DNA of 64,000 nucleotides. Source: Actinomycetota bacterium. Lineage in GTDB: Bacteria > Actinomycetota > Actinomycetes > S36-B12 > UBA5976. The translations under genes were made by a program, and so were the position numbers. The stretch lies in NCBI GenBank assembly GCA_947452765.1, contig CANGDR010000005.1, positions 1 through 64,000 of the forward strand. The letters run 5' to 3'. The notes under the pieces are model-generated. The model worked only from the letters and a program-made list of their open reading frames with translations. It searched no databases and was not told where the DNA came from. This document shows, in pieces, positions 1-64,000 of this stretch; within the stretch, counting starts at the first letter, position 1; each line of letters starts with the position of its first letter.

Positions 1-147
1 GCGTTGAAAACTGAGCCCATCCCAGAATCGATCCGAGTATCGACTCGAGCCATGGCATTATCAAGCACGGCATCAATACGACCGACAACGCCAACCGGCA
101 CCGCAACAGCGCGCCTGAGTAAGGCTTGTGGCCTGGCAATAGACATA
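1..147 (-). CDS. N-terminal fragment of a protein of unknown function downstream of a c-di-AMP riboswitch (truncated by window edge)
   Basis: Reverse-strand ATG at 147 opens 49 codons with no stop to the window edge (MSIARPQALLRRAVAVPVGVVGRIDAVLDNAMARVDTRIDSGMGSVFN...). A GGGAG Shine-Dalgarno-like sequence lies just upstream, immediately 3' of the riboswitch P1 stem. Not in the supplied ORF track because it is truncated. Confidence 0.6.
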
Positions 148-154
148 CATTGCT

Positions 155-312
155 CCCGGCGCCGGTGAGGTTAGCTGTCGGGTTCGGACTGGGAAGTCAT
201 CCGGCCAGTTTCCTGGCTTCACCCCTAGGTCCTTACGGACCGGCTTACCTGTGGTTTCCCCACACTCACCAAAGTTTGGATCACCCTCCGCAAGTGGTGA
301 GATTTGGCGCCT
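155..312 (-). promoter_or_regulatory. ydaO/yuaA-type c-di-AMP riboswitch
   Basis: Reverse complement reads GCGCC...GGGGAAACCACAGGTAAGCCG-(hairpin GTCCGTAAGGAC)-CTAGGGGTGAAGCCAGGAAACTGGCCGGATGACTTCCCAGTCCGAACCCGACAGCTAACCTCACCGGCGC. The core AGGTAAGCCG, GGGGTGAA and CCGAACCCGACAGCTAACCTC match the ydaO consensus, and the terminal GCGCC/GGCGC can form P1. Confidence 0.87.
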
Positions 313-546
313 TGCGGGAGCCGGTTTCTGTTGAAACCTTCACTTTTAGGCTACCTAAGGAACCTGACTTGGGTGGACTTGAGAAGGGTAAAGACACGGT
401 AAAGATGAAGGGATTTTTTGGCAAATAACCCCTGAGTTTATTGGTTTTTCAAGCCATCCCAGATACTGAAATAACTCGTGTGACATATGCCCCAGTTGGG
501 ATATTCGGACATTTTGGATATTTACAGGTCTGGATCGAGGATCCCC

Positions 547-1344
547 CTACTGGGCACCAAGTTCCCGCGAGCGATCCCGGGCAGCTTCCATCGCCGAGAG
601 GAATGCGGCCCGGACCTTGAAGTCATCAAACTGACGCAAGGCTGCAACTGTGGTGCCGCCCGGCGAGGTGACCTGTTCCCGCAGCACGGTTGGGTGTTCG
701 CCGGTTTCGCGCAGCATCGTTGCTGCGCCATAAACGGTTTGCAGGACAAGTTCGGTTGAAACATCGCGCGGTAGGCCTAGCATTACGCCAGCTTCGATCA
801 TGGCCTCAACGACATAGAAGATGTAAGCCGGTCCTGAGCCTGAAATTGCAGTCACAGCATCTTGGTACTTCTCGGGTACTCGAACTACATGACCAACACT
901 TCTTAGCAAGGCTTCCGTGCGATCGAGATGTTCTTCCGTTGAGTTGGTGCCTTGGCTAATTGCAGCCATACCTTCATCAACTAACGCAGGGGTGTTCGGC
1001 ATCACGCGGACTACAGCAGTTCCTGCAGGTAGTCGCGCTTCAATGAACTCGGTCGTGATGCCAGCCGCTAGCGAGACAACTAATGCGCCAGGCTTTAGCG
1101 ACCCTGCAATTTCTTCGAGCACGCTGCCCATGTCTTGGGGTTTTACAACCAACGCGATGGTGTCAGCTGTGGCTGCAACTTCAGCGTTAGTTCCGTTCTT
1201 AACACCGTGCTTTGCGGTTACTTCAGCCGAACGTTCGATGCGTCGGTCTGCGATAAGTAGTTCTGAGGTCGGTACGTCGGCGCGAAGTAACCCCGCGAGC
1301 AAAGTCTCGCCCATGACGCCAGCGCCAATAATTGCGGTTGTCAT
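547..1344 (-). CDS. proC: Pyrroline-5-carboxylate reductase
   Basis: 265 aa; N-terminal Rossmann motif (AIIGAGVMGETLLAGLL) and the conserved ProC signature VTAISGSGPAYIFYVVEAM ... VTSPGGTT. Confidence 0.95.
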   Translation of the reverse strand: MTTAIIGAGVMGETLLAGLLRADVPTSELLIADRRIERSAEVTAKHGVKNGTNAEVAATADTIALVVKPQDMGSVLEEIAGSLKPGALVVSLAAGITTEFIEARLPAGTAVVRVMPNTPALVDEGMAAISQGTNSTEEHLDRTEALLRSVGHVVRVPEKYQDAVTAISGSGPAYIFYVVEAMIEAGVMLGLPRDVSTELVLQTVYGAATMLRETGEHPTVLREQVTSPGGTTVAALRQFDDFKVRAAFLSAMEAARDRSRELGAQ

Positions 1345-1348
1345 ATTT

Positions 1349-2278
1349 TTAGCCTTTGGATACGAGGGAGCGGAGGAACAAACTTAAGTTCGCGGGCTTT
1401 TCAGCCATGCGACGCATTAAGTAGGGGTACCACTCTGTGCCATAAGGCACGTAAATCCGGACTTTATGGCCAAGTTCAGCAAGACGAATCTGTTCGTCAG
1501 GTCGAACGCCAAGCAACATCTGGAATTCAAAAGTATCTTTCGCACGGCCACTACGCAGAGCTAAAGCCTGACCGATCTCGATCAAGCGCGGGTCATGAGT
1601 TGCCAACATTGGGTAGGCATCAGAATCAAGCAAAGTGCGCATGTTGCGGACGTATGCCTTGTCTATGTCACCGCGTTCGATGAATGCAACATCGGGACCT
1701 TCGGCATACGCACCTTTACACAGGCGCACGCGCGAACCCGCGTACGAATGTGCATTCACGTCATCTTCGGTGCGATGCAGTTGCGCCTGCAGAACTGCGC
1801 CACCGAATGAGAATTCTTTACGAACTGCACTAACGATACGAAGTGTTGAATCAATTGTGGTGTGATCTTCCATATCGAATGTGACAGTTGTGCCAACTTC
1901 GCTGGCAACGCGGGCAATAGTTAACGCGTTTTCAAGTGCAATGCTCTCGCCATCTGCACCTAATGCCTGGCCCACTGCGGAAAGCTTCACGGAAACTTCA
2001 GCCGCACCCGTTAAACCGTTGTCAGCCAATGCGCGAAGGACTTCTTTGTAATCCGCAACTGTCACATCGGCAGCAGCTCGATCTAGGGTGTCTTCACCTA
2101 GGCGATCGATGGTTGCCAGTAAACCCTTGCTATCCAGGTCCTCAACTGTGGCAACAACATCGGCAGTTGTTGTGCCTGCTACGAAACGATTGACTACGCC
2201 ACGGCTCAATGGTGAAGTGGAAACAAATTTTTCCAAAGTTTCGTTACGTGATGCTGAAACCAGTAATTCGCGAAGCAT
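1349..2278 (-). CDS. Proline dehydrogenase (monofunctional PRODH)
   Basis: 309 aa; TIM-barrel PRODH motifs VSVKLSAVGQ, DMEDHTTID, RLCKGAYAE, LATHDPRLI, FEFQMLLGVRPD and YVPYGTEWYPYLMRR. Confidence 0.93.
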   Translation of the reverse strand: MLRELLVSASRNETLEKFVSTSPLSRGVVNRFVAGTTTADVVATVEDLDSKGLLATIDRLGEDTLDRAAADVTVADYKEVLRALADNGLTGAAEVSVKLSAVGQALGADGESIALENALTIARVASEVGTTVTFDMEDHTTIDSTLRIVSAVRKEFSFGGAVLQAQLHRTEDDVNAHSYAGSRVRLCKGAYAEGPDVAFIERGDIDKAYVRNMRTLLDSDAYPMLATHDPRLIEIGQALALRSGRAKDTFEFQMLLGVRPDEQIRLAELGHKVRIYVPYGTEWYPYLMRRMAEKPANLSLFLRSLVSKG

Positions 2279-2342
2279 GACTCTCCCACAGGCAAGCGAT
2301 CCATCGAGGATCTGAGATCAACTTTACGCTGTTTTATAAGGG

Positions 2343-3272
2343 CTAGACATCGTCAGAGAACCAGTCCAGGCGGCGCAGGATGATGCCTTCCCGAAGCGCC
2401 CAAGGACAGATTTCAAACTCGGTGACCTGCAGTAACTCCATAGCCTCTTGCGCGACGATTGCGCCAGCTAGAAGTTGTTCTGCTCGCCCAACTGAAACGC
2501 CAGGAAGTTTGGCTCGATCACTTGACGGCATCTCGGCTAGGCGTGGCACCCATTTAGCTAAGTCGTTTGCCGTGAGCAATCGCTGGACTCTAGCGCCTTC
2601 TGAAGATGGGGCCGACCCTGCGATCCGGGAAAGTTGCCGGAAGGTTTTGCTGGTTGCTGCCACGTGATTTGGTTTGCCGTGGCTCAAAATTTCCGATAAC
2701 TGACCTTCCAGCACTTCTCGCACGTATTTGCGCAACGCTTTTACCTCGCCATCACTTGGCGGATCCGCGGTAAAGAAATCACGTGTCAGGCGTCCCGCAC
2801 CGATGGGCATAGATGTCGCAAGCTCGGGATTTTCATCGGTGCCAATGGCTACTTCAAATGAACCGCCACCGATGTCTGCAACCAAAAGCCGGCCAGATGA
2901 CCACCCGTACCACCGACGAACTGCTAGGAAAGTCAGAATCGCTTCATGGTCGCCGTCTAGGACTTGGAGGTCAATACCGGTTTCAGTTCTTACGGCATCC
3001 AAGATGTCATCAGAATTTCCAGCGTCGCGCACAGCTGATGTAGCAAATGCCAGAATCTCCACGCAGTCATGTTCAGTTACATAAGCCTGGCACTCATGCA
3101 TAACTTCGATGAGCTCGTTGACTGCCGCTTTGCGGATGTTGCCTTCGGAGTTAATACGTTCGGCCAATTTAAGTTCGTATTTTTGCGACAAAAACGGGAT
3201 TGGGGCGGCGCCACTATGGGCATCGACAATTAGAAGGTGGACGGTATTTGAACCGACGTCTAACACTGCCAT
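2343..3272 (-). CDS. ppx: Exopolyphosphatase / Ppx-GppA family phosphatase
   Basis: From the internal start MAVLDVGSNTVHLLIVDAHSG (ASKHA phosphate-1 motif) through VADIGGGSFEVAIG. The upstream ORF extension in the track (to 3518) is probably not translated. Confidence 0.9.
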   Translation of the reverse strand: MAVLDVGSNTVHLLIVDAHSGAAPIPFLSQKYELKLAERINSEGNIRKAAVNELIEVMHECQAYVTEHDCVEILAFATSAVRDAGNSDDILDAVRTETGIDLQVLDGDHEAILTFLAVRRWYGWSSGRLLVADIGGGSFEVAIGTDENPELATSMPIGAGRLTRDFFTADPPSDGEVKALRKYVREVLEGQLSEILSHGKPNHVAATSKTFRQLSRIAGSAPSSEGARVQRLLTANDLAKWVPRLAEMPSSDRAKLPGVSVGRAEQLLAGAIVAQEAMELLQVTEFEICPWALREGIILRRLDWFSDDV

Positions 3273-3345
3273 GCGCACACACGTAACGGTACTTGTTTCC
3301 TTGACCGCGGTCACGCAATGAGGGCAAACACAATAGGCTTGTGTC

Positions 3346-4125
3346 GTGGTTGAAAAGAATCTTGATTTCCCTCGCGCATGGGTTGAGTTTGTGGACCCTG
3401 AGGATGACACTAATTTGTATCGTTGCGATCTGACTTGGTTAACCAGTCGATGGACCTGCATCTGGGGTAATGGATGTAAAGGTATCGACAAAGAAAACCC
3501 AGACGTTGGTTGTTGCAACCTTGGCGCACATATCGCCGATAAAGAAGATTACAAGAACACCAAGAAGTACGCCGCTATGTTGACCCCAGAAATTTGGCAG
3601 AACCATAAAGAAGGCAACAAGAACGGTATGTTCGAAAAGGACGATGAAGGCGATCGCAAGACTCGTGCATTTAATGGTGCCTGCATCTTCCATAACCGCA
3701 ATGGTTTCGAAGGTGGTGACGGTTGTTCGCTCCACATCCTTGCTGGACAACTAGGTGTGAACCCACTTGTTACTAAGCCACAGGTTTGTTGGGAACTTCC
3801 GATTCGTCGCACCTTCGAAGAAGTTAAGCGCCCAGACGATGTCGACATCATTGTGATTGGTATCGAGGAATACAACCGTCGCGGTTGGGGTCCAGGCGGC
3901 GCAGATTTAGATTGGTACTGCACCACCGCCACTGAAGCTCATGTCGGTGCGCGCGCAGTTTACGAATCTTACGAACCTGAACTAACTGCTTTGATGGGCA
4001 AGAAGGCTTACAAGATTCTGGCCGAGCATTGCAAGGCTCGCGAAGACGTAATTGCAGCTACTAAAGCATCGGGTGACACTCGCGCGATCAAGTACCTCGC
4101 AATTCATCCAGCCACACCTAAATAA
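3346..4125 (+). CDS. Conserved Cys-rich protein, putative metal- or Fe-S-binding
   Basis: 259-aa ORF with spaced cysteines (YRC, CIWGNGC, GCC, GAC, GGDGCSLH, VCW). Intact, in the ppx-radA interval. Confidence 0.8.
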   Translation: MVEKNLDFPRAWVEFVDPEDDTNLYRCDLTWLTSRWTCIWGNGCKGIDKENPDVGCCNLGAHIADKEDYKNTKKYAAMLTPEIWQNHKEGNKNGMFEKDDEGDRKTRAFNGACIFHNRNGFEGGDGCSLHILAGQLGVNPLVTKPQVCWELPIRRTFEEVKRPDDVDIIVIGIEEYNRRGWGPGGADLDWYCTTATEAHVGARAVYESYEPELTALMGKKAYKILAEHCKAREDVIAATKASGDTRAIKYLAIHPATPK

Positions 4126-4193
4126 CAGTTCTGGTTTAACAACCTTGTGCACCGATACCTGCGGGTGTCGGAGGCAACGCGTACCCTAGGGAC

Positions 4194-5567
4194 ATGGCCA
4201 AAGCAGCGCGCGCTTCTTATAAATGCACCGAGTGTGGTTGGTCTGGCCCAAAATGGGTTGGCCGTTGCCCGGAATGCCAAGCCTGGAGTTCAGTTTCTGA
4301 AACATCCGTAGCTCCAGCTCGCGCTGGCCTTCGGACATCGGCGGCTGGTGTAGCGCCTGGTAAACCTGCTCGGGCAGTGCGTGACATCCCGCTTGGCGAA
4401 GTTGAGCGCACTTCTACTGGCATCGAAGAATTCGATCGAGTACTTGGTGGTGGACTTGTCGCTGGCCAATGTGTGCTGGTTGCCGGTGAGCCAGGTGTGG
4501 GTAAATCAACTTTGTTATTAGAAGCTGCCGATAAGTTTGCCCGAGCTTCAGGCAAGCCAAGAAAAGTACTTTACATATCCGGTGAAGAATCTGCGGAACA
4601 AATTGGCATCCGCGCTCGTCGGATTGGTGTTAACGCCGAAACCTTATTAATCGCCGATGAAACCGACTTAGCTGTTTTGTTAGGTCATGTCGAAGATGTC
4701 GATCCTGATTTATTGATCGTAGATAGCGTGCAAACTATTGCATCATCCGAACTCGACGGACGTGCTGGTGGCGTTGCCCAAGTGCACGAAGTAACCCAGG
4801 TCCTTACGCGCGCTGCTAAAGGTCGCCGGATGCCGTTACTTTTAATCGGACAGTCAACTCGTGATAACTCAGTTGCTGGTCCGCGTTCCCTCGAGCACTT
4901 AGTCGACACTGTTTTAACTTTTGAAGGTGATCGTGGCACCCCACTTCGGTTACTTCGCGCCAACAAAAATCGGTATGGGCCAGCTGATGAAGTTGCATGT
5001 TTCGAACAAGCTGATGATGGCCTACGCCAAGTTACGGATCCATCCGCACTTTTCCGATCCCAGCGTGACCACGCCATCCCAGGTACCTGCATCGCAATCA
5101 CCCTCGAAGGTCGGCGCGCGCTTCTGGTCGAAGTTCAATCCTTGGTAACCACGAGTCCTGGCAATAACCCAATGCGGCGAACGACTGGGTTTGATAATGC
5201 TCGAGCCGCCATGTTGATCGCTGTGACCGAGCGCGCGGCTCGACTAAAGCTCTGGGATAAGGATGTCTATTTGGCAACCGTGGCTGGCGCCAAGATCTCT
5301 GACCCTGGCGCTGACTTGGCTATGTGTTTGGCAATTACCTCAGCAGCCCGAGATACCGCATTGCCTATTGACCTAGTAGCCATTGGTGAAGTGGCGCTTA
5401 GTGGCGACGTTCGCCCTTCTCCTGGCATGAACCAACGCTTAAGTGAAGCCGCTCGAATCGGATTCAAGACTGCGCTGGTGCCAAAAGGCACCAAGTTGTC
5501 AGCCGGGTTGAAGGGACTTCGCATGATCGAAGTCGCCTCTCTAGCCGAGGCCGTAAACGCAGTTTGA
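4194..5567 (+). CDS. radA: DNA repair protein RadA/Sms
   Basis: N-terminal zinc finger CTECGWSGPKWVGRCPEC, Walker A GEPGVGKSTLL, RadA KNRYG motif (RANKNRYGPADEVACF) and Lon-like C-terminal domain. Confidence 0.97.
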   Translation: MAKAARASYKCTECGWSGPKWVGRCPECQAWSSVSETSVAPARAGLRTSAAGVAPGKPARAVRDIPLGEVERTSTGIEEFDRVLGGGLVAGQCVLVAGEPGVGKSTLLLEAADKFARASGKPRKVLYISGEESAEQIGIRARRIGVNAETLLIADETDLAVLLGHVEDVDPDLLIVDSVQTIASSELDGRAGGVAQVHEVTQVLTRAAKGRRMPLLLIGQSTRDNSVAGPRSLEHLVDTVLTFEGDRGTPLRLLRANKNRYGPADEVACFEQADDGLRQVTDPSALFRSQRDHAIPGTCIAITLEGRRALLVEVQSLVTTSPGNNPMRRTTGFDNARAAMLIAVTERAARLKLWDKDVYLATVAGAKISDPGADLAMCLAITSAARDTALPIDLVAIGEVALSGDVRPSPGMNQRLSEAARIGFKTALVPKGTKLSAGLKGLRMIEVASLAEAVNAV

Positions 5568-5663
5568 ACTACATCACCACAAAGATAAACATTGGGTTAA
5601 GTACGTTGTATCGGACCAAGGAACGCTTAGACTCTAGACAATCCTGCTCGAGAAAGAATTCCT

Positions 5664-6752
5664 GTGGCCGTCAAGGACCAAACCGATTCCGCTGAACTTC
5701 TGCGTTCCGTACTTGCCCAAGTTGCCCCTGGCACCCAATTGCGCGATGGCCTAGAGCGAATTTTGCGCGGTAGTACCGGCGCGTTGATCGTGCTTGGTCA
5801 AGACAAAATCATTAATACCATTAGCTCTGGCGGCTTTGATGTCAACATCGAATTTTCGGCTACTCGGTTGCGGGAGTTAGCAAAGATGGATGGCGCGGTT
5901 ATTTGCGATCGCGAAGCAACTCGAATCATTTCAGCTGCCGTGCAATTACTTCCTGACCCGTCGATCCCCACTAATGAGCAAGGAACTCGTCATCGTACGG
6001 CTGATCGTGTTTCGCGCCAATCAAATTTGCCGGTCATAAGCGTAAGTAAATCGATGAACATCATCGCGTTATATCTAAATGGTCTTCGTTACGTATTGGA
6101 AGATTCTGCCTCGATACTTTCGCGAGCAAACCAGGCCTTAGCGACCCTGGAGAGATATCGAAGTCGGCTAGACGAAGTCGCAGGGTCTCTCTCAACATTA
6201 GAAATAGAAGATCTGGTTACCGCGCGAGATGTCGCAACCGTAATTCAGCGCCATGAAATGGTGCGCCGAATTTCCGATGAAATCGCGGCTTACGTGATTG
6301 AACTTGGGGCTGATGGCCGCTTGCTATCTTTGCAACTAGAAGAACTTGTCTCTGGTACTGCAGACGACTTACGTTACGTGCTCCGGGATTATCTGCCAAC
6401 CGGCCGCCGTACCAACAAATTGGAAACTGTCATGGGCGGATTGGGCCAACTCGATGCCGGTGCCCTCCTTGATATTTCAAACATCGCCGAAATTATGGGG
6501 CTGCCGAGCGATACCGAATCTTTGGATAATGCAATTCACCCACGCGGCTTCCGGCTCTTGGCAAGAGTTCCTCGGTTACCAGAAGTAATTTTTGAAAGTT
6601 TAATTTCACACTTTGGATCATTACAAAATCTTTTGTCTGCGTCCGCTGAAGAACTTCGCGATGTTGAAGGTGTTGGTGAGACTCGCGCGCGCGCAATCCG
6701 CGAAAACTTATCGCGTGTTGCGGAAGCTAGCTTGTTAGAGCGTTACGTCTAG
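5664..6752 (+). CDS. disA: Diadenylate cyclase DisA (GTG start)
   Basis: DAC domain with GALIVLG, FDVNIEFSATRLRELAKMDGAV and GTRHRTADRVSRQ (DGA and RHR motifs); C-terminal HhH (LRDVEGVGETRARAIRENLSR). Confidence 0.96.
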   Translation: MAVKDQTDSAELLRSVLAQVAPGTQLRDGLERILRGSTGALIVLGQDKIINTISSGGFDVNIEFSATRLRELAKMDGAVICDREATRIISAAVQLLPDPSIPTNEQGTRHRTADRVSRQSNLPVISVSKSMNIIALYLNGLRYVLEDSASILSRANQALATLERYRSRLDEVAGSLSTLEIEDLVTARDVATVIQRHEMVRRISDEIAAYVIELGADGRLLSLQLEELVSGTADDLRYVLRDYLPTGRRTNKLETVMGGLGQLDAGALLDISNIAEIMGLPSDTESLDNAIHPRGFRLLARVPRLPEVIFESLISHFGSLQNLLSASAEELRDVEGVGETRARAIRENLSRVAEASLLERYV

Positions 6753-6782
6753 TTAGCTCTGATACTGAAGAAGTTTTGGGAG

Positions 6783-7436
6783 TTACTGAACTTCGAAGCG
6801 GGCGCCATCACTATTTAGGCTGCCATTACGTGCGTGGGCCCAGTACACGCCAGGTCTTGCCGTATTCCTAATCTTGCAGCCTTTTTCCGTTTGTTTCCCA
6901 ATCCAATTAACAGTGACTGACCAAACTTCGCCGGGTTGAAATTCCTTTAGATTCTTTTCATCACTGCTGTTGCAATGATCGGTAGACCAAATTAATGCTG
7001 GGCCAGAAATCACAGTGATCTCGTTAGCTCCGCTACCAACATCTCGCTTACAAACCTTTGAAGATATATTTTTTACTGTCATGGTGATTTGTAGTCCAAC
7101 CCCAACTTTTGTATTCGGCCTATCGAGGGCAACCTTTATTTGAGTATCAGCATCGGAACATTCTCCAGAAACAACGACTGGAACTGTTGGTGCTGTGGTG
7201 GGAATTAGTGCCGGAACTGGTGATTCGACATTAAGGGGCGTATCAGTTGCAGTTACTGAAACTGAGTTAGTTGGGGCTGCGCTTTCGGTTGACACCGCAA
7301 CTGGTGTGCTTCCACCACCCATGAAAGATTTTGCAATCAGCAAGACGGTCAATAGGGTTGCGATTCCAAATAGAACGCGGCGACGCCAATAAACCTGAGG
7401 TTCCTCAGGGCCAACTGGACGAGCTACACCGGACAC
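6783..7436 (-). CDS. Membrane-anchored conserved actinobacterial hypothetical protein
   Basis: 217 aa; single TM near the N-terminus (RRVLFGIATLLTVLLIAKSFMGGG), Ser/Thr/Pro-rich linker, extracellular beta-sandwich-like domain with paired Cys. Confidence 0.75.
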   Translation of the reverse strand: MSGVARPVGPEEPQVYWRRRVLFGIATLLTVLLIAKSFMGGGSTPVAVSTESAAPTNSVSVTATDTPLNVESPVPALIPTTAPTVPVVVSGECSDADTQIKVALDRPNTKVGVGLQITMTVKNISSKVCKRDVGSGANEITVISGPALIWSTDHCNSSDEKNLKEFQPGEVWSVTVNWIGKQTEKGCKIRNTARPGVYWAHARNGSLNSDGARFEVQ

Positions 7437-7527
7437 AAGTTCACGGTAATAACCAAACCGCCTTAATTGTCGCAGGCGCGAGCAACTTAGATATAATTTA
7501 TAAAATTAAGTCGAAATTTTGTTCGAC

Positions 7528-8472
7528 CTAGAACGCTGGAATAACTTTTCCAACGTGAACTCCGCCGCCGAATAGTTCTTGACTGTCCAATTGGCGATCA
7601 ACTTCAGCGGAGACGACTCCCATTACTTTTTGCAAGATTGCCATCGCTACAACGATCCGAGCTCGGTCCGCACCATCTTCGATCTTTAGGGCTAATGCCC
7701 GACCGTCGCCTAGACCAATTCCATAAACGCCTTCAGCGCCATCTTTAGCCAACAATGTTGGTACGCCTTGCATCAACTTTGTGACATCGCGTCGAGTGCC
7801 GCCTAAGTACTGCGGATTCGCGCGAATTGCTTCGGCAATCTTCTTTTGATCCGCATCCGCACTTGGTCCAGCGAATTGGGAAAACGCTTTTGCCAGACCT
7901 AGGAGTGAGGTGGACATTAGCGGTGCGCCACAGCCATCAACGCCGACATGCTGCACCTTCTCACCGGTTACGGATTCAATCGTTCCTTTGCAAGCTAGTT
8001 GTACTGGATGATCGTGTTTTAAGTATTTAGCGGAATCCCAACCATTTAGGATCGCCGTGAAAATCATGGCGGAATGCTTTCCGCTGCAATTCATGTAAAT
8101 CGCCTCTTTGTTTCCACCGGAGGCAAGCATGGTGTCTCGCTCAACTTCATCAAGTGGCCAATCTGGCGGACACGCCAGCAAGTCAACATCGGCACCAGCT
8201 CCGTTAAGAATCGAATGCACACCATCGATGTGAAAATCTTCGCCACTGTGTGAGGCGCAAGCTAAGGCCAAGAGTTCATTCTTTAACGGCAAGCCGTTTC
8301 GAACCATTGCCAAACCTTGCATTAATTTATTTGAGGAACGCGGGAACATTTGTGACTTAATGTCGCCAGTCGACCAGATAACCGAGCCATCGTTATCAAC
8401 TACAACAGCGCTGCCAAAATGCGCACCTTCCACAATTCCACTGCGGACTACATAGGCCAAAGGTTCAGACAT
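7528..8472 (-). CDS. Asparaginase (AnsA/thermolabile asparaginase II family)
   Basis: 314 aa; motifs RSSNKLMQGLAM, LACASHSGEDFH, NCSGKHSAM, GVDGCGAP and KDGAEGVYGIGLGDGRALALKIEDG. Confidence 0.9.
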   Translation of the reverse strand: MSEPLAYVVRSGIVEGAHFGSAVVVDNDGSVIWSTGDIKSQMFPRSSNKLMQGLAMVRNGLPLKNELLALACASHSGEDFHIDGVHSILNGAGADVDLLACPPDWPLDEVERDTMLASGGNKEAIYMNCSGKHSAMIFTAILNGWDSAKYLKHDHPVQLACKGTIESVTGEKVQHVGVDGCGAPLMSTSLLGLAKAFSQFAGPSADADQKKIAEAIRANPQYLGGTRRDVTKLMQGVPTLLAKDGAEGVYGIGLGDGRALALKIEDGADRARIVVAMAILQKVMGVVSAEVDRQLDSQELFGGGVHVGKVIPAF

Positions 8473-8542
8473 TCCTCTATCGTTCCACTCCTATGCTCAT
8501 AGTGCGAATGCCAGCGTGACCGCAATACGCAACAATAGGGTT

Positions 8543-9013
8543 ATGCGTGCAGTAATCCAGCGAGTTGATGGGGCTTCGGTTGAAGTCGAGGGCAAAGTCA
8601 TCGGGTCATTTCAGGGCCCAGGCTTGATGGTTTTAGTTGGGGTAAGTGTTGATGACGATGCAAGTAAGTGTGCCCCGCTAGCTGACAAGATCTGGAAGCT
8701 GCGGATATTTGAATCAGAAGTTCTTAAGTCCCGAGGGCTCACCGTGAATTCTGAATCGGTAGAAGTTGCGGCCGCGGATGCAAACTTGCCTATCTTAGTA
8801 ATTAGTCAGTTCACACTTTTTGCAGATACTTCAAATGGTCGCCGCCCAACCTGGCAACAAGCTGCGCGTGGCCCGCAGGCCGAACCTTTAGTTGATCAAG
8901 TTGTTACTGAGCTTCGCAACCTAGGCGCAACTGTCGAGACTGGAAAGTTCGGCGCTGACATGCGCATTACGCAAGTTTGTGATGGTCCGATGACTGTCAC
9001 AGTTGAGGTCTAA
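8543..9013 (+). CDS. dtd: D-aminoacyl-tRNA deacylase
   Basis: Start at MRAVIQRVDGASVEV; ILVISQFTLFADTSNGRRPTW and tail GADMRITQVCDGPMTVTVE. Confidence 0.95.
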   Translation: MRAVIQRVDGASVEVEGKVIGSFQGPGLMVLVGVSVDDDASKCAPLADKIWKLRIFESEVLKSRGLTVNSESVEVAAADANLPILVISQFTLFADTSNGRRPTWQQAARGPQAEPLVDQVVTELRNLGATVETGKFGADMRITQVCDGPMTVTVEV

Positions 9014-9988
9014 CTAAACGACAATCGCAGTCTGGCTGGCGGCAACCGTTCCGGCAGTTAGTACAGCATCGGTTGGCACCGATCGCTTAATCACAGCAAG
9101 TGCCAACGGACCGCTTTCGTAGTCCTGGGTTACTGAGGTAACTCGACCAACTTCTTTGCCATCCCAGCTTACTAAGTCACCAACAATTGGTGTGTCATTA
9201 GTTGAGCCATCGAGCATTAATTGCACAATGCGCCGAGGTGGTTTACCCAAGTTATAAACCCGTGCCACTGTTTCTTGGCCGCGATAGCAACCCTTGTTCA
9301 AGTGAACTGAGGAAGAAATCAAACCAATTTCGTGCGGAATAGTTTTATGATCGGTTTCGAAATTCAAACGTGGGACGCCACCGCGGATTCGATGCGCTTC
9401 CCAAGCCCAAGTACCAACAAGTTCGTGACCTTGCATAACTTCCCCAACGCGATCCCGTGGCACGATAATTTCGCTAACCTGCCAATCAGCTGGGCGAGTA
9501 GCGATGTACTTATCGGCTGGCGTTGAAGTTAGGAATGCTGATGGTGAATGCCAAACTGGAAAATCACTAGCTTCGATCCAACCAGGTGCGCCGATGACTG
9601 CGTACTGGTCGCTGACATCCGCGACTTCGACTCGCATCATGAACCTCATCGAATCTAGATACTTAACTAGGTCAGGAGCAGTCCCGGGCTCGACACTTAT
9701 CCAAGTTGTTTCACCATCATCAACGACATGCAAGTCGTGTTCAATGTGACCGTGCGGCGAAAGGATTAGGGAACTAAGGGTCGTTGATGGCGATTCAAAA
9801 TCTTGAGTAGTTAGGGAATGTAGCCAAGTTCGGCGATCTGCACCTGTGACTGTGACAACACCACGATGTGAAAGGTCTACTCGTCCGTTACCTGCAACTA
9901 GTGCACGCTGTTCTTTAAATGGTTCGCCGTAATGCCATGGCACGCCAGCATCAATGCTGGCGTCGTCCATATGCGGAATTGCGGTCAT
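9014..9988 (-). CDS. ygfZ: Folate-binding YgfZ/GcvT-like protein
   Basis: 324 aa; signature LNKGCYRGQETVARVYNLGKPPRRI. Confidence 0.92.
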   Translation of the reverse strand: MTAIPHMDDASIDAGVPWHYGEPFKEQRALVAGNGRVDLSHRGVVTVTGADRRTWLHSLTTQDFESPSTTLSSLILSPHGHIEHDLHVVDDGETTWISVEPGTAPDLVKYLDSMRFMMRVEVADVSDQYAVIGAPGWIEASDFPVWHSPSAFLTSTPADKYIATRPADWQVSEIIVPRDRVGEVMQGHELVGTWAWEAHRIRGGVPRLNFETDHKTIPHEIGLISSSVHLNKGCYRGQETVARVYNLGKPPRRIVQLMLDGSTNDTPIVGDLVSWDGKEVGRVTSVTQDYESGPLALAVIKRSVPTDAVLTAGTVAASQTAIVV

Positions 9989-10053
9989 GATTCATTGTCT
10001 CGCAGACTTAGGCGAATCGCCTAGTTCGTTCTCTGCAAGCGAATTGTCAACGG

Positions 10054-10482
10054 TTATAGAAGTTTTTGGCGATCCATGCACTTTGCACACTGGCCGTGAA
10101 CAGATACGTGAGATACATCGGTTTCGAATCCAGCTTTATCGCGTAGCGCCTGAATAAATAATTCAGCAGCATCAACCGAGATTGATTGCACATCCTGACA
10201 GGTGTCACACACTAAATGAATATGGGCATCTTCTTCGACTGAATGATACGTCGGCGCACCATGACCAATGTGAGCGTGAGTTACCAACCCGACTTGTTCC
10301 AAGACTTCTAAGGTGCGATAGATCGTAGAAAGGTTTACCGCTGCTGCAGTTTTTTGAACTTCAGCCAAAAGTTCTTCTGGGGTGGCGTGGCCAAGAGTGT
10401 TGACCGCTTCAAGCACTAGTTGGCGTTGTGGCGTAATCCGGTAACCCTGGTCACGTAAAACTTCATCCCAATCGCGAGCCAT
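10054..10482 (-). CDS. Fur-family metal-responsive repressor (FurB/Zur-like)
   Basis: 142 aa; GYRITPQRQLVLEAV, LSTIYRTLEVLEQVGLV, C-terminal CDTC and CAKC zinc-binding pairs. Confidence 0.93.
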   Translation of the reverse strand: MARDWDEVLRDQGYRITPQRQLVLEAVNTLGHATPEELLAEVQKTAAAVNLSTIYRTLEVLEQVGLVTHAHIGHGAPTYHSVEEDAHIHLVCDTCQDVQSISVDAAELFIQALRDKAGFETDVSHVSVHGQCAKCMDRQKLL

Positions 10483-10994
10483 TACGCACCTGATTCTTCC
10501 GTTAGAGACTTCGTTAAATGGAATGAGGAATGCGACTTCATAACGTGGCCTTCGGCTGCCATGTCATAAACCCAACCGATGTTGCCATCTACCAAACCAT
10601 ATATTCGTTCACCAGCATCCACTTGTTTTGCAGAGGCCGTGCGGACTATTGCATCGGTTTTAAGTTCGACGCGAGCGCCGGTGATAACTGCATTTTCAAT
10701 TCCAGTGACCGTTACCTTGCCAAACCAAGTTTCGATGATTCCAGTTGGGTGAGCGAGTAACAATTCAACTTCGTTGTTCGGAAGTGGGCGCCAAAAACCG
10801 GTTTCAATTGCAAGTGGGCGAAGCCGCTCGCCAGTTTCACTAAGTTCCCAAGTGCGTGACCAGTGAATCAAAAATGGTCGACCATCGCTATAGATACTAA
10901 GTTCCTGACCAACTTGAATGTCGGATTCCATACTTGGGTATCCGACCACACCAACGCCAACCCAGGTGCCAACAAGCCAAGACAACGGAGCCAA
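10482..10994 (-). CDS. FABP-like/nitrobindin (heme-binding beta-barrel) family protein; true start may lie upstream of 10994
   Basis: LSWLVGTWVGVGVVGYPSMESDIQVGQEL and SRTWELSETGERLRPLAIETGFWRP. In-frame upstream residues ...AKLHPDLAP resemble the usual N-terminus of the family. Confidence 0.88.
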   Translation of the reverse strand: MAPLSWLVGTWVGVGVVGYPSMESDIQVGQELSIYSDGRPFLIHWSRTWELSETGERLRPLAIETGFWRPLPNNEVELLLAHPTGIIETWFGKVTVTGIENAVITGARVELKTDAIVRTASAKQVDAGERIYGLVDGNIGWVYDMAAEGHVMKSHSSFHLTKSLTEESGA

Positions 10995-11014
10995 ATCAGG
11001 GTGCAGCTTGGCGT

Positions 11015-11116
11015 TCAGGATTGCCCCTTAAATAGTTTGTAAACGACCCGACTTGCAAACCAGGTTATGGCAGCAGAACACAAAATCAAAAGGCCGGTGT
11101 AAAACGTTTCAACCAT
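11015..11116 (-). CDS. 33-aa single-TM small protein (not in supplied track)
   Basis: Reverse strand ATG..TGA encodes MVETFYTGLLILCSAAITWFASRVVYKLFKGQS, a hydrophobic helix with a positive C-terminal end, immediately upstream of the FABP/fur genes. Confidence 0.6.
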   Translation of the reverse strand: MVETFYTGLLILCSAAITWFASRVVYKLFKGQS

Positions 11117-11185
11117 GATGTTAAGTCTAGCGGGCGTGTAACGTCCGTACTGAGTGGAAAATCTCGAGTCCGATAGGAAACGTAT

Positions 11186-11620
11186 ATGAGCATAGAAGCA
11201 ACAACTAGCGAGGTTAAACGGATCCTGACCGACGCTATATCAGTTGCAGTAATTGGTGTCTCGAGTAAGCCCGACCGCGCGAGTCACCAAGTTGCTGCCT
11301 ACTTGATCGAACAGACTCACTTTGATGTGTACCTGATAAATCCCGCTGCAACTGAAGACATCTTGGGCCAGCGGGTTTACAAATCGCTCGCAGAACTTCC
11401 GGTAAATCCAGACATCATTGATGTATTCCGTAAGGGCGATGACATGCCTGGGGTTTATGAAAGAGAATTCCCAGCGATAGCTGCAAACTCTGCTGGGAAA
11501 ACTTGGTGGATGCAGCTAGGAATTCGCAACGACGAGGTAGCACAAGTTGCACACGAGGCAGGCATGAAAGTTGTCATGGATCGCTGTATAAAAGTCGATT
11601 ACCAGAATCTAATTAGCTGA
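11186..11620 (+). CDS. CoA-binding protein (YccU-like)
   Basis: 144 aa; SVAVIGVSSKPDRASHQVAAYL, YLINPA, IDVFRKGDDMPG, WMQLGIRNDEVAQVAHEAGMKVVMDRCI. Confidence 0.93.
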   Translation: MSIEATTSEVKRILTDAISVAVIGVSSKPDRASHQVAAYLIEQTHFDVYLINPAATEDILGQRVYKSLAELPVNPDIIDVFRKGDDMPGVYEREFPAIAANSAGKTWWMQLGIRNDEVAQVAHEAGMKVVMDRCIKVDYQNLIS

Positions 11621-11915
11621 CTGAAATTTCCAAGTCCGCGATTTTTCCCAGGTGTGCTTCAACAGTCGTACGTGCCGATCCGCCAGGAATCAATGCCACA
11701 ACATTCCACTTGCCAGGCGCTGCGAAGAATCGAAATTCTCCTTGCGGCGAGACCGGAACTTCGGCCACGAATTCGTCAGACGTATCCAGCAGTCGGACGT
11801 AACCAACTTTCGCTGGTGCTCCAGCCTTGCTAACGACACCCTGAATTACCGATTGAGTTGATACATCAACCAGATCGAGTGAGACTCCGCCAACTACAGC
11901 GCCGCAACTGCTCAT
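11613..11915 (-). CDS. DUF1416 protein (SseC-like)
   Basis: 100 aa; position directly downstream of the sulfurtransferase and carboxypeptidase-regulatory-like beta fold (GYVRLLDTSDEFVAEVPVSPQGEFRFFAAPGKWNVVALIPGG). Confidence 0.88.
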   Translation of the reverse strand: MSSCGAVVGGVSLDLVDVSTQSVIQGVVSKAGAPAKVGYVRLLDTSDEFVAEVPVSPQGEFRFFAAPGKWNVVALIPGGSARTTVEAHLGKIADLEISVS

Positions 11916-12757
11916 GCGGTGCCTGGTTCGTCGCCAACAGCAACTGGTACGCCAACAAGTGAGCCGTACTCAGTCCAGGAACCGTCGTAGTTACTTACAT
12001 TTTTAACGCCAAGTAGTTCGTGTAATACGAACCAGGAGTGCGCAGAGCGTTCGCCGATCCGGCAGTAAGCGATGGTGTCCTTACCAAGATCAACGCCAGC
12101 ACCTTCATAAATTGCCTTTAGTTCAGCAAGGGACTTAAAGGAGCCATCTTCGTTAGCAGCTTTACTCCATGGGATGTTTGCTGCAGTTGGGATGTGGCCA
12201 CCGATACGCGCTGCTTCTTGCGGAAGGTGAGCCGGCGCAAGTAATCGACCTGCGTACTCATCCGGACTGCGCACGTCCACCAGATTCTGGGTGCCGATTG
12301 CTCTAAGCACATCTTCGCGGAACGCGCGGATTGAAAGATCCTGATCCTTCGCAACATATTTAGTTTCAGCGCGGCTTGGAACTTCGCTCACAAGTTCGCG
12401 ACCATCTAGTTCCCACTTCTTGCGACCACCATCAAGTAACCGAACATCGCCATGGCCATAGAGCTTGAAGTACCAATATGCGTAAGCAGCAAACCAGTTG
12501 TTGTTTCCGCCATAAAGCACGACAGTGTCGTCATTGGCTACACCCTTGGCGCTTAATAACGCTTCGAACTGCTCTTTATTTACAAAGTCGCGACGAACTG
12601 GATCCTGCAGATCTGTTTTCCAGTTAAGTGCAATTGCATTACGGATGTGATTGCCGGCATAAGCATCAGTATCTTCATCTACTTCGATGAAAACTGCATT
12701 TGCGTCATCAAGGTGAGCCAGCGCCCATTCGGCGTCGATCAGTGCTTGATTACTCAT
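11912..12757 (-). CDS. Thiosulfate/3-mercaptopyruvate-type sulfurtransferase (two rhodanese domains)
   Basis: 281 aa; LVDVRSPDEYAGR and active-site loop AYCRIGERSAHSWF. Confidence 0.94.
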   Translation of the reverse strand: MSNQALIDAEWALAHLDDANAVFIEVDEDTDAYAGNHIRNAIALNWKTDLQDPVRRDFVNKEQFEALLSAKGVANDDTVVLYGGNNNWFAAYAYWYFKLYGHGDVRLLDGGRKKWELDGRELVSEVPSRAETKYVAKDQDLSIRAFREDVLRAIGTQNLVDVRSPDEYAGRLLAPAHLPQEAARIGGHIPTAANIPWSKAANEDGSFKSLAELKAIYEGAGVDLGKDTIAYCRIGERSAHSWFVLHELLGVKNVSNYDGSWTEYGSLVGVPVAVGDEPGTA

Positions 12758-12788
12758 TTATATCTCCTAGTTAGATTCTTAAATTTTG

Positions 12789-13214
12789 TTATGAAAAAAT
12801 TCGCTTGCCAATTAAATACATTTCGCACCCGAGGCAGAAATTGAAGGCTGCATTTAGGAATGCGGCTGCAAGTGCAAAGCCAACCGAAATAGTTGCAGCT
12901 AAATCCGCTCCTGATAGAAGTGCAGCCAGTCCAACAACTGCGAATAGGAAGCCAACCAGTTGGGCAAAGCGTGGTGGCTCAACGGCTTCTAGCGAAGTTG
13001 GCTTAGCCAGTCTTGGTCCAACAAACTTTCGGTACGCGATTCCGTAAGGCTGCGCTTGCAACCCAACAAATGCGCCAAGCGCAAACACAACTGTTTGGAT
13101 TCCTAACAGCAAGATAGAAACGCTTGATGGGATTGTTAACAGAATTACTGCCAGCACAACAGTGGTAATGGCAGCACCAAAACGAGGGCCGCGTGGATCG
13201 ATTTGCTTGCTCAT
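12789..13214 (-). CDS. DUF4395 membrane protein
   Basis: 141 aa; IDPRGPRFGAAIT, four predicted TMs, FNFCLGCEMYL motif. Confidence 0.9.
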   Translation of the reverse strand: MSKQIDPRGPRFGAAITTVVLAVILLTIPSSVSILLLGIQTVVFALGAFVGLQAQPYGIAYRKFVGPRLAKPTSLEAVEPPRFAQLVGFLFAVVGLAALLSGADLAATISVGFALAAAFLNAAFNFCLGCEMYLIGKRIFS

Positions 13215-13257
13215 AATTTCCTATTTCCGTTCAGATTTGTATCGCTCAGTGTTTCAA

Positions 13258-13279
13258 CGCAGCTTGCAGGGTAGCTGCG
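13258..13279 (-). promoter_or_regulatory. Attenuator-like hairpin directly after the leader-peptide stop
   Basis: Perfect 7-bp inverted repeat CGCAGCT-ACCCTGCA-AGCTGCG (reverse strand), starting 3 nt after the sORF stop codon and ending upstream of the DUF4395 start. Confidence 0.6.
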
Positions 13280-13282
13280 GAA

Positions 13283-13369
13283 TTAGGAGCACATACACAT
13301 GGCGGAGCCAAGGCGGCCGTAATCAACGACCCGACGCTTGATAAGAACTGCGCTTTGTGACATGCCCAT
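13283..13369 (-). CDS. 28-aa putative leader peptide ending in CMCS (not in supplied track)
   Basis: Reverse strand: MGMSQSAVLIKRRVVDYGRLGSAMCMCS*. The RRxVDxxRxxSA pattern with terminal Cys resembles actinobacterial 'putative leader peptide' ORFs. It lies upstream of sulfur-metabolism genes on the same strand. Confidence 0.75.
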   Translation of the reverse strand: MGMSQSAVLIKRRVVDYGRLGSAMCMCS

Positions 13370-13501
13370 AAACTTAGTGGACTTTCCATTTCCAGGTAAA
13401 CCCACAAATAGCAACTGCAAAGATCTCGCAGTACGAGACCAAATTGGCTAATACCTAAATTTCACCTAAGTTCATTACTACCTATTTAATAAGGAGTTTG
13501 G

Positions 13502-13930
13502 ATGTCGACCGGTGGCTACGTCCTAGTTACCGTTCTGGTGCTGTCCGCAGGCTTTGGAATTTATCGAAAACTCAGTGACGGTCGGCTAAAAGTTGAGATT
13601 GTGCCGCCGAAGCTCGGACTAATTGAGCACCTTCATTTGAATCACCAGCACGCTCCCCAGGTGACTTTTTTGCAATTCTCTTCCGAATTTTGTCAGCCTT
13701 GTCGAGTGACCACTGGGATTTTGGAAGTCGTTACGAACAGCTTCCCTGCCATATGCCACATCGAACTAGACGTATTAGAGCACATGGATCTGGTTAAGAC
13801 CTACGGCATTACTCGGACGCCAACCACTTTAATTATTGATAAGGAAGGCACAGTTCATTTCCGAGCCGTTGGCGTGCCAAAGCGGGTTGACCTAGTAAAC
13901 GCGGTATCCGACCTGATTATCGACTCGTAA
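13502..13930 (+). CDS. Membrane-anchored thioredoxin-family protein (ThiX-like)
   Basis: 142 aa; N-terminal TM, active site SSEFCQPCRVT, cis-Pro region RTPTTLII. Confidence 0.9.
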   Translation: MSTGGYVLVTVLVLSAGFGIYRKLSDGRLKVEIVPPKLGLIEHLHLNHQHAPQVTFLQFSSEFCQPCRVTTGILEVVTNSFPAICHIELDVLEHMDLVKTYGITRTPTTLIIDKEGTVHFRAVGVPKRVDLVNAVSDLIIDS

Positions 13931-14008
13931 ATCCATTAAACCCACTTAATTTAGGGCCCTACGATCTGCTCTAGACTTAAGTGATAAATCGACGAGGTAG
14001 GTGATGAC

Positions 14009-14716
14009 ATGGCTCAAGTCCTGTTACTTACTCGTGCGCTAACCCCATCCAGCGCTGTACTTCCTGGTCTGGAACTACTAAGTCACCAAATCAAGGTAAT
14101 GTCTCCGGAGCCAACTGCATTAATTATGGCGCCCGAAGTTGATGTCATTTTGATTGATGGTCGCACTGACCTACCGGCCGTGCGCAGCCTATGCCGTTTG
14201 ATGGAAACCACTGGCAACACTTCACCAATAATTTTGATCACGACTGAAGGTGGACTTGCAGCAGTTAACCATGAATGGGGCTTAACTGATGTCTTGCTAG
14301 TCGATGCCAGCCCAGCTGAAATCGAAGTTCGAATTCGGTTAGCAACGACTCGCAATTTGATCGAGCCACAGTTTGAATCCTCCGGTGAAATTAGAGCTGG
14401 TGAACTTTCAATTGATGAAGCTACCTACTCTGCAAAACTTCGCGGTCGCACGCTAGATCTAACTTTCAAAGAATTTGAACTTCTTAAGTTCCTCGCACAA
14501 CACCCAGGTCGGGTTTTCTCACGCGATCAATTGCTCAGCGAAGTTTGGGGTTACGACTACTTCGGAGGCACGCGCACAGTCGACGTTCACGTTCGTCGCC
14601 TGCGTGCCAAACTCGGTCCAGAAAATGAAAACTTAATCGGAACCGTACGCAACGTTGGCTACCGATACGTCACGACTCCGATTGCCGAATCGCAATCACA
14701 TGAAGTCCTCGTTTAA
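14009..14716 (+). CDS. glnR: OmpR-family orphan response regulator, GlnR-like
   Basis: 235 aa; C-terminal w[58 protein letters not shown]. No adjacent histidine kinase. Adjacent to mshD as in other actinobacteria. Confidence 0.8.
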
Positions 14717-14719
14717 GTT

Positions 14720-15640
14720 ATGCAATTTTCGATTGAGGTCTGTTCGCATTTAACTCCCGAACAAACTGCGCGGGTGAATCAAATTACGCTCGATGCTGCC
14801 ATCGTTGATGAAATGGCACCGCTTTCCGAACACGTGCTGATTCATTTACATCATGGTGGCGATTCCCATGATGAGCACATGATTGCTATTGATCAAACTG
14901 GTGAAATCCAAGGGTACTTACACCTTGATTCAACTGATGCAGTTGAAGGTCCCGTACTTGAAGTTGTGGTTCATCCTGAGGCACGACGAAATGGAATCGG
15001 TAAAGCACTGGTGCAAGCTGCGATAGATCGAACTGGCGATTCACGCATCCGACTTTGGGCACATGGTGAGTTATCTAGTGCTTACGGTTTAGCCGATGAG
15101 CTTGGTTTTGAAAAGAACCGCGAGCTTTGGCAAATGCGCCGCTCGCTATTCGCTCCATTTCCTAAAGCACAATTCTTACCGGAAGTAATCATTCGAACTT
15201 TCGAAGTTGGAGCCGATGAAGATGCTTGGTTGGAATTAAATTCCCAGGTTTTCTCAGATCACCCAGAACAGGGCCGGATGGCTCGTGAAGATCTGGATGT
15301 ACGCATGTCCGAAGCTTGGTTTGATCCAGCAGGATTCTTAATTGCAACGCGTGACGGCAAGATGGTGGGTTACCACTGGACCAAAGTGCACGGTGGCCAA
15401 GGTTCACACGGCCATTCTGAAATTGGGGAAATTTATGTGCTTGGTGTTTCTCCGAGCGAACGTGGCACGGGACTTGCTAGGGCGCTAAGTATCCGAGGTC
15501 TGGAACATTTACGAAACCATCGTTTGCCAGCAGCGATGCTCTACGTGGACGTGGACAATAAAGCAGCAATTAGTTTGTATGAATCCCTTGGTTTTGCGCA
15601 CTGGGATACCGACGTGATGTTTAGGAAAGAGCAGGCGTAA
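14720..15640 (+). CDS. mshD: Mycothiol synthase (two GNAT domains)
   Basis: 306 aa; N-GNAT VVHPEARRNGIGKALV, C-GNAT LGVSPSERGTGLARALSIRGLEHL...LYVDVDNKAAISLYESLGF. Typical MshD architecture. Confidence 0.93.
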   Translation: MQFSIEVCSHLTPEQTARVNQITLDAAIVDEMAPLSEHVLIHLHHGGDSHDEHMIAIDQTGEIQGYLHLDSTDAVEGPVLEVVVHPEARRNGIGKALVQAAIDRTGDSRIRLWAHGELSSAYGLADELGFEKNRELWQMRRSLFAPFPKAQFLPEVIIRTFEVGADEDAWLELNSQVFSDHPEQGRMAREDLDVRMSEAWFDPAGFLIATRDGKMVGYHWTKVHGGQGSHGHSEIGEIYVLGVSPSERGTGLARALSIRGLEHLRNHRLPAAMLYVDVDNKAAISLYESLGFAHWDTDVMFRKEQA

Positions 15641-16328
15641 CTAAAGTCTGGCCGTGGCCATACTCAACGCGGTGCCCATCAACAAAAAGCCAACCTGATT
15701 GACGGCCCTGAACTTCCCATTCAAATGGGCCACCAACAATTGCGGTGTCCTCATCGATGCCGACAACACTTACCCCGTCTGGGACTTTCATGAATCGAGT
15801 CATGAAGTCCGGAACGCGCGCAAACATTTTGTCGAAGTGTGGCAGAACCCGGATGTGTGGCAGTAGGCCGAAACCGCTTGTTGCTGGGTGTGTTGGTAGC
15901 CGTAATGTCGGAATGTGATCCGCCAGTGCCATTGCCCCAGCACTACATCCCGCCAAGGCCGCACCATCTCGCCAAGCTGATTCAATTTCGCGCCATAACA
16001 AAGTGTCACGAATTGTGTTAGCCAAGAACGCCGGATTGCCTCCCGACAAATAAATTAGGCCAGCGCCTCGAACTAGTTCGGCAATTCGTGGATCTTCTGC
16101 GTCGTTGCGATCATGCGCAATAACTGAAACTGGCTCCACACCTATTCGCTCAGCTTGGGCTTTACCTAAGTTAATCCACTTTGAAAGGGAAGCTTCGCCC
16201 TCGGGTGCTGCGGCAGTTGGAATCTGCACATACTTTGGGTTTCGACCTGCGATTAATTGAGCTTCAATCTCTTGCATAATCGGCAAGTATTCACCGGAAC
16301 CAACTAATGCAATCGGACCTGGACTCAT
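15621..16328 (-). CDS. Peptidase S51 / cyanophycinase-like protein
   Basis: 235 aa; IALVGSGEY, LIYLSGGNPAFL, nucleophile elbow ALAGCSAGAMALAD, and conserved LPHFDKM. Confidence 0.82.
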   Translation of the reverse strand: MSPGPIALVGSGEYLPIMQEIEAQLIAGRNPKYVQIPTAAAPEGEASLSKWINLGKAQAERIGVEPVSVIAHDRNDAEDPRIAELVRGAGLIYLSGGNPAFLANTIRDTLLWREIESAWRDGAALAGCSAGAMALADHIPTLRLPTHPATSGFGLLPHIRVLPHFDKMFARVPDFMTRFMKVPDGVSVVGIDEDTAIVGGPFEWEVQGRQSGWLFVDGHRVEYGHGQTLVTPALS

Positions 16329-17491
16329 GAACTTTCAATATCCCAAGAGGAACCATCTTTGGTGTCCTTAATGGTTACTTTCATCTCCATTAACTGATCG
16401 CGAATTGCATCGGCATCATCCCAACGACCACCAGCGCGCGCTGCCTGTCGAGCCTGCAGTAGAGCATCGACATACGGACCTACGACGGACATGATGTCAA
16501 CCTTTGGACTTGCTGCAATATGACCTAGGCGCGTAACGAGCGAGTGTACCGCTGCGCGAGTTTCGGTATCACGATCAAGTTCATCCAGGTTTAGTAAGGC
16601 GTCAACCGCATCACTGACTTTGCCGGCATCAAGTAGTTCTTCAACTTTGTGCGGATCGACTTTAAACAGCGGGGCTGGTTCGCCCAGCACTATGGAACTT
16701 CCAGTATGCGAAATAATTTCTTCAAATGTTGCGCTCTCACCCGAAGTTACAGTCCATGACTCGCCATGATGGCGAATAGTCATTGCACCTCGACCAAAAA
16801 CGTGTGCGATGCGTTCATCTAAATCAAAACGAATTCCGGTGTGTTCATCCACACCAATAATGAAAACTTCAACTGGAAGCAATGCTTCCATGGTGCGCAA
16901 GCGAAGTTCGCCAATGTAACAAAATCGAGTGTCATGATTAGCGCCATCAGCATTGTCATAATGCGGAATTATGGTGGCGGGCATTCCAGTATGACGTTCA
17001 ATTAAATTCAAACCGGGAAGCCAGTGTGGCTCTTCTCCGACTTTATACATTTCATAAACCGGAATTGTGTGTGAGCCTGCAGTCAATGCAGCAGCTGATG
17101 CTAGAACTATCGTTCCGTCCACCAACACTTCATCGAAGTGAGGGCTTACGCCTAGTTCTTGCCAAACATTCAGCGCGTACGACGGACTTCCTGGTCCGGC
17201 AAACAGCCAGTCTGATTCGCGAATCGCATTCACGGCCTCGCCTAGTGCCGCACCACGGACGGACTTATCTCGCAGTGAAACTGCCTTCGGAGTTGCCCCC
17301 ACCGAATGGGAAAAGAAATCGATTAACTTCTCGGTTAAGTCATCGGCATTTTCCTGGAACCCAAATGGGGTGTCCAAGATGGTTAGTTTAAGTTGATCTA
17401 GCTTTCCCAGCGAGGCCAAAATCTGCTGGTGCGGCGTGACCATAGTTGGGCTGGTCTCCCCGGAGCCCATAACCACAATTTGTCTACCCAC
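16325..17491 (-). CDS. Peptidase S51-like protein fused to a CysRS C-terminal-like domain
   Basis: 388 aa; N-terminal VVMGSGETSPTM...LFAGPGSPSYAL...IVLASAAALTAGS...IIPHYDN. The C-terminus YVDALLQARQAARAGGRWDDADAIRDQLMEMKVTIKDTKDGSSWDI resembles the CysRS C-terminal tail. Confidence 0.8.
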   Translation of the reverse strand: MGRQIVVMGSGETSPTMVTPHQQILASLGKLDQLKLTILDTPFGFQENADDLTEKLIDFFSHSVGATPKAVSLRDKSVRGAALGEAVNAIRESDWLFAGPGSPSYALNVWQELGVSPHFDEVLVDGTIVLASAAALTAGSHTIPVYEMYKVGEEPHWLPGLNLIERHTGMPATIIPHYDNADGANHDTRFCYIGELRLRTMEALLPVEVFIIGVDEHTGIRFDLDERIAHVFGRGAMTIRHHGESWTVTSGESATFEEIISHTGSSIVLGEPAPLFKVDPHKVEELLDAGKVSDAVDALLNLDELDRDTETRAAVHSLVTRLGHIAASPKVDIMSVVGPYVDALLQARQAARAGGRWDDADAIRDQLMEMKVTIKDTKDGSSWDIESS

Positions 17492-17583
17492 TGGTAAATC
17501 ATTGCACTTTATGGGATTTTGTTCACCTTGGCGAAAATCGGGGTTAGAAGTTGTTAACCAAAGTGTGAAATGCTTCAGGCACT

Positions 17584-19743
17584 ATGTCCGATACTTCCTC
17601 GCTTAATACTCAGGTTTATAGCCTACCCAGCGATCGCTTTCTCGATCGCGAGTTGTCTTGGCTTGCCTTCAATAAGCGCGTCTTGGAACTTGCCCAAGAC
17701 GAAGACATGGAATTGCTCGAACGCGTTAAGTACCTTTCAATCTTTGCCAGCAATCTTGATGAATTTTTTATGGTTAGGATTGCCGGCCTGAAGCGAAGAA
17801 TCGCTGCAGGAATAGCGAAGAAGACGCGCAGCGGTCTATTGCCACGCGAAGTTCACGATGCGGTCTTAGCTGAAAGCTATGAATTTATGAAAGAGCATGC
17901 TGCTACTTTCAATAACTCTGTTCTTCCTGCACTCGTTGCTAGCGGAATTGAAATTCTGCGTTGGGAAGAGCTAACTTCAGAAGAACGGGAAGATATGAGC
18001 AAGCTCTTCCTAGAGCAAGTTTTCCCAGTGCTAACACCTCTTGCAGTTGATCCGTCTCACCCATTCCCATACATCTCAGGTCTGTCACTAAACCTGGCGG
18101 TTCTTGTTAAGAGTCCGGAATCGGGTAGCGAACTTTTTGCCCGAGTTAAAGTCCCACCATCACTCCCGCGATTCATTCAGGTTTCAAAAGAACGTTTCGT
18201 TCCGCTTGAAGACATCATGGCGGGTCACTTGGATCTGCTTTTCCCAGGAATGGAAGTAATTCAAGTCCATACTTTCCGCGTAACTCGTAACGAAGAACTT
18301 GAAGTTGAAGAAGATGACGCAGAAAATTTGCTGCAGGCCCTTGAGCGGGAATTGATGCGTCGTCGGTTTGGTCCAGCAGTTCGCCTCGAAGTTGAAAATT
18401 CAATTGACCCACATGTGCTGGACTTGATTGTCAGCGAACTTGGAGTTCAAGACAATGAAGTATTCCGTTTAACTGGACCACTTGACCTTCAGCAACTTTA
18501 TGAATTATCGAGGTTAAATCGAGAAGATTTACTGGCTCCGGCATTTATAGCTCGTACCAGCACTGCGCTTGCTGAAGTAGAGAGCGCAACGGCTCCCGAC
18601 GTACTTGAAGTAATGCGCCATCGCGACGTTATCTTGCATCATCCGTACGATTCATTTTCCACAAGTATGCAATTGTTCTTGGAGCAGGCCGCAGTCGATC
18701 CGAATGTGCTGGCCATCAAACAGACGCTATATCGCACCTCAGGTGATTCACCGATTGTTGATGCGTTAATTGATGCAGCCCAGAACGGTAAGCAGGTTCT
18801 AGCGGTGGTTGAGATCAAGGCACGATTTGATGAACAGAACAACATCGACTGGTCTCGCAAACTTGAAGAAGCTGGTGTCCATGTGGTTTACGGAATAGTC
18901 GGCCTGAAGACGCACGCGAAACTCTGCCTTGTAGTTAGAAACGATCACGGGAAACTTAATCGCTATGTGCACATCGGCACGGGAAACTACAACCCAAAGA
19001 CTGCACGCCACTATGAGGATTATGGCCTTCTGACAACTGATCCCAAGATTGGTGAAGACGTTGCCAGCCTGTTTAACCACCTAAGTGGTTATGGGGTCCA
19101 GGGCGAATACAACCGACTTATCGTTGCACCGAAAGGTTTGCGCTCTGAGCTAGTTCATCGGATCGATCGCGAAATAGCGCACGTCCAAGCCGGTCACGAG
19201 GGCTACATTCGCTTCAAGTGCAACTCCATTGTGGATGAAACCATAATCGATGCGCTTTACCGCGCCTCAATTGCCGGCGTGAAGGTTGATATTTTGGTTC
19301 GCGGAATCTGTGCGCTGCGTCCTGGGGTACCTGGATATTCCGAAAACATCCGAGTCCGGAGCATCCTTGGCCGATTCCTGGAACATAGCCGGCTTTATGA
19401 CTTTGCAAATGCTGGGGATCGCGAAACCTGGATGGGCTCCCCTGACTTAATGCATCGCAATTTAGACCGCCGGGTCGAAGCCTTAGTTCGAATTAATCCC
19501 AAAGATGCCGAATCAATAACCCAAGTAATTGAACTTGGTATGGCCGATACAACTGCTTCTTGGCATCTAAATAGTGACGGCTCCTGGACAAGGCATCACG
19601 AAGATGCTGACGGCGAACCGCTCGTTAATTACCAAGAGTTGTTAATTAATCAGCACCCCGTTGCACGTTCGGCAGCCGATGTTCCAACTCCGCGACGAAT
19701 CGACACAATCTTAAATAAGGTAAGTCGTCGTGGTAGCCACTAA
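17584..19743 (+). CDS. ppk: Polyphosphate kinase 1
   Basis: 719 aa; [47 protein letters not shown]-type [31 protein letters not shown]. Confidence 0.97.
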
Positions 19744-20653
19744 ACATATAGTTGCCGCTGGCGCGGTAGTAACTCGCCCAGGTAGTGAGGGCACTGAGTA
19801 TTTATTAATTCATCGCGGTTACCGAAGCGACTGGACTTTTCCTAAAGGCAAACTTGATCCAGGCGAGCACGTTGTCGGTGCCGCAGTCCGCGAAGTCCGT
19901 GAAGAAACCGGTTATGCGATTAAGTTAGGAATTCCCCTTCCAACTCAGACCTACAAAGTCAATGGCAATGTTAAGGATTCTCACTACTGGCATGCTCAGC
20001 TGGTTGAAGGAGAATTTTTGCCGAACGATGAAGTAGACGAAATTAAATGGCTGTCATACGAAGATGCAAAGAAGAAACTAACTTACGAACACGACCAAGA
20101 TGTGCTCGCTGCTGCACAGCAAGCAGTCGCAACAAATCCGTTCATAATAATGCGCCATACTCAGGCAGTTAAGCGTGCCGAGTGGTCGGTTTCAGCTGAG
20201 GAACTTTCCGTCGTAGATGCCAGCCGACCGCTAACTGCTGTGGGGCGAATGCAAGCAAATGGGTTAGTAGATGCCCTAGCCGCCTATGGTGTTAGCAAAC
20301 TGCATTCATCTGACTCTCGGCGCTGCCGGGACACGGTAGGTCCGTATGCCTCAGCCCGAAGCCTGGCGATCACGCTAGAGCAAACCATGAGCGAAGAGCG
20401 CCATACCGAGGCACCAAAGCAGGCAACTTCGCGAGTTCTTGAGCTAGCGCGAAGTACTGACCCACTAGTCCTTTGCACTCATCGCCCAGTATTACCTAGC
20501 GTTATGCAGACTTTAGGTGAACTTTTCGTGCTGACAGACCCTGAAATAAAGAAGGCTTTTGATCCAGCATTGACACCTGGTTCATTTGTCGTTTACCACC
20601 GAAATGCCAATGATTTAAACGAAATTATCGCCATTGAACGGCACATGCACTAG
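19730..20653 (+). CDS. Nudix hydrolase fused to histidine phosphatase (MutT1-like)
   Basis: 307 aa; Nudix box [24 protein letters not shown]-terminal MRHTQA and [11 protein letters not shown] phosphatase motifs. Overlaps ppk by 14 nt. Confidence 0.92.
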
Positions 20654-20676
20654 CTCTAGGCTAAATAGGTAAATTA

Positions 20677-20698
20677 ATTCACCTTACGTTCATTTTCA
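20677..20698 (+). promoter_or_regulatory. Candidate PHO box (11-bp direct repeats) upstream of pstS
   Basis: ATTCACCTTAC GTTCATTTTCA: two TTCA-type 11-bp direct repeats about 70 nt upstream of pstS, resembling actinobacterial PhoP boxes. Confidence 0.4.
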
Positions 20699-20767
20699 AT
20701 CTAGGTTCCATTTGCCTAACTTGTTTACCTTCTAGTTGTCAGTAGACATCAACCTAGGAGGCCGCAG

Positions 20768-21850
20768 GTGAAGTTCACCCGCTCAGCAGTAGCCGCAGTG
20801 GCAATTGCATCAACCCTTGCACTATCCGCATGTGCATCCGAGTCAGCATCCCCAAGTGCTTCCGGATCCGCAGGTTCCGGTCTAACCGGTTCCCTCAAGG
20901 CTTCGGGCTCAAGTGCCCAGAAGAACGCAATGCAGGAATGGATTAACGCTTTCCAGACCACAAATTCCGGAGTCACTATCGACTACCAGGCCAATGGTTC
21001 CGGCGCAGGTATCCAAGACTTCAACAACTCACAGACCTCATTTGCAGGTTCTGATTCAGCACTTAAGCCAGAAGAGGCAACCGCAGCTTCAACACGTTGT
21101 GCTGGTGGAACTGCAATCAACATTCCAATGGTTGGCGGTGCAATTGCACTTGCTTTCAACGTTGCTGGTGTTGACTCTCTAACACTTAATCCAAAGACTG
21201 CTGCTGGAATCTTCAGCGGAGCTATCACCAAGTGGAACGATCCAGCAATTGCTGCACTTAACGCTGGCGTAACTTTGCCAGCCGCAACAATTGCTCAGTT
21301 CCACCGCAGCGATTCCTCCGGTACCACTGATAACTTCACAAAGTGGTTACTTGCAACAGCTCCAGATGCATTCGCATTTGCGGGTGGCAAGGACTGGGTT
21401 GCTCCAGGCGGCCAAGGTGCAAAAGGTAGCGATGGCGTAGCAGCTGGCGTATCTAGTACACCAAACTCAATCGGTTACATGGAATTGTCGTTCGTAATGT
21501 CAAAGGGCCTAAAGGCCGCTTCTATCGACAACGGTGGCGGTGCAGTCGAAGCGACATCTGATAACGCTGCAAAGACAATCGCAGCGGCAACAGTCAAGGG
21601 CACCGGCAATGACTTAGCTCTTAATATCGATCGCAAAATCGCTGATGGTTCTGCTTACCCAGTTGTTTTAGTGACTTACGAAATCACTTGCGAAACTGGT
21701 CTAGCTGCCGCTGATTCAGCCCTAGTTAAGGCGTTCCTTACCTACACTGCCTCCGATGCAGCACAGGGAGCGCTTGCAGCTTCCGGCTACGTTCCAATCA
21801 CAGGTGATCTGTTGACCAAGGTCCGTGCCGCGATCGCAGCAATTGCATAA
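20768..21850 (+). CDS. pstS: Phosphate ABC transporter substrate-binding lipoprotein
   Basis: 360 aa (GTG start); lipobox LALSACAS, SGSSAQ, FAGSDSALK, RSDSSGTTDNFTKWL. Confidence 0.95.
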   Translation: MKFTRSAVAAVAIASTLALSACASESASPSASGSAGSGLTGSLKASGSSAQKNAMQEWINAFQTTNSGVTIDYQANGSGAGIQDFNNSQTSFAGSDSALKPEEATAASTRCAGGTAINIPMVGGAIALAFNVAGVDSLTLNPKTAAGIFSGAITKWNDPAIAALNAGVTLPAATIAQFHRSDSSGTTDNFTKWLLATAPDAFAFAGGKDWVAPGGQGAKGSDGVAAGVSSTPNSIGYMELSFVMSKGLKAASIDNGGGAVEATSDNAAKTIAAATVKGTGNDLALNIDRKIADGSAYPVVLVTYEITCETGLAAADSALVKAFLTYTASDAAQGALAASGYVPITGDLLTKVRAAIAAIA

Positions 21851-21864
21851 TAAATCAATTAACA

Positions 21865-21903
21865 ACAGTGATCCGGTGGGAGAAATTTCCACCGGATCAC
21901 TGT
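21865..21903 (+). terminator. Strong stem-loop between pstS and pstC
   Basis: Perfect 15-bp inverted repeat ACAGTGATCCGGTGG-gagaaattt-CCACCGGATCACTGT right after the pstS stop. Confidence 0.75.
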
Positions 21904-21989
21904 GTTCTATAGGGCAATATCTGACAGAGTGAAGGCAAGAAATAGAGTTATTTGCAAGTAAAAATGGATAACTCCAAATCCATCATTTA

Positions 21990-22976
21990 GTGCCAATTCG
22001 AAAGCTGAGATTGATGAGCCAGCAAGCGCCGATCAGAGAATCATCGATCAGTGGGTCTTCAGTTCGTCGTGGCGACCAAATATTTCGGGGAATCACGGTT
22101 GGTTCTGGCGTAATAATTCTGCTTGTAATGGGCGCGATTGCAGCATTCTTACTTTGGAAAGCGCTACCTTCATTTTCAAATAACTCAGCTAATTTCTTAA
22201 CTGAAAAGGTTTGGTTTCCAGACCAGAATCCACCTAAGTTCGGAATTGCCGCTTTAGCATTCGGCACAGTTGTTGCTGCACTATTTGCGATGTTGATAGC
22301 GGTTCCAGTTGGAATTGGCACATCATTATTCATTTCGTTCTATGCACCTCGTCGTCTAGCAGGCGCAATGGCCTTCCTTATCGATTTATTAGCTGCTGTT
22401 CCTTCAATCATTTTCGGACTCTGGGGCCTGCAAGTTTTAATGCCACACATGGGTGGCATTGCTAAATGGTTAAGTGACTACCTAGGCGTTATTCCAATTT
22501 TTAAGAATGATCAAGAGCTCTACACAAAAAGTTTATTTATTGCTGGTGTGGTGCTTGCGATTATGGTTCTGCCAACTATTAGCGCAATCAGTCGTGAAGT
22601 TTTCAAACAAGTACCACGAAGCCACCTGGAAGCATCTCTTGCACTTGGCGCAACACGTTGGGAAATGATTCGGATGGCAGTTCTACCATTTGGGCGCGCT
22701 GGTGTTATTAGCGCAGCAATGCTCGGCTTAGGACGTGCACTGGGTGAAACTATTGCCGTTGCAGTAATTCTTTCCGCGCTATTCGACGTCAACATCCACA
22801 TCACCGAGCCTGGTGGGAATACCTTCGCAGCAAACATTGCTCTTAAGTGGAATGAGGCTGGACCAAATGGCCTATCTGCGTTAATTGCTTCTGGCTTAGT
22901 GCTATTCATCATCACACTTTCAGTTAACGCAGTCGCCCGCAGCATCATTGCCCGCCGTAAAGAATTCACGGAGTAG
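21990..22976 (+). CDS. pstC: Phosphate ABC transporter permease PstC
   Basis: 328 aa; multi-TM, EAA-loop (LEASLALGATRWEMIRMAVLPFGRAGVISAAMLGLGRALGETIAV). Possible later in-frame starts (e.g. MSQQAP). Confidence 0.94.
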   Translation: MPIRKLRLMSQQAPIRESSISGSSVRRGDQIFRGITVGSGVIILLVMGAIAAFLLWKALPSFSNNSANFLTEKVWFPDQNPPKFGIAALAFGTVVAALFAMLIAVPVGIGTSLFISFYAPRRLAGAMAFLIDLLAAVPSIIFGLWGLQVLMPHMGGIAKWLSDYLGVIPIFKNDQELYTKSLFIAGVVLAIMVLPTISAISREVFKQVPRSHLEASLALGATRWEMIRMAVLPFGRAGVISAAMLGLGRALGETIAVAVILSALFDVNIHITEPGGNTFAANIALKWNEAGPNGLSALIASGLVLFIITLSVNAVARSIIARRKEFTE

Positions 22977-22979
22977 CAG

Positions 22980-24008
22980 ATGTCTCAAACCCTTAAAGGC
23001 GACACCCTTCCAAAGTGGGCACCGATAGCGAGTCTGGCGATCGCAATCGGGGTCGCTATCGCACTTGCGAATACTACTGCTGTGGCTGGAACTGCTGGCA
23101 CGTCTGTCTTGGCCGTACTTATTTTTATAGCAATTCAAACATTATGGAGTTTTGCAGTCGAAGGACGTCGCCATGCAGTAGACCGAGTAGCGACTACTTT
23201 GATTTATGCCACTTTTGTTGCGGCAGCAGCTCCACTTTTGAGCTTGCTATTTGAAGTATTTACTCGGGGTATAAAAGTATTCAACCTTGCATTTCTTTCA
23301 CATTCGATGCGTAATGTCAGCCCGCTGAAGCCTGGTGGTGGTGTTTTACACGCTCTCATTGGAACAATGCAGCAAGTTGGAGTAGCCACATTAATTGCAG
23401 TTCCAATCGGCATCCTGACTGCACTTTATTTAGTTGAACATGCACGCGGTGGGCGACTATCTAAGGCAATCAGTTTCTTCGTTGATGTCATGACGGGTAT
23501 TCCATCCATTGTGGCTGGTTTGTTTATTTACACGGCTTGGATTTTGACCCTTGGTTTTGATCGTTCTGGAATGGCGGCTGCACTTTCGCTAGCGATCCTG
23601 ATGCTTCCCGTGGTCGTTCGGACGACAGAAGAAATGTTGAAACTTGTTCCTAACGATCTGCGCGAAGCCTCGCTTGCGCTAGGTATTCCGAAGTGGAAGA
23701 CCACAATTCGGGTGGTCTTACCTACTGCTATCGGTGGCATTATTACTGGTGTCATGCTTGCAGTCGCACGCGTTGCTGGCGAAACGGCGCCATTGTTGCT
23801 TACAACATTCTTATCCCAGTCCATAAACAACAACCCATTTGCTGGGCCGCAAGCTGCGGTTCCAACATTCGTGTGGGATCAACTTTCAAGTTCCACCCCG
23901 GCATCTTTAGATCGTGCCTGGGCTGGAGCTCTAACCCTAATCTTGCTCGTCATGTTCTTCTATGGCGCAGCAAAACTAATCGCCCGCTACTACGCACCGA
24001 AGGCATAA
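22980..24008 (+). CDS. pstA: Phosphate ABC transporter permease PstA
   Basis: 342 aa; [49 protein letters not shown]. Confidence 0.94.
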
Positions 24009-24012
24009 TCAC

Positions 24013-24792
24013 ATGGCAAAGCGAATTGACGTCACAAACCTGAATTCCTACTACGGAAACTTCAGAGCTGTAGCAGATGTATCCCTGACGATCGAACCAA
24101 AGTCAGTGACTTCCTTCATCGGGCCATCAGGCTGTGGCAAGTCGACAGTGCTGCGTTCGTTAAACCGAATGCATGAAGTAATCCCGGGCGCTTATGTGAC
24201 AGGTTCCGTTGAACTAGATGGCGAAGATATCTATGGTTCTGGCGTTGATCCCGTTAATGTTCGCCGCACAATCGGCATGGTATTCCAGCGTCCAAACCCA
24301 TTCCCAACTATGTCAATCCGGGAAAACGTTTTAGCTGGCATCAAATTAGATAGTAAGAGGCATTCCAAGATCGAGTTAGAAGAAATTGTGGAACGTTCCT
24401 TAACTGGAGCAAATTTATGGAAAGAAGTGAAAGATCGTCTGGATCGACCAGGTGCGGGACTTTCCGGCGGTCAGCAACAGCGCTTATGTATTGCGCGCGC
24501 GATCGCCGTTGAACCTGACGTGCTACTCATGGACGAACCATGTTCAGCGCTGGACCCAATTTCAACTATCGCGATTGAAGACTTAATCCACCAACTTAAA
24601 GATGAATTCACTATTGTGATTGTCACTCACAATATGCAGCAGGCTGCGCGAGTTAGCCAGACCACTGCATTCTTTAACTTGGAAGCTACTGGTGAGCCAG
24701 GCAAGTTGATTGAAATTAACCCGACTACCCAGATTTTCTCTGCCCCCCGCGAAAAATCAACAGAGGATTACATTTCCGGTCGTTTCGGGTAG
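24013..24792 (+). CDS. pstB: Phosphate ABC transporter ATP-binding protein PstB
   Basis: 259 aa; [56 protein letters not shown]. Confidence 0.97.
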
Positions 24793-24925
24793 AACTTCCA
24801 CCCAATTGTTCAAAACCCGCGAACCAGGAGCAGAATTGGAATGCCAGATCCAAAGTCTGGTAACCGTATTTGATAATGCAACTTCGTATAAATGTTTCGG
24901 CCTAGCGGAAAGTTTTCCAAAGTAA

Positions 24926-25897
24926 ATGTCTCGGCACGCTAAAGCACATGAAAAGAAACCGAAACTCGGTTACACGCTTTACCTGGTGGCTGCAACCTGT
25001 TGGGCGCTTAATGGAACGGTAGCCAAAGTAGTCCTGTTGGAAGTTGGCGATCCATTACGGGTATCGCAATTCCGTGGCACAGGTACTGCCGTTATTCTCG
25101 TTATTTTTGTTGCGCTAACGAATCGCAGAGCATTTCGAATTAAACCAAAAGAAGCATTCCTGCTAGCCGGTTACGGAATTGTTGGCGTGGCAATGTGTCA
25201 ATGGTTTTACTTCGAATCAATTTCTCGAATGCCAATCACCATTAGCTTGCTAATCGAATTCATGGCACCAATCTTTGTGGTGCTTTATGCCCGATTCGTT
25301 ATGCATGTCCCAGTTAAGAACACCGTGTGGCTTGGACTTGCGCTAGCAGTTATCGGTTTGGCTCTGGTGGCTCAAGTTTGGGATGGTTTTACGCTAAACA
25401 AAATTGGCGTGCTTTATGCCTTGGCATCTATGACCACACTCGTATTTATGTACTTACTTGGCGATAAAGCCAGCCAGGGTCGCGATCCGATGTCCTTGCT
25501 TATGTGGGCATTTATTTTTGCTTCGCTATTCTTTTCCATCCTGCGCCCATGGGGTAGTTTTCCGTGGGATTCACTCCATGCGCACGTGACTCCTTTCGAG
25601 GGTGGCACTGAGGTTTACCCAATTTGGCCATTCTTTGCCTTCATGGTTTTGATTGGCACATTAACGCCGTACATTTTGGTAATCAATTCAATTCGTCACA
25701 TTGGTGGCCCAGGTGCGAGCATCATGGGAATGACTGAACCTCCGATTGCATCAATCGCAGCTTGGCTCGTACTGGGTGAAATTTTTGTTCCGGTACAAAT
25801 GTTGGGCGGCGCGATTATGTTGGTAGGGATCGTGGTTGCCGAGCGTGCGCGAGAGCAAAAAGAACATGAACCACTGCCCCTTAGTGAAGCCAATTAA
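24926..25897 (+). CDS. EamA/DMT-family transporter
   Basis: 323 aa; ten-TM-like hydrophobicity with duplicated EamA pattern (AATCWALNGTVAKVVL; GGPGASIMGMTEPPIASIAAWLVLGE). Confidence 0.9.
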   Translation: MSRHAKAHEKKPKLGYTLYLVAATCWALNGTVAKVVLLEVGDPLRVSQFRGTGTAVILVIFVALTNRRAFRIKPKEAFLLAGYGIVGVAMCQWFYFESISRMPITISLLIEFMAPIFVVLYARFVMHVPVKNTVWLGLALAVIGLALVAQVWDGFTLNKIGVLYALASMTTLVFMYLLGDKASQGRDPMSLLMWAFIFASLFFSILRPWGSFPWDSLHAHVTPFEGGTEVYPIWPFFAFMVLIGTLTPYILVINSIRHIGGPGASIMGMTEPPIASIAAWLVLGEIFVPVQMLGGAIMLVGIVVAERAREQKEHEPLPLSEAN

Positions 25898-25911
25898 CTT
25901 AGACTGAACGC

Positions 25912-27249
25912 ATGACTTCGCAGTTAATTGTGCAATTAAGTGCAGAGCTGCCCGAGTCGATTGTTACTGATCCTGAAATTATTTCGTCGTACCTAACGGA
26001 CTGGACTGGAAGATTTACTGGAACCGCATCCGTCATCGCCCGCCCCAAGAACGTTGCTGAAGTTGTAACGCTGGTTCGCGCCTGCGCAGCAAATCAAGCT
26101 CGAATCCAAATCCAAGGCGGCAACACTGGCTTAGTTGGTGGTTCGGTCCCACCAGACTCAACGGATGAAATTTGTGTTTTAAGTACTACAAATCTCACGA
26201 CGATTACGGAGTTTGATGAGGTTTCTGGTCACATCACGGTTGGTGCGGGCGTAACTGTCAAGGCATTACAAGACTTTGTTCGACCTCATGGCTGGGACTT
26301 CGCTATCGATCTGGCATCTCGGGAGAGTGCCACAATCGGTGGCCTGGCGGCGACAAATGCTGGTGGAGTTCGCGTCTGTGCCTTTGGCATGACCAAGCGA
26401 AGTGTTGCCGGAGTTGAACTTGTTATGGCTGACGGTAGAGTCCTGACGAACTTAGCAGCACCGCTTAAGGACAACACTGGATATCTAGTTGAGGACCTGG
26501 CTATCGGAAGCGAAGGAACGCTGGGAGTTATTACGGCAATTCGAATCAAGTTGATACGGCCTGCTGCGCGGTCTACCTTGTTTGTAATCCCAGCTGAATC
26601 CTTGGCACACGCACATGAATTATTGGTGCGAGCCCAAGGATCAGGAAATCAATTACTAGCAGCTGAATATATCGATGCTAAATCAATGGAAATAATTTTG
26701 GCTCGCACTCAATTGCGGCCGCTTTGGAAAATTACCCCAACCATAGCGTTATTGATTGAACTTGAAGGCACCGAATTGAACGTAGATTTCCCAGAACTAT
26801 CGCTCGGAACTTCTGATCGAACTGAACAAAGAAATTATTGGCAATATCGAGAATCAGCAAGTGATAGTTGGACTGCGCTTGGGCAAATACATAAATTGGA
26901 TGTCAGTGTTGCAGTTTCTGATGTTGCTGAGTTTGAGCTTTCGTTAAATAATTTGCTTTCATCTTTCAAGGGTGTGCGCACTTATGGATCATTCGGGCAT
27001 TTGGCTGATGGCAACTTACATATTGAAATTGACGGACCAGCGATCGATGACTTCGCAGTCGACTACGCCGTTTTAAAACTAGTAGCTGAATTCAATGGCA
27101 GTGTTAGTGCGGAGCATGGTATCGGCAGAGCCAAGCGGGAATATCTTTCGCTGACTAGACCAGCATTAGACATTGAGATTGCGAAACAAATTAAATCTGT
27201 TTTCGATCCAACTGGTTTATTTAACCCAGGTGTTCTGTATGCGGACTAA
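25912..27249 (+). CDS. FAD-linked oxidase (GlcD/D-lactate dehydrogenase family)
   Basis: 445 aa; IQGGNTGLVGGSVP, ATIGGLAATNAGG, GSEGTLGVITAI, HLADGNLHIEI, SAEHGIGRAKREYL. Confidence 0.93.
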   Translation: MTSQLIVQLSAELPESIVTDPEIISSYLTDWTGRFTGTASVIARPKNVAEVVTLVRACAANQARIQIQGGNTGLVGGSVPPDSTDEICVLSTTNLTTITEFDEVSGHITVGAGVTVKALQDFVRPHGWDFAIDLASRESATIGGLAATNAGGVRVCAFGMTKRSVAGVELVMADGRVLTNLAAPLKDNTGYLVEDLAIGSEGTLGVITAIRIKLIRPAARSTLFVIPAESLAHAHELLVRAQGSGNQLLAAEYIDAKSMEIILARTQLRPLWKITPTIALLIELEGTELNVDFPELSLGTSDRTEQRNYWQYRESASDSWTALGQIHKLDVSVAVSDVAEFELSLNNLLSSFKGVRTYGSFGHLADGNLHIEIDGPAIDDFAVDYAVLKLVAEFNGSVSAEHGIGRAKREYLSLTRPALDIEIAKQIKSVFDPTGLFNPGVLYAD

Positions 27250-27901
27250 GGCGTTCCACTAAACCAAAGGCCATTGCTACAGCCTGTCCGATCAAAAGCG
27301 CAAATAACAGTGTGCCAATTCCAACTATGCCACCAAGAAACCAGCCGATGGTAAGTACTACTACTTCGATGGCCAGGCGAACTCGGCCAACTCGAATCCC
27401 AGTTCGGGCATTTAATCCAGTCATAAGCCCATCGCGTGGACCGGGCCCAACATTGCATGTGATGTAGAGGCCACTGGCGAGACCGACTATCGCAATACCT
27501 ATTAGTACCTCAACAAGCTGCGCTATGAAGTTTGTTGGCGAAGGCAAAAATTTAATCATGACTTCAAGTGCGGTTGCGACAACCACTATGTTCATTACGG
27601 TACCTAAGCCCGGCCGACGCTTTAGTGGAATCCACAACAGCAAGACAGCAACCGAAGTAAAAAATGTCGTTTCGCCAATTGTCATATTGAATGTTTTGGC
27701 TAGGCCGTAAGCAAGTACCACCCAAGGCGACTGGCCAATGCCAGCATCGACCAAAAAGGCTTCCCCGGTACCGAATAACCACAAACCAAGCATGAGGACC
27801 ATGAAAGTTTTAGGGCTCACTTTCCAGTTGGATTCACCAGCTGACCAGGAAGTTTTTGGAACTGTTAGAGCTGGTCGCAACCATTGCCCAATTGAAGCCA
27901 C
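27221..27901 (-). CDS. YczE/YitT-like integral membrane protein (paralog 1)
   Basis: 226 aa; multi-TM with GLYITCNVGPGPRDGLMTGL motif; close relative of the next ORF. Confidence 0.82.
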   Translation of the reverse strand: MASIGQWLRPALTVPKTSWSAGESNWKVSPKTFMVLMLGLWLFGTGEAFLVDAGIGQSPWVVLAYGLAKTFNMTIGETTFFTSVAVLLLWIPLKRRPGLGTVMNIVVVATALEVMIKFLPSPTNFIAQLVEVLIGIAIVGLASGLYITCNVGPGPRDGLMTGLNARTGIRVGRVRLAIEVVVLTIGWFLGGIVGIGTLLFALLIGQAVAMAFGLVERLSPHTEHLG

Positions 27902-27923
27902 TGCCTTGCCCTTCGAATAAAAA

Positions 27924-28601
27924 TTAGTGAGTTGCAGTTGGCTTACTTACTCGACCAACAATTCCAAAGAAAATTGCAACTACTTCGCCCACTAATAGTG
28001 TCACTAATATCGTGCCGAGTCCGACCGACCCGCCTAACAGCCAACCAGCTAATAGGAAGGCGGCTTCAATTACAAAACGCACTCGGCCAATTGGAACTCC
28101 GGTGCGATAATGCAGCCCAGTCATTAAACCATCACGTGGACCGGGTCCTAAGTTACTTGGGATGTAGAACGCACTTCCGAGTCCAATAACTAAAATGCCA
28201 ATCAAAACTTGGACGACAGCGAATCCGTAGTTACTTGGCGTTGGGAATACCGGCATCATGACATCAATCGCAACTGACACGAAGATGATATTCAACACCG
28301 TTCCGATTCCAACCTTGTTCCGCAATGGAATCCACATAAACATCACGCCGATAGAAATATAAAAACTAGTCCAACCCAAACTTTTACCAGTGAGATTTTG
28401 GATTCCTTGCGCTAATACTGTTCCAGCCGACTGACCAATGTCAGCTTTAATTAGGATTGCTTCTCCAGTTCCGTAAAGCCAGTTGCCAAGCATCAGGAAA
28501 AATAAAGTCTTCGGGCTGGCTTTCCACATCGATCCAGAAGCACTCCACGAAGTTGTGGGAACTGTTCTCGACGGCTTTAGCAATTCAGCAAATTTTGACA
28601 T
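27924..28601 (-). CDS. YczE/YitT-like integral membrane protein (paralog 2)
   Basis: 225 aa; AFYIPSNLGPGPRDGLMTGL; collinear with 27221..27901. Confidence 0.82.
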   Translation of the reverse strand: MSKFAELLKPSRTVPTTSWSASGSMWKASPKTLFFLMLGNWLYGTGEAILIKADIGQSAGTVLAQGIQNLTGKSLGWTSFYISIGVMFMWIPLRNKVGIGTVLNIIFVSVAIDVMMPVFPTPSNYGFAVVQVLIGILVIGLGSAFYIPSNLGPGPRDGLMTGLHYRTGVPIGRVRFVIEAAFLLAGWLLGGSVGLGTILVTLLVGEVVAIFFGIVGRVSKPTATH

Positions 28602-28604
28602 TTG

Positions 28605-29771
28605 CTAGACAATATTTTTTTCTGGTCGCAGTTCGCCACCGGATGAGAAACGATCGTTACTAAACGGTGAGATGTCTACGAATGGTGTCTTCCCTAAATA
28701 CAAGTCCCGCAAGATTTCACCGATAGCCGGACCCTGCAAGAATCCGTGTCCACTGAAGCCTGTTGCGTAAAGGAATCGTGAGACCCCAGTCCACTCACCC
28801 AAGATTGCATTGTGATCAGGAGCTAGATCGTATAAACCTGCCCAACCACTTGCCGCGCCAAGTTCCAAAAGTCGAGGTGCGCGAACATCTGCGAGCTCGC
28901 CAATCTTTTCTAAGAAATTTGGGTCACGACGAAGATCCCAAGAATATTCAACAGTCTTATCCGAGAATCCCATGAGCATGGCGTTACCTTCACGATGCCA
29001 ATACAGCGAAGTCGAGTAATCAATTGTCATTGGCATATTTTCTGGAATGTCATCAAAGTCGGCAGTCAGTGGTTCGGTAATTAGAAGTTCACGGCGAAGC
29101 GGCTGAACCGGAATTACTACACCTACCATTTCGCCAATTGTTGGTGACCAAGCACCGGCGCAGTTAATTACGGTTTTAGTTTTAACAATTCCGGCACTTG
29201 TTGTGACGCTGACAATTTGACCATCAGCAACTTCGATACTTGTTGCTTCGGTCTGCGTCATCACAGTTGCGCCATGTTTACGAGCACCTGTTGCATAGCC
29301 AAGCACTACGGATTCTGGGGTGCAGTAGCCATCGTTGGGGGTAAAGGATGCAGCGAGAATGCCATCAATTTCCAGAAGCGGATTTAGTGCCTTGGCCTCT
29401 TCTGGCGTAATCATGCGGGATTCCACGCCAGCAGCAATATGCAGGGCGGTTGACTTCTCAAATAGCTCAACATCTTCTTGGGTTGAAAGCGCGAACATGT
29501 AACCCGGGCGATGTAAGTCAATTTCCTGACCTGGGCGATTAGGGAAATCAGCCAGTAGATCCAGGGAACGAGCGCCGATTGCGATATTCAATTCATCGGA
29601 AAAGTTAGCGCGCACGCCGCCGGCAGCTTTTGAAGTCGAACCACTTGCGAGTTCATTCTTCTCAACTAACAGAACGCTCACGCCGGCTTCAGCTAAGTGG
29701 AACGCGGTGGAGGCGCCCATGACGCCACCACCGACGACTACTACATCTACTTCTTCTGGGAGGTTGGCCAT
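28605..29771 (-). CDS. FAD-dependent amine/amino-acid oxidase (DAO/sarcosine oxidase beta-like)
   Basis: 388 aa; VDVVVVGGGVMGASTAFHLAEAG, SGSTSKAAGGVRANFSDELN, GLYDLAPDHNAILGE, FLYATGFSGHGFLQGPAIGEILRDL. Confidence 0.92.
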   Translation of the reverse strand: MANLPEEVDVVVVGGGVMGASTAFHLAEAGVSVLLVEKNELASGSTSKAAGGVRANFSDELNIAIGARSLDLLADFPNRPGQEIDLHRPGYMFALSTQEDVELFEKSTALHIAAGVESRMITPEEAKALNPLLEIDGILAASFTPNDGYCTPESVVLGYATGARKHGATVMTQTEATSIEVADGQIVSVTTSAGIVKTKTVINCAGAWSPTIGEMVGVVIPVQPLRRELLITEPLTADFDDIPENMPMTIDYSTSLYWHREGNAMLMGFSDKTVEYSWDLRRDPNFLEKIGELADVRAPRLLELGAASGWAGLYDLAPDHNAILGEWTGVSRFLYATGFSGHGFLQGPAIGEILRDLYLGKTPFVDISPFSNDRFSSGGELRPEKNIV

Positions 29772-29782
29772 CTAGCTGTTCC

Positions 29783-31294
29783 TTAGATTTTGAAGTCAGG
29801 GTTATGAGGAACTTCCTCGTTGTCCATTTGGGCTTTCTGCAGTTTGCCCGACCAGTCCCAGTTAAGTGACTGCCAGCGAGTGAACTGATCAAGTACCCAG
29901 ATACCGGACTGGCGTGAGCCGTTGCCGCTCTTGCCATTTCCACCAAATGGTAGGTGGGCTTCGGCGCCGGAGGTTGAGTTATTGATCGAGATCATGCCCG
30001 CAGAAATTCCTTCGCGGAATGACCAAACTGCTTTTGGATCACTGGTGTAAATCGCAGCAGATAGTCCAAAGCCGTGATCGTTACCAAGTGCAATTGCTTC
30101 ATCAAGGGTAGAGAAGCGACCAACTGTTACAAGTGGTCCGAATGTTTCGGTGTCGTAAAGTTCATCGTCCTTAGTGATGCCTGCAACGATTGTTGGATGC
30201 GCGAATACGCCTGCTTCCGGATCGCCAACAAAACCTTCGCGTGGGTTGTCCTTAGTTATGCGACCCATACCTGTTGAACCAAGCACAGTGTGATGTGACT
30301 TGATCAACTTTAGATTTTGTTCGTGAGTTTCCAAATACTTCTCGCTGATCATTGGACCAAAGAGAACGTCTTCCATCGGGTCGCCAACCTTTGAGCTAGC
30401 AACCTTGTCGGCATACATCTTTAGGAACTTGTCATAAATCGAATCGTGGATCCAAAGAGTTCCAAGTGAAGTACAACGCTGCCCGGCAGTACCAAAGCCG
30501 GCGAACAATGCGCCATCAAGAGCTAGCTCAAGGTCTGCATCCGGCATGATGATCATCGGATTCTTGCCACCAAGTTCTAGGCAAGCACTCTGAATGTATT
30601 CGCCAACTTTGGCGCCAATTAAGCGACCAACTTCAGTTGAACCAGTGAAACCAACTTTGTTGATGGTTCCTTCATCAAGACCCTTGACCATGCCTTCGAA
30701 AGTTTCTTTACCTTCGGCAACAACTGTGATCAAAACATCCTTTGGCACACCTGCAGCATGGAAAATTGCAGTCATTGCTTCAGCTACGGCTGGGGTGTAT
30801 TCCGATGGCTTCCAAACTACGGAGTTTCCAGTTAGTAGCGCAGGAATGATGTACCAAGATGGCACAGCAGCTGGGAAGTTTCCGGCAGTAATAATTAGCG
30901 CAGTACCAACTGGCATGCGGAAAGTGAATAAGTTCTTGTTTGGCATTTCACTAGGAACGGTTTGACCGTATAGACGACGGCCTTCGCCTAAGAAGAAGTC
31001 ACAAGTATCAATTACTTCCTGAACATCGCCAAGTGCTTCGCGGTATACCTTGCCCATTTCGCGGGTGACCAACTTGGAAAGCGCTTCCTTGTTGTTTTCG
31101 AATAGGCGACCAGCGTTTGCAATCACTCGACCACGTGCTGGGGCAGGCATTTTGGCCCATGCTTTCTGGGCAGCCTTAGCTCGGCGAGCAGCATCTGCGA
31201 TGTCATCGGCAGTTGCTAATTTCGTCTCAAGAACGACATCGCTCAAGTTGGTCGGATTTAGGGATTTGAAGGTGGACACCAGGGCCCCTTTCAT
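29783..31294 (-). CDS. Aldehyde dehydrogenase (succinate-semialdehyde dehydrogenase GabD2-like)
   Basis: From MKGALVSTFKSLNPTNL; FTGSTEVGRLIG, CLELGGKNPMIIM, FGTAGQRCTSLGTLW, FGGNGKSGNGSRQSG. Confidence 0.9.
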   Translation of the reverse strand: MKGALVSTFKSLNPTNLSDVVLETKLATADDIADAARRAKAAQKAWAKMPAPARGRVIANAGRLFENNKEALSKLVTREMGKVYREALGDVQEVIDTCDFFLGEGRRLYGQTVPSEMPNKNLFTFRMPVGTALIITAGNFPAAVPSWYIIPALLTGNSVVWKPSEYTPAVAEAMTAIFHAAGVPKDVLITVVAEGKETFEGMVKGLDEGTINKVGFTGSTEVGRLIGAKVGEYIQSACLELGGKNPMIIMPDADLELALDGALFAGFGTAGQRCTSLGTLWIHDSIYDKFLKMYADKVASSKVGDPMEDVLFGPMISEKYLETHEQNLKLIKSHHTVLGSTGMGRITKDNPREGFVGDPEAGVFAHPTIVAGITKDDELYDTETFGPLVTVGRFSTLDEAIALGNDHGFGLSAAIYTSDPKAVWSFREGISAGMISINNSTSGAEAHLPFGGNGKSGNGSRQSGIWVLDQFTRWQSLNWDWSGKLQKAQMDNEEVPHNPDFKI

Positions 31295-31313
31295 TGACGA
31301 TAAAGTGTTTTCT

Positions 31314-32945
31314 ATGTCTAACAATGCCAGTTCGAACCACCAAACTGTAGCCGGGGTAATCCTGGATCTACTCTGGGAAGCAGGTGTTAAGACCACATTT
31401 GGCATCCCAGGTGTCCACAACCTTGCGTTCTGGGACGCATTAGGTCCAGAACGCCCCGAAATTGTTGGGGTTAGGCATGAACAAACCACCGCTTACGCCG
31501 CTGATGGCATTGCTCGCACCACCGGTTCGCTGGGTGTGGCCTTCACAACTACTGGCCCAGGAGCTGCAAATACCCTCGGTGCATTTGGTGAGGCTGCGAT
31601 AAGTGGCTCCCCGGTCTTCGTAATTTCTTCGGAAGCTCCAATTGGTAAGCGTTCCAAAGATGGCTCCCGCGGCTTGCTACACGAGATGGATGATCAGGCT
31701 GCCATGTTCGCGCCGCTAGCCAAAAAACTTGCTGGCGTATCCATGGCTATCAGCGTTACTGACGGTGTAACTGCTGTGGATGTTGCCGCGGAAATGATTC
31801 GCGACTTATTGCGAGCTCCTGTTGGCGCTGGTTACTTAGGTATTCCGGCTGACGTGTTGGGTCAACAATTCACTGGCACTAAGCCAAAGCTTGAAATTGG
31901 TCAAGAAATTATTGAAATAGATATAGCTGCAGCCCAAGCTGCGCTTGTTGGTGCCAACAAGATTGTGATTTGGGCTGGCGGTGGCGCGGTTGACTCATCC
32001 GATTCACTTTGCGCACTTGCTGCACACTGGAACGCACCAATCTTTACTTCGTTTGCCGGACGTGGGATTGCGGCTGATTCAGATTTAACTTTGGTAGCTC
32101 CGATCCACGAACCTGAAACCGAAGCAGTCCTTGCACAGGCAGATGCAATGGTGGTTTTTGGAAGTCAGCTTGATGGCATGAATACCAAGAACTGGGCAAT
32201 TGCTTGGCCAAGGACGATTGTGCTGGTTGATGTTGAGCCAACAAAAACCATGCGCAATGTTGATCCAACTGCAGTTGTTCTGAACAACAACATAGATGGT
32301 GTTGCCGCCGCTTTAGTTGCTGGTACGCCTGCACTTAATTCCTGGGTTGATGTTGTGTCGGTTAACACAACAGTTCGCGATCGTCTTCGCGTTGGTGAAA
32401 AATCCGCACGTGGCATTGCACTAGTTGAAGCAATCGAAAAGCACTGGCCAGCCGATGGCACTATCGTTTGCGACATGTCGGTCTGTGGTTACTGGACTGG
32501 TGTGTATGCAGTGCAACCGCGCTCCCGTCGCATTGTTTACCCAGTTGGTTGGGGAACTTTAGGTTTTGGATTGCCGGCTGCAATCGGTCCAGCTGCAAAC
32601 GGCAGTCGAACTCTTGCAGTTTGTGGTGATGGTGGTGTGGCCTTCGCACTTGGTGAACTGGCAACTATCGTGCAAGAAAATCTGCCATACACGTTATTAA
32701 TTGTTGATGACGGTGGCTACGGCATGCTTCGTTATGACCAACAAGTGATGGGCCATCCGGAACGCGGCGTTGATTTAGTTTCACCAGATTGGGCAATCCT
32801 GGCGCAGTCCTTTGGTTTGTCATTTACTGAAACCACAGTCGAAGACTTGGGCGATGCATTAGATCTAAAGCAACCTGGAATTATTTTGATTCGCGAAAAA
32901 CTTTATCCACCAAAAAGCACTAGTCCTCGTTGGAACGAAAAGTAA
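31314..32945 (+). CDS. Thiamine-diphosphate-dependent enzyme (acetolactate synthase/2-oxoacid decarboxylase-like)
   Basis: From MSNNASSNHQTVAGVILDLL; GVRHEQTTAYAADGIARTTG, GDGGVAFALGELATIVQENLPYTLLIVDDGGYGML (TPP motif). The track ORF start at 31050 is too early because it overlaps the divergent ALDH. Confidence 0.9.
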   Translation: MSNNASSNHQTVAGVILDLLWEAGVKTTFGIPGVHNLAFWDALGPERPEIVGVRHEQTTAYAADGIARTTGSLGVAFTTTGPGAANTLGAFGEAAISGSPVFVISSEAPIGKRSKDGSRGLLHEMDDQAAMFAPLAKKLAGVSMAISVTDGVTAVDVAAEMIRDLLRAPVGAGYLGIPADVLGQQFTGTKPKLEIGQEIIEIDIAAAQAALVGANKIVIWAGGGAVDSSDSLCALAAHWNAPIFTSFAGRGIAADSDLTLVAPIHEPETEAVLAQADAMVVFGSQLDGMNTKNWAIAWPRTIVLVDVEPTKTMRNVDPTAVVLNNNIDGVAAALVAGTPALNSWVDVVSVNTTVRDRLRVGEKSARGIALVEAIEKHWPADGTIVCDMSVCGYWTGVYAVQPRSRRIVYPVGWGTLGFGLPAAIGPAANGSRTLAVCGDGGVAFALGELATIVQENLPYTLLIVDDGGYGMLRYDQQVMGHPERGVDLVSPDWAILAQSFGLSFTETTVEDLGDALDLKQPGIILIREKLYPPKSTSPRWNEK

Positions 32946-33215
32946 TTAATTTTTAAAGTACGCTACGTTGCGGTGCTTTACGCCATGGATTAACACTTTG
33001 TTTTTCTTGGCATCCACACTGTAAATAATTCGATACTGTCCACGGCGAGCACTCCGCAAACCTTCAAACGGCGCATTCAAAGCCTTACTAACTTTGATCG
33101 GTTCATCAACCAATGTCACGGTTGCAAATTCAAGGATTGCGAAAGCAACCTTTTCTGGTAAGTCATCAAAGTTTCGTAGTGCTGTGGGGGTCCAGGCAAC
33201 TTCAAACCTGGTCAT
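32946..33215 (-). CDS. RelE/ParE-family toxin
   Basis: 89 aa; FEVAWTPTALRNFDDLP...APFEGLRSARRGQYRIIYSVDAKKNKVLIHGVKHRNVAY. Confidence 0.92.
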   Translation of the reverse strand: MTRFEVAWTPTALRNFDDLPEKVAFAILEFATVTLVDEPIKVSKALNAPFEGLRSARRGQYRIIYSVDAKKNKVLIHGVKHRNVAYFKN

Positions 33216-33500
33216 CTATTTATCTCGGTTCGCGATTCGTTTGCGTAACTGATCGGCGCTCAAAACTACAGCTTGAGATTCTTCCAGTTTCGATTTGAAG
33301 ATATCTTCAACAAGCGAAGGATCGGAAAGAATTTCTAGTGTTTCAACCATGGATTCATACTCATCAACGCTTATGACGACTGCAGCGGGACGGCCGTGTT
33401 TTGTAATCACGGTGTGCGAGCTTTCACGCTCTATTTCATCTACAACTTCAGATAGGCGGCTTTTCACCTCAGCCAGCGGCATGAATTCAGAAATCGACAT
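33216..33500 (-). CDS. Phd/YefM-family antitoxin
   Basis: 94 aa; MPLAEVKSRLSEVVDEIERESSHTVITKHGRPAAVVISVDEYESM, immediately upstream of the toxin. Confidence 0.92.
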   Translation of the reverse strand: MSISEFMPLAEVKSRLSEVVDEIERESSHTVITKHGRPAAVVISVDEYESMVETLEILSDPSLVEDIFKSKLEESQAVVLSADQLRKRIANRDK

Positions 33501-33515
33501 ACCGAGATTATAGCA

Positions 33516-33539
33516 AACTAGTCATACTTATGACTAGTT
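33516..33539. promoter_or_regulatory. Candidate TA operator palindrome
   Basis: Perfect inverted repeat AACTAGTCATA-CT-TATGACTAGTT just upstream of the antitoxin start. Confidence 0.75.
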
Positions 33540-33555
33540 ATTAAAACAGCTTAAA

Positions 33556-34452
33556 TTATTGAAATTTCTGGCCGGTTAGTTGTTCGTAAGCTGCGATGTA
33601 ACGCTCGCGAGTTTTTTCGATTACATCCTCTGGCAAAGCAGGTGGTGCTTCACCAGAATTCTTATTCCAACCTGAAAACGGGGAAGTTAACCAGTCGCGC
33701 ACGAACTGCTTGTCATACGAAGGCTGCGCTTGTCCTGGAACCCACTGATCTGCGGGCCAGTACCTTGAAGAATCAGGAGTCAATACTTCATCTGCCAGAA
33801 CGATCTTGTCCTTATTGTTGCCGATCATTCCTAAGCCAAATTCAAATTTGGTATCAGCCAGAATGATGCCACGATCAAGTGCAATTTCAGCGGCAACGTC
33901 ATAGATCCAAACTGTGAAGCGCTTTAGTTGCTGGGCTTCTTCCATGCCTATTGAGGTAATAACTTCATCAAACGTTACATTTTCGTCGTGATCGCCAATA
34001 GCAGCTTTCGTCGCCGGAGTGAAAAGTGTTTTAGGAAGTTTGGCACCGTCTTTCAGGCCCGGTGGCAAACCGTTGCCACAGATTGACCCATCGCGCAGGT
34101 AATCGGTATATCCCGAGCCAGCTAAATATCCGCGAGCAACGCACTCAACTGGAAGCATCTCGAGTTTTTCGCAATAGGTTGCGCGACCGCGAACTGAATT
34201 TGGAACATTTGCCGAAAGCACATGGTTTGGCACTATGCCCTGCAGGCGATCAAACCACCACATCGACATGGCAGTCAGAATTCGTCCCTTGTCCGGAATT
34301 ACCGAAGGTAGTACCCAGTCATACGCCGAGATACGATCACTAGCTACGAAAAGTAATCGCCCATCTGGGGCTTCATAAAGATCGCGAACTTTTCCGGAAT
34401 AAACATGCTTGAACTCAGCACCTAAGTTGTAGTCGGCAGGCTGAATTGTCAC
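33556..34452 (-). CDS. purC: Phosphoribosylaminoimidazolesuccinocarboxamide synthase
   Basis: 298 aa; YSGKVRDLYEAPDGRLLFVASDRISAYDWV, VECVARGYLAGSGYTDY, LADTKFEFG, LADEVLTPDSSRYWP. Confidence 0.97.
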   Translation of the reverse strand: MTIQPADYNLGAEFKHVYSGKVRDLYEAPDGRLLFVASDRISAYDWVLPSVIPDKGRILTAMSMWWFDRLQGIVPNHVLSANVPNSVRGRATYCEKLEMLPVECVARGYLAGSGYTDYLRDGSICGNGLPPGLKDGAKLPKTLFTPATKAAIGDHDENVTFDEVITSIGMEEAQQLKRFTVWIYDVAAEIALDRGIILADTKFEFGLGMIGNNKDKIVLADEVLTPDSSRYWPADQWVPGQAQPSYDKQFVRDWLTSPFSGWNKNSGEAPPALPEDVIEKTRERYIAAYEQLTGQKFQ

Positions 34453-35882
34453 AGAATTGGCTCCGGTCGATAAGTTGCAGCACCCGGGGTGGCAGCTACG
34501 AGGTTAGAAACTTGGGCAGCAACTGCAGCAACTTGGTTGCGCGCAGCTCCAGTGAATTCAAGTGGTCGCGAAATCAAAGCCTCAAGGTCACTTCGATTAA
34601 GTCCAAGACGGGCATCAGCAGCTAGGCGATCTATCACCGCATTGCCATCGCCACCATTCGGACCGCGCATTTCTAGTGCGACAGCGACCGCATGTTCCTT
34701 AATGACTTCATGCGCCGTTTCGCGGCCCACGCCATTACGAACGGCAGCCATCAATATCTTGGTGGTTGCTAGGAATGGTAAGTAGCGCGCGAGTTCACGT
34801 TCAATTACTGCAGGGAATGCGCCAAACTCTTCGAGGACTGTTAAGAAAGTTTCGAATAGTCCGTCAATGGCATAGAACGAGTCTGGCAACGCAACCCGAC
34901 GAACTACCGAACAGAAAACGTCGCCTTCGTTCCATTGATTACCAGATAGTTCGCCAACCATGGATGCATAACCACGCAGGATTACGGCAAACCCATTAAC
35001 TCGTTCACAGGAACGAGTGTTCATCTTGTGTGGCATTGCGCTTGATCCAACTTGGCCTTCTTTGAAACCTTCAGTTACAAGTTCATGGCCAGCCATCAAG
35101 CGAATCGTGGTTGCAAAACTACTTGGGCCAGCCGCTAATTGCACCAAGGCGGTCACAGCGTCGTAATCAACTGAGCGCGGGTAAACCTGACCAACACTTG
35201 TAAATACGTTCGTGAAGCCTAAGTGTTTCGCAATCCGAGACTCTAAGTCAGCAAGTTTGCTGGCATCGCCATCCAATAGATCGAGCATGTCTTGCGCAGT
35301 TCCTACTGGACCCTTAATTCCACGAAGTGGATAGCGCGAAATCAAATCATCCAAGCGTGCAATTGCAACAAGTAATTCGTCAGCAGCCGATGCAAAGCGC
35401 TTACCCAAAGTTGTTGTTTGAGCTGCCACGTTATGACTGCGACCCGTTAGTGCAACATCGGTATAGCGAACTGCTAGTTCAGCTAATACGCCTGCAGTTG
35501 CAACTGACTTAGTGCGAATCAACTGCAAGCTCGCCATAACCTGAAGTTGTTCCACATTTTCAGTTAGGTCACGACTAGTCATACCCTTATGAATGTGTTC
35601 GTGACCGGCAAGCGCGCAGAACTCTTCAATTCGCGCTTTCACGTCATGGCGTGTAATTTTTTCGCGTGCCGCAATACTGGCTAGGTCAACGTTTTCGACA
35701 ACAGCTTCGTAAGCCTCGATAACACCGTTTGGAACTTCGATACCTAAATCTTTTTGGGCGCGTAATACTGCGATCCAAAGTTGGCGTTCGAGCACGATCT
35801 TGTTAGTTGGCGACCAAATTTGTGCCATCGAAGTCGAGGCGTAGCGTCCAGCAAGAACATTCGGAATGTTTGGCTTACTCAA
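34449..35882 (-). CDS. purB: Adenylosuccinate lyase
   Basis: 477 aa; HKGMTSRDLTENVEQLQ, GRSHNVAAQTTTLGKRFA, fumarase-fold signature GSSAMPHKMNTR. Confidence 0.96.
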   Translation of the reverse strand: MSKPNIPNVLAGRYASTSMAQIWSPTNKIVLERQLWIAVLRAQKDLGIEVPNGVIEAYEAVVENVDLASIAAREKITRHDVKARIEEFCALAGHEHIHKGMTSRDLTENVEQLQVMASLQLIRTKSVATAGVLAELAVRYTDVALTGRSHNVAAQTTTLGKRFASAADELLVAIARLDDLISRYPLRGIKGPVGTAQDMLDLLDGDASKLADLESRIAKHLGFTNVFTSVGQVYPRSVDYDAVTALVQLAAGPSSFATTIRLMAGHELVTEGFKEGQVGSSAMPHKMNTRSCERVNGFAVILRGYASMVGELSGNQWNEGDVFCSVVRRVALPDSFYAIDGLFETFLTVLEEFGAFPAVIERELARYLPFLATTKILMAAVRNGVGRETAHEVIKEHAVAVALEMRGPNGGDGNAVIDRLAADARLGLNRSDLEALISRPLEFTGAARNQVAAVAAQVSNLVAATPGAATYRPEPIL

Positions 35883-37162
35883 CTGTCATCTCCCAATCTG
35901 ATCTCACTAAGTGCGGCTTTTAAAGCAATGTCTGATCGGTGATGTTCCCCGTCAAACTCAATTGTCTCAATTCCGGCGTACGCTTTGCTACGTGCGCCAG
36001 TCAAATCTTTCCCCGTCGCAGTAATACTCAGCACTCGCCCACCATTGGCGGTAATTTCCCCTAATTCATTAGCCTTAGTTCCGGCTTGATAAACCGAAAG
36101 CCCTTGGGCTTGTGCTGCTGGGATTCCCGAAATCACGGCGCCGAGGACTGGCGAATCTGGGTAACCATCGGCAGCCATCACGACAGTTACGGCCGATTCA
36201 GACTTCCACTTAAGTTCCGGTAGTCCAGAAAGTTTCCCAGTGGCAGCCGCCATAAGTAATTCACTAAGTGGTGAATCCAGTCGAGCCAACACAACTTGGG
36301 TTTCTGGGTCCCCGAACCGAGCATTGAATTCGATTACGCGAACTCCGCTCGAAGTAATTGCCAGACCGGCGAACAGCAAACCAACAAATGGCGTGCCGCG
36401 ACGATTCATCTCATAGATCATTGGTTGCAGGACATTCTTAGTTACTTCGGCAACAAAATTCTCTGGTGCCCATGGCAATGGCGAATAGGCTCCCATACCA
36501 CCGGTGTTTGGGCCCTCGTCGTTATCGCCAACCCGCTTGAAGTCTTGAGCTGGTGTAAGTGGAACGATCGTTGTCCCATCACTAACTCCGAACAAACTGA
36601 CTTCAGGTCCATCTAAGTATTCTTCGATTACGACCGCGCCACCATCACGACTGTCGATGCACGCTAACGCATGTCGTAGCGCTTCGGCACGATCATTCGT
36701 TACAACTACACCCTTACCCGCAGCTAACCCATCATCTTTAACAACATAAGGCGCACCAAAAGTGTCGAGTGCTTCTGCAGCTTGCTCAACCGTTACGCAG
36801 TATCGAGCTGCGGCGGTTGGAACCCCGGCCGCTTCCATGACTTCTTTAGCAAAGGCTTTGCTGCCCTCAAGCGCTGCCGCAACCTTAGATGGACCAAATA
36901 CCGCGATCCCGGCTTCCCTAAGTGCATCGCCGACGCCTGCAACTAGGGGTGCCTCTGGACCAATAACGACTAGGTCTACGTTGAAATCTTTAGCAAGTGC
37001 CACAACTTCGGCTGAGTTATTTGGATTTACATGTGCCACACGTGCAATTTCTGCGATACCTGGATTCCCTGGGGCGCAAACTACTTCAACGCCTGAATCT
37101 TTTAGGAGGGTGGCGACTATGGCGTGTTCTCTCGCACCTTGACCAATAACGAGGATTAACAC
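35879..37162 (-). CDS. purD: Phosphoribosylamine--glycine ligase (GTG start)
   Basis: VLILVIGQGAREHAIVATLL, APGNPGIAE, VVKDDGLAAGKGVVV, FNARFGDPETQVVL. The start is revised from the track ORF to 37162. Confidence 0.95.
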   Translation of the reverse strand: MLILVIGQGAREHAIVATLLKDSGVEVVCAPGNPGIAEIARVAHVNPNNSAEVVALAKDFNVDLVVIGPEAPLVAGVGDALREAGIAVFGPSKVAAALEGSKAFAKEVMEAAGVPTAAARYCVTVEQAAEALDTFGAPYVVKDDGLAAGKGVVVTNDRAEALRHALACIDSRDGGAVVIEEYLDGPEVSLFGVSDGTTIVPLTPAQDFKRVGDNDEGPNTGGMGAYSPLPWAPENFVAEVTKNVLQPMIYEMNRRGTPFVGLLFAGLAITSSGVRVIEFNARFGDPETQVVLARLDSPLSELLMAAATGKLSGLPELKWKSESAVTVVMAADGYPDSPVLGAVISGIPAAQAQGLSVYQAGTKANELGEITANGGRVLSITATGKDLTGARSKAYAGIETIEFDGEHHRSDIALKAALSEIRLGDDS

Positions 37163-37197
37163 TTTCCTAAGCCTATTGCCAAAGGGCTTAAACAACG

Positions 37198-37235
37198 AAA
37201 ATCCCGACCTCCGCATGATGGGAGCTCGGGATTTT
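37198..37235 (-). terminator. Stem-loop between the aminotransferase gene and purD
   Basis: AAAATCCCGA...TCGGGATTTT 10-bp inverted repeat, T-rich on the 3' side of the minus strand. Confidence 0.7.
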
Positions 37236-37250
37236 CTGGAGTTTTGCTAA

Positions 37251-38591
37251 TTAACCTTCGTAGTGATGAGCCAAGCCTGCAAATACCTCATCAAGAATTG
37301 CCAAACCTTCTTTGGCTTCAGTCTCGGTGACATTGCAAGGTGGAACTACGTGCAGACGGTTGTAGTTAGTAAAAGGCATCAAACCCTTTGCCCGACATGA
37401 GGCAACCAATTCCGCCATCGCAGGTGAGGTGCCACCGTAAGGAGCAAGCATTTCCTTGGTCTTGCGGTTCTTTACAAGATCAAGTGCCCAGAACACTCCT
37501 GCGCCACGAGCTTCACCAATGATTGGATGACGTTCCTGTAGATCCTTAAGTCCTGGACCAAGAATCGTTTCACCAATGTGCTTGGCATTTTCGACGATTC
37601 GCTCTTCCTTCATAACATCGATAGTTGCAACGATCGACGCTGCTGCGAGTGGGTGACCTGAGTAAGTAAGGCCACCAGGGAATACCCGCTCGTTGAACGT
37701 AGCAGCAACATGATCGCTGATGACTACACCGCCAACTGGAACGTAACCACTGTTGGAACCCTTAGCGAAAACAAATAGATCAGGCTTTACGTCGAATGCG
37801 TCAAATGCAAACCATTCACCGGTACGACCAAAGCCAGCCATAACTTCATCAAGAATCAACATGATGCCGTTATCGTCACAAAGTTTGCGAACACCTTCGA
37901 GGTAACCCGGAGGTGGCACAAGTACGCCAGCAGTACCAACAACAGTTTCCATCAGGATTGTTGCAATGGTGCTTGCCCCTTCGTACTTAATTACTTCAGC
38001 TAAGTGAGCAAGGGCGCGCTGCGTTTCTTGTTCCTGAGTTTCGGACCAGAAGCTAGTGCGATATAGATGTGGACCAAAGAAATGTACGTGGCCATCAGAG
38101 TGCTCGTTTGGCCAACGACGTGGATCACCAGTTGCCACAATCGCAGAACCGGTGTTGCCGTGGTACGAACGGTAGAACGAAAGCACTTTGTTCTTACCAG
38201 TATGTAAGCGAGCCATGCGAATTGCATTTTCAACTGCGTCAGCGCCACCGTTTGTGAAGAAAACTTTATTCATACCTTCAGGAGCAAGTTCAGCAATGCG
38301 CTTTGCAGCTTCGCCACGCATGTCGTTTGCATGCTGAGGTGCGATAGTTGCAAGGCGGCCAGCTTGTTCTTGGATCGCGGCAATTACTTTTGGATGTTGG
38401 TGACCAATATTTACGTTCACTAACTGACTGGAGAAATCAAGATATCGATTGCCGTCGTAGTCCCAAACATAAGAACCTTCAGCACCTTGGATGAGCATCG
38501 GGTTCAATGCACCCTGTGCACTCCATGAGTGAAATACGTGTGAGCGGTCTAGGTCTAAAACTTCTTTACCGCGGGCTGAATTTGCTTCCAT
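37251..38591 (-). CDS. Class III aminotransferase (GABA/beta-alanine transaminase-like)
   Basis: LDFSSQLVNVNIGHQHPKV, NGGADAVENAIRMARLHTGKNKVLSFYRSYHG, LILDEVMAGFGRTGEWFA, FAKGSNSGYVPVGGVV. Confidence 0.93.
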   Translation of the reverse strand: MEANSARGKEVLDLDRSHVFHSWSAQGALNPMLIQGAEGSYVWDYDGNRYLDFSSQLVNVNIGHQHPKVIAAIQEQAGRLATIAPQHANDMRGEAAKRIAELAPEGMNKVFFTNGGADAVENAIRMARLHTGKNKVLSFYRSYHGNTGSAIVATGDPRRWPNEHSDGHVHFFGPHLYRTSFWSETQEQETQRALAHLAEVIKYEGASTIATILMETVVGTAGVLVPPPGYLEGVRKLCDDNGIMLILDEVMAGFGRTGEWFAFDAFDVKPDLFVFAKGSNSGYVPVGGVVISDHVAATFNERVFPGGLTYSGHPLAAASIVATIDVMKEERIVENAKHIGETILGPGLKDLQERHPIIGEARGAGVFWALDLVKNRKTKEMLAPYGGTSPAMAELVASCRAKGLMPFTNYNRLHVVPPCNVTETEAKEGLAILDEVFAGLAHHYEG

Positions 38592-38676
38592 GAATATCAA
38601 TAACTCCTATTACCAAGTGGTCGAGTCAATGCTACGCCTGCGAAGTGGGTCTTGGTAATGCCATTGCCTAAAAGGT

Positions 38677-39438
38677 TTAGCGCTGGACATCCAGATTCAA
38701 GCTTGGCCAGCGGGCTTCCACAATTGGGTCCATTAGGTCGGAAAGGCGCAGTTTTTGCTTGCCATCTGCATCGAAATTCTGTGGGTTGAGCCAGGCAACA
38801 AATGCATCTTGGGCAACTGGCCAATCCCGATCAATAATTGCAAACCAAGCAGTATCCCGATTGTGCCCTTTGACCATGGTCGCCTGGCGAAATAGGCCTT
38901 CGAACGACATACCCAATCGCATCGCAGCATTTATTGATGGTTGATTTAGGGAATTGCATTTCCACTCATAGCGGCGGTATCCCATGTCGAAAGCATTTTT
39001 CATCATTAAGTACATAGCTTCAGTTGCGATTGGCTTTTGTTGAATTACCGGCGAATAAGTAATCCAACCAACTTCAATTGAGCTCGCACCCGGATCAACG
39101 CGTAAGTAGGAAGCAACACCTACTGCTTTATTTGATTCGATATCGATGATTGCGTAGAAAAACGGATCAGCTTTATGTTGCACGCCTTCAACCCAAGTAC
39201 GGTATTCAGCTTCGCTCTTGAATGGTCCTTGTGGCATGTAAGTCCAAAGGCGACCGTCAGTATCAAGGGAGTAAACCGAATAAAGATCGGCGGCATGCTT
39301 ATCCGCATCCAGAACTTCTAGGTAGCAGTATTGGCCAGTTAACTTGACTGCTTCATCAGGTAAACCTGGACGAACTACCTCACCCAATGGCACGCCAATT
39401 GGATCGCCGAATTCATTCTTAACTGAACTGATCTTCAT
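38677..39438 (-). CDS. GNAT-family N-acetyltransferase (RimJ/RimL-type)
   Basis: 253 aa; EVGWITYSPVIQQKPIATEAMYLMMKNAFDMGYRRYEWKCNSLNQPSINAAMRLGMSFEG. Confidence 0.9.
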   Translation of the reverse strand: MKISSVKNEFGDPIGVPLGEVVRPGLPDEAVKLTGQYCYLEVLDADKHAADLYSVYSLDTDGRLWTYMPQGPFKSEAEYRTWVEGVQHKADPFFYAIIDIESNKAVGVASYLRVDPGASSIEVGWITYSPVIQQKPIATEAMYLMMKNAFDMGYRRYEWKCNSLNQPSINAAMRLGMSFEGLFRQATMVKGHNRDTAWFAIIDRDWPVAQDAFVAWLNPQNFDADGKQKLRLSDLMDPIVEARWPSLNLDVQR

Positions 39439-39442
39439 GAGA

Positions 39443-40747
<1,305 letters not shown>

Positions 40748-40794
40748 TTATCGATGCGAACTAGATAAGGCTAGTCCCCAAAATGGACCGTTAA

Positions 40795-41211
40795 TTACTT
40801 GGCTAGGGCTTGTGTTGCGGCTGGGTCACAGTCATTCAGGAACTGGGCGCAACGAGTGGCTTCTGCGGTCTCGTTAATGGCAGCAGCTCCCCGAGCCAAT
40901 GCGTTTAGGCAGCGGAGGAAGCCTTGGTTTGGTTCATGATTCCATGGCACCGGGCCAAAACCTTTCCAGCCATTTTTGCGCAAGGCATCCAAACCGCGGT
41001 GGTAGCCAACACGAGCAAATGCATAGGACTCGATGACGAGTTTGTTGTTCCAGGCCTGGTCCGCAAGCACAGCCCAAGCCAAACTGCTATCTGGGAACTG
41101 GGCGGCAGCTTCCTCGGGTGTTGAGCCAGCCTCAAGGGCATCGGATGTGCGATTGTCGATCGGAAGCAGAGTTGGTGGTGGACCGTCTAGTAAATCTTGA
41201 CCAATAGTCAT
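40795..41211 (-). CDS. DUF3151 protein
   Basis: 138 aa; LLDGPPPTLLP, YAFARVGYHRGLDALRKNGWKGFGPVPWNHEPNQGFLRCLNAL. Confidence 0.93.
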   Translation of the reverse strand: MTIGQDLLDGPPPTLLPIDNRTSDALEAGSTPEEAAAQFPDSSLAWAVLADQAWNNKLVIESYAFARVGYHRGLDALRKNGWKGFGPVPWNHEPNQGFLRCLNALARGAAAINETAEATRCAQFLNDCDPAATQALAK

Positions 41212-42236
41212 TACTTGATCCGCGTTCCGGTAGCACGAAGATCTTCACAGGCGCGAGTTACGCGAGCCGCCATGCCTGCTTCGGCTAATTTTCCGTAAGC
41301 ACGTGGATCGTAAACCTTCTTGTTTCCAACTTCACCATCAATTTTCAAGATGCCATCGTAGTTCTTGAAAATATGATCAACAACTGGACGCGTGAATGCG
41401 TACTGGGTATCAGTATCTATGTTCATCTTGATAACACCGTAATCGAGTGATTCGCGAATTTCGGAAAGTAGCGAACCTGAGCCGCCATGGAATACCAGAT
41501 CAAGCGGCTTGTCTTTGGTGTTGTGCTTTGCCTGAACTGCATCCTGCAGCTCTTTCAAAATTGAAGGTGTAAGTACAACGTTGCCTGGTTTGTAAACGCC
41601 ATGTACGTTTCCGAAAGTTGCTGCAACTAAGTAGCGACCGCGTTCGCCAAGGCCAAGACGTTCAGCCATGGCAAGTGCGTCCTCCGGAGTTGAGAACAAC
41701 TTTGCATCATGCGAGGCTTCGATGCCGTCTTCTTCGCCACCGACAACACCAATTTCAATTTCCAAAATCGTGCGAGCAGCAGCACACTTATCAAGCATCT
41801 CGTCTGCTACTGCAAGATTCTCTTTCATCGAAACAGCTGAGCCATCCCACATGTAGGACTGGAACAAAGGTTCTTGCCCGTTTTTAACGCGATCCGCAGA
41901 CATCTGAACTAACGGACGCATAAATCCATCAAGCTTTTCGGCTGGGCAGTGATCGGTATGTAGAGCAATGTTTACGCTGTAACCCTTAGCAACGGAATGT
42001 GCGAACTCGGCAAGTGCGGCTGCGCCAATAACCATATCTTTAACGCCCTGGCCCGATGCGAATTCGGCGCCGCCCCAAGAAACCTGAACGATGCCATCAC
42101 TTTCTGCTTCCGCAAATCCACGAATCGCGGCAACTATTGTCTGGGATGAAGTGCAGTTGATCGCCGGATATGCGAATGCGCCAGCCTTAGCGCGATCAAG
42201 CATTTCGTTGTAAACCTCTGGACTAGCAATAGGCAT
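41211..42236 (-). CDS. fbaA: Class II fructose-bisphosphate aldolase
   Basis: 341 aa; AYPAINCTSSQTIVAA, NIALHTDHCP, EIEIGVVGGEEDG, LVFHGGSGS, KMNIDTDTQYAFTRPV. Confidence 0.97.
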   Translation of the reverse strand: MPIASPEVYNEMLDRAKAGAFAYPAINCTSSQTIVAAIRGFAEAESDGIVQVSWGGAEFASGQGVKDMVIGAAALAEFAHSVAKGYSVNIALHTDHCPAEKLDGFMRPLVQMSADRVKNGQEPLFQSYMWDGSAVSMKENLAVADEMLDKCAAARTILEIEIGVVGGEEDGIEASHDAKLFSTPEDALAMAERLGLGERGRYLVAATFGNVHGVYKPGNVVLTPSILKELQDAVQAKHNTKDKPLDLVFHGGSGSLLSEIRESLDYGVIKMNIDTDTQYAFTRPVVDHIFKNYDGILKIDGEVGNKKVYDPRAYGKLAEAGMAARVTRACEDLRATGTRIK

Positions 42237-42319
42237 GCTGCAAACTCCTGAACTGGGTAGTTAGTGGGTTACGGGCGCCGTTGCCCACTTGTTTATTGTG
42301 TCACGGGTAAAGTCAAAGA

Positions 42320-43000
42320 GTGATCGCAACCACCGCCTCAATCGTCTCAGCAGCCTCAGTTCATACCGGACTGCTAGATCCGCAGGGTTTACTCAAGGGC
42401 TTTGGCGGCTGGGCACTAGGTGCGGCTTGTGCCATTTTGTTTGTTGAGTGTGGCATCTTGCTTGGTTTGGTTCTGCCTGGTGACTCGTTGCTATTCATTG
42501 TTGGATTACTGCTTGCCTCTGGATTTATTGCAACTCCACTTTGGCTCGCACTAATACTTTTGAGCATCTCAGCAACGGCTGGTAATTTGCTCGGCTACTG
42601 GACTGGAGCAAAGGTAGGACCGAGACTCTTCAATCGACCAGATTCTAGAATTTTTAAACAAGAATATGTAGTTACAACTTCGGTGTTCTTTGAAAAATAT
42701 GGCTCGCGTGCGATCATCTTGGCTCGATTTGTTCCGGTTGTTCGCTCCCTTATTACTGCGATGGCTGGCGTCGCCAAAATGAATTACAGAACCTACGCGA
42801 TGTACAGCACTTTCGGTGGCGTGCTTTGGGTTGTGCTGTTAACACTTTCCGGATACTTCTTAGGCAATATCCCGTTCATTAAAGACCACATCGAACTTGT
42901 AACTATTAGCCTAGTTATCGTAAGTACGATTCCAATTTATTTTGAAGTGCGCCGTCAGTCACGCAACATTAAACAAGAAATCGCAAATAGCCAGAATTAG
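42320..43000 (+). CDS. DedA-family (VTT-domain) membrane protein
   Basis: 226 aa; ECGILLGLVLPGDSLLFIVGLL, FEKYGSRAIILARFVPVVRSLITAMAGVAKMNYRTYAMYSTFGGVLW. Confidence 0.94.
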   Translation: MIATTASIVSAASVHTGLLDPQGLLKGFGGWALGAACAILFVECGILLGLVLPGDSLLFIVGLLLASGFIATPLWLALILLSISATAGNLLGYWTGAKVGPRLFNRPDSRIFKQEYVVTTSVFFEKYGSRAIILARFVPVVRSLITAMAGVAKMNYRTYAMYSTFGGVLWVVLLTLSGYFLGNIPFIKDHIELVTISLVIVSTIPIYFEVRRQSRNIKQEIANSQN

Positions 43001-43534
43001 TTATAGTCCTAAGTCCGGCAAGTTGTAAGCGTAAAGATATTTAAAGCCTGCTGCTTCAACCGCAGGCGCAGCCGCTCGTTCCACAATTACAGCTACGGCT
43101 ACAACTTCCGCACCAGCTTCGCGCAACGCTTCAACCGCAGTTAGAACTGATCCACCAGTTGTGCTTGTGTCTTCAACGGCGAGTACGCGACGTCCTTTCA
43201 CGTCAGGTCCCTCGATCCGACGTTGTAGGCCGTGAGCCTTTTCAGCCTTGCGTACTACGAAAGCATCCAGGTTGCGCCCTTGGGCAGCGGCGGCATGCAA
43301 CATTGCCGTCGCAACTGGATCGGCACCAAGTGTTAGGCCACCAACGGCATCAAAGTCGAGATCTTTAGTCAGGTCCAACATGACTCGACCAATAATTGGT
43401 GCTGCTTCGGCATCAAGTGTTACGCGGCGCAAATCGACGTAGTAATCAGCTTCTTTACCGCTGGAAAGAATTACTTTTCCATGGACAACTGCTTTATCGA
43501 TGATTTGCTGGCGGAGTAATTCGCGATCTGACAT
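43001..43534 (-). CDS. pyrE: Orotate phosphoribosyltransferase
   Basis: 177 aa; LSSGKEADYYVDLRRVTLD, VGGLTLGADPVATAML, VLAVEDTSTTGGSVLTAVEALREAGAEVV. Confidence 0.96.
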   Translation of the reverse strand: MSDRELLRQQIIDKAVVHGKVILSSGKEADYYVDLRRVTLDAEAAPIIGRVMLDLTKDLDFDAVGGLTLGADPVATAMLHAAAAQGRNLDAFVVRKAEKAHGLQRRIEGPDVKGRRVLAVEDTSTTGGSVLTAVEALREAGAEVVAVAVIVERAAAPAVEAAGFKYLYAYNLPDLGL

Positions 43535-43580
43535 GCCCCCAGCCTATTTCGCAGGTCCCCGGAGAGCTCAGGCGTCCCCA

Positions 43581-43606
43581 TATTCATGGCAGGTATTCAT
43601 GGCAGA
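43581..43606. repeat. 13-bp tandem direct repeat
   Basis: TATTCATGGCAGG TATTCATGGCAGA between pyrE and the 43616 ORF. Confidence 0.85.
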
Positions 43607-43615
43607 GTTATCCCC

Positions 43616-44044
43616 ATGGCCACGCTTGCATTCTTACCCGAGGAAGACTGTATTAATACAGTCTCGGCTAAAGTTACGCTCGCTGCTTCGCCGCTTATAG
43701 TTTCACCGCCAACCGACTCGATTCGGTGGGTTACACATGTGGCATCCCAACTGGCCGGTACAGCTGAACCTTTGGTCTTGGTTTTCCATGGCTCAATGAG
43801 TATTCATGCTCCGGCAATTGGGTTTAGCCGACGATCACTGCGCCGGCCCGCGGTTGGTTACGTCCTAATTGATCCTGTGATGCCAACTATCGGAGGTAAC
43901 TATGGCGACTGGCCGGATGCGCCGGTCACGGTTGTTATTACTGACGAAGCAGGCGAATCAGCTAAGGAAGCCTCATTGCAATCTCGCTTGCGTGGTTGGA
44001 AAGTTACCACCGAACCAATTCAGGAAGTTTTAGCTGCGATTTAG
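43616..44044 (+). CDS. Uncharacterised protein, possibly a minimal/degenerate alpha/beta-hydrolase-like fold
   Basis: 142 aa from MATLAFLPEEDCINTVSAK; PLVLVFHGSMSIHAPAIGF and GYVLIDPVMPTIGG resemble hydrolase core strands, but no GxSxG was seen. Start uncertain. Confidence 0.65.
   Translation: MATLAFLPEEDCINTVSAKVTLAASPLIVSPPTDSIRWVTHVASQLAGTAEPLVLVFHGSMSIHAPAIGFSRRSLRRPAVGYVLIDPVMPTIGGNYGDWPDAPVTVVITDEAGESAKEASLQSRLRGWKVTTEPIQEVLAAI
43645..43664. repeat. 20-bp perfect palindrome AGACTGTATTAATACAGTCT
   Basis: Read directly; lies in the first codons of the 43616 ORF. Confidence 0.9.
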
Positions 44045-44790
44045 CGACGAGATGCGATTGAAATCTTTCGCACGAATGGTCGAGGAATATATTGGGCGAC
44101 CAAACTTAAAACTTTGTATTGCAAACCAGGCACACTGACTGGCTTTTGTGTTTTGAAATCTTTCAAAGCCTTTGCAACAACTTTGTCTACGTCTAACCAC
44201 ATCCAGTTTGGGATCGTGGCGGTTTCCATATTTGCCCGCGCATGAAATTCGGTTCGGGTAAAGCCTGGACACAAAGCCATTACGTGCACGTTTGATTTTT
44301 TATGAAGTGTCGCTAACGCTTCACTGAAACTTGTTACCCAGGCTTTAGCTGAACTGTAAGTTCCACTGGACATCCAACCTGCGACCGAACTTACGTTTAT
44401 TACACCGCCGTGATTTCGCGCAACCATACCCGGTAGTGCTGCATGAGTTATCCGCATAACCGCTGTAACTAAAACATCAAGCAAATTTTGTTCTGCCTCA
44501 ACGCTGCCACCAACAAAAGATTGCTTGATTCCAAAACCGGCATTGTTGACGATTAATTCAATATCGTCGGCACTCGCACGATGTGTAACCTGAACTAATT
44601 GCATTCGGTCTGATAAATCGGCAGGTAACACTTCAGCTTTAATTCCATACTTCGCTCGTAACTCAATTGATAATGCGTTGAGTCGATCTACATCCCGGGC
44701 AACTAGAACTAAGTTCGTGCCGCTAGCTGCGAGTTGGCGCGCAAAGGACTCCCCGATTCCTGCGGTGGCGCCCGTGATTAAAGCGGTCAT
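44041..44790 (-). CDS. Short-chain dehydrogenase/reductase
   Basis: 249 aa; ALITGATAGIGESFARQLA, LIVNNAGFG, INVSSVAGWMSSGTYSSAKAWV. Confidence 0.92.
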   Translation of the reverse strand: MTALITGATAGIGESFARQLAASGTNLVLVARDVDRLNALSIELRAKYGIKAEVLPADLSDRMQLVQVTHRASADDIELIVNNAGFGIKQSFVGGSVEAEQNLLDVLVTAVMRITHAALPGMVARNHGGVINVSSVAGWMSSGTYSSAKAWVTSFSEALATLHKKSNVHVMALCPGFTRTEFHARANMETATIPNWMWLDVDKVVAKALKDFKTQKPVSVPGLQYKVLSLVAQYIPRPFVRKISIASRR

Positions 44791-44793
44791 GGT

Positions 44794-45144
44794 TTAAGCG
44801 CGACGGTTTGGACGCCAGACCACAACTGCGGTCGATGGTCCCATAGCTTCGCGTAAGCGAATGTTCTCTTTAAGTGCTCGCTCAAGTTGTTCTTCAAGAA
44901 TCAGAATTCGCATAATTCCTGCAAGGGTTACGCCCTCGTTTGAGAGTTTGGTAACTTCCCGCAGGCGCTGGATATTGCGCAAGGAGTACAGTCGGTTGCG
45001 ACCTTCGGAACGGTCAGGGGAAACTAAGCCAAGCCGATCGTATTGCCGCAAAGTTTGTGGATGTAATCCGGCAAGTTGGGCAGCAACTGAAATTACGTAA
45101 ACCGGAACTTCGTCGTCATTTTCAAAATCAAGCATCAGACACAC
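44794..45144 (-). CDS. hspR: MerR-family heat-shock repressor HspR
   Basis: 116 aa; VYVISVAAQLAGLHPQTLRQYDRLGLVSPDRSEGRNRLYSLRNIQRLREV, downstream of dnaJ. Confidence 0.95.
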   Translation of the reverse strand: MCLMLDFENDDEVPVYVISVAAQLAGLHPQTLRQYDRLGLVSPDRSEGRNRLYSLRNIQRLREVTKLSNEGVTLAGIMRILILEEQLERALKENIRLREAMGPSTAVVVWRPNRRA

Positions 45145-46096
45145 CCTTGTCGGACATGTTTCCAGTCTTACGCATTAGCTCTTCACGCGGATCGAAATCC
45201 GAAGTTGCAGCCGTGAATTCATCCAATGCTTTTTGGGCCGCATTCGAAAGGGCCTTTGGTACCGCGATATCTACTGAAACAATCAGGTCCCCTGATTTGT
45301 CTGGTCGAGTTACGCCCTTACCGCGAGCGCGGAATTTGGCGCCAGTCTTAGTTCCGGCTGGAATTCGAATTGTGACGGCAGGGCCATCAAGTACTGGAAC
45401 TTTAATGTCAGCACCATTCACTGCTTCATCAAAGCGAACTGGAACGACAACAGTTAAGTTGTCACCGTCACGACCAAAGACTGGGTGAGGCGCAACAGTT
45501 ACGTTGATAAAGAGGTCACCGGCCGATGCGCCTGGCTCACCTGCTTGGCCTTTTCCTTTAAGTCGAATGCGCTGATCGTTTTTAACACCAGCTGGAATAC
45601 GAGCTGAAATATTTCCAGTACTCAATCGCAGTGGCAGCGTCACACCTTGGATTGAGTTTTCGAATGAAATTGTTACTGACGTTTCTAAATCGGAACCTTT
45701 GCGTGGACCACGTTGCCGGCCGCCGCCAAATAGTCCGCCAAAAATATCCCCGAGGTCGCCCATGTTTTGGCCACCACCAAAGAGGTCTTCTACGTTTACG
45801 TTTTGGCCACCAGGAAAACCGCCGCCAGGTCCGCGCCGGGCGCCGCCCATTGGTCCGGATGCTCCGTAGCGTCTTGCTTCGTCATATTCGGCGCGACGCT
45901 TTGGATCGGAAACCACATCGTAGGCTTCACTAACAGCTTTGAACTTATCTTCGATCTTCTTATCTCCGGCATTTTTATCCGGGTGAAGGTCTTTGGCTAA
46001 TTTGCGATATGCCTTTTTAATTGCAGCAGCATCAGCATCTTTGGAAACACCAAGGATTTTGTAGTAATCCTTTTCATACAAATCTTTTGCACTCAT
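45128..46096 (-). CDS. dnaJ: DnaJ co-chaperone lacking the zinc-finger domain (CbpA-like architecture)
   Basis: 322 aa; J-domain with HPD (LAKDLHPDKNAGD), G/F-rich region, C-terminal substrate-binding domains; no CxxCxGxG repeats. Confidence 0.94.
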   Translation of the reverse strand: MSAKDLYEKDYYKILGVSKDADAAAIKKAYRKLAKDLHPDKNAGDKKIEDKFKAVSEAYDVVSDPKRRAEYDEARRYGASGPMGGARRGPGGGFPGGQNVNVEDLFGGGQNMGDLGDIFGGLFGGGRQRGPRKGSDLETSVTISFENSIQGVTLPLRLSTGNISARIPAGVKNDQRIRLKGKGQAGEPGASAGDLFINVTVAPHPVFGRDGDNLTVVVPVRFDEAVNGADIKVPVLDGPAVTIRIPAGTKTGAKFRARGKGVTRPDKSGDLIVSVDIAVPKALSNAAQKALDEFTAATSDFDPREELMRKTGNMSDKGVSDA

Positions 46097-46125
46097 AGCG
46101 TCTCCTTTCGGATGTCGATTATTTG

Positions 46126-46686
46126 TTATTCGGCGTTAGCAGGTTCAGGATCGGCAACGCTGACAATTGCAGCACGAATTGTGCGGCCAGCGAATTCATA
46201 TCCTGGTTGAAACACATTGACACAGGTCGACTTAGTTACGTCGGCACTATATTCGTGTGAGATAGCTTCATGACGTGTTGGATCAAACTCATCGCCTGAT
46301 TCGCCAAAAGGCTTCATACCTAATCGACTAACTGTGGCCTCAAGTGCTTCGCCAACACTCTTGAATGCGCCTTCGAGTTCACCGTGGGTGCGAGCGCGAC
46401 CAATGTCATCAAGAACTGGCAATAGCTCTGACAACGTATTGGCCACCATTAGATCGCGAGCGGTTTCGCGATCTCGATCCACGCGCTTGCGGTAATTAGC
46501 AAACTCGGCTTGCAGGCGTTGTAAGTCCGCGGTTAATTCAGCGACTGGATCACTGGGCGATGCTGACTCCGAAGCCGAAGCTTCCTCGTCACCCGTTGGG
46601 GTGCGAGGAGCTCCGGTTTCTGGATCAAGCTTTCGCTTATCGGTGATCTTTACGCCCTCGGCTACGCCTTGGTCGTTGTCGCTCAT
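46126..46686 (-). CDS. grpE: Nucleotide exchange factor GrpE
   Basis: 186 aa; [57 protein letters not shown]. Confidence 0.95.
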
Positions 46687-48506
46687 ACCTTTTCGGTCTC
46701 GTCCACGATTTCGGCGTCTACAACATCGTCGTCACCATCGGCTGGTGCTTCGCCAGCTTCGTTCTGGGTGTTTGCGTACAACGCAGCACCTAGAGCTTGG
46801 CTTGCAGTTGCAACCTTTTCAACGGCAGCTTTGATTGCCTCGATGTTCTCACCAGCAATTGCAGCCTTAAGTTCAGCAAGCGGTTCATCTACATTTGCCT
46901 TGGCATCAGCTGGAACTTTGTCGCCGCTTTCCTCTAGGAACTTCTCGGTCTGGAAGACCAAGGATTCTGCCTGGTTACGCACTTCGGCTTCTTCACGACG
47001 CTGCCGATCTTCTTCAGCATGCGATTCCGCATCGGCCATCATGCGATCGATCTCTTCCTTAGAAAGAGCTCCACCACCAGTGATAGTCATGGACTGTTCC
47101 TTACCAGTTCCAAGATCCTTAGCTGAAACGTGCACGATACCGTTGGCATCGATGTCGAATGCAACTTCGATCTGTGGCACGTTACGTGGTGCCGGTGGCA
47201 AACCAGTTAGCTCGAAAGTTCCAAGCTTCTTGTTGTAAGCCGCCATTTCACGTTCGCCCTGGAAGACCTGGATCAAAACAGATGGCTGGTTATCTTCGGC
47301 AGTCGTGAAGATTTCCGAACGCTTGGTTGGGATCGTGGTGTTACGTTCGATCATCTTGGTCATGAGGCCGCCCTTGGTTTCAATACCAAGTGACAGTGGA
47401 GTCACATCAAGAAGTAGAACGTCCTTAACTTCACCCTTAAGTACGCCAGCCTGAAGCGCGGCGCCAACGGCAACTACTTCATCAGGGTTAACGCCCTTAT
47501 TAGGTTCGCGTCCGCCAGTTAGTTCCTTAACCAAATCGGTGACAGCAGGCATACGAGTTGAGCCACCAACGAGCACTACGTGATCGATGTCAGCAACTTT
47601 TACGCCAGCATCTTTAATGACCTGGTTAAACGGAGCCTTAGTGCGATCGATTAGGTCAACTGTCATCTTCTGGAAATCTGCACGAGTCAGAGTTACATCA
47701 AGGTGAAGTGGACCAGCATCGGATGCGGTGATGTAAGGCAAGTTGATGTTTGTCGACTGGGAAGACGACAATTCAATCTTTGCTTTTTCAGCACCTTCAC
47801 GAAGACGCTGTAGCGCAACCTTGTCAGCTGAAAGATCTACACCATTTGAGTTCTTGAATGTGGTGACCAAGTGATCAACTACGCGCTGATCCCAGTCATC
47901 GCCACCGAGGTTGTTATCGCCACTTGTAGCTTTAACTTCTACGATGCCTTCACCGATTTCAAGAAGTGAAACGTCGAACGTTCCACCACCAAGGTCGAAT
48001 ACTAGAATCGTCTGATCCTTGTCGCCCTTGTCCAAGCCGTATGCCAAAGCAGCAGCAGTTGGCTCGTTAACGATCCGGAGTACGTTCAGACCCGCGATCT
48101 GACCAGCATCCTTTGTTGCTTGACGCTGGGCGTCATTGAAGTAAGCCGGGACAGTGATAACTGCATCAGTTACTGTGTCGCCAAGGTAAGCCTCTGCATC
48201 ACGCTTTAGCTTCTGCAAAATGCGAGCAGAGATTTCCTGCGCGTTGTACTTCTTGCCGTCGATGTCGACGTTCCATGTGGTGTCACCCATGTGACGCTTC
48301 ACAGAACGGATCGTGCGGTCTACGTTGGTGACAGCCTGGCGCTTGGCAACTTCGCCAACCAGAACTTCACCATTCTTTGCGAATGCGACAACACTCGGTG
48401 TGGTGCGTGCGCCTTCTGCGTTTGCAATAACGGTGGGTTCGCCACCTTCTAATACTGAGACCACCGAGTTAGTGGTTCCCAGGTCGATACCTACGGCTTT
48501 AGCCAT
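46683..48506 (-). CDS. dnaK: Molecular chaperone DnaK (Hsp70)
   Basis: 607 aa; [69 protein letters not shown]. Confidence 0.99.
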
Positions 48507-48584
48507 TTTGTTTCCTCCAAGAAAGGGTGTTCCGCCCTAAGTCATACCCGACTCATCGCACCTGAAACCTCTGGCATCAGATAC

Positions 48585-48605
48585 CTTGAGTCGGGTCGGC
48601 TCAAG
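48585..48605. promoter_or_regulatory. HAIR element (HspR operator) upstream of dnaK
   Basis: CTTGAGT-CGGGTCG-GCTCAAG matches CTTGAGT-N7-ACTCAAG with one mismatch, 79 nt upstream of the dnaK start. Confidence 0.92.
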
Positions 48606-48688
48606 GACATTAATCATAACCCATAAGGGCGCATGCTTATTCCCAGCCCGAATTCTGTGGATAACTAGGGCTCGAATAGCCTTATTTC

Positions 48689-49747
48689 ATGCGCGTAGCC
48701 CAGTTTGATGCCTTTGGTAGCCCTTTATATATAGCCGAACGGGATATGCCTGTTGCTAGGCCACATGGCGTTGTCATAAAGGTTGAAGCCACCGGACTTT
48801 GCCGCAGTGATTGGCACGGCTGGCAAGGCCACGATTCGGACATCACTGAACTGCCACATGTTCCTGGACACGAATTTGCTGGCGTAATTTTCGAAGTGGG
48901 CTCGGATGTAAAAGATTGGAAAGTCGGCGATCGAGTAACCGTGCCGTTTGTTTGCGGTTGCGGTGAATGTATCGACTGCCTAAATGGCAATGCCCAGGTT
49001 TGCCTGTATCAATGGCAGCCAGGATTCAATGGCCCGGGATCCTTTGCCGAGTATGTGCGCATCCCACAAGCTGATTTCAATGTGGTGGCGCTTCCTGATT
49101 CGATGTCGTTTGAAACTGCTGCTGCTTTAGGTTGCCGGTTTGCTACCTCATATAGAGCAGTCATTCAGGTTGGCAAGGTCCAATCCGGCGAAACGGTTGC
49201 TGTGTTTGGTTGCGGTGGGGTTGGACTGGCAGCGATCATGATCGCAAAATCGCGCGGGGCAATAGTTATTGGTATTGACACTTCAAATGGTGCACGCGAT
49301 CGAGCTCGCTTGGCTGGTGCTGATTATGTACTTGATTCCGATCACGATGATGTCGTTAAAGATATTAAGAAGCTGGTTCCTGCGGGAGCAGATTTAACAG
49401 TTGATGCGTTAGGCAGCGTGCAAACTAGTCGCCTAGCGGTCGAGTCGCTTCGTCGCTTAGGTCGCCATGTTCAAGTTGGCCTGCTGCCACCCGCCCAGAT
49501 TGGTGACCATGCCACAATTCCAATGCACGTCGTAATTGGGCGCGAACTTTCAATCATGGGAAGTCACGGGATGGCTGCCGCAAGTTACCCAGAAATGTTT
49601 GCCGACATTACCTCTGGCCAACTCCGCCCTGACACATTGGTTGAACGCATGATTTCCTTGGATGAAGTTCCAGCAGCCCTAGAACAATTGGGCAAGAATC
49701 CATTGCCGGGTATCACCATAATCAAGCCTTCGATGTTGCTAGCCTGA
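48689..49747 (+). CDS. Zinc-dependent alcohol dehydrogenase (MDR superfamily)
   Basis: 352 aa; GLCRSDWHGW, PHVPGHEFAGVI, CGCGECIDCLNGNAQVC (structural Zn), VFGCGGVGLAAIMIA. Confidence 0.94.
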   Translation: MRVAQFDAFGSPLYIAERDMPVARPHGVVIKVEATGLCRSDWHGWQGHDSDITELPHVPGHEFAGVIFEVGSDVKDWKVGDRVTVPFVCGCGECIDCLNGNAQVCLYQWQPGFNGPGSFAEYVRIPQADFNVVALPDSMSFETAAALGCRFATSYRAVIQVGKVQSGETVAVFGCGGVGLAAIMIAKSRGAIVIGIDTSNGARDRARLAGADYVLDSDHDDVVKDIKKLVPAGADLTVDALGSVQTSRLAVESLRRLGRHVQVGLLPPAQIGDHATIPMHVVIGRELSIMGSHGMAAASYPEMFADITSGQLRPDTLVERMISLDEVPAALEQLGKNPLPGITIIKPSMLLA

Positions 49748-49751
49748 AGCC

Positions 49752-50900
49752 ATGGTTCGGGTTAAAGCAGATTCTTTAAGTGAGTTACGTCAGCGACGTA
49801 GCGCAAAGTGGCGTTCATTTCCTGAAGATGTGCTGCCGCTTCCGGTCGCCGAAATGGATTACCCATTAGCTAAGCCGATTAAAAAGACGCTGATCGACAT
49901 GATCGAACGTTCCGATACTGGCTACTCCGGAATTGTGCCAGAGCTAACGACTGCATTTGCCAACTATGCAAAACGTAATTGGAATTGGGAAGTAAATGCT
50001 GAGCAGTTTCACTTAGCAACCGATGTCGGTGTCGCTGGAGTTGAAGTGCTTCGTCTTTTCACCCAAGCAGGCGACACTGTTGTTGTTAACTCACCGGTCT
50101 ATTTGAACTTTTTTACCTGGATTAAAGAAGTTCATTGCGAAGTTAAAGATGTGCCACTGTTACATGTTGGCGATCAATGGGCACTGGATGCTTCTGGCTT
50201 GGAAGCAGCATTTGCTGCGGGCGCCAAGGTTTACCTCTTATGTCACCCACACAATCCAGTTGGACATGTATTTACTAAAGCGGAATTAGAAAAAGTCGCT
50301 GAGTTAGCCAAACGCTACAACGTCTTAGTTATTAGTGATGAAATCCATGCCCCACTTATTTTTTCCGAATCAGAATTCATTCCCTACTTGGCATTGAATT
50401 ACGCAGCGCGGGAAACTGGTGTCTGTATTACTTCCGCTTCGAAGTCTTGGAACCTAGCTGGTTTGAAGTGTGCTCAAATAATTTCTGATGATCCGAAAAT
50501 TCACGATGTGTTGCAGGGTTTGCCAATTGCAATCCCATGGCGCACATCCATCCTTGGTGCCTGGGCTAGCGTTGCCGCTTACGACGAGGGCGAAGAGTGG
50601 TTAGCGGCCGTAATCAGAAACATTGATGAGAACCGCCACTACTTGAAGAAGCTGATTGATAAGCACTTGCCGAAAGCTAAGTATTCAATTCCGAATAGCA
50701 CGTATCTTGCCTGGATTGATTTGAGTGCTTACGAATTAGAAGATGTCGCTGCCTTGCTACTGGATAAGGGTCGCGTTGCCCTTAACAATGGTTGTGACTT
50801 TGGTGTTACCGGTCATAATTTTGTGCGGATGAATCTGGCAACTAGTAAAGAAATTCTTAAAGAAGCTGTGAAGCGCATGGCTTCCGTTCTAGAAGCTTAA
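49752..50900 (+). CDS. PatB/MalY-type PLP aminotransferase (cystathionine beta-lyase-like)
   Basis: 382 aa; RSAKWRSFPEDVLPLPVAEMDYPLA, LLCHPHNPVGHVF, VISDEIHAPLIF, ITSASKSWNLAGLKCA. Confidence 0.93.
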   Translation: MVRVKADSLSELRQRRSAKWRSFPEDVLPLPVAEMDYPLAKPIKKTLIDMIERSDTGYSGIVPELTTAFANYAKRNWNWEVNAEQFHLATDVGVAGVEVLRLFTQAGDTVVVNSPVYLNFFTWIKEVHCEVKDVPLLHVGDQWALDASGLEAAFAAGAKVYLLCHPHNPVGHVFTKAELEKVAELAKRYNVLVISDEIHAPLIFSESEFIPYLALNYAARETGVCITSASKSWNLAGLKCAQIISDDPKIHDVLQGLPIAIPWRTSILGAWASVAAYDEGEEWLAAVIRNIDENRHYLKKLIDKHLPKAKYSIPNSTYLAWIDLSAYELEDVAALLLDKGRVALNNGCDFGVTGHNFVRMNLATSKEILKEAVKRMASVLEA

Positions 50901-50909
50901 GTACCTGTA

Positions 50910-51302
50910 ATGGCTCACTTAGGAATGATCGCTGTAGTTGTCGACAACTATGACGATGCAATCGAGTACTACACGACGGCACTTGGCTTCACACTGGTTG
51001 AAGATACCAAGATGTCAGAAACCAAACGTTGGGTAGTCGTTGCTCCAGATCCAGACCAAGGTGCCGCTTTACTTCTCGCAGAAGCCACAACTCCAGAGCA
51101 GGTTGCAGCCATTGGAAATCAATCTGGTGGTCGAGTTATGTTCTTTATTTACACTGACAATTTCGATCGCGACTATGCCCGAATGGCGCAGCACAATGTT
51201 GCATTCACCGAAGAACCGCGTAATGAAGACTTTGGCAAAGTGGTGGTGTTCGCCGATAAGTATGGAAACAAGTGGGACTTTATCGAGCGGAAGCCAAACT
51301 AA
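50910..51302 (+). CDS. VOC-family (glyoxalase-like) protein
   Basis: 130 aa; VVVDNYDDAIEYYTTALGFTLVEDTKM ... GKVVVFADKYGNKWDFIE. Confidence 0.92.
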   Translation: MAHLGMIAVVVDNYDDAIEYYTTALGFTLVEDTKMSETKRWVVVAPDPDQGAALLLAEATTPEQVAAIGNQSGGRVMFFIYTDNFDRDYARMAQHNVAFTEEPRNEDFGKVVVFADKYGNKWDFIERKPN

Positions 51303-51304
51303 CA

Positions 51305-51814
51305 ATGTCAAATATCTTGGGCTACGAAATCAAAACTCCTTGGGGTCCAATTGCAACTTTTGTTGATGTGACAAAAGAACCAGTCGTTGTTGCAGCCGCT
51401 TTTAGTGACATCCCGAAGTTCTTGAAAAAGGCTGGACAGAAACTCGACATTGTGGAATTCAAAACTGATGCCAAGCTTGCTGGCGTAACTCAGGCAGTTA
51501 AATCCTGGATTGATGGCGACGTAAATGCTTTCAATACTTTGAAAGTTCGTCAGCCGGGTGGTGAATTCACTCAGGAAGTTTGGAAAGCACTTCGCAAAGT
51601 TAGAGGTGGCACTGTTATTAGTTATGCGGACTTGGCTGCGAAAGCGGGTCGACCACTTGCAGTGAGAGCTGCTGGAACTGCAATGGCTGCAAACCTGATT
51701 GCGCCGATTGTTCCGTGCCATCGGGTAGTAAAGACTGGCGGCGCACTGGGAAACTATGGATTTGGCGTGGACCTAAAAGCAAAGCTTCTTGTGCACGAAG
51801 GTGTTGAACTCTAG
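51305..51814 (+). CDS. ogt: Methylated-DNA--[protein]-cysteine S-methyltransferase
   Basis: From MSNILGYEIKTPWG; TQEVWKALRKVRGGTVISYADLAAKAGRP, IPCHRV-type motif APIVPCHRVVKTGGALGNYGFG. Confidence 0.95.
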   Translation: MSNILGYEIKTPWGPIATFVDVTKEPVVVAAAFSDIPKFLKKAGQKLDIVEFKTDAKLAGVTQAVKSWIDGDVNAFNTLKVRQPGGEFTQEVWKALRKVRGGTVISYADLAAKAGRPLAVRAAGTAMAANLIAPIVPCHRVVKTGGALGNYGFGVDLKAKLLVHEGVEL

Positions 51815-51833
51815 AGCCACCTATCCTTAATAG

Positions 51834-52400
51834 GTGCAGGAACTTTTAATCGTTGCGGCAGTTGTATTTGGAATCAACATCTTGCCTGCCTTCGCACCAC
51901 CAACTTGGACTGTGCTCGCCTATTTTGCCCTGACACAACATCTTCCAATGGCAGCACTGATAGTTATAGGGGTGATTTCGGCCTCAGCTGGTAGATGGGT
52001 ACTTGCAAATATGTTTCGGCGCTACCGAAATAAATTACCCGCATCGTATGTGGCAAATATGGAAAATGCGGCTACTCACCTGACCAAATCCCAGAATCAC
52101 ACACGCGCGCTTCTGGCATTATTTTTGATTTCACCGCTTTCATCTGCGCAACTTTTTGAAGCGGCTGGGATTATGAAGTCGATAGCCCTGCGCCCACTGG
52201 TTGCTGCATTCGCCGCCGGACGGACCGTGACTTATAGCGTTACCGTGACTGGGGCAAATGCCGTGGCAACCTCATCATTTGGTGAATTGCTGACTAAGTC
52301 GCTGACTTCACCTGGAGCGATCGCGCTCCAGATTTCAATGATCGTAGGTCTTGTTTTACTGGGCACGATCAAGTGGACACCGCACACTCCAGTATCCTGA
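51834..52400 (+). CDS. Small integral membrane protein (VTT/DedA-like or related)
   Basis: 188 aa (GTG start); several hydrophobic segments; family call weak. Confidence 0.65.
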   Translation: MQELLIVAAVVFGINILPAFAPPTWTVLAYFALTQHLPMAALIVIGVISASAGRWVLANMFRRYRNKLPASYVANMENAATHLTKSQNHTRALLALFLISPLSSAQLFEAAGIMKSIALRPLVAAFAAGRTVTYSVTVTGANAVATSSFGELLTKSLTSPGAIALQISMIVGLVLLGTIKWTPHTPVS

Positions 52401-52421
52401 AATTCCACACTAGGAGAGCAA

Positions 52422-53465
52422 ATGTCACGAACTTTGGGTTATGCCGCACAGGTTGCCAACGGAAAATTGGAGCCATGGGAATTTGAGCGTCGCGAAGTTC
52501 GCCCGAATGACATTGCGATAGATATTGAATTCGCCGGAATTTGCCATTCTGATATTCACCAAGTCCGCGAAGAATGGGGAACTGCACAATTTCCGATGGT
52601 CCCAGGTCACGAAATCGTGGGTACTGTTACTGCAGTTGGTTCCGATGTGACCAAATTCAAAGTTGGCGACATCGCAGGAATTGGGTGCTTCGTTGATTCC
52701 TGTGGCGAATGTGAATATTGCGTTGCTGGCAATGATCACTGGTGTCTGGATAATTCCGCTTACACATACAACGGCATGGAACGTGATGGCGTTACTCCTA
52801 CCTATGGTGGCTACTCAAAGCAGATCGTAGTTAAAGCAGACTATGCCTTACACATTCCAGCAAATCTAGATCGCGCCGGAGCCGCACCGCTTCTTTGTGC
52901 TGGTGTGACAACTTTTTCACCACTTCGTCATTGGAACGCAGGTCCCGGAAAGAAAGTTGCTGTTATGGGACTTGGTGGACTTGGGCACATGGCAGTCAAG
53001 ATTGCCGTTGCTATGGGTGCAGATGTGACAGTTATGAGTCACAGCGAAAGTAAGCGGGATGACGCACTTGGCATGGGAGCCCACAATTTTGTGGTTACAT
53101 CCGACAAAGAAGCCTTAAAGAAGTTGGCAAATACTTTCGACATCATTATTAATACAGTGTCCGCGGACATTGAACTTCGCCGTTACATTGGAACTCTTCG
53201 GCAATGGGGTTCACTAGTTGTTGTTGGCGCGCCAAGCTCGCCGTATTCAATCGATGGCGGTATCTTGATGGGCCGCCAGTTGAGTCTTTCGGGTTCCAAT
53301 ATTGGAAGCATCAAGGAAACCCAAGAGATGCTGGATTTCTGTGGTGAGCACAATATCGTCAGCGACATCGAAATTATCTCGGCTGCCAAGATAAATGAGG
53401 CTTACGAGCGGGTAGTTAATAGTGATGTTCGCTACCGTTTTGTCATCGATACCGCAACGATTTAG
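52422..53465 (+). CDS. NAD(P)-dependent alcohol dehydrogenase (YahK/cinnamyl-ADH type)
   Basis: 347 aa; GICHSDIHQVREEWG, MVPGHEIVGTV, CVAGNDHWC, GLGGLGHMAVKIA. Confidence 0.95.
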   Translation: MSRTLGYAAQVANGKLEPWEFERREVRPNDIAIDIEFAGICHSDIHQVREEWGTAQFPMVPGHEIVGTVTAVGSDVTKFKVGDIAGIGCFVDSCGECEYCVAGNDHWCLDNSAYTYNGMERDGVTPTYGGYSKQIVVKADYALHIPANLDRAGAAPLLCAGVTTFSPLRHWNAGPGKKVAVMGLGGLGHMAVKIAVAMGADVTVMSHSESKRDDALGMGAHNFVVTSDKEALKKLANTFDIIINTVSADIELRRYIGTLRQWGSLVVVGAPSSPYSIDGGILMGRQLSLSGSNIGSIKETQEMLDFCGEHNIVSDIEIISAAKINEAYERVVNSDVRYRFVIDTATI

Positions 53466-53477
53466 TACGCTCGCGGT

Positions 53478-54233
53478 ATGACTAATCGACGCAATGTTCT
53501 AGTAACTGGTGGCTCTCGTGGAATTGGCGCTGCTGTTGCAAAACACTTTGCCCAACAGGGTGACCGAATTGCAATTCATTACAGTTCCGCGAAATCCAAA
53601 GCCGACGACGTCTTAACGACATTGCCTGGCGAAGGTCACATCGTTACCCAAGCAGACTTGCGAGATGCAGCTGCCGTCAAAACCATGGTTGACGAAGTGG
53701 CCGCAGACTTTGGCCAGATCGACGTTCTGATCAATAACGCAGGTGTTTTCTTTGATCACCCGATTGAATCTTCGAGTTATGAAGTTTGGCAAGAGGCTTG
53801 GGCAGACACCCTTGGTGTGAACTTAGTAGGAGCTGCGAACGTAACTTGGTGCGCGCTACAACACATGCCACGACATGGAACTTCCCGAATCGTGAACGTC
53901 GGTTCCCGTGGTGCTTTCCGCGGTGAACCAGTTAGTCCTGCCTACGGCGCGAGTAAAGCTGCAATCGTCGCATTCGGTCAATCCATTGCAAAGGCGTTGG
54001 CACCGGAAGGAATTGGCGTAACAACTTTGGCACCAGGCTTTGTCGATACTGAAATGGCAGCGACATTGCTGGACGGTCCTACTGGGGATGATATTCGCAA
54101 TCAAAGCCCATTTGGCCGAGTTGCAGACCCAGACGAACTTGCCCGCGCAATCTATTTCTTGGCATCTGCTGATGCGGAATGGGCAAGCGGTGCCGTACTT
54201 GATTTCAATGGTGCTTCTTACCTACGGATGTAA
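53478..54233 (+). CDS. Short-chain dehydrogenase/reductase (FabG-like)
   Basis: 251 aa; VLVTGGSRGIGAAVAKHFA, VLINNAGVF, YGASKAAIVAF. Confidence 0.95.
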   Translation: MTNRRNVLVTGGSRGIGAAVAKHFAQQGDRIAIHYSSAKSKADDVLTTLPGEGHIVTQADLRDAAAVKTMVDEVAADFGQIDVLINNAGVFFDHPIESSSYEVWQEAWADTLGVNLVGAANVTWCALQHMPRHGTSRIVNVGSRGAFRGEPVSPAYGASKAAIVAFGQSIAKALAPEGIGVTTLAPGFVDTEMAATLLDGPTGDDIRNQSPFGRVADPDELARAIYFLASADAEWASGAVLDFNGASYLRM

Positions 54234-54272
54234 TTTTCAAAATCAAATAAGAAACAAATAAGAGGAGTTCAG

Positions 54273-54653
54273 ATGGACAAGTATGACGACCGTTCAGCCG
54301 CCGGATTAGAGATGCGCAAGCAGGTGCTTGGCGCGGATTATGTGGAGCGATCACTTGCCAACTCAAATGACTTCTCAGCTCCGCTCCAGGATTTCTTAAA
54401 TGAAAATTGCTGGGGTTTAGTTTGGACCCGCGCAGGACTAGATCCAAAAATTCGCAGCGTAGTTACCTTGACCGCCCTCGCAGCTGGAAATAAATGGAAT
54501 GAATTCCGAACCCATATTCGAGGTGCGATGAATAATGGTTGGACCTCCGACGAACTGCGCGAAATGATTTTGCACATGGCGGTTTATCTAGGAGTGCCAA
54601 CTGCACTAGAAGCATTCCGCGCTGCCTCCGAAGTTGTAAACGAAAAAGCTTAA
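54273..54653 (+). CDS. Carboxymuconolactone decarboxylase family protein
   Basis: 126 aa; LDPKIRSVVTLTALAAGNKWNEFRTHIRGAMNNGWTSDELREMILHMAVYLGVPTALEAFRAA. Confidence 0.93.
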   Translation: MDKYDDRSAAGLEMRKQVLGADYVERSLANSNDFSAPLQDFLNENCWGLVWTRAGLDPKIRSVVTLTALAAGNKWNEFRTHIRGAMNNGWTSDELREMILHMAVYLGVPTALEAFRAASEVVNEKA

Positions 54654-55564
54654 CTTTTCGGCCAAGCACCAATTCGATTTAGGCGCTTGATTGCGACGTC
54701 TTCCAATGGCGAACTTGGACCTAGCGCAAGGCGTAACGAGCGCAATATTCCACGAGTAACTGGAGCAACAAACTTTAGTGGCTTACCTTTCAGCCCAAGC
54801 ATTTCTTGAAATTCCGTAGGTAACGATGCAACCGCACCATCAAACATTCGGTCATATGCAAGTAGCGCTGTCTTGGAAAGCGGTGGCTTTCGGATAAATT
54901 CCACAACTCGCTTTGTAGTTTCACTTGTAGCAAGTAGCCCGTCATTCTTAAAGCGCTGAATCTCAGCTTGCATTTCGGCTTTAGACATCGGAGCCTTAGT
55001 TAAACCAAGTGGAATTACAGCTTTTGACCATTGGGCGATGTATTCATCCGGTCCGCCAGGGATTTCTTCTTCGCCATAAAGCTCGTGCGTTGTTAAGAAG
55101 GATTCGGTAAATGCAATGTGTACCCAAAGAAGTAGATCGGAATCAGCTGCCTTATAGGGTTTAGTTTCCCCAAGTCCAGTTGTGTATTCGCCTTTAACGT
55201 GATCGTGCATGCGATTAACTCGGCCGGCTTCCAGATCAATCGCTTCTTGAGATCCAAAAGTCATAACAGTAAGCCAACGAGTTGTGCCAGCTAGACGCCC
55301 AAGTGGATCGTGCTCATACCTCGAATGTTGTTCGACGCCTGTGAGACTTCCAGGGTGAAGTGCTTGCATAAGTAATGCGCGAATACCGCCGATAAGCGTT
55401 GCCACATTGCCATGGACTACCCAAGGGGCATCAGATGGCAAATAAAGGCCGGCGGTATCGCCTTCGGCAACGCGATCCATCCATGGCGGAATTCCATCTT
55501 CGGTATTTGTGATGATCCTGCGGAAACGGGTGCCAAAGCGTTCTTGCAACGCGTTACCTGCCAC
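54650..55564 (-). CDS. MpaB-like/DUF2236 oxygenase family protein (GTG start)
   Basis: 304 aa; GGIRALLMQALHPGSLTGVEQHSRYEHDPLGRLAGTTRWLTVMTFGS. Confidence 0.9.
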   Translation of the reverse strand: MAGNALQERFGTRFRRIITNTEDGIPPWMDRVAEGDTAGLYLPSDAPWVVHGNVATLIGGIRALLMQALHPGSLTGVEQHSRYEHDPLGRLAGTTRWLTVMTFGSQEAIDLEAGRVNRMHDHVKGEYTTGLGETKPYKAADSDLLLWVHIAFTESFLTTHELYGEEEIPGGPDEYIAQWSKAVIPLGLTKAPMSKAEMQAEIQRFKNDGLLATSETTKRVVEFIRKPPLSKTALLAYDRMFDGAVASLPTEFQEMLGLKGKPLKFVAPVTRGILRSLRLALGPSSPLEDVAIKRLNRIGAWPKS

Positions 55565-55580
55565 TTAAGTCTCCCAAGAA

Positions 55581-55620
55581 ATACTGCCTACTTCTCAAAT
55601 CTATGAGAAGTTGGCAGTAT
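55581..55620. promoter_or_regulatory. 40-bp near-perfect palindrome in a divergent promoter region
   Basis: ATACTGCCTACTTCTCA-aatcta-TGAGAAGTTGGCAGTAT: 17-nt arms with a single T:T mismatch. Confidence 0.85.
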
Positions 55621-55673
55621 CTGCAGAACTTAAGAACTAGTTACAGCGGCTAAATTGCTGGCAAACTGAAGTC

Positions 55674-57092
55674 GTGGATATTTCATCGGCAATCGCCTAT
55701 ACCGACCAATTCTTTTCTAACTATCTAACTGAGAAGAAGATTCCAGGTTTGGCATATGGCTTGGTTAAAGATGGTCAGCTTGTTCATGTTCAGGGATTTG
55801 GCGAAACCGTAATTGGCTCAGGTTCAGTTCCAAACGGCGAGAGCGCATTTCGGATTGCCTCAATGACTAAGAGTTTTACTGCAACTGCGATTTTGATTCT
55901 GCGGGATCGTGGCGCACTTCGACTTGATGATGAAATAACAAAGTACTTGCCTTGGACTGACAGCATGGGTATTCCGGACAATGGACACGTCATCACGATT
56001 CGTGATTTGTTAACTATGAACGCTGGCCTACCAACCGATGATCCTTGGGGCGATCGGCAAGAAAGTCTAGAAATCGAAACATTCGATGACTTGGTGAGTC
56101 AAGGTTTATCTTTTGCCCGAGCACCAAGAATGGGATTTGAATATTCAAATCTTGGTTATGCGTTACTTGGTCGGGTAATTACCAAAGCCAGCGGCGTGGA
56201 CTATTTGAAGTTTGTGGAATCAGAAATTCACAAACCGCTTGGTATGACTGGAACAACGTATCATCAATCTGATGTTCCAAATGAATCATTCGTTCAGGGT
56301 TACGTGGAATACGAAGCCGGCATGGTTGATGAACCATTAACTATCCCTGGAGCATTTAGCGCCATGGGCGGAATTCTTAGTAGCGTTTCAGATCTTGCAA
56401 AATGGGTTGTTGGATTTCAGGAATCATGGTCATCAGATTCAAAGCATCCGTTACAGCAATGGAGTCGACGTGAAATGCAAGAACCACAGCGTCATGTGCG
56501 CACCACAACATCGCTAGACAACTCAACCGGAGAAATGAAATCAGTAACGACTTCCTACGGTTTCGGTTTATATGTTGATCAAGATTCCTTGCTAGGCAGA
56601 TTTGTTTCTCACAGCGGTGGCTACCCAGGTTTTGGTTCCCACATGCGTTGGCATCCCGAATCAGGTTGGGGAATCATCGGCTTAGGTAATCGCACTTATG
56701 CGCCTATGGGCCCAGCTTGTACCGAGGTCATGAACACCCTGGTCCAAGATCATCACGAAAAAGTTGATCGGACTGAATCCCTGCTTTGGCCAGCCACAGT
56801 TACAGCTATGAAGGTTGTAGAGATATTACTTCTCAAGTGGGATGACGATCTTGCCAGTGCAAACTTTGCAATCAACATGGACATGGATCAGCCGCGTTCT
56901 GAACGGATCGCTGCAATCCGAAGTAGCACTGGCCCCATTGTGGAAATTCAGCGAGTGCCCGACTCCTTCACGAGCACAACTCCCGCTCATGCCAAATGGG
57001 AAATTGTTGGTGAATCGGGTCACATCACAATCGAACTCTTGATGAGCCCTGAATTACCACCAAAAATTCAAACTTTAAAGGTGGCGAAGTGA
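55674..57092 (+). CDS. Serine hydrolase, class C beta-lactamase family
   Basis: 472 aa; SxxK motif RIASMTKSFTATAIL, YSNLGYALLGRVI, HSGGYPGFGSHM. Start from the track. Confidence 0.93.
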   Translation: MDISSAIAYTDQFFSNYLTEKKIPGLAYGLVKDGQLVHVQGFGETVIGSGSVPNGESAFRIASMTKSFTATAILILRDRGALRLDDEITKYLPWTDSMGIPDNGHVITIRDLLTMNAGLPTDDPWGDRQESLEIETFDDLVSQGLSFARAPRMGFEYSNLGYALLGRVITKASGVDYLKFVESEIHKPLGMTGTTYHQSDVPNESFVQGYVEYEAGMVDEPLTIPGAFSAMGGILSSVSDLAKWVVGFQESWSSDSKHPLQQWSRREMQEPQRHVRTTTSLDNSTGEMKSVTTSYGFGLYVDQDSLLGRFVSHSGGYPGFGSHMRWHPESGWGIIGLGNRTYAPMGPACTEVMNTLVQDHHEKVDRTESLLWPATVTAMKVVEILLLKWDDDLASANFAINMDMDQPRSERIAAIRSSTGPIVEIQRVPDSFTSTTPAHAKWEIVGESGHITIELLMSPELPPKIQTLKVAK

Positions 57093-57177
57093 CCTCGGTA
57101 GGTAAGTTCTCTAGCAAGACATGCCTAAGATAAATACAGTGCAGTCGACACAGACAGTTTCTCTGGAAAGTTTATAG

Positions 57178-59067
57178 ATGCCACTTCATACGAATACCTC
57201 CGATGATACTGAGTCGCACCATTCCACAGCCGGAACCGCGAGCTTAGTACTAGGTGCAACTGGCGTAGTCTTTGGCGACATTGGTACGAGTCCAATTTAT
57301 GCCTTGCGGGAATCATTCCATGCGGCCGGAACTTCAATCGATGATATTTATGGCGTTATCTCCTTGCTCTTTTGGGCGCTAAACATTGTTGTGACAATTA
57401 AGTATTTGTCATTCGTAATGCGCGCTGATAACAATGGCGAAGGTGGCATCCTCGCACTCTTATCTTTAATGCCCCGCAAGATTCGTGGACCTAAGACCCC
57501 GAAGCACAAATTAATTTTAGTTTTAGTTCTGATTGGTACAGCGCTTCTGTTTGGTGATGGAGTTTTAACACCAGCAATCTCAGTGCTTTCTGCAACTGAA
57601 GGTCTTTCCTTAGTTAACGAGAATTTAGCAAGTGCAGCTGTGCCACTAACAGTAGTAATCCTTGCAGTGCTATTCATGGTGCAATCACGTGGAACGCACA
57701 CGATCGGAAATATTTTTGGCCCAGTAATGATCTGGTGGTTTGGGTTAATTGGTGGACTAGGTATTTATCGATTTGCGCAAGAACCATCGGTGATCAAAGC
57801 GCTCTCTCCGGTCTATGCCATTGAATACATCGGTCATAGTGGTCTAAAAACTTTTGTCATTCTTGCTTCCGTAATTCTTTGTATTACTGGTGCAGAGGCG
57901 CTTTACGCAGACATGGGTCACTTCGGCGCCAATCCAATTCGTTGGGCATGGATGTTCCTAGTTGGCCCAGCTTTGATTCTTTGCTACTTGGGTCAAGCCG
58001 CATTCGTAGTTCATAATCCGGAAGCAACTGCAAACCCGTTCTTCGCACTGGCGCCAAATAGTGCCCTTACAGTGGTGTTAGTAATTTCGGCGACACTTGC
58101 AACCGTCATTGCTTCGCAGGCTTTGATTACCGGAGTATTTTCACTTTCGCGGCAGGCCGTGCAACTTGGCCTATTCCCGCGCCTTACGATTCTGCATACG
58201 AATGCCGATCATGAAGGCCAGATTTATGTGCCAATCGTGAACTGGTTGGTCGGTATCACCAGCATTGCACTTGTGGTTGGATTCAAGTCTTCATCTGCTC
58301 TCGCTAGTGCTTACGTATTAGCAATTTCTGGAACTATGGCAATCACAACTCTGGCCTTCCACATCGTTGCACGCGAAGTGTGGGAATGGCCGCTCAAAAA
58401 AATCCTGCCATTAACTATTGGTTTCTCGATCGTTGACTTGTCATTTTTGGTAGCTACTTCATCCCACATTTTCAAAGGTGGTTGGGTGCCAATCGCACTC
58501 GGCGGTGTAGTTTTTGCAGTCATGTCGATCTGGCGTGCAGGCAACCGTGCCCTAAACCGACGTATGCGCGAGTCCAGCCGTACTTGGCAGGACATTTACT
58601 ACGGGTTGGAAACCGGTGAAATTGCTACCGTTCCGGGAACTGCAATCTTCATGGCATCCCCTGCAGAAATGGTCCCATCAGCGCTGATCTCACACGTAAC
58701 TGTGATGCACTCACTTCCGGAGCAAGTAATTGTGGTGACCGTTAAGTCCGACACTCAGCCGATTAGTACAACGCCAGTTCTTTGTGATCACATTTCAGAT
58801 CGCCTATGCCGCGTCACTATCTATGCGGGCTACATGGAATCCATCAAGCTGCCTGAAGTTCTTGCCACTGCAGTTTTAGGCGATAAAGAAAAGGACGCTA
58901 CGTATTACCTTTCCGAACGCCACTTCCTTGCCTCGGATACCGGATCTTTAGGTCATCGCACCGAAGCGCTATTTGAAATCTTGCATCGCAACTCGGTGTC
59001 ACCAACTGCGTTCTATGGTCTGCCTTACGATCGCGTAATCACTATCGGTACTCGTATCGACCTATAA
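57178..59067 (+). CDS. kup: KUP-family potassium transporter
   Basis: 629 aa; LGATGVVFGDIGTSPIYALRESF, NNGEGGILALLSL, GDGVLTPAISVLSATEGL, ALYADMGHFGANPIRWAW. Confidence 0.96.
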   Translation: MPLHTNTSDDTESHHSTAGTASLVLGATGVVFGDIGTSPIYALRESFHAAGTSIDDIYGVISLLFWALNIVVTIKYLSFVMRADNNGEGGILALLSLMPRKIRGPKTPKHKLILVLVLIGTALLFGDGVLTPAISVLSATEGLSLVNENLASAAVPLTVVILAVLFMVQSRGTHTIGNIFGPVMIWWFGLIGGLGIYRFAQEPSVIKALSPVYAIEYIGHSGLKTFVILASVILCITGAEALYADMGHFGANPIRWAWMFLVGPALILCYLGQAAFVVHNPEATANPFFALAPNSALTVVLVISATLATVIASQALITGVFSLSRQAVQLGLFPRLTILHTNADHEGQIYVPIVNWLVGITSIALVVGFKSSSALASAYVLAISGTMAITTLAFHIVAREVWEWPLKKILPLTIGFSIVDLSFLVATSSHIFKGGWVPIALGGVVFAVMSIWRAGNRALNRRMRESSRTWQDIYYGLETGEIATVPGTAIFMASPAEMVPSALISHVTVMHSLPEQVIVVTVKSDTQPISTTPVLCDHISDRLCRVTIYAGYMESIKLPEVLATAVLGDKEKDATYYLSERHFLASDTGSLGHRTEALFEILHRNSVSPTAFYGLPYDRVITIGTRIDL

Positions 59068-59074
59068 ATTCCAT

Positions 59075-59114
59075 AACTAAAGCCCGCTCTCGCAATTGTG
59101 AGCGGGCTTTAGTT
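59075..59114. terminator. Bidirectional terminator between convergent kup and hisD-like genes
   Basis: AACTAAAGCCCGCTC ... GAGCGGGCTTTAGTT, 15-bp perfect stem flanked by A/T-rich sequence. Confidence 0.9.
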
Positions 59115-59121
59115 TTAGGTT

Positions 59122-60444
59122 TTACTTACCTGCTTCGAGCAATTCAATACGAAGATCAGCAGTTGCCTTGTGAGCAGACATACCTTCGAATCCTGCGATT
59201 GCTGAGTTATGCGGAGCAACCTGCATTGTGGATTCGCGGGTTGAGGTTTGGTATGTGACGGGCTTTAGGAAGCGACCGACTGACAAACCTGAGGTGTACT
59301 TTGCGCCACCACCGGTTGGAAGTACGTGGTTAGTTCCGGTGGTTCCCTTGTCAGCATAAGAGACTGTGGACCATTCGCCGATGAACAGCGATCCGTAGTT
59401 CTTCAAATGCTTTAGGTAGTAGTCATTGTCACTAGTTAAGATTTCCAAATGTTCTGGGGCCAAAGTGTCCATAACTTCGATCGCATCATCTGGGGACTTA
59501 ACTAAGTAAACCGTTCCGTAGTCACGCCAAGCTGGGCCTGCGATGTACTCAGTTGAAAGTTCTGCAAGCTGACGCTTAACTTCCTGAATTACGGCAAGAC
59601 CTAGTTCACGAGAGGTTGTCACTAGTGAAGCTGGAGACTGCATACCGTGTTCTGCTTGACCCAAAAGGTCGCAAGCAACCATGCGAGCATCTGCGGAATC
59701 ATCAGCGATGACTGCGACTTCGGACGGTCCAGCAAGTAAGTCGATTCCAACGCGACCAAATAACTGACGCTTGGCTTCAGCAACGTAGGCATTGCCTGCG
59801 CCAACCAAAATGTCTACTGGCTTTTCCCCAAGTAGACCAAATGTCATGGCAGCTAGTGCCTGCACGCCACCAAGGATGAATGTGCGATCTACCCCGGATA
59901 GGTAGGCGGAGTAAAGCACGGCATCGTTACCACCAGTTTCAGACATCGGCGGAGTGCAAGCCATTGTCATTGGTACGCCAGCAACTTTGGAAACTCCGAC
60001 GGTCATAAAGGCAGAAGAAAGAATTGGGAAGTTACCTGCAGGCAAGTAAGCACCAACGCGCTCGATTGGGATGTACTTCTGGCCCAATACAACACCGGGC
60101 GTTGTCTCTAATTCGAAATCAACTAGGTGCTTGCGAGTTTCGGTTGCGAACATCTTGGTGCGCTCTGAACCAATTTCTAATGCCTTACGAAGCTCTGGCG
60201 AAAGCTTGTCGCCTGTCTTTGCTAGATCGGCAGCGCTAAGTTCGAAGTCTTTATCCCACTTGTCTAAATTGCGGGAATACTTGCGAACTGCATCAATGCC
60301 ATTCTTTTCAATTTCAGAAAGCATCTTTGACACAGTCTCGATGACTTCGGGCAAACGCTGGGCTGGAGGCGAATCGAGTTCTGGTGCTTTAAGCACTTCG
60401 ATTTCGGCTTTTAGGAACTTCTTGTCGGCTTCTGTAATACGCAT
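59122..60444 (-). CDS. Histidinol dehydrogenase family protein (HisD paralog, substrate uncertain)
   Basis: 440 aa; YIPIERVGAYLPAGNFPILSSAFMTVGVSKVAGVP, LVGAGNAYVAEAKRQLFGRVGIDLLAGPSEVAVIAD, GTNHVLPTGGGAKYTSGLS. No other his genes nearby. Confidence 0.92.
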   Translation of the reverse strand: MRITEADKKFLKAEIEVLKAPELDSPPAQRLPEVIETVSKMLSEIEKNGIDAVRKYSRNLDKWDKDFELSAADLAKTGDKLSPELRKALEIGSERTKMFATETRKHLVDFELETTPGVVLGQKYIPIERVGAYLPAGNFPILSSAFMTVGVSKVAGVPMTMACTPPMSETGGNDAVLYSAYLSGVDRTFILGGVQALAAMTFGLLGEKPVDILVGAGNAYVAEAKRQLFGRVGIDLLAGPSEVAVIADDSADARMVACDLLGQAEHGMQSPASLVTTSRELGLAVIQEVKRQLAELSTEYIAGPAWRDYGTVYLVKSPDDAIEVMDTLAPEHLEILTSDNDYYLKHLKNYGSLFIGEWSTVSYADKGTTGTNHVLPTGGGAKYTSGLSVGRFLKPVTYQTSTRESTMQVAPHNSAIAGFEGMSAHKATADLRIELLEAGK

Positions 60445-60494
60445 GATTAAAACGTACTTCCCTTCTTAGGTATTTCGCTCATTTTTGCAATCCT

Positions 60495-60509
60495 TCAACC
60501 CTAGGTTGA
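60495..60509. promoter_or_regulatory. Candidate operator TCAACC-CTA-GGTTGA
   Basis: Perfect 6-nt arms; related to a second palindrome at 60541-60556. Confidence 0.5.
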
Positions 60510-60540
60510 TTTATCAAGCATTTCAATGTGCTTGACTCTA

Positions 60541-60556
60541 TTAACCATAGGGTTAA
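60541..60556. promoter_or_regulatory. Candidate operator TTAACC-ATAG-GGTTAA
   Basis: Perfect 6-nt arms; on the reverse strand TTAACCCTATGGTTAA, sharing AACCCTA..GGTT with 60495-60509. Confidence 0.5.
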
Positions 60557-60562
60557 GAATGA

Positions 60563-60590
60563 TTATTGCATGCAGACTTGTATGCAATAA
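60563..60590. promoter_or_regulatory. Inverted repeat TTATTGCAT-N10-ATGCAATAA
   Basis: 9-nt perfect arms in the 162-bp divergent region, ending 18 nt before the racemase start. Confidence 0.55.
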
Positions 60591-60606
60591 ACGGGTTGGG
60601 GCATAA

Positions 60607-61341
60607 ATGATTTATGAAGCTCGCGCTGGTCAGGTCGCCTACGGTTATGCAATCGGAATGTTGTGTGCCGAATGGAATATCCCGTTTATCCCGGGTGACT
60701 TGAATAACGCAAATACGTTCCCGTTCCCGGTCCGCTACGAGTCAGTACCTGGTGTTTCAGGTGCTGATGTTTTGCGTGGTGGCGGTTCTAGTTTTGCCGA
60801 TGCGATGGCGCAGGCTGCTAAGAAGCTGGAAGCCGAAGGGGTGCGTGCAATCACTGGAAACTGCGGCTTTATGGCAGCGTTTCAGGATCACGTTGCTAGC
60901 CAAGTTTCCATCCCGGTGTTTCTAACCAGCTTGCTGCAAGTTCCAATGCTCACCAAGATGCTAAACCCTAAACATAATCTTGGAATTCTTACGGCAAATT
61001 CTGCTTCGCTAAGTTCTGAACTTCTAGGAATGGCTGGAATCACTGACATTGATCGTCTTTCGATTCAAGGTATGGAGACTTATTCGCATTTCAACGATGT
61101 AATTCTCAAAGAGATAGGAACATTAGACGAAGACAGGATGCGGATGGAAGTTGTGCAAGCTGCAAAAGATTTGATAAAGCGCGATCCATCAATCCGGGCT
61201 TTCATGTTCGAGTGCAGCGATCTACCGCCGTATAGTAAGGCAGTTGAACAAGCCACTGGATTACCCGTTTTCGATTGGGCGAGTTACATCACATATGTCT
61301 ACAACGCGGTTGTTCCGCATGACTACGACGGGATTTGCTGA
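60607..61341 (+). CDS. Aspartate/glutamate/hydantoin racemase-like protein
   Basis: 244 aa; two catalytic-type Cys segments AITGNCGFMAAFQ and AFMFECSDLPPY. Confidence 0.8.
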   Translation: MIYEARAGQVAYGYAIGMLCAEWNIPFIPGDLNNANTFPFPVRYESVPGVSGADVLRGGGSSFADAMAQAAKKLEAEGVRAITGNCGFMAAFQDHVASQVSIPVFLTSLLQVPMLTKMLNPKHNLGILTANSASLSSELLGMAGITDIDRLSIQGMETYSHFNDVILKEIGTLDEDRMRMEVVQAAKDLIKRDPSIRAFMFECSDLPPYSKAVEQATGLPVFDWASYITYVYNAVVPHDYDGIC

Positions 61342-61376
61342 AACACTTGATAAAGAAATTTACCTAGGAGATACAC

Positions 61377-62636
61377 ATGCGCACAATTGTTGTTGGTGGC
61401 GGAGTAGTTGGTATTACAACTGCTTATTACTTAGCTAAAGAAGGTCACGAAGTTGTTGTGATCGATAAAGCAACTGATGTGGGAACGGAAGCCACCGCGG
61501 TTAATGCTGGGCTCATCGCACCGGCACACTGCTTTGCTTGGGCTTCTCCTGCCGCTCCAAAGATGTTGGTTAGGTCGTTATTCGGCGAAAAGACATCGAT
61601 TCGAGTCAAGCCATCTTTGAATCCTCGTTTCCTTTGGTGGGGGATGCAGTTTATGCGTGAATGTACTTCAGAGCGTGCTGCAATTAATACTTTGGCCAAA
61701 ATGCACTTGTGCGATTACAGCCAAACAAAACTCAAAGAACTTTCTAAGACTGAAGACATTGATTACCAAGGTGTAGACAAGGGTTTACTTTACCTTTATC
61801 GAGATGCCCAAGAGCTTGAACTTGGCATGATGAAAATGAAGCTGCTGATCGACAATGGTCAAAAGTTGGATCAACTAGATATGAAGGGTTTGGCTGCTGT
61901 TGATCCAGCATTTGCTAACTCAAAGGTTGAACTTGCCGGCGCAATTCATGCGCCCAATGATGGCAGTGGTAATTCACAACTTTTTACTCAGAAGTTAATG
62001 GAAGTTCTTAAGCGCATGGGTGTTGAATTCCAACTTGGTACAACTGCGAAAGCTTTTGTCGCAGATGGCAACAAGATCACGCGGTTAAAGACTGATAAGG
62101 GCGATTTCATCGCTGACAATTTTGTCCTAGCTATGGGCGTTTGGAGTCCATTCCTTTCTCGTACCGTTGGCCAAAACCTTCCGGTTTACCCGGCAAAGGG
62201 TTTTTCAATGACATTCGACCTGAAGGATAAAGCAAAGGCACCTGAACTTGGCGGTGTTGATGAAAAGACTTTGGTGGCTTGGTCACCAATGGGCGACAAG
62301 ATTCGAATTTCCTCAACTGCAATGTTCAGTGGTTTTGATAAGTCACATAAGCCAGAAGACTTCGAAGCTATTCGTGGAACGGCAAGCGAACTATGGCCGG
62401 ACGCTGCTGATTGGCAAGCTGGTTCGATGACAGCAGGCTTTCGCCCGATGACGCCTGATGGCCCGCCAATTATTGGTAAGGGAAAGAAGCATTCCAATCT
62501 TTTTTACAACACTGGTCATGGACACATGGGTTGGACTATGTCATGTGGATCTAGTGCTGCAATTGTTGACATCATTGCGGGCCGAACACCTGAAATAGAC
62601 ATGGATGCATTCGTGGTCCGCTCAATCCGAAAGTAA
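61377..62636 (+). CDS. dadA: D-amino-acid dehydrogenase (DadA-like FAD oxidoreductase)
   Basis: 419 aa; TIVVGGGVVGITTAYYLAKEGHEVVVIDKATDVGTEATAVNAGLI...GFRPMTPDGPPIIGK...FYNTGHGHMGWTMSCGSS. Confidence 0.92.
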   Translation: MRTIVVGGGVVGITTAYYLAKEGHEVVVIDKATDVGTEATAVNAGLIAPAHCFAWASPAAPKMLVRSLFGEKTSIRVKPSLNPRFLWWGMQFMRECTSERAAINTLAKMHLCDYSQTKLKELSKTEDIDYQGVDKGLLYLYRDAQELELGMMKMKLLIDNGQKLDQLDMKGLAAVDPAFANSKVELAGAIHAPNDGSGNSQLFTQKLMEVLKRMGVEFQLGTTAKAFVADGNKITRLKTDKGDFIADNFVLAMGVWSPFLSRTVGQNLPVYPAKGFSMTFDLKDKAKAPELGGVDEKTLVAWSPMGDKIRISSTAMFSGFDKSHKPEDFEAIRGTASELWPDAADWQAGSMTAGFRPMTPDGPPIIGKGKKHSNLFYNTGHGHMGWTMSCGSSAAIVDIIAGRTPEIDMDAFVVRSIRK

Positions 62637-62665
62637 TTCGCGAGTAAATTTAGCTAACTTGTTGA

Positions 62666-63313
62666 TTAACGCAGCTTGCGCAACGTAACTTCAAGCGCCT
62701 CGATTACATGTTGTTGTGCAGCGTCTTCGGCAGCATCACCATCGTGGGCTTTGATGGCTTTCAAAATTAGGGCGTGACCCTTGACTGACTGTCTAGTTTC
62801 TTCAGGTGTGTATTGTTCTGAAATTCGGAAATTAAAGAAATGCTGACTGTTGCTTCGATTGAGTTGGCCAATCCGTTCATTGCCACAAACATTAAAGATT
62901 GCCTTATGAAAATGGGTATTAAGGTCCACCAGTAATTCCCGCATACCTGGTTGGGCCAAGTTCTCTTTATGGGCACCGATCGCTTCAATCTCTTTATAAG
63001 CTGCGCTACCTGTCTTTTCGGCTGCCAGCCGAGCGGCCATACCTTCGAGTGCCGCCCGAACTTGGTAAATTTCTACGATTTCATCGCGGGTATGTTCTCG
63101 CACGATATATCCGCGTCGCGCAGGTGAAACAAGTCCTTCGGCTTCCAGTAGTTGGAGTGCTTCCCGAATAGGAGTTCGCGAAGTTTTTAAGCGTTCGGCT
63201 AGGTCGGCCGCAATCAGTCGTTCATTTGGGCGTAATTTCCCTTGGATTATTTCATCCCGAATCTGGGTTAGCGCTTCAAGCGTTAATGATCGATTAGGTG
63301 ACGAAAGAGTCAT
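62666..63313 (-). CDS. GntR-family regulator, FadR (FCD) subfamily
   Basis: From MTLSSPNRSLTLEALTQIRDEIIQGKLRPNERLIAADLAERLKTSRTPIREALQLLEAEGLV; FCD domain with EIYQVRAALEGMAARLA. Confidence 0.92.
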   Translation of the reverse strand: MTLSSPNRSLTLEALTQIRDEIIQGKLRPNERLIAADLAERLKTSRTPIREALQLLEAEGLVSPARRGYIVREHTRDEIVEIYQVRAALEGMAARLAAEKTGSAAYKEIEAIGAHKENLAQPGMRELLVDLNTHFHKAIFNVCGNERIGQLNRSNSQHFFNFRISEQYTPEETRQSVKGHALILKAIKAHDGDAAEDAAQQHVIEALEVTLRKLR

Positions 63314-63406
63314 TCTGTCTGCCCTTAATCCGTATAAACTAAACGCTTTAATCCTAGCGCGCAGGTAGAATTGAAGTAACACAGATCAACGTTATGGATT
63401 CCTCGC

Positions 63407-64000
63407 ATGAGTTATGAGTTTGATACCGACCCAGAAGTTCACGACTTTGCGTTGCAAGTTCGCAAATTTGTGGAATCTGAAGCTATCCCGCTAGAAAATC
63501 AAATTGACGCACAAGCACATGGCATTGCACCTGAACTCAGAGTGCAGTTACAAAAGGCTGCCAAGGCGGCTGGAATATTTGCGCCTACGGCTCCAAAGGA
63601 ATTCGGTGGCAAGGAATTTAATCACGCTGCCCAAGCAGTAATCCTGGAGGAAGCTGGCCGCAGTTTGCTAGGACCAACCGCTTTAAACTGTGCAGCGCCC
63701 GATGAAGGCAATATTTTGCTTCTTAATAAAATCGCAACACCAGCGCAGCGCGACAAGTACTTAGCTCCACTCTCACGCGGTGAAATTCGTTCGTCATTTT
63801 CAATGACTGAGCCCTCTCCTGGTGCTGGCGCGGATCCAAATTTACTTTCAACTACGGCCGTGAAGACCACCAGTGGCTGGGTAATAAATGGCAATAAGTG
63901 GCTAATTACCGGTGCCGACGGTGCTGCCTTCTCGATTGTGATGGCGAAGACCTCGGGTGGCGCAACTATGTTCCTGGTTGACAACGAAAACCCAGGTATG
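63407..64000 (+). CDS. Acyl-CoA dehydrogenase (truncated by window edge)
   Basis: ATG at 63407 opens 198 codons to the edge: MSYEFDTDPEVHDFALQVRKFVESEAIP...SSFSMTEPSPGAGADPNLL...WVINGNKWLITGADGA. Not in the supplied track because there is no stop. Confidence 0.93.
   Translation, partial: MSYEFDTDPEVHDFALQVRKFVESEAIPLENQIDAQAHGIAPELRVQLQKAAKAAGIFAPTAPKEFGGKEFNHAAQAVILEEAGRSLLGPTALNCAAPDEGNILLLNKIATPAQRDKYLAPLSRGEIRSSFSMTEPSPGAGADPNLLSTTAVKTTSGWVINGNKWLITGADGAAFSIVMAKTSGGATMFLVDNENPGM

Follow-up and report, generated by a model that had tools for sequence, protein, structure and literature searches.

Does the short, Cys-tailed open reading frame on the minus strand of an actinobacterial contig sense cysteine for the genes behind it, and which RNA element would it control? 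The leader lies directly upstream of a cysA2-type sulfurtransferase operon on the same strand, within a 64,000-nucleotide stretch of DNA (the window). The order of DUF4395, sulfurtransferase, and DUF1416 genes given for this operon in the original prediction is borne out by matches to PF14340, PF00581, and PF07210 (Table 1). The spacer between the leader and the DUF4395 gene is 68 nt long, and ranges from 40 to 71 nt in the genus. The leader is likely, in our view, an Ms5788A-type attenuator that acts on translation in response to cysteine. The mechanism and the family have already been described in mycobacteria; what is new here is a refined start of the leader and a specific pairing model. 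On the other side of the leader, a thioredoxin-like gene is transcribed divergently (13502-13930, plus strand). In other families of the order, inspection by eye shows DUF4395 preceded by a thioredoxin-like sequence in the same orientation, often with no leader between them.

Table 1 Features of the leader and the downstream operon, in window coordinates.
Feature	Position	Strand	Details
-10 promoter element TAAGTT (TANNNT), predicted	13371..13376	-	7 nt ahead of leader start codon
Leader peptide ORF	13283..13363	-	26 aa MSQSAVLIKRRVVDYGRLGSAMCMCS; mRNA probably leaderless; start at upstream ATG 13369 (28 aa) unlikely
Regulatory Cys codons (putative)	13289..13297	-	TGT 13297-13295 and TGC 13291-13289
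Anti-Shine-Dalgarno stretch TCCTAATTCC	13279..13288	-	Last sense codon of leader, stop, and 4 nt after it
Hairpin CGCAGCT-loop-AGCTGCG	13258..13279	-	Perfect 7-bp stem, exact in sequence
Ribosome-binding region GGAAATAGGA of DUF4395	13219..13228	-	Shine-Dalgarno AGGA 13222-13219
DUF4395 gene (PF14340), first in operon, putatively regulated	12789..13214	-	E 1.1e-39
Sulfurtransferase gene, two rhodanese domains (PF00581), cysA2 counterpart	11912..12757	-	Domain matches
DUF1416 gene (PF07210), sseC counterpart	11613..11915	-	E 1.2e-31

The open reading frame is located exactly where it was first placed, on the minus strand at 13369-13283, with the sequence MGMSQSAVLIKRRVVDYGRLGSAMCMCS* and the stop codon TAA at 13285-13283. 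Its existence, sequence, and stop position stand as predicted, but the length of 28 aa does not: the leader most likely starts 6 nt further in, at the ATG at 13363. A start at 13369 is unlikely because this position falls within the gap between the -10 element and the start codon. We rejected both the 13369 start and a longer, TTG-started reading of 45 aa, as the leaders of relatives begin at the position equivalent to 13363, with the matching -10 spacing. Of the 40 order loci, 39 have a TANNNT motif 6-7 nt ahead of the leader start, and other offsets are nearly empty. The exception, locus L027, was scored at an internal TTG, and by eye its upstream ATG has a TAATTT at 7 nt. The same spacing recurs in 41 of 51 loci from the class and phylum. 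In M. tuberculosis the -10 motif is TANNNT (PMC3898074); located about 12 bp before a start codon, the motif is the signature of bacterial leaderless genes (PMC3160421). Since the motif sits 6-7 nt before the start, the transcript probably begins with the leader start codon itself, and the mRNA is probably leaderless. A terminator-like hairpin is found upstream of the leader promoter (13432-13414, minus strand); such hairpins occur at about the frequency expected by chance.

The peptide is under purifying selection, with a pN/pS of 0.39 overall and 0.21 in the core, and synonymous changes exceed replacements. This selection, together with the conservation of the leader, led us to reject a chance open reading frame. 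The KRRxVDxxR core is better conserved than the Cys tail. The leader in the window ends in TGT-ATG-TGC, two Cys codons separated by Met and not a consecutive run. The leaders of the order carry at least one Cys close to the C-terminus, and some relatives have CCC.

The leader is present in 20 of the 23 genomes of the genus. DUF4395 occurs in 105 of 148 genomes of the order, and we read the region ahead of it in about 90 loci, 87 of which were usable. A leader with the KRRxVD core and a Cys near its end precedes DUF4395 in 40 of these 87. All 30 order loci in which DUF4395 is followed by a sulfurtransferase gene carry the leader, and no sulfurtransferase gene lies downstream in any of the 47 DUF4395 loci without it; the Fisher p for this association overstates the independence of the loci, because they are related by descent. 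Searched with a profile built from the order-level leaders, 190 of the 247 genomes in the class give a match, and all loci parsed from this search precede DUF4395, sulfurtransferase, or DUF1416 genes. The distribution suggests that the leader is ancient and accompanies the sulfurtransferase operon across the class. In class loci L206, L207, L220, L223, L228, and others, which belong to other orders, the leader likewise precedes DUF4395 or sulfurtransferase genes and keeps its promoter spacing. The carriers from other orders include small genomes of about 1.3-1.8 Mb.

The source genome contains only one good match to the leader profile. No leaderless Cys-tailed short open reading frame was detected within about 1.5 kb of the seven PALP and eight Cys_Met_Meta_PP loci examined, in a search with a script that recovered most of the known leaders of relatives. 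For this leader type, we therefore rejected a genome-wide set of cysteine leaders, given the single profile match and the absence of such frames near the PALP and Cys_Met_Meta_PP loci.

Leaders with Cys runs upstream of cys operons have been known since Seliverstov et al. 2005 (PMC1262725), and Cys-rich short open reading frames upstream of cysA2/Msmeg_5788 in mycobacteria were described by Shell et al. 2015 (PMC4633059). Cysteine-dependent attenuation in mycobacteria was described by Canestrari et al. 2020, as reported in PMC9031893. The window peptide matches NCBIfam NF042933, the family of Ms5788A-type Cys-rich leaders, with 17.2-17.3 bits and an E of 0.003, below the curated cut-off of 45 bits, and is therefore not classed as a formal equivalog. 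The same family matches 15 of 19 order-level leaders (best E 1.1e-10), and a profile-profile comparison of the order's leaders with the leaders found by NF042933 gives 97.9% probability and an E of 4.3e-13. The loci of NF042933 matches above the cut-off likewise precede sulfurtransferase and DUF1416 or DUF4395 genes. Of all the loci examined from the NF042933 search, most lie ahead of one of these three genes; the few that do not are weaker matches, most of them with a different, RRRHVDLARV-type core. By these sequence comparisons, the window peptide is homologous to the Ms5788A-type family. The proposed link to mycobacterial poly-Cys frames is thus supported by the NF042933 match and the equivalent locus upstream of cysA2/Msmeg_5788 (PMC4633059), as is the predicted reading of the leader as a cysteine attenuator.

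The leader in the window shares with mycobacterial Ms5788A the KRRxVD core, a Cys close to the C-terminus, the spacing of TANNNT, and the downstream sulfurtransferase and DUF1416 genes. It differs in its score under the curated cut-off, in having two separated Cys codons where Ms5788A has a run, in being followed first by DUF4395, in belonging to another taxonomic order, and in residing in a small genome without a sulfite reductase match. NCBIfam NF042934, a general family named 'putative leader peptide' (cis_reg_atten), matches 10 of the 19 order-level leaders, but at E 1 the window peptide is not among its matches. The LEU element of actinobacterial leuA (PMC1262725) is a parallel of another kind. 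There too the regulatory codon run of a leader pairs with the Shine-Dalgarno (SD) sequence of the next gene; however, the element responds to leucine instead of cysteine, involves a pseudoknot, and precedes unrelated genes.

The 7-bp stem 3 nt past the stop codon was predicted at its exact position. The stop is followed by TTC, the arm CGCAGCT (13279-13273), an 8-nt loop, and the arm AGCTGCG (13264-13258). When the 68-nt spacer is shuffled with its dinucleotides preserved, a perfect 7-bp stem of this kind arises in 59 of 5000 cases and is thus by itself only mildly unusual against chance; the case for the leader and the stem must therefore rest on conservation. The stem is kept in relatives, and the comparative check suggested for it gave a positive answer: the arms co-vary, preferring their own partner over swapped ones (17 of 10000 permutations within the genus and none of 10000 for the rest of the order). 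In folding calculations, the inner pairs of the hairpin form with a probability of about 0.9-0.99. The stem is followed by TTGAAACA, and no intrinsic terminator with a U-tract was found between the leader and DUF4395, in agreement with the noted lack of a clear U-tract. We therefore rejected a classical transcription attenuator with an intrinsic terminator, and the preference for translational over terminator control holds. An Rfam search of the window returned no family at the leader. The sole Rfam match in the window is a c-di-AMP riboswitch (RF00379) at 146-319 on the minus strand, whose 64.6 bits exceed the gathering score of 38.

The anti-SD stretch at the end of the leader is more informative than the hairpin named first. 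TCCTAATTCC (13288-13279) can form 9 of 10 pairs with GGAAATAGGA (13228-13219), and the window's own duplex is the strongest when compared with swapped partners from the genus. Over 40 loci, the mean duplex energy is -11.9 kcal/mol with the own partner and -9.5 kcal/mol with swapped partners (0 of 2000 permutations). The preference for the own partner is found inside the genus (144 of 20000 permutations), outside it (9 of 20000), and in the wider class set (127 of 10000); these co-variation figures are strong hints and not exact probabilities, because the permutations leave shared ancestry partly in. In the free full-length fold of the window RNA, the SD helix has a probability of about 0.2, which approaches 1 only when nothing upstream of 13288 is free to pair. 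As written, the SD helix and the hairpin share base 13279.

A ribosome stalled on the leader was modelled as a 28-nt footprint, of assumed size, whose front edge lies 12 nt beyond the point where the last Cys codon starts. Stalling at the last Cys codon raises the mean unpaired probability of the SD from 0.25 to 0.45 (31 up and 4 down, of 40 loci), and with masking placed further upstream it stays at 0.26. The multi-locus effect is stable over 18 settings, in which the 3' end and the edge of the footprint were varied. In the window by itself, the probability goes up in most of these settings, is about unchanged in two, and goes down in one. The effect is weak in other orders of the class (11 up and 4 down, of 25; p 0.05). 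In the window, the modelled footprint reaches to 13280 and stops one base before the hairpin; by this model, the anti-SD stretch would be masked by a stalled ribosome and the hairpin would not. The suggestion that a ribosome stalled at the Cys codons masks the hairpin is thus not upheld: the hairpin begins about where the footprint ends, and the masked element in the model is the anti-SD.

We propose the following switch. Transcription would start at or beside the ATG at 13363, giving an mRNA that opens with the leader frame, read without a Shine-Dalgarno sequence. When cysteinyl-tRNA is plentiful, the ribosome would complete the leader and depart. The freed TCCTAATTCC would then pair with the DUF4395 ribosome-binding site GGAAATAGGA, enclosing the GC hairpin, and the operon would be poorly translated. 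When cysteine is short, the ribosome would pause at TGT or TGC and cover TCCTAATTC. With the anti-SD covered, the binding site would be open, and DUF4395, sulfurtransferase, and DUF1416 proteins would be made. More operon product may then raise sulfur transfer for cysteine supply.

Three other readings of the locus were weighed against this switch. Rho-dependent transcriptional attenuation, in which fast reading of the leader would expose the spacer to termination by Rho and a stalled ribosome would protect it, fits the absence of an intrinsic terminator after the leader and was weakly suggested for mycobacterial cys leaders by Seliverstov et al. 2005 (PMC1262725). We regard it as unlikely, since the spacer is short and Rho alone leaves the co-variation between the leader end and the downstream ribosome-binding site unexplained. 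Still less probable is translational coupling without sensing, whereby translation of the leader would open or feed the DUF4395 start regardless of cysteine. Such coupling needs only a translated leader and a nearby start codon, and re-initiation at leader genes is a general proposal for bacteria (PMC4833913); however, it accounts neither for the Cys codons near the stop in relatives nor for the published cysteine response of mycobacteria, as far as PMC9031893 reports it.

The peptide itself could also act, as an arrest peptide with the KRRxVD core or as a small functional protein. Simple codon sensing does not need a conserved KRRxVDxxR core under purifying selection, and this favors a role of the peptide. 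The leader nevertheless lies just ahead of the operon, and its end overlaps the anti-SD; both observations point to a role in cis, and we give a peptide function little weight.

The proposed cysteine-responsive switch would have a plausible place in the physiology of the cell. No match to the sulfite/nitrite reductase family PF01077 was found in the source genome (91.65% complete), and assimilatory sulfate reduction is absent from cultured acI strains (PMC5301498). Cysteine control of the sulfurtransferase operon would make sense in a cell relying on reduced sulfur. We speculate, with some reservation, that throughout the order the last codons and the stop of the leader double as the anti-SD, so that stop-codon choice and the peptide tail would co-evolve with the ribosome-binding site of the next gene. 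As part of the same tentative proposal, the leader may rank among the very few cysteine sensors that this small freshwater genome retains, and would control the use of already reduced sulfur and not sulfate assimilation.

The proposed switch comes down to an exact and testable alternative of 10 nt against 10 nt. The locus also provides an annotation rule for leaders that gene callers miss: TANNNT, 6 or 7 nt, and a start codon, followed by a KRRxVD core, a terminal Cys, and an anti-SD over the stop. The association hints that DUF4395 and DUF1416 proteins act in cysteine supply. With this leader, ribosome-based cysteine sensing would extend from mycobacteria to abundant freshwater actinobacteria.

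Follow-up and report, generated by a model that had tools for sequence, protein, structure and literature searches.

A conserved actinobacterial protein family joining an S51-like hydrolase domain to the C-terminal domain of cysteinyl-tRNA synthetase, with a possible link to tRNA-Cys

Introduction

What does a hydrolase domain of the peptidase S51 type do with the C-terminal domain of cysteinyl-tRNA synthetase (CysRS)? The question is raised by a gene at positions 16325–17491 of the window, as we call the whole stretch of 64,000 nucleotides analysed here. An earlier sequence-only reading had pointed to this open reading frame without naming its strand; the frame exists, lies on the minus strand, starts with GTG, encodes 388 amino acids and has full-length homologs. 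That reading had also stated that it knew of no function for such an architecture, and we likewise found no description of it in the domain libraries and open-access literature searched. What emerges is a protein family that is conserved among actinobacteria and has no assigned function.

Results

Domain layout of the fusion protein

Three parts, all encoded on the minus strand, can be distinguished: an N-terminal S51-like alpha/beta-hydrolase domain (residues 1–263, positions 16703–17491), a linker that is helical in the predicted model (residues 278–338, positions 16478–16660), and a CysS_C domain, the anticodon-binding domain of CysRS (residues 340–383, positions 16343–16474). The S51-type motifs listed in the sequence-only reading were all recovered, namely MGSGETSPT at residues 8–16, FAGPGSPSYAL at 97–107, ASAAALTAGS at 131–140 and PHYDN at 176–180, as was the CysRS-like tail motif at residues 343–385.

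A predicted S51 fold with an altered nucleophile motif

The S51 assignment of the N-terminal domain is firm by predicted fold but weak by sequence alone. The Pfam S51 family (PF03575) matched with 16.5 bits, below its gathering cut-off of 23.9, and was detected at E 0.01 in 25 of 67 fusion homologs; the NCBIfam cyanophycinase model TIGR02069 gave 14 bits against a cut-off of 126.6. A structure predicted from the 67-sequence alignment (pLDDT 86.6) found strong Foldseek matches among S51 proteins only: 6NQC (E 1.9e-13, TM-score of 0.75 over the target, 19% identity), dipeptidase E (PepE), pseudo-CphB and cyanophycinase. A profile comparison also matched 6NQC, at profile positions 3–253.

The candidate nucleophile is Ser132 (codon at 17096–17098, minus strand), which aligns with the serine of the SAGA motif in 6NQC and is invariant in the 67 homologs, in keeping with the earlier observation that the serine is retained. 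In the predicted model it sits between strand 127–131 and helix 132–137, and this strand-turn-helix placement fits a nucleophile elbow. His177 of the PHYDN motif (codon at 16961–16963, minus strand), the candidate catalytic histidine, aligns with the PHF histidine of 6NQC and is equally invariant, and Asp215 of a conserved GVDEHT motif is, by alignment only, one candidate for the third member of a triad. The serine is embedded in ASAAA, which replaces the classical GCSAGA, so that a GxSAG-type motif is lacking. Given the alignment and invariance of Ser132 and His177 together with the elbow seen in the model, the domain is nevertheless likely to be catalytically active.

The altered nucleophile motif and the low Pfam score could also be read as signs of a catalytically dead domain, in a protein that only tunes the S51 peptidase encoded by the next gene downstream. 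We consider this very improbable, as the 67 homologs, many of which have no such S51 partner, all keep Ser132, His177 and many pocket-like residues.

A CysRS C-terminal domain with conserved tRNA-contact positions

The proposal that the tail is a genuine C-terminal domain of the CysRS type is borne out by Pfam PF23493, which matches residues 340–383 with E 5.5e-10 and 39.6 bits (cut-off 23). Compared with the C-termini of CysRS proteins of solved structure, the tail gave E 2.9e-4 as a single sequence and 1.7e-11 as a profile of 67 sequences, and the C-terminal profiles of the fusion and of CysRS matched each other at 99.5% probability. In all, the genome of the window encodes two CysS_C domains, of which that of the fusion scores higher than that of the genuine CysRS (42.7 versus 26.3 bits). 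CysRS models cover residues 338–384 of the fusion only, and the CysRS catalytic domain is absent. The preceding helices, searched alone (residues 268–338), gave a weak profile match to the CysRS helical bundle (E 0.011), which suggests that the linker may be derived from it as well.

According to PMC12684709, which cites Hauenstein 2004, G34 of tRNA-Cys is hydrogen-bonded in the E. coli enzyme by Arg427 and Asp436, stacked upon by Trp432 and reached by Arg423 via a water molecule. In our alignment these four residues correspond to Arg352 (Arg427), Asp361 (Asp436), Trp357 (Trp432) and Arg348 (Arg423) of the fusion. Arg348, Arg352 and Asp361 are conserved in 100% of the 67 fusion proteins, and position 357 is Trp, Phe or Tyr in 98%. 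Arg364, Asp376 and Trp383 are likewise 100% conserved, and the positions between them vary freely. Conservation of the contacts to G34 strengthens the link to tRNA-Cys, and binding of this tRNA is the best reading of the tail that its sequence suggests. Position 375 is Lys or Arg in the fusion and mostly Glu in CysRS (E. coli position 450). The CysRS of the window's own genome (locus L002, G000:C10) carries Lys at the position of E. coli Arg427, where the fusion has Arg in 67 of 67 sequences.

The main alternative is that the tail was recruited as an oligomerization or protein-docking module and has lost RNA binding. The protein would then be a common cytosolic peptidase similar to dipeptidase E or cyanophycinase, and might work in a complex with the S51 partner. 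This small domain can also occur on proteins other than CysRS, and a search for PF23494, a related PH-like domain, run as a control, found a B. subtilis protein. Such a match agrees with the CysS/YqeB C-terminal annotation presumably carried by the domain in other proteins; PF23494, our YqeB comparator, was found in the B. subtilis control and in no actinobacterial sequence. Full conservation of the nucleotide-contacting residues amid variable neighbours goes beyond the needs of a scaffold, and we regard the docking explanation as unlikely, although it deserves to be taken seriously.

Distribution and constancy of the domain pairing

Actinobacterial genomes as well as viral and plasmid collections were searched. 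Full-length homologs of the fusion were found across the genus, the family and the order. A scan of genomes with one representative per species yielded at least 566 relatives, and the 80 that were kept include members of the Nanopelagicales, Acidimicrobiia, Micromonosporaceae, Geodermatophilaceae and Pseudonocardiaceae. Of the 396 actinobacterial genomes in the sample, 40 (about 10%) contain the S51-like part; almost all of the remaining matches are CysRS itself. Matches in two records titled Bifidobacterium breve (L044, L089) resemble sequences from Nanopelagicales and Acidimicrobiia, and these organism names are probably wrong. No relative was found in viral contigs, and a viral origin of the fusion was rejected.

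Among the 67 aligned homologs, identity to the protein of the window falls to about 40%. The sequence-only reading had considered that close homologs might lack the extension; the tail is present in 67 of 67, and 64 of these match CysS_C. Every intact divergent homolog that was spot-checked retains it too, including records from Streptomyces and Nonomuraea. Among the homologs examined, no intact N-terminal domain occurred without the tail; one copy was broken or truncated (G239, L148). The two domains are near-inseparable in Actinomycetota.

Neighbouring genes

Immediately downstream of the fusion gene lies a gene for a 235-residue S51 peptidase (positions 15621–16328, minus strand), which has the classical GCSAGA motif, scores 74.9 bits with the Pfam S51 model and is related to 6NQC with E 5e-55. 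Judged by its sequence, it is a bona fide member of the 6NQC family. The stop codon of the fusion and the start codon of this partner overlap by 4 nt (ATGA), as expected for translationally coupled genes, and the two genes overlap or lie within 120 nt of each other in 25 related loci. The pairing would fit a complex of hydrolases, as the docking explanation supposes, but the partner was seen only in loci of the Nanopelagicales type and the tail persists elsewhere.

In 16 other loci, mostly from Acidimicrobiia and including one Geodermatophilaceae metagenome-assembled genome, a gene for an alpha/beta-hydrolase immediately precedes the fusion gene, typically with a 4-nt overlap (for example L083, 3372–4235). 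Genes for zinc-type ABC transporters are often nearby in loci of this type. No neighbour common to all lineages was found among the fusion loci compared. Neighbours pointing to translation, other than the paired hydrolases, were not seen in the compared loci, and no tRNA gene was found in the 64,000-nt window.

The overlapping coupling to a second hydrolase, of either the S51 or the alpha/beta type, together with the conserved set of tRNA-contact residues, would also suit a sensor. In such a protein the tail would gauge the supply of cysteine from free or charged tRNA-Cys and would turn the hydrolase domain or the paired hydrolase on or off. No regulatory domain was seen, nor was a cysteine gene conserved next to the fusion, and such a role appears improbable.

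Two further candidates for the role of the fusion were rejected. For a defence system there was no PADLOC match. Nor was there support for the fusion as a substitute for YbaK, the deacylase of Cys-tRNA(Pro): YbaK-like genes are about equally frequent in genomes with and without the fusion, and the genome of the window has both. On the other side of the fusion gene, a NUDIX hydrolase fused to a histidine-phosphatase domain (positions 19730–20653, plus strand) adjoins the gene for polyphosphate kinase 1 (17584–19743).

Relation to mycothiol synthesis

The sequence-only reading had placed the fusion next to mshD and had brought in the CysRS paralog MshC as a bridge to mycothiol. An mshD gene (positions 14720–15640, plus strand; TIGR03448, 308.6 bits) is indeed adjacent in the window, where it overlaps the 3' end of the S51 partner; it is, however, convergent rather than co-directional, is adjacent in Nanopelagicales only, and is probably not part of the fusion unit. 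The bridge through MshC was not supported. The MshC of the window's genome (C3:87042–88247, a 408-residue frame) lacks a CysS_C domain, so that the tail cannot stem from it and derives from CysRS proper.

A survey of co-occurrence, also suggested in that reading, revealed a strong overlap between MshC-like genes and the fusion that follows clades. MshC-like genes occurred in 34 of the 40 genomes with the fusion versus 86 of the 356 others (Fisher p 4e-14) and, outside the home class, that is, the class of the window's genome, in 19 of 23 fusion genera versus 29 of 203 (Fisher p about 3e-11); these statistics were tallied from two tables, treat genera as independent and are confounded by shared phylogeny. 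The association mostly reflects clades that have both genes, above all the Acidimicrobiia, a class name inferred for this sample from the named loci of the relatives scan. Within the home class, MshC is found in most of the genomes sampled, the fusion in the window's own genome only; conversely, five of the genomes with the fusion lack an MshC-like gene. Outside the home class, a second CysRS-like gene of the MshC type that falls below the TIGR03447 cut-off (330–446 bits) is common (for example in G189, G307 and G358), suggesting divergent MshC proteins.

The adjacent mshD and the co-occurrence could be taken to mean that the fusion acts in mycothiol metabolism, for instance on cysteine-containing adducts or mycothiol conjugates. 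Against this stand the clade-bound nature of the association, the distribution within the home class, the fusion genomes devoid of MshC, the orientation and restricted occurrence of mshD and the missing CysS_C domain of MshC. Support for a mycothiol role is weak, reaching no further than shared ancestry, and we hold such a role to be quite unlikely.

Discussion

Our computations establish the domain composition of the fusion, the constancy of its pairing and the conservation of its candidate catalytic and G34-contact residues; from the latter we infer that the protein may bind tRNA-Cys and act as a catalyst. Our tentative proposal, the best supported of the readings weighed although we give it slightly less than even odds, is that the fusion is a serine hydrolase of the S51 superfamily carrying an anticodon-binding module derived from CysRS, by which it is directed to tRNA-Cys. 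Through its tail the enzyme would dock to the GCA anticodon stem-loop, and the Ser132/His177 site would then hydrolyse, or transfer from, an ester or amide group carried by tRNA-Cys or by a protein associated with this tRNA. Aberrant or N-blocked Cys-tRNA and peptidyl-tRNA are speculative examples of substrates, and it is equally speculative that an aminoacyl or peptidyl group is attacked at all. A more specific idea, that of an actinobacterial enzyme assembled from an S51 domain and part of CysRS for editing, rescue or aminoacyl transfer specifically on tRNA-Cys, is possible, and we advance it with greater reserve. Against the mechanism speak the change from GxSAG to ASAAA, the lack of a tRNA gene in the window and that of neighbours pointing to translation besides the paired hydrolases; moreover, the conservation of the tail residues may reflect the needs of folding alone.

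Should the tail bind tRNA-Cys, the family would represent a widespread, uncharacterized tRNA-guided hydrolase, and a peptidase family would enter the quality control of translation or the metabolism of cysteine. Even without such binding, a conserved family has been defined for which direct predictions can be made, namely binding of tRNA-Cys and an activity that depends on Ser132.

Among known systems, the best structural match of the N-terminal domain is 6NQC, a cyanophycinase-like S51 exopeptidase from an acI-B1 actinobacterium; the serine and histidine align, whereas 6NQC has the classical SAGA motif and no CysRS tail. The predicted fold is similarly close to those of the S51 enzymes dipeptidase E and cyanophycinase (CphB), with TM-scores of about 0.68–0.77 over the target and common positions of the serine and histidine, from which the fusion differs by its altered nucleophile motif and an extra C-terminal part of 125 residues. 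With the C-terminal domain of CysRS (PF23493), the fusion has in common the sequence, the order of elements and the invariant set Arg/Arg/aromatic/Asp/Arg/Asp/Trp, but the catalytic domain present in CysRS is missing from it. The mycothiol ligase MshC, in contrast, is a CysRS relative encoded in the same genome, yet it has no region in common with the fusion.
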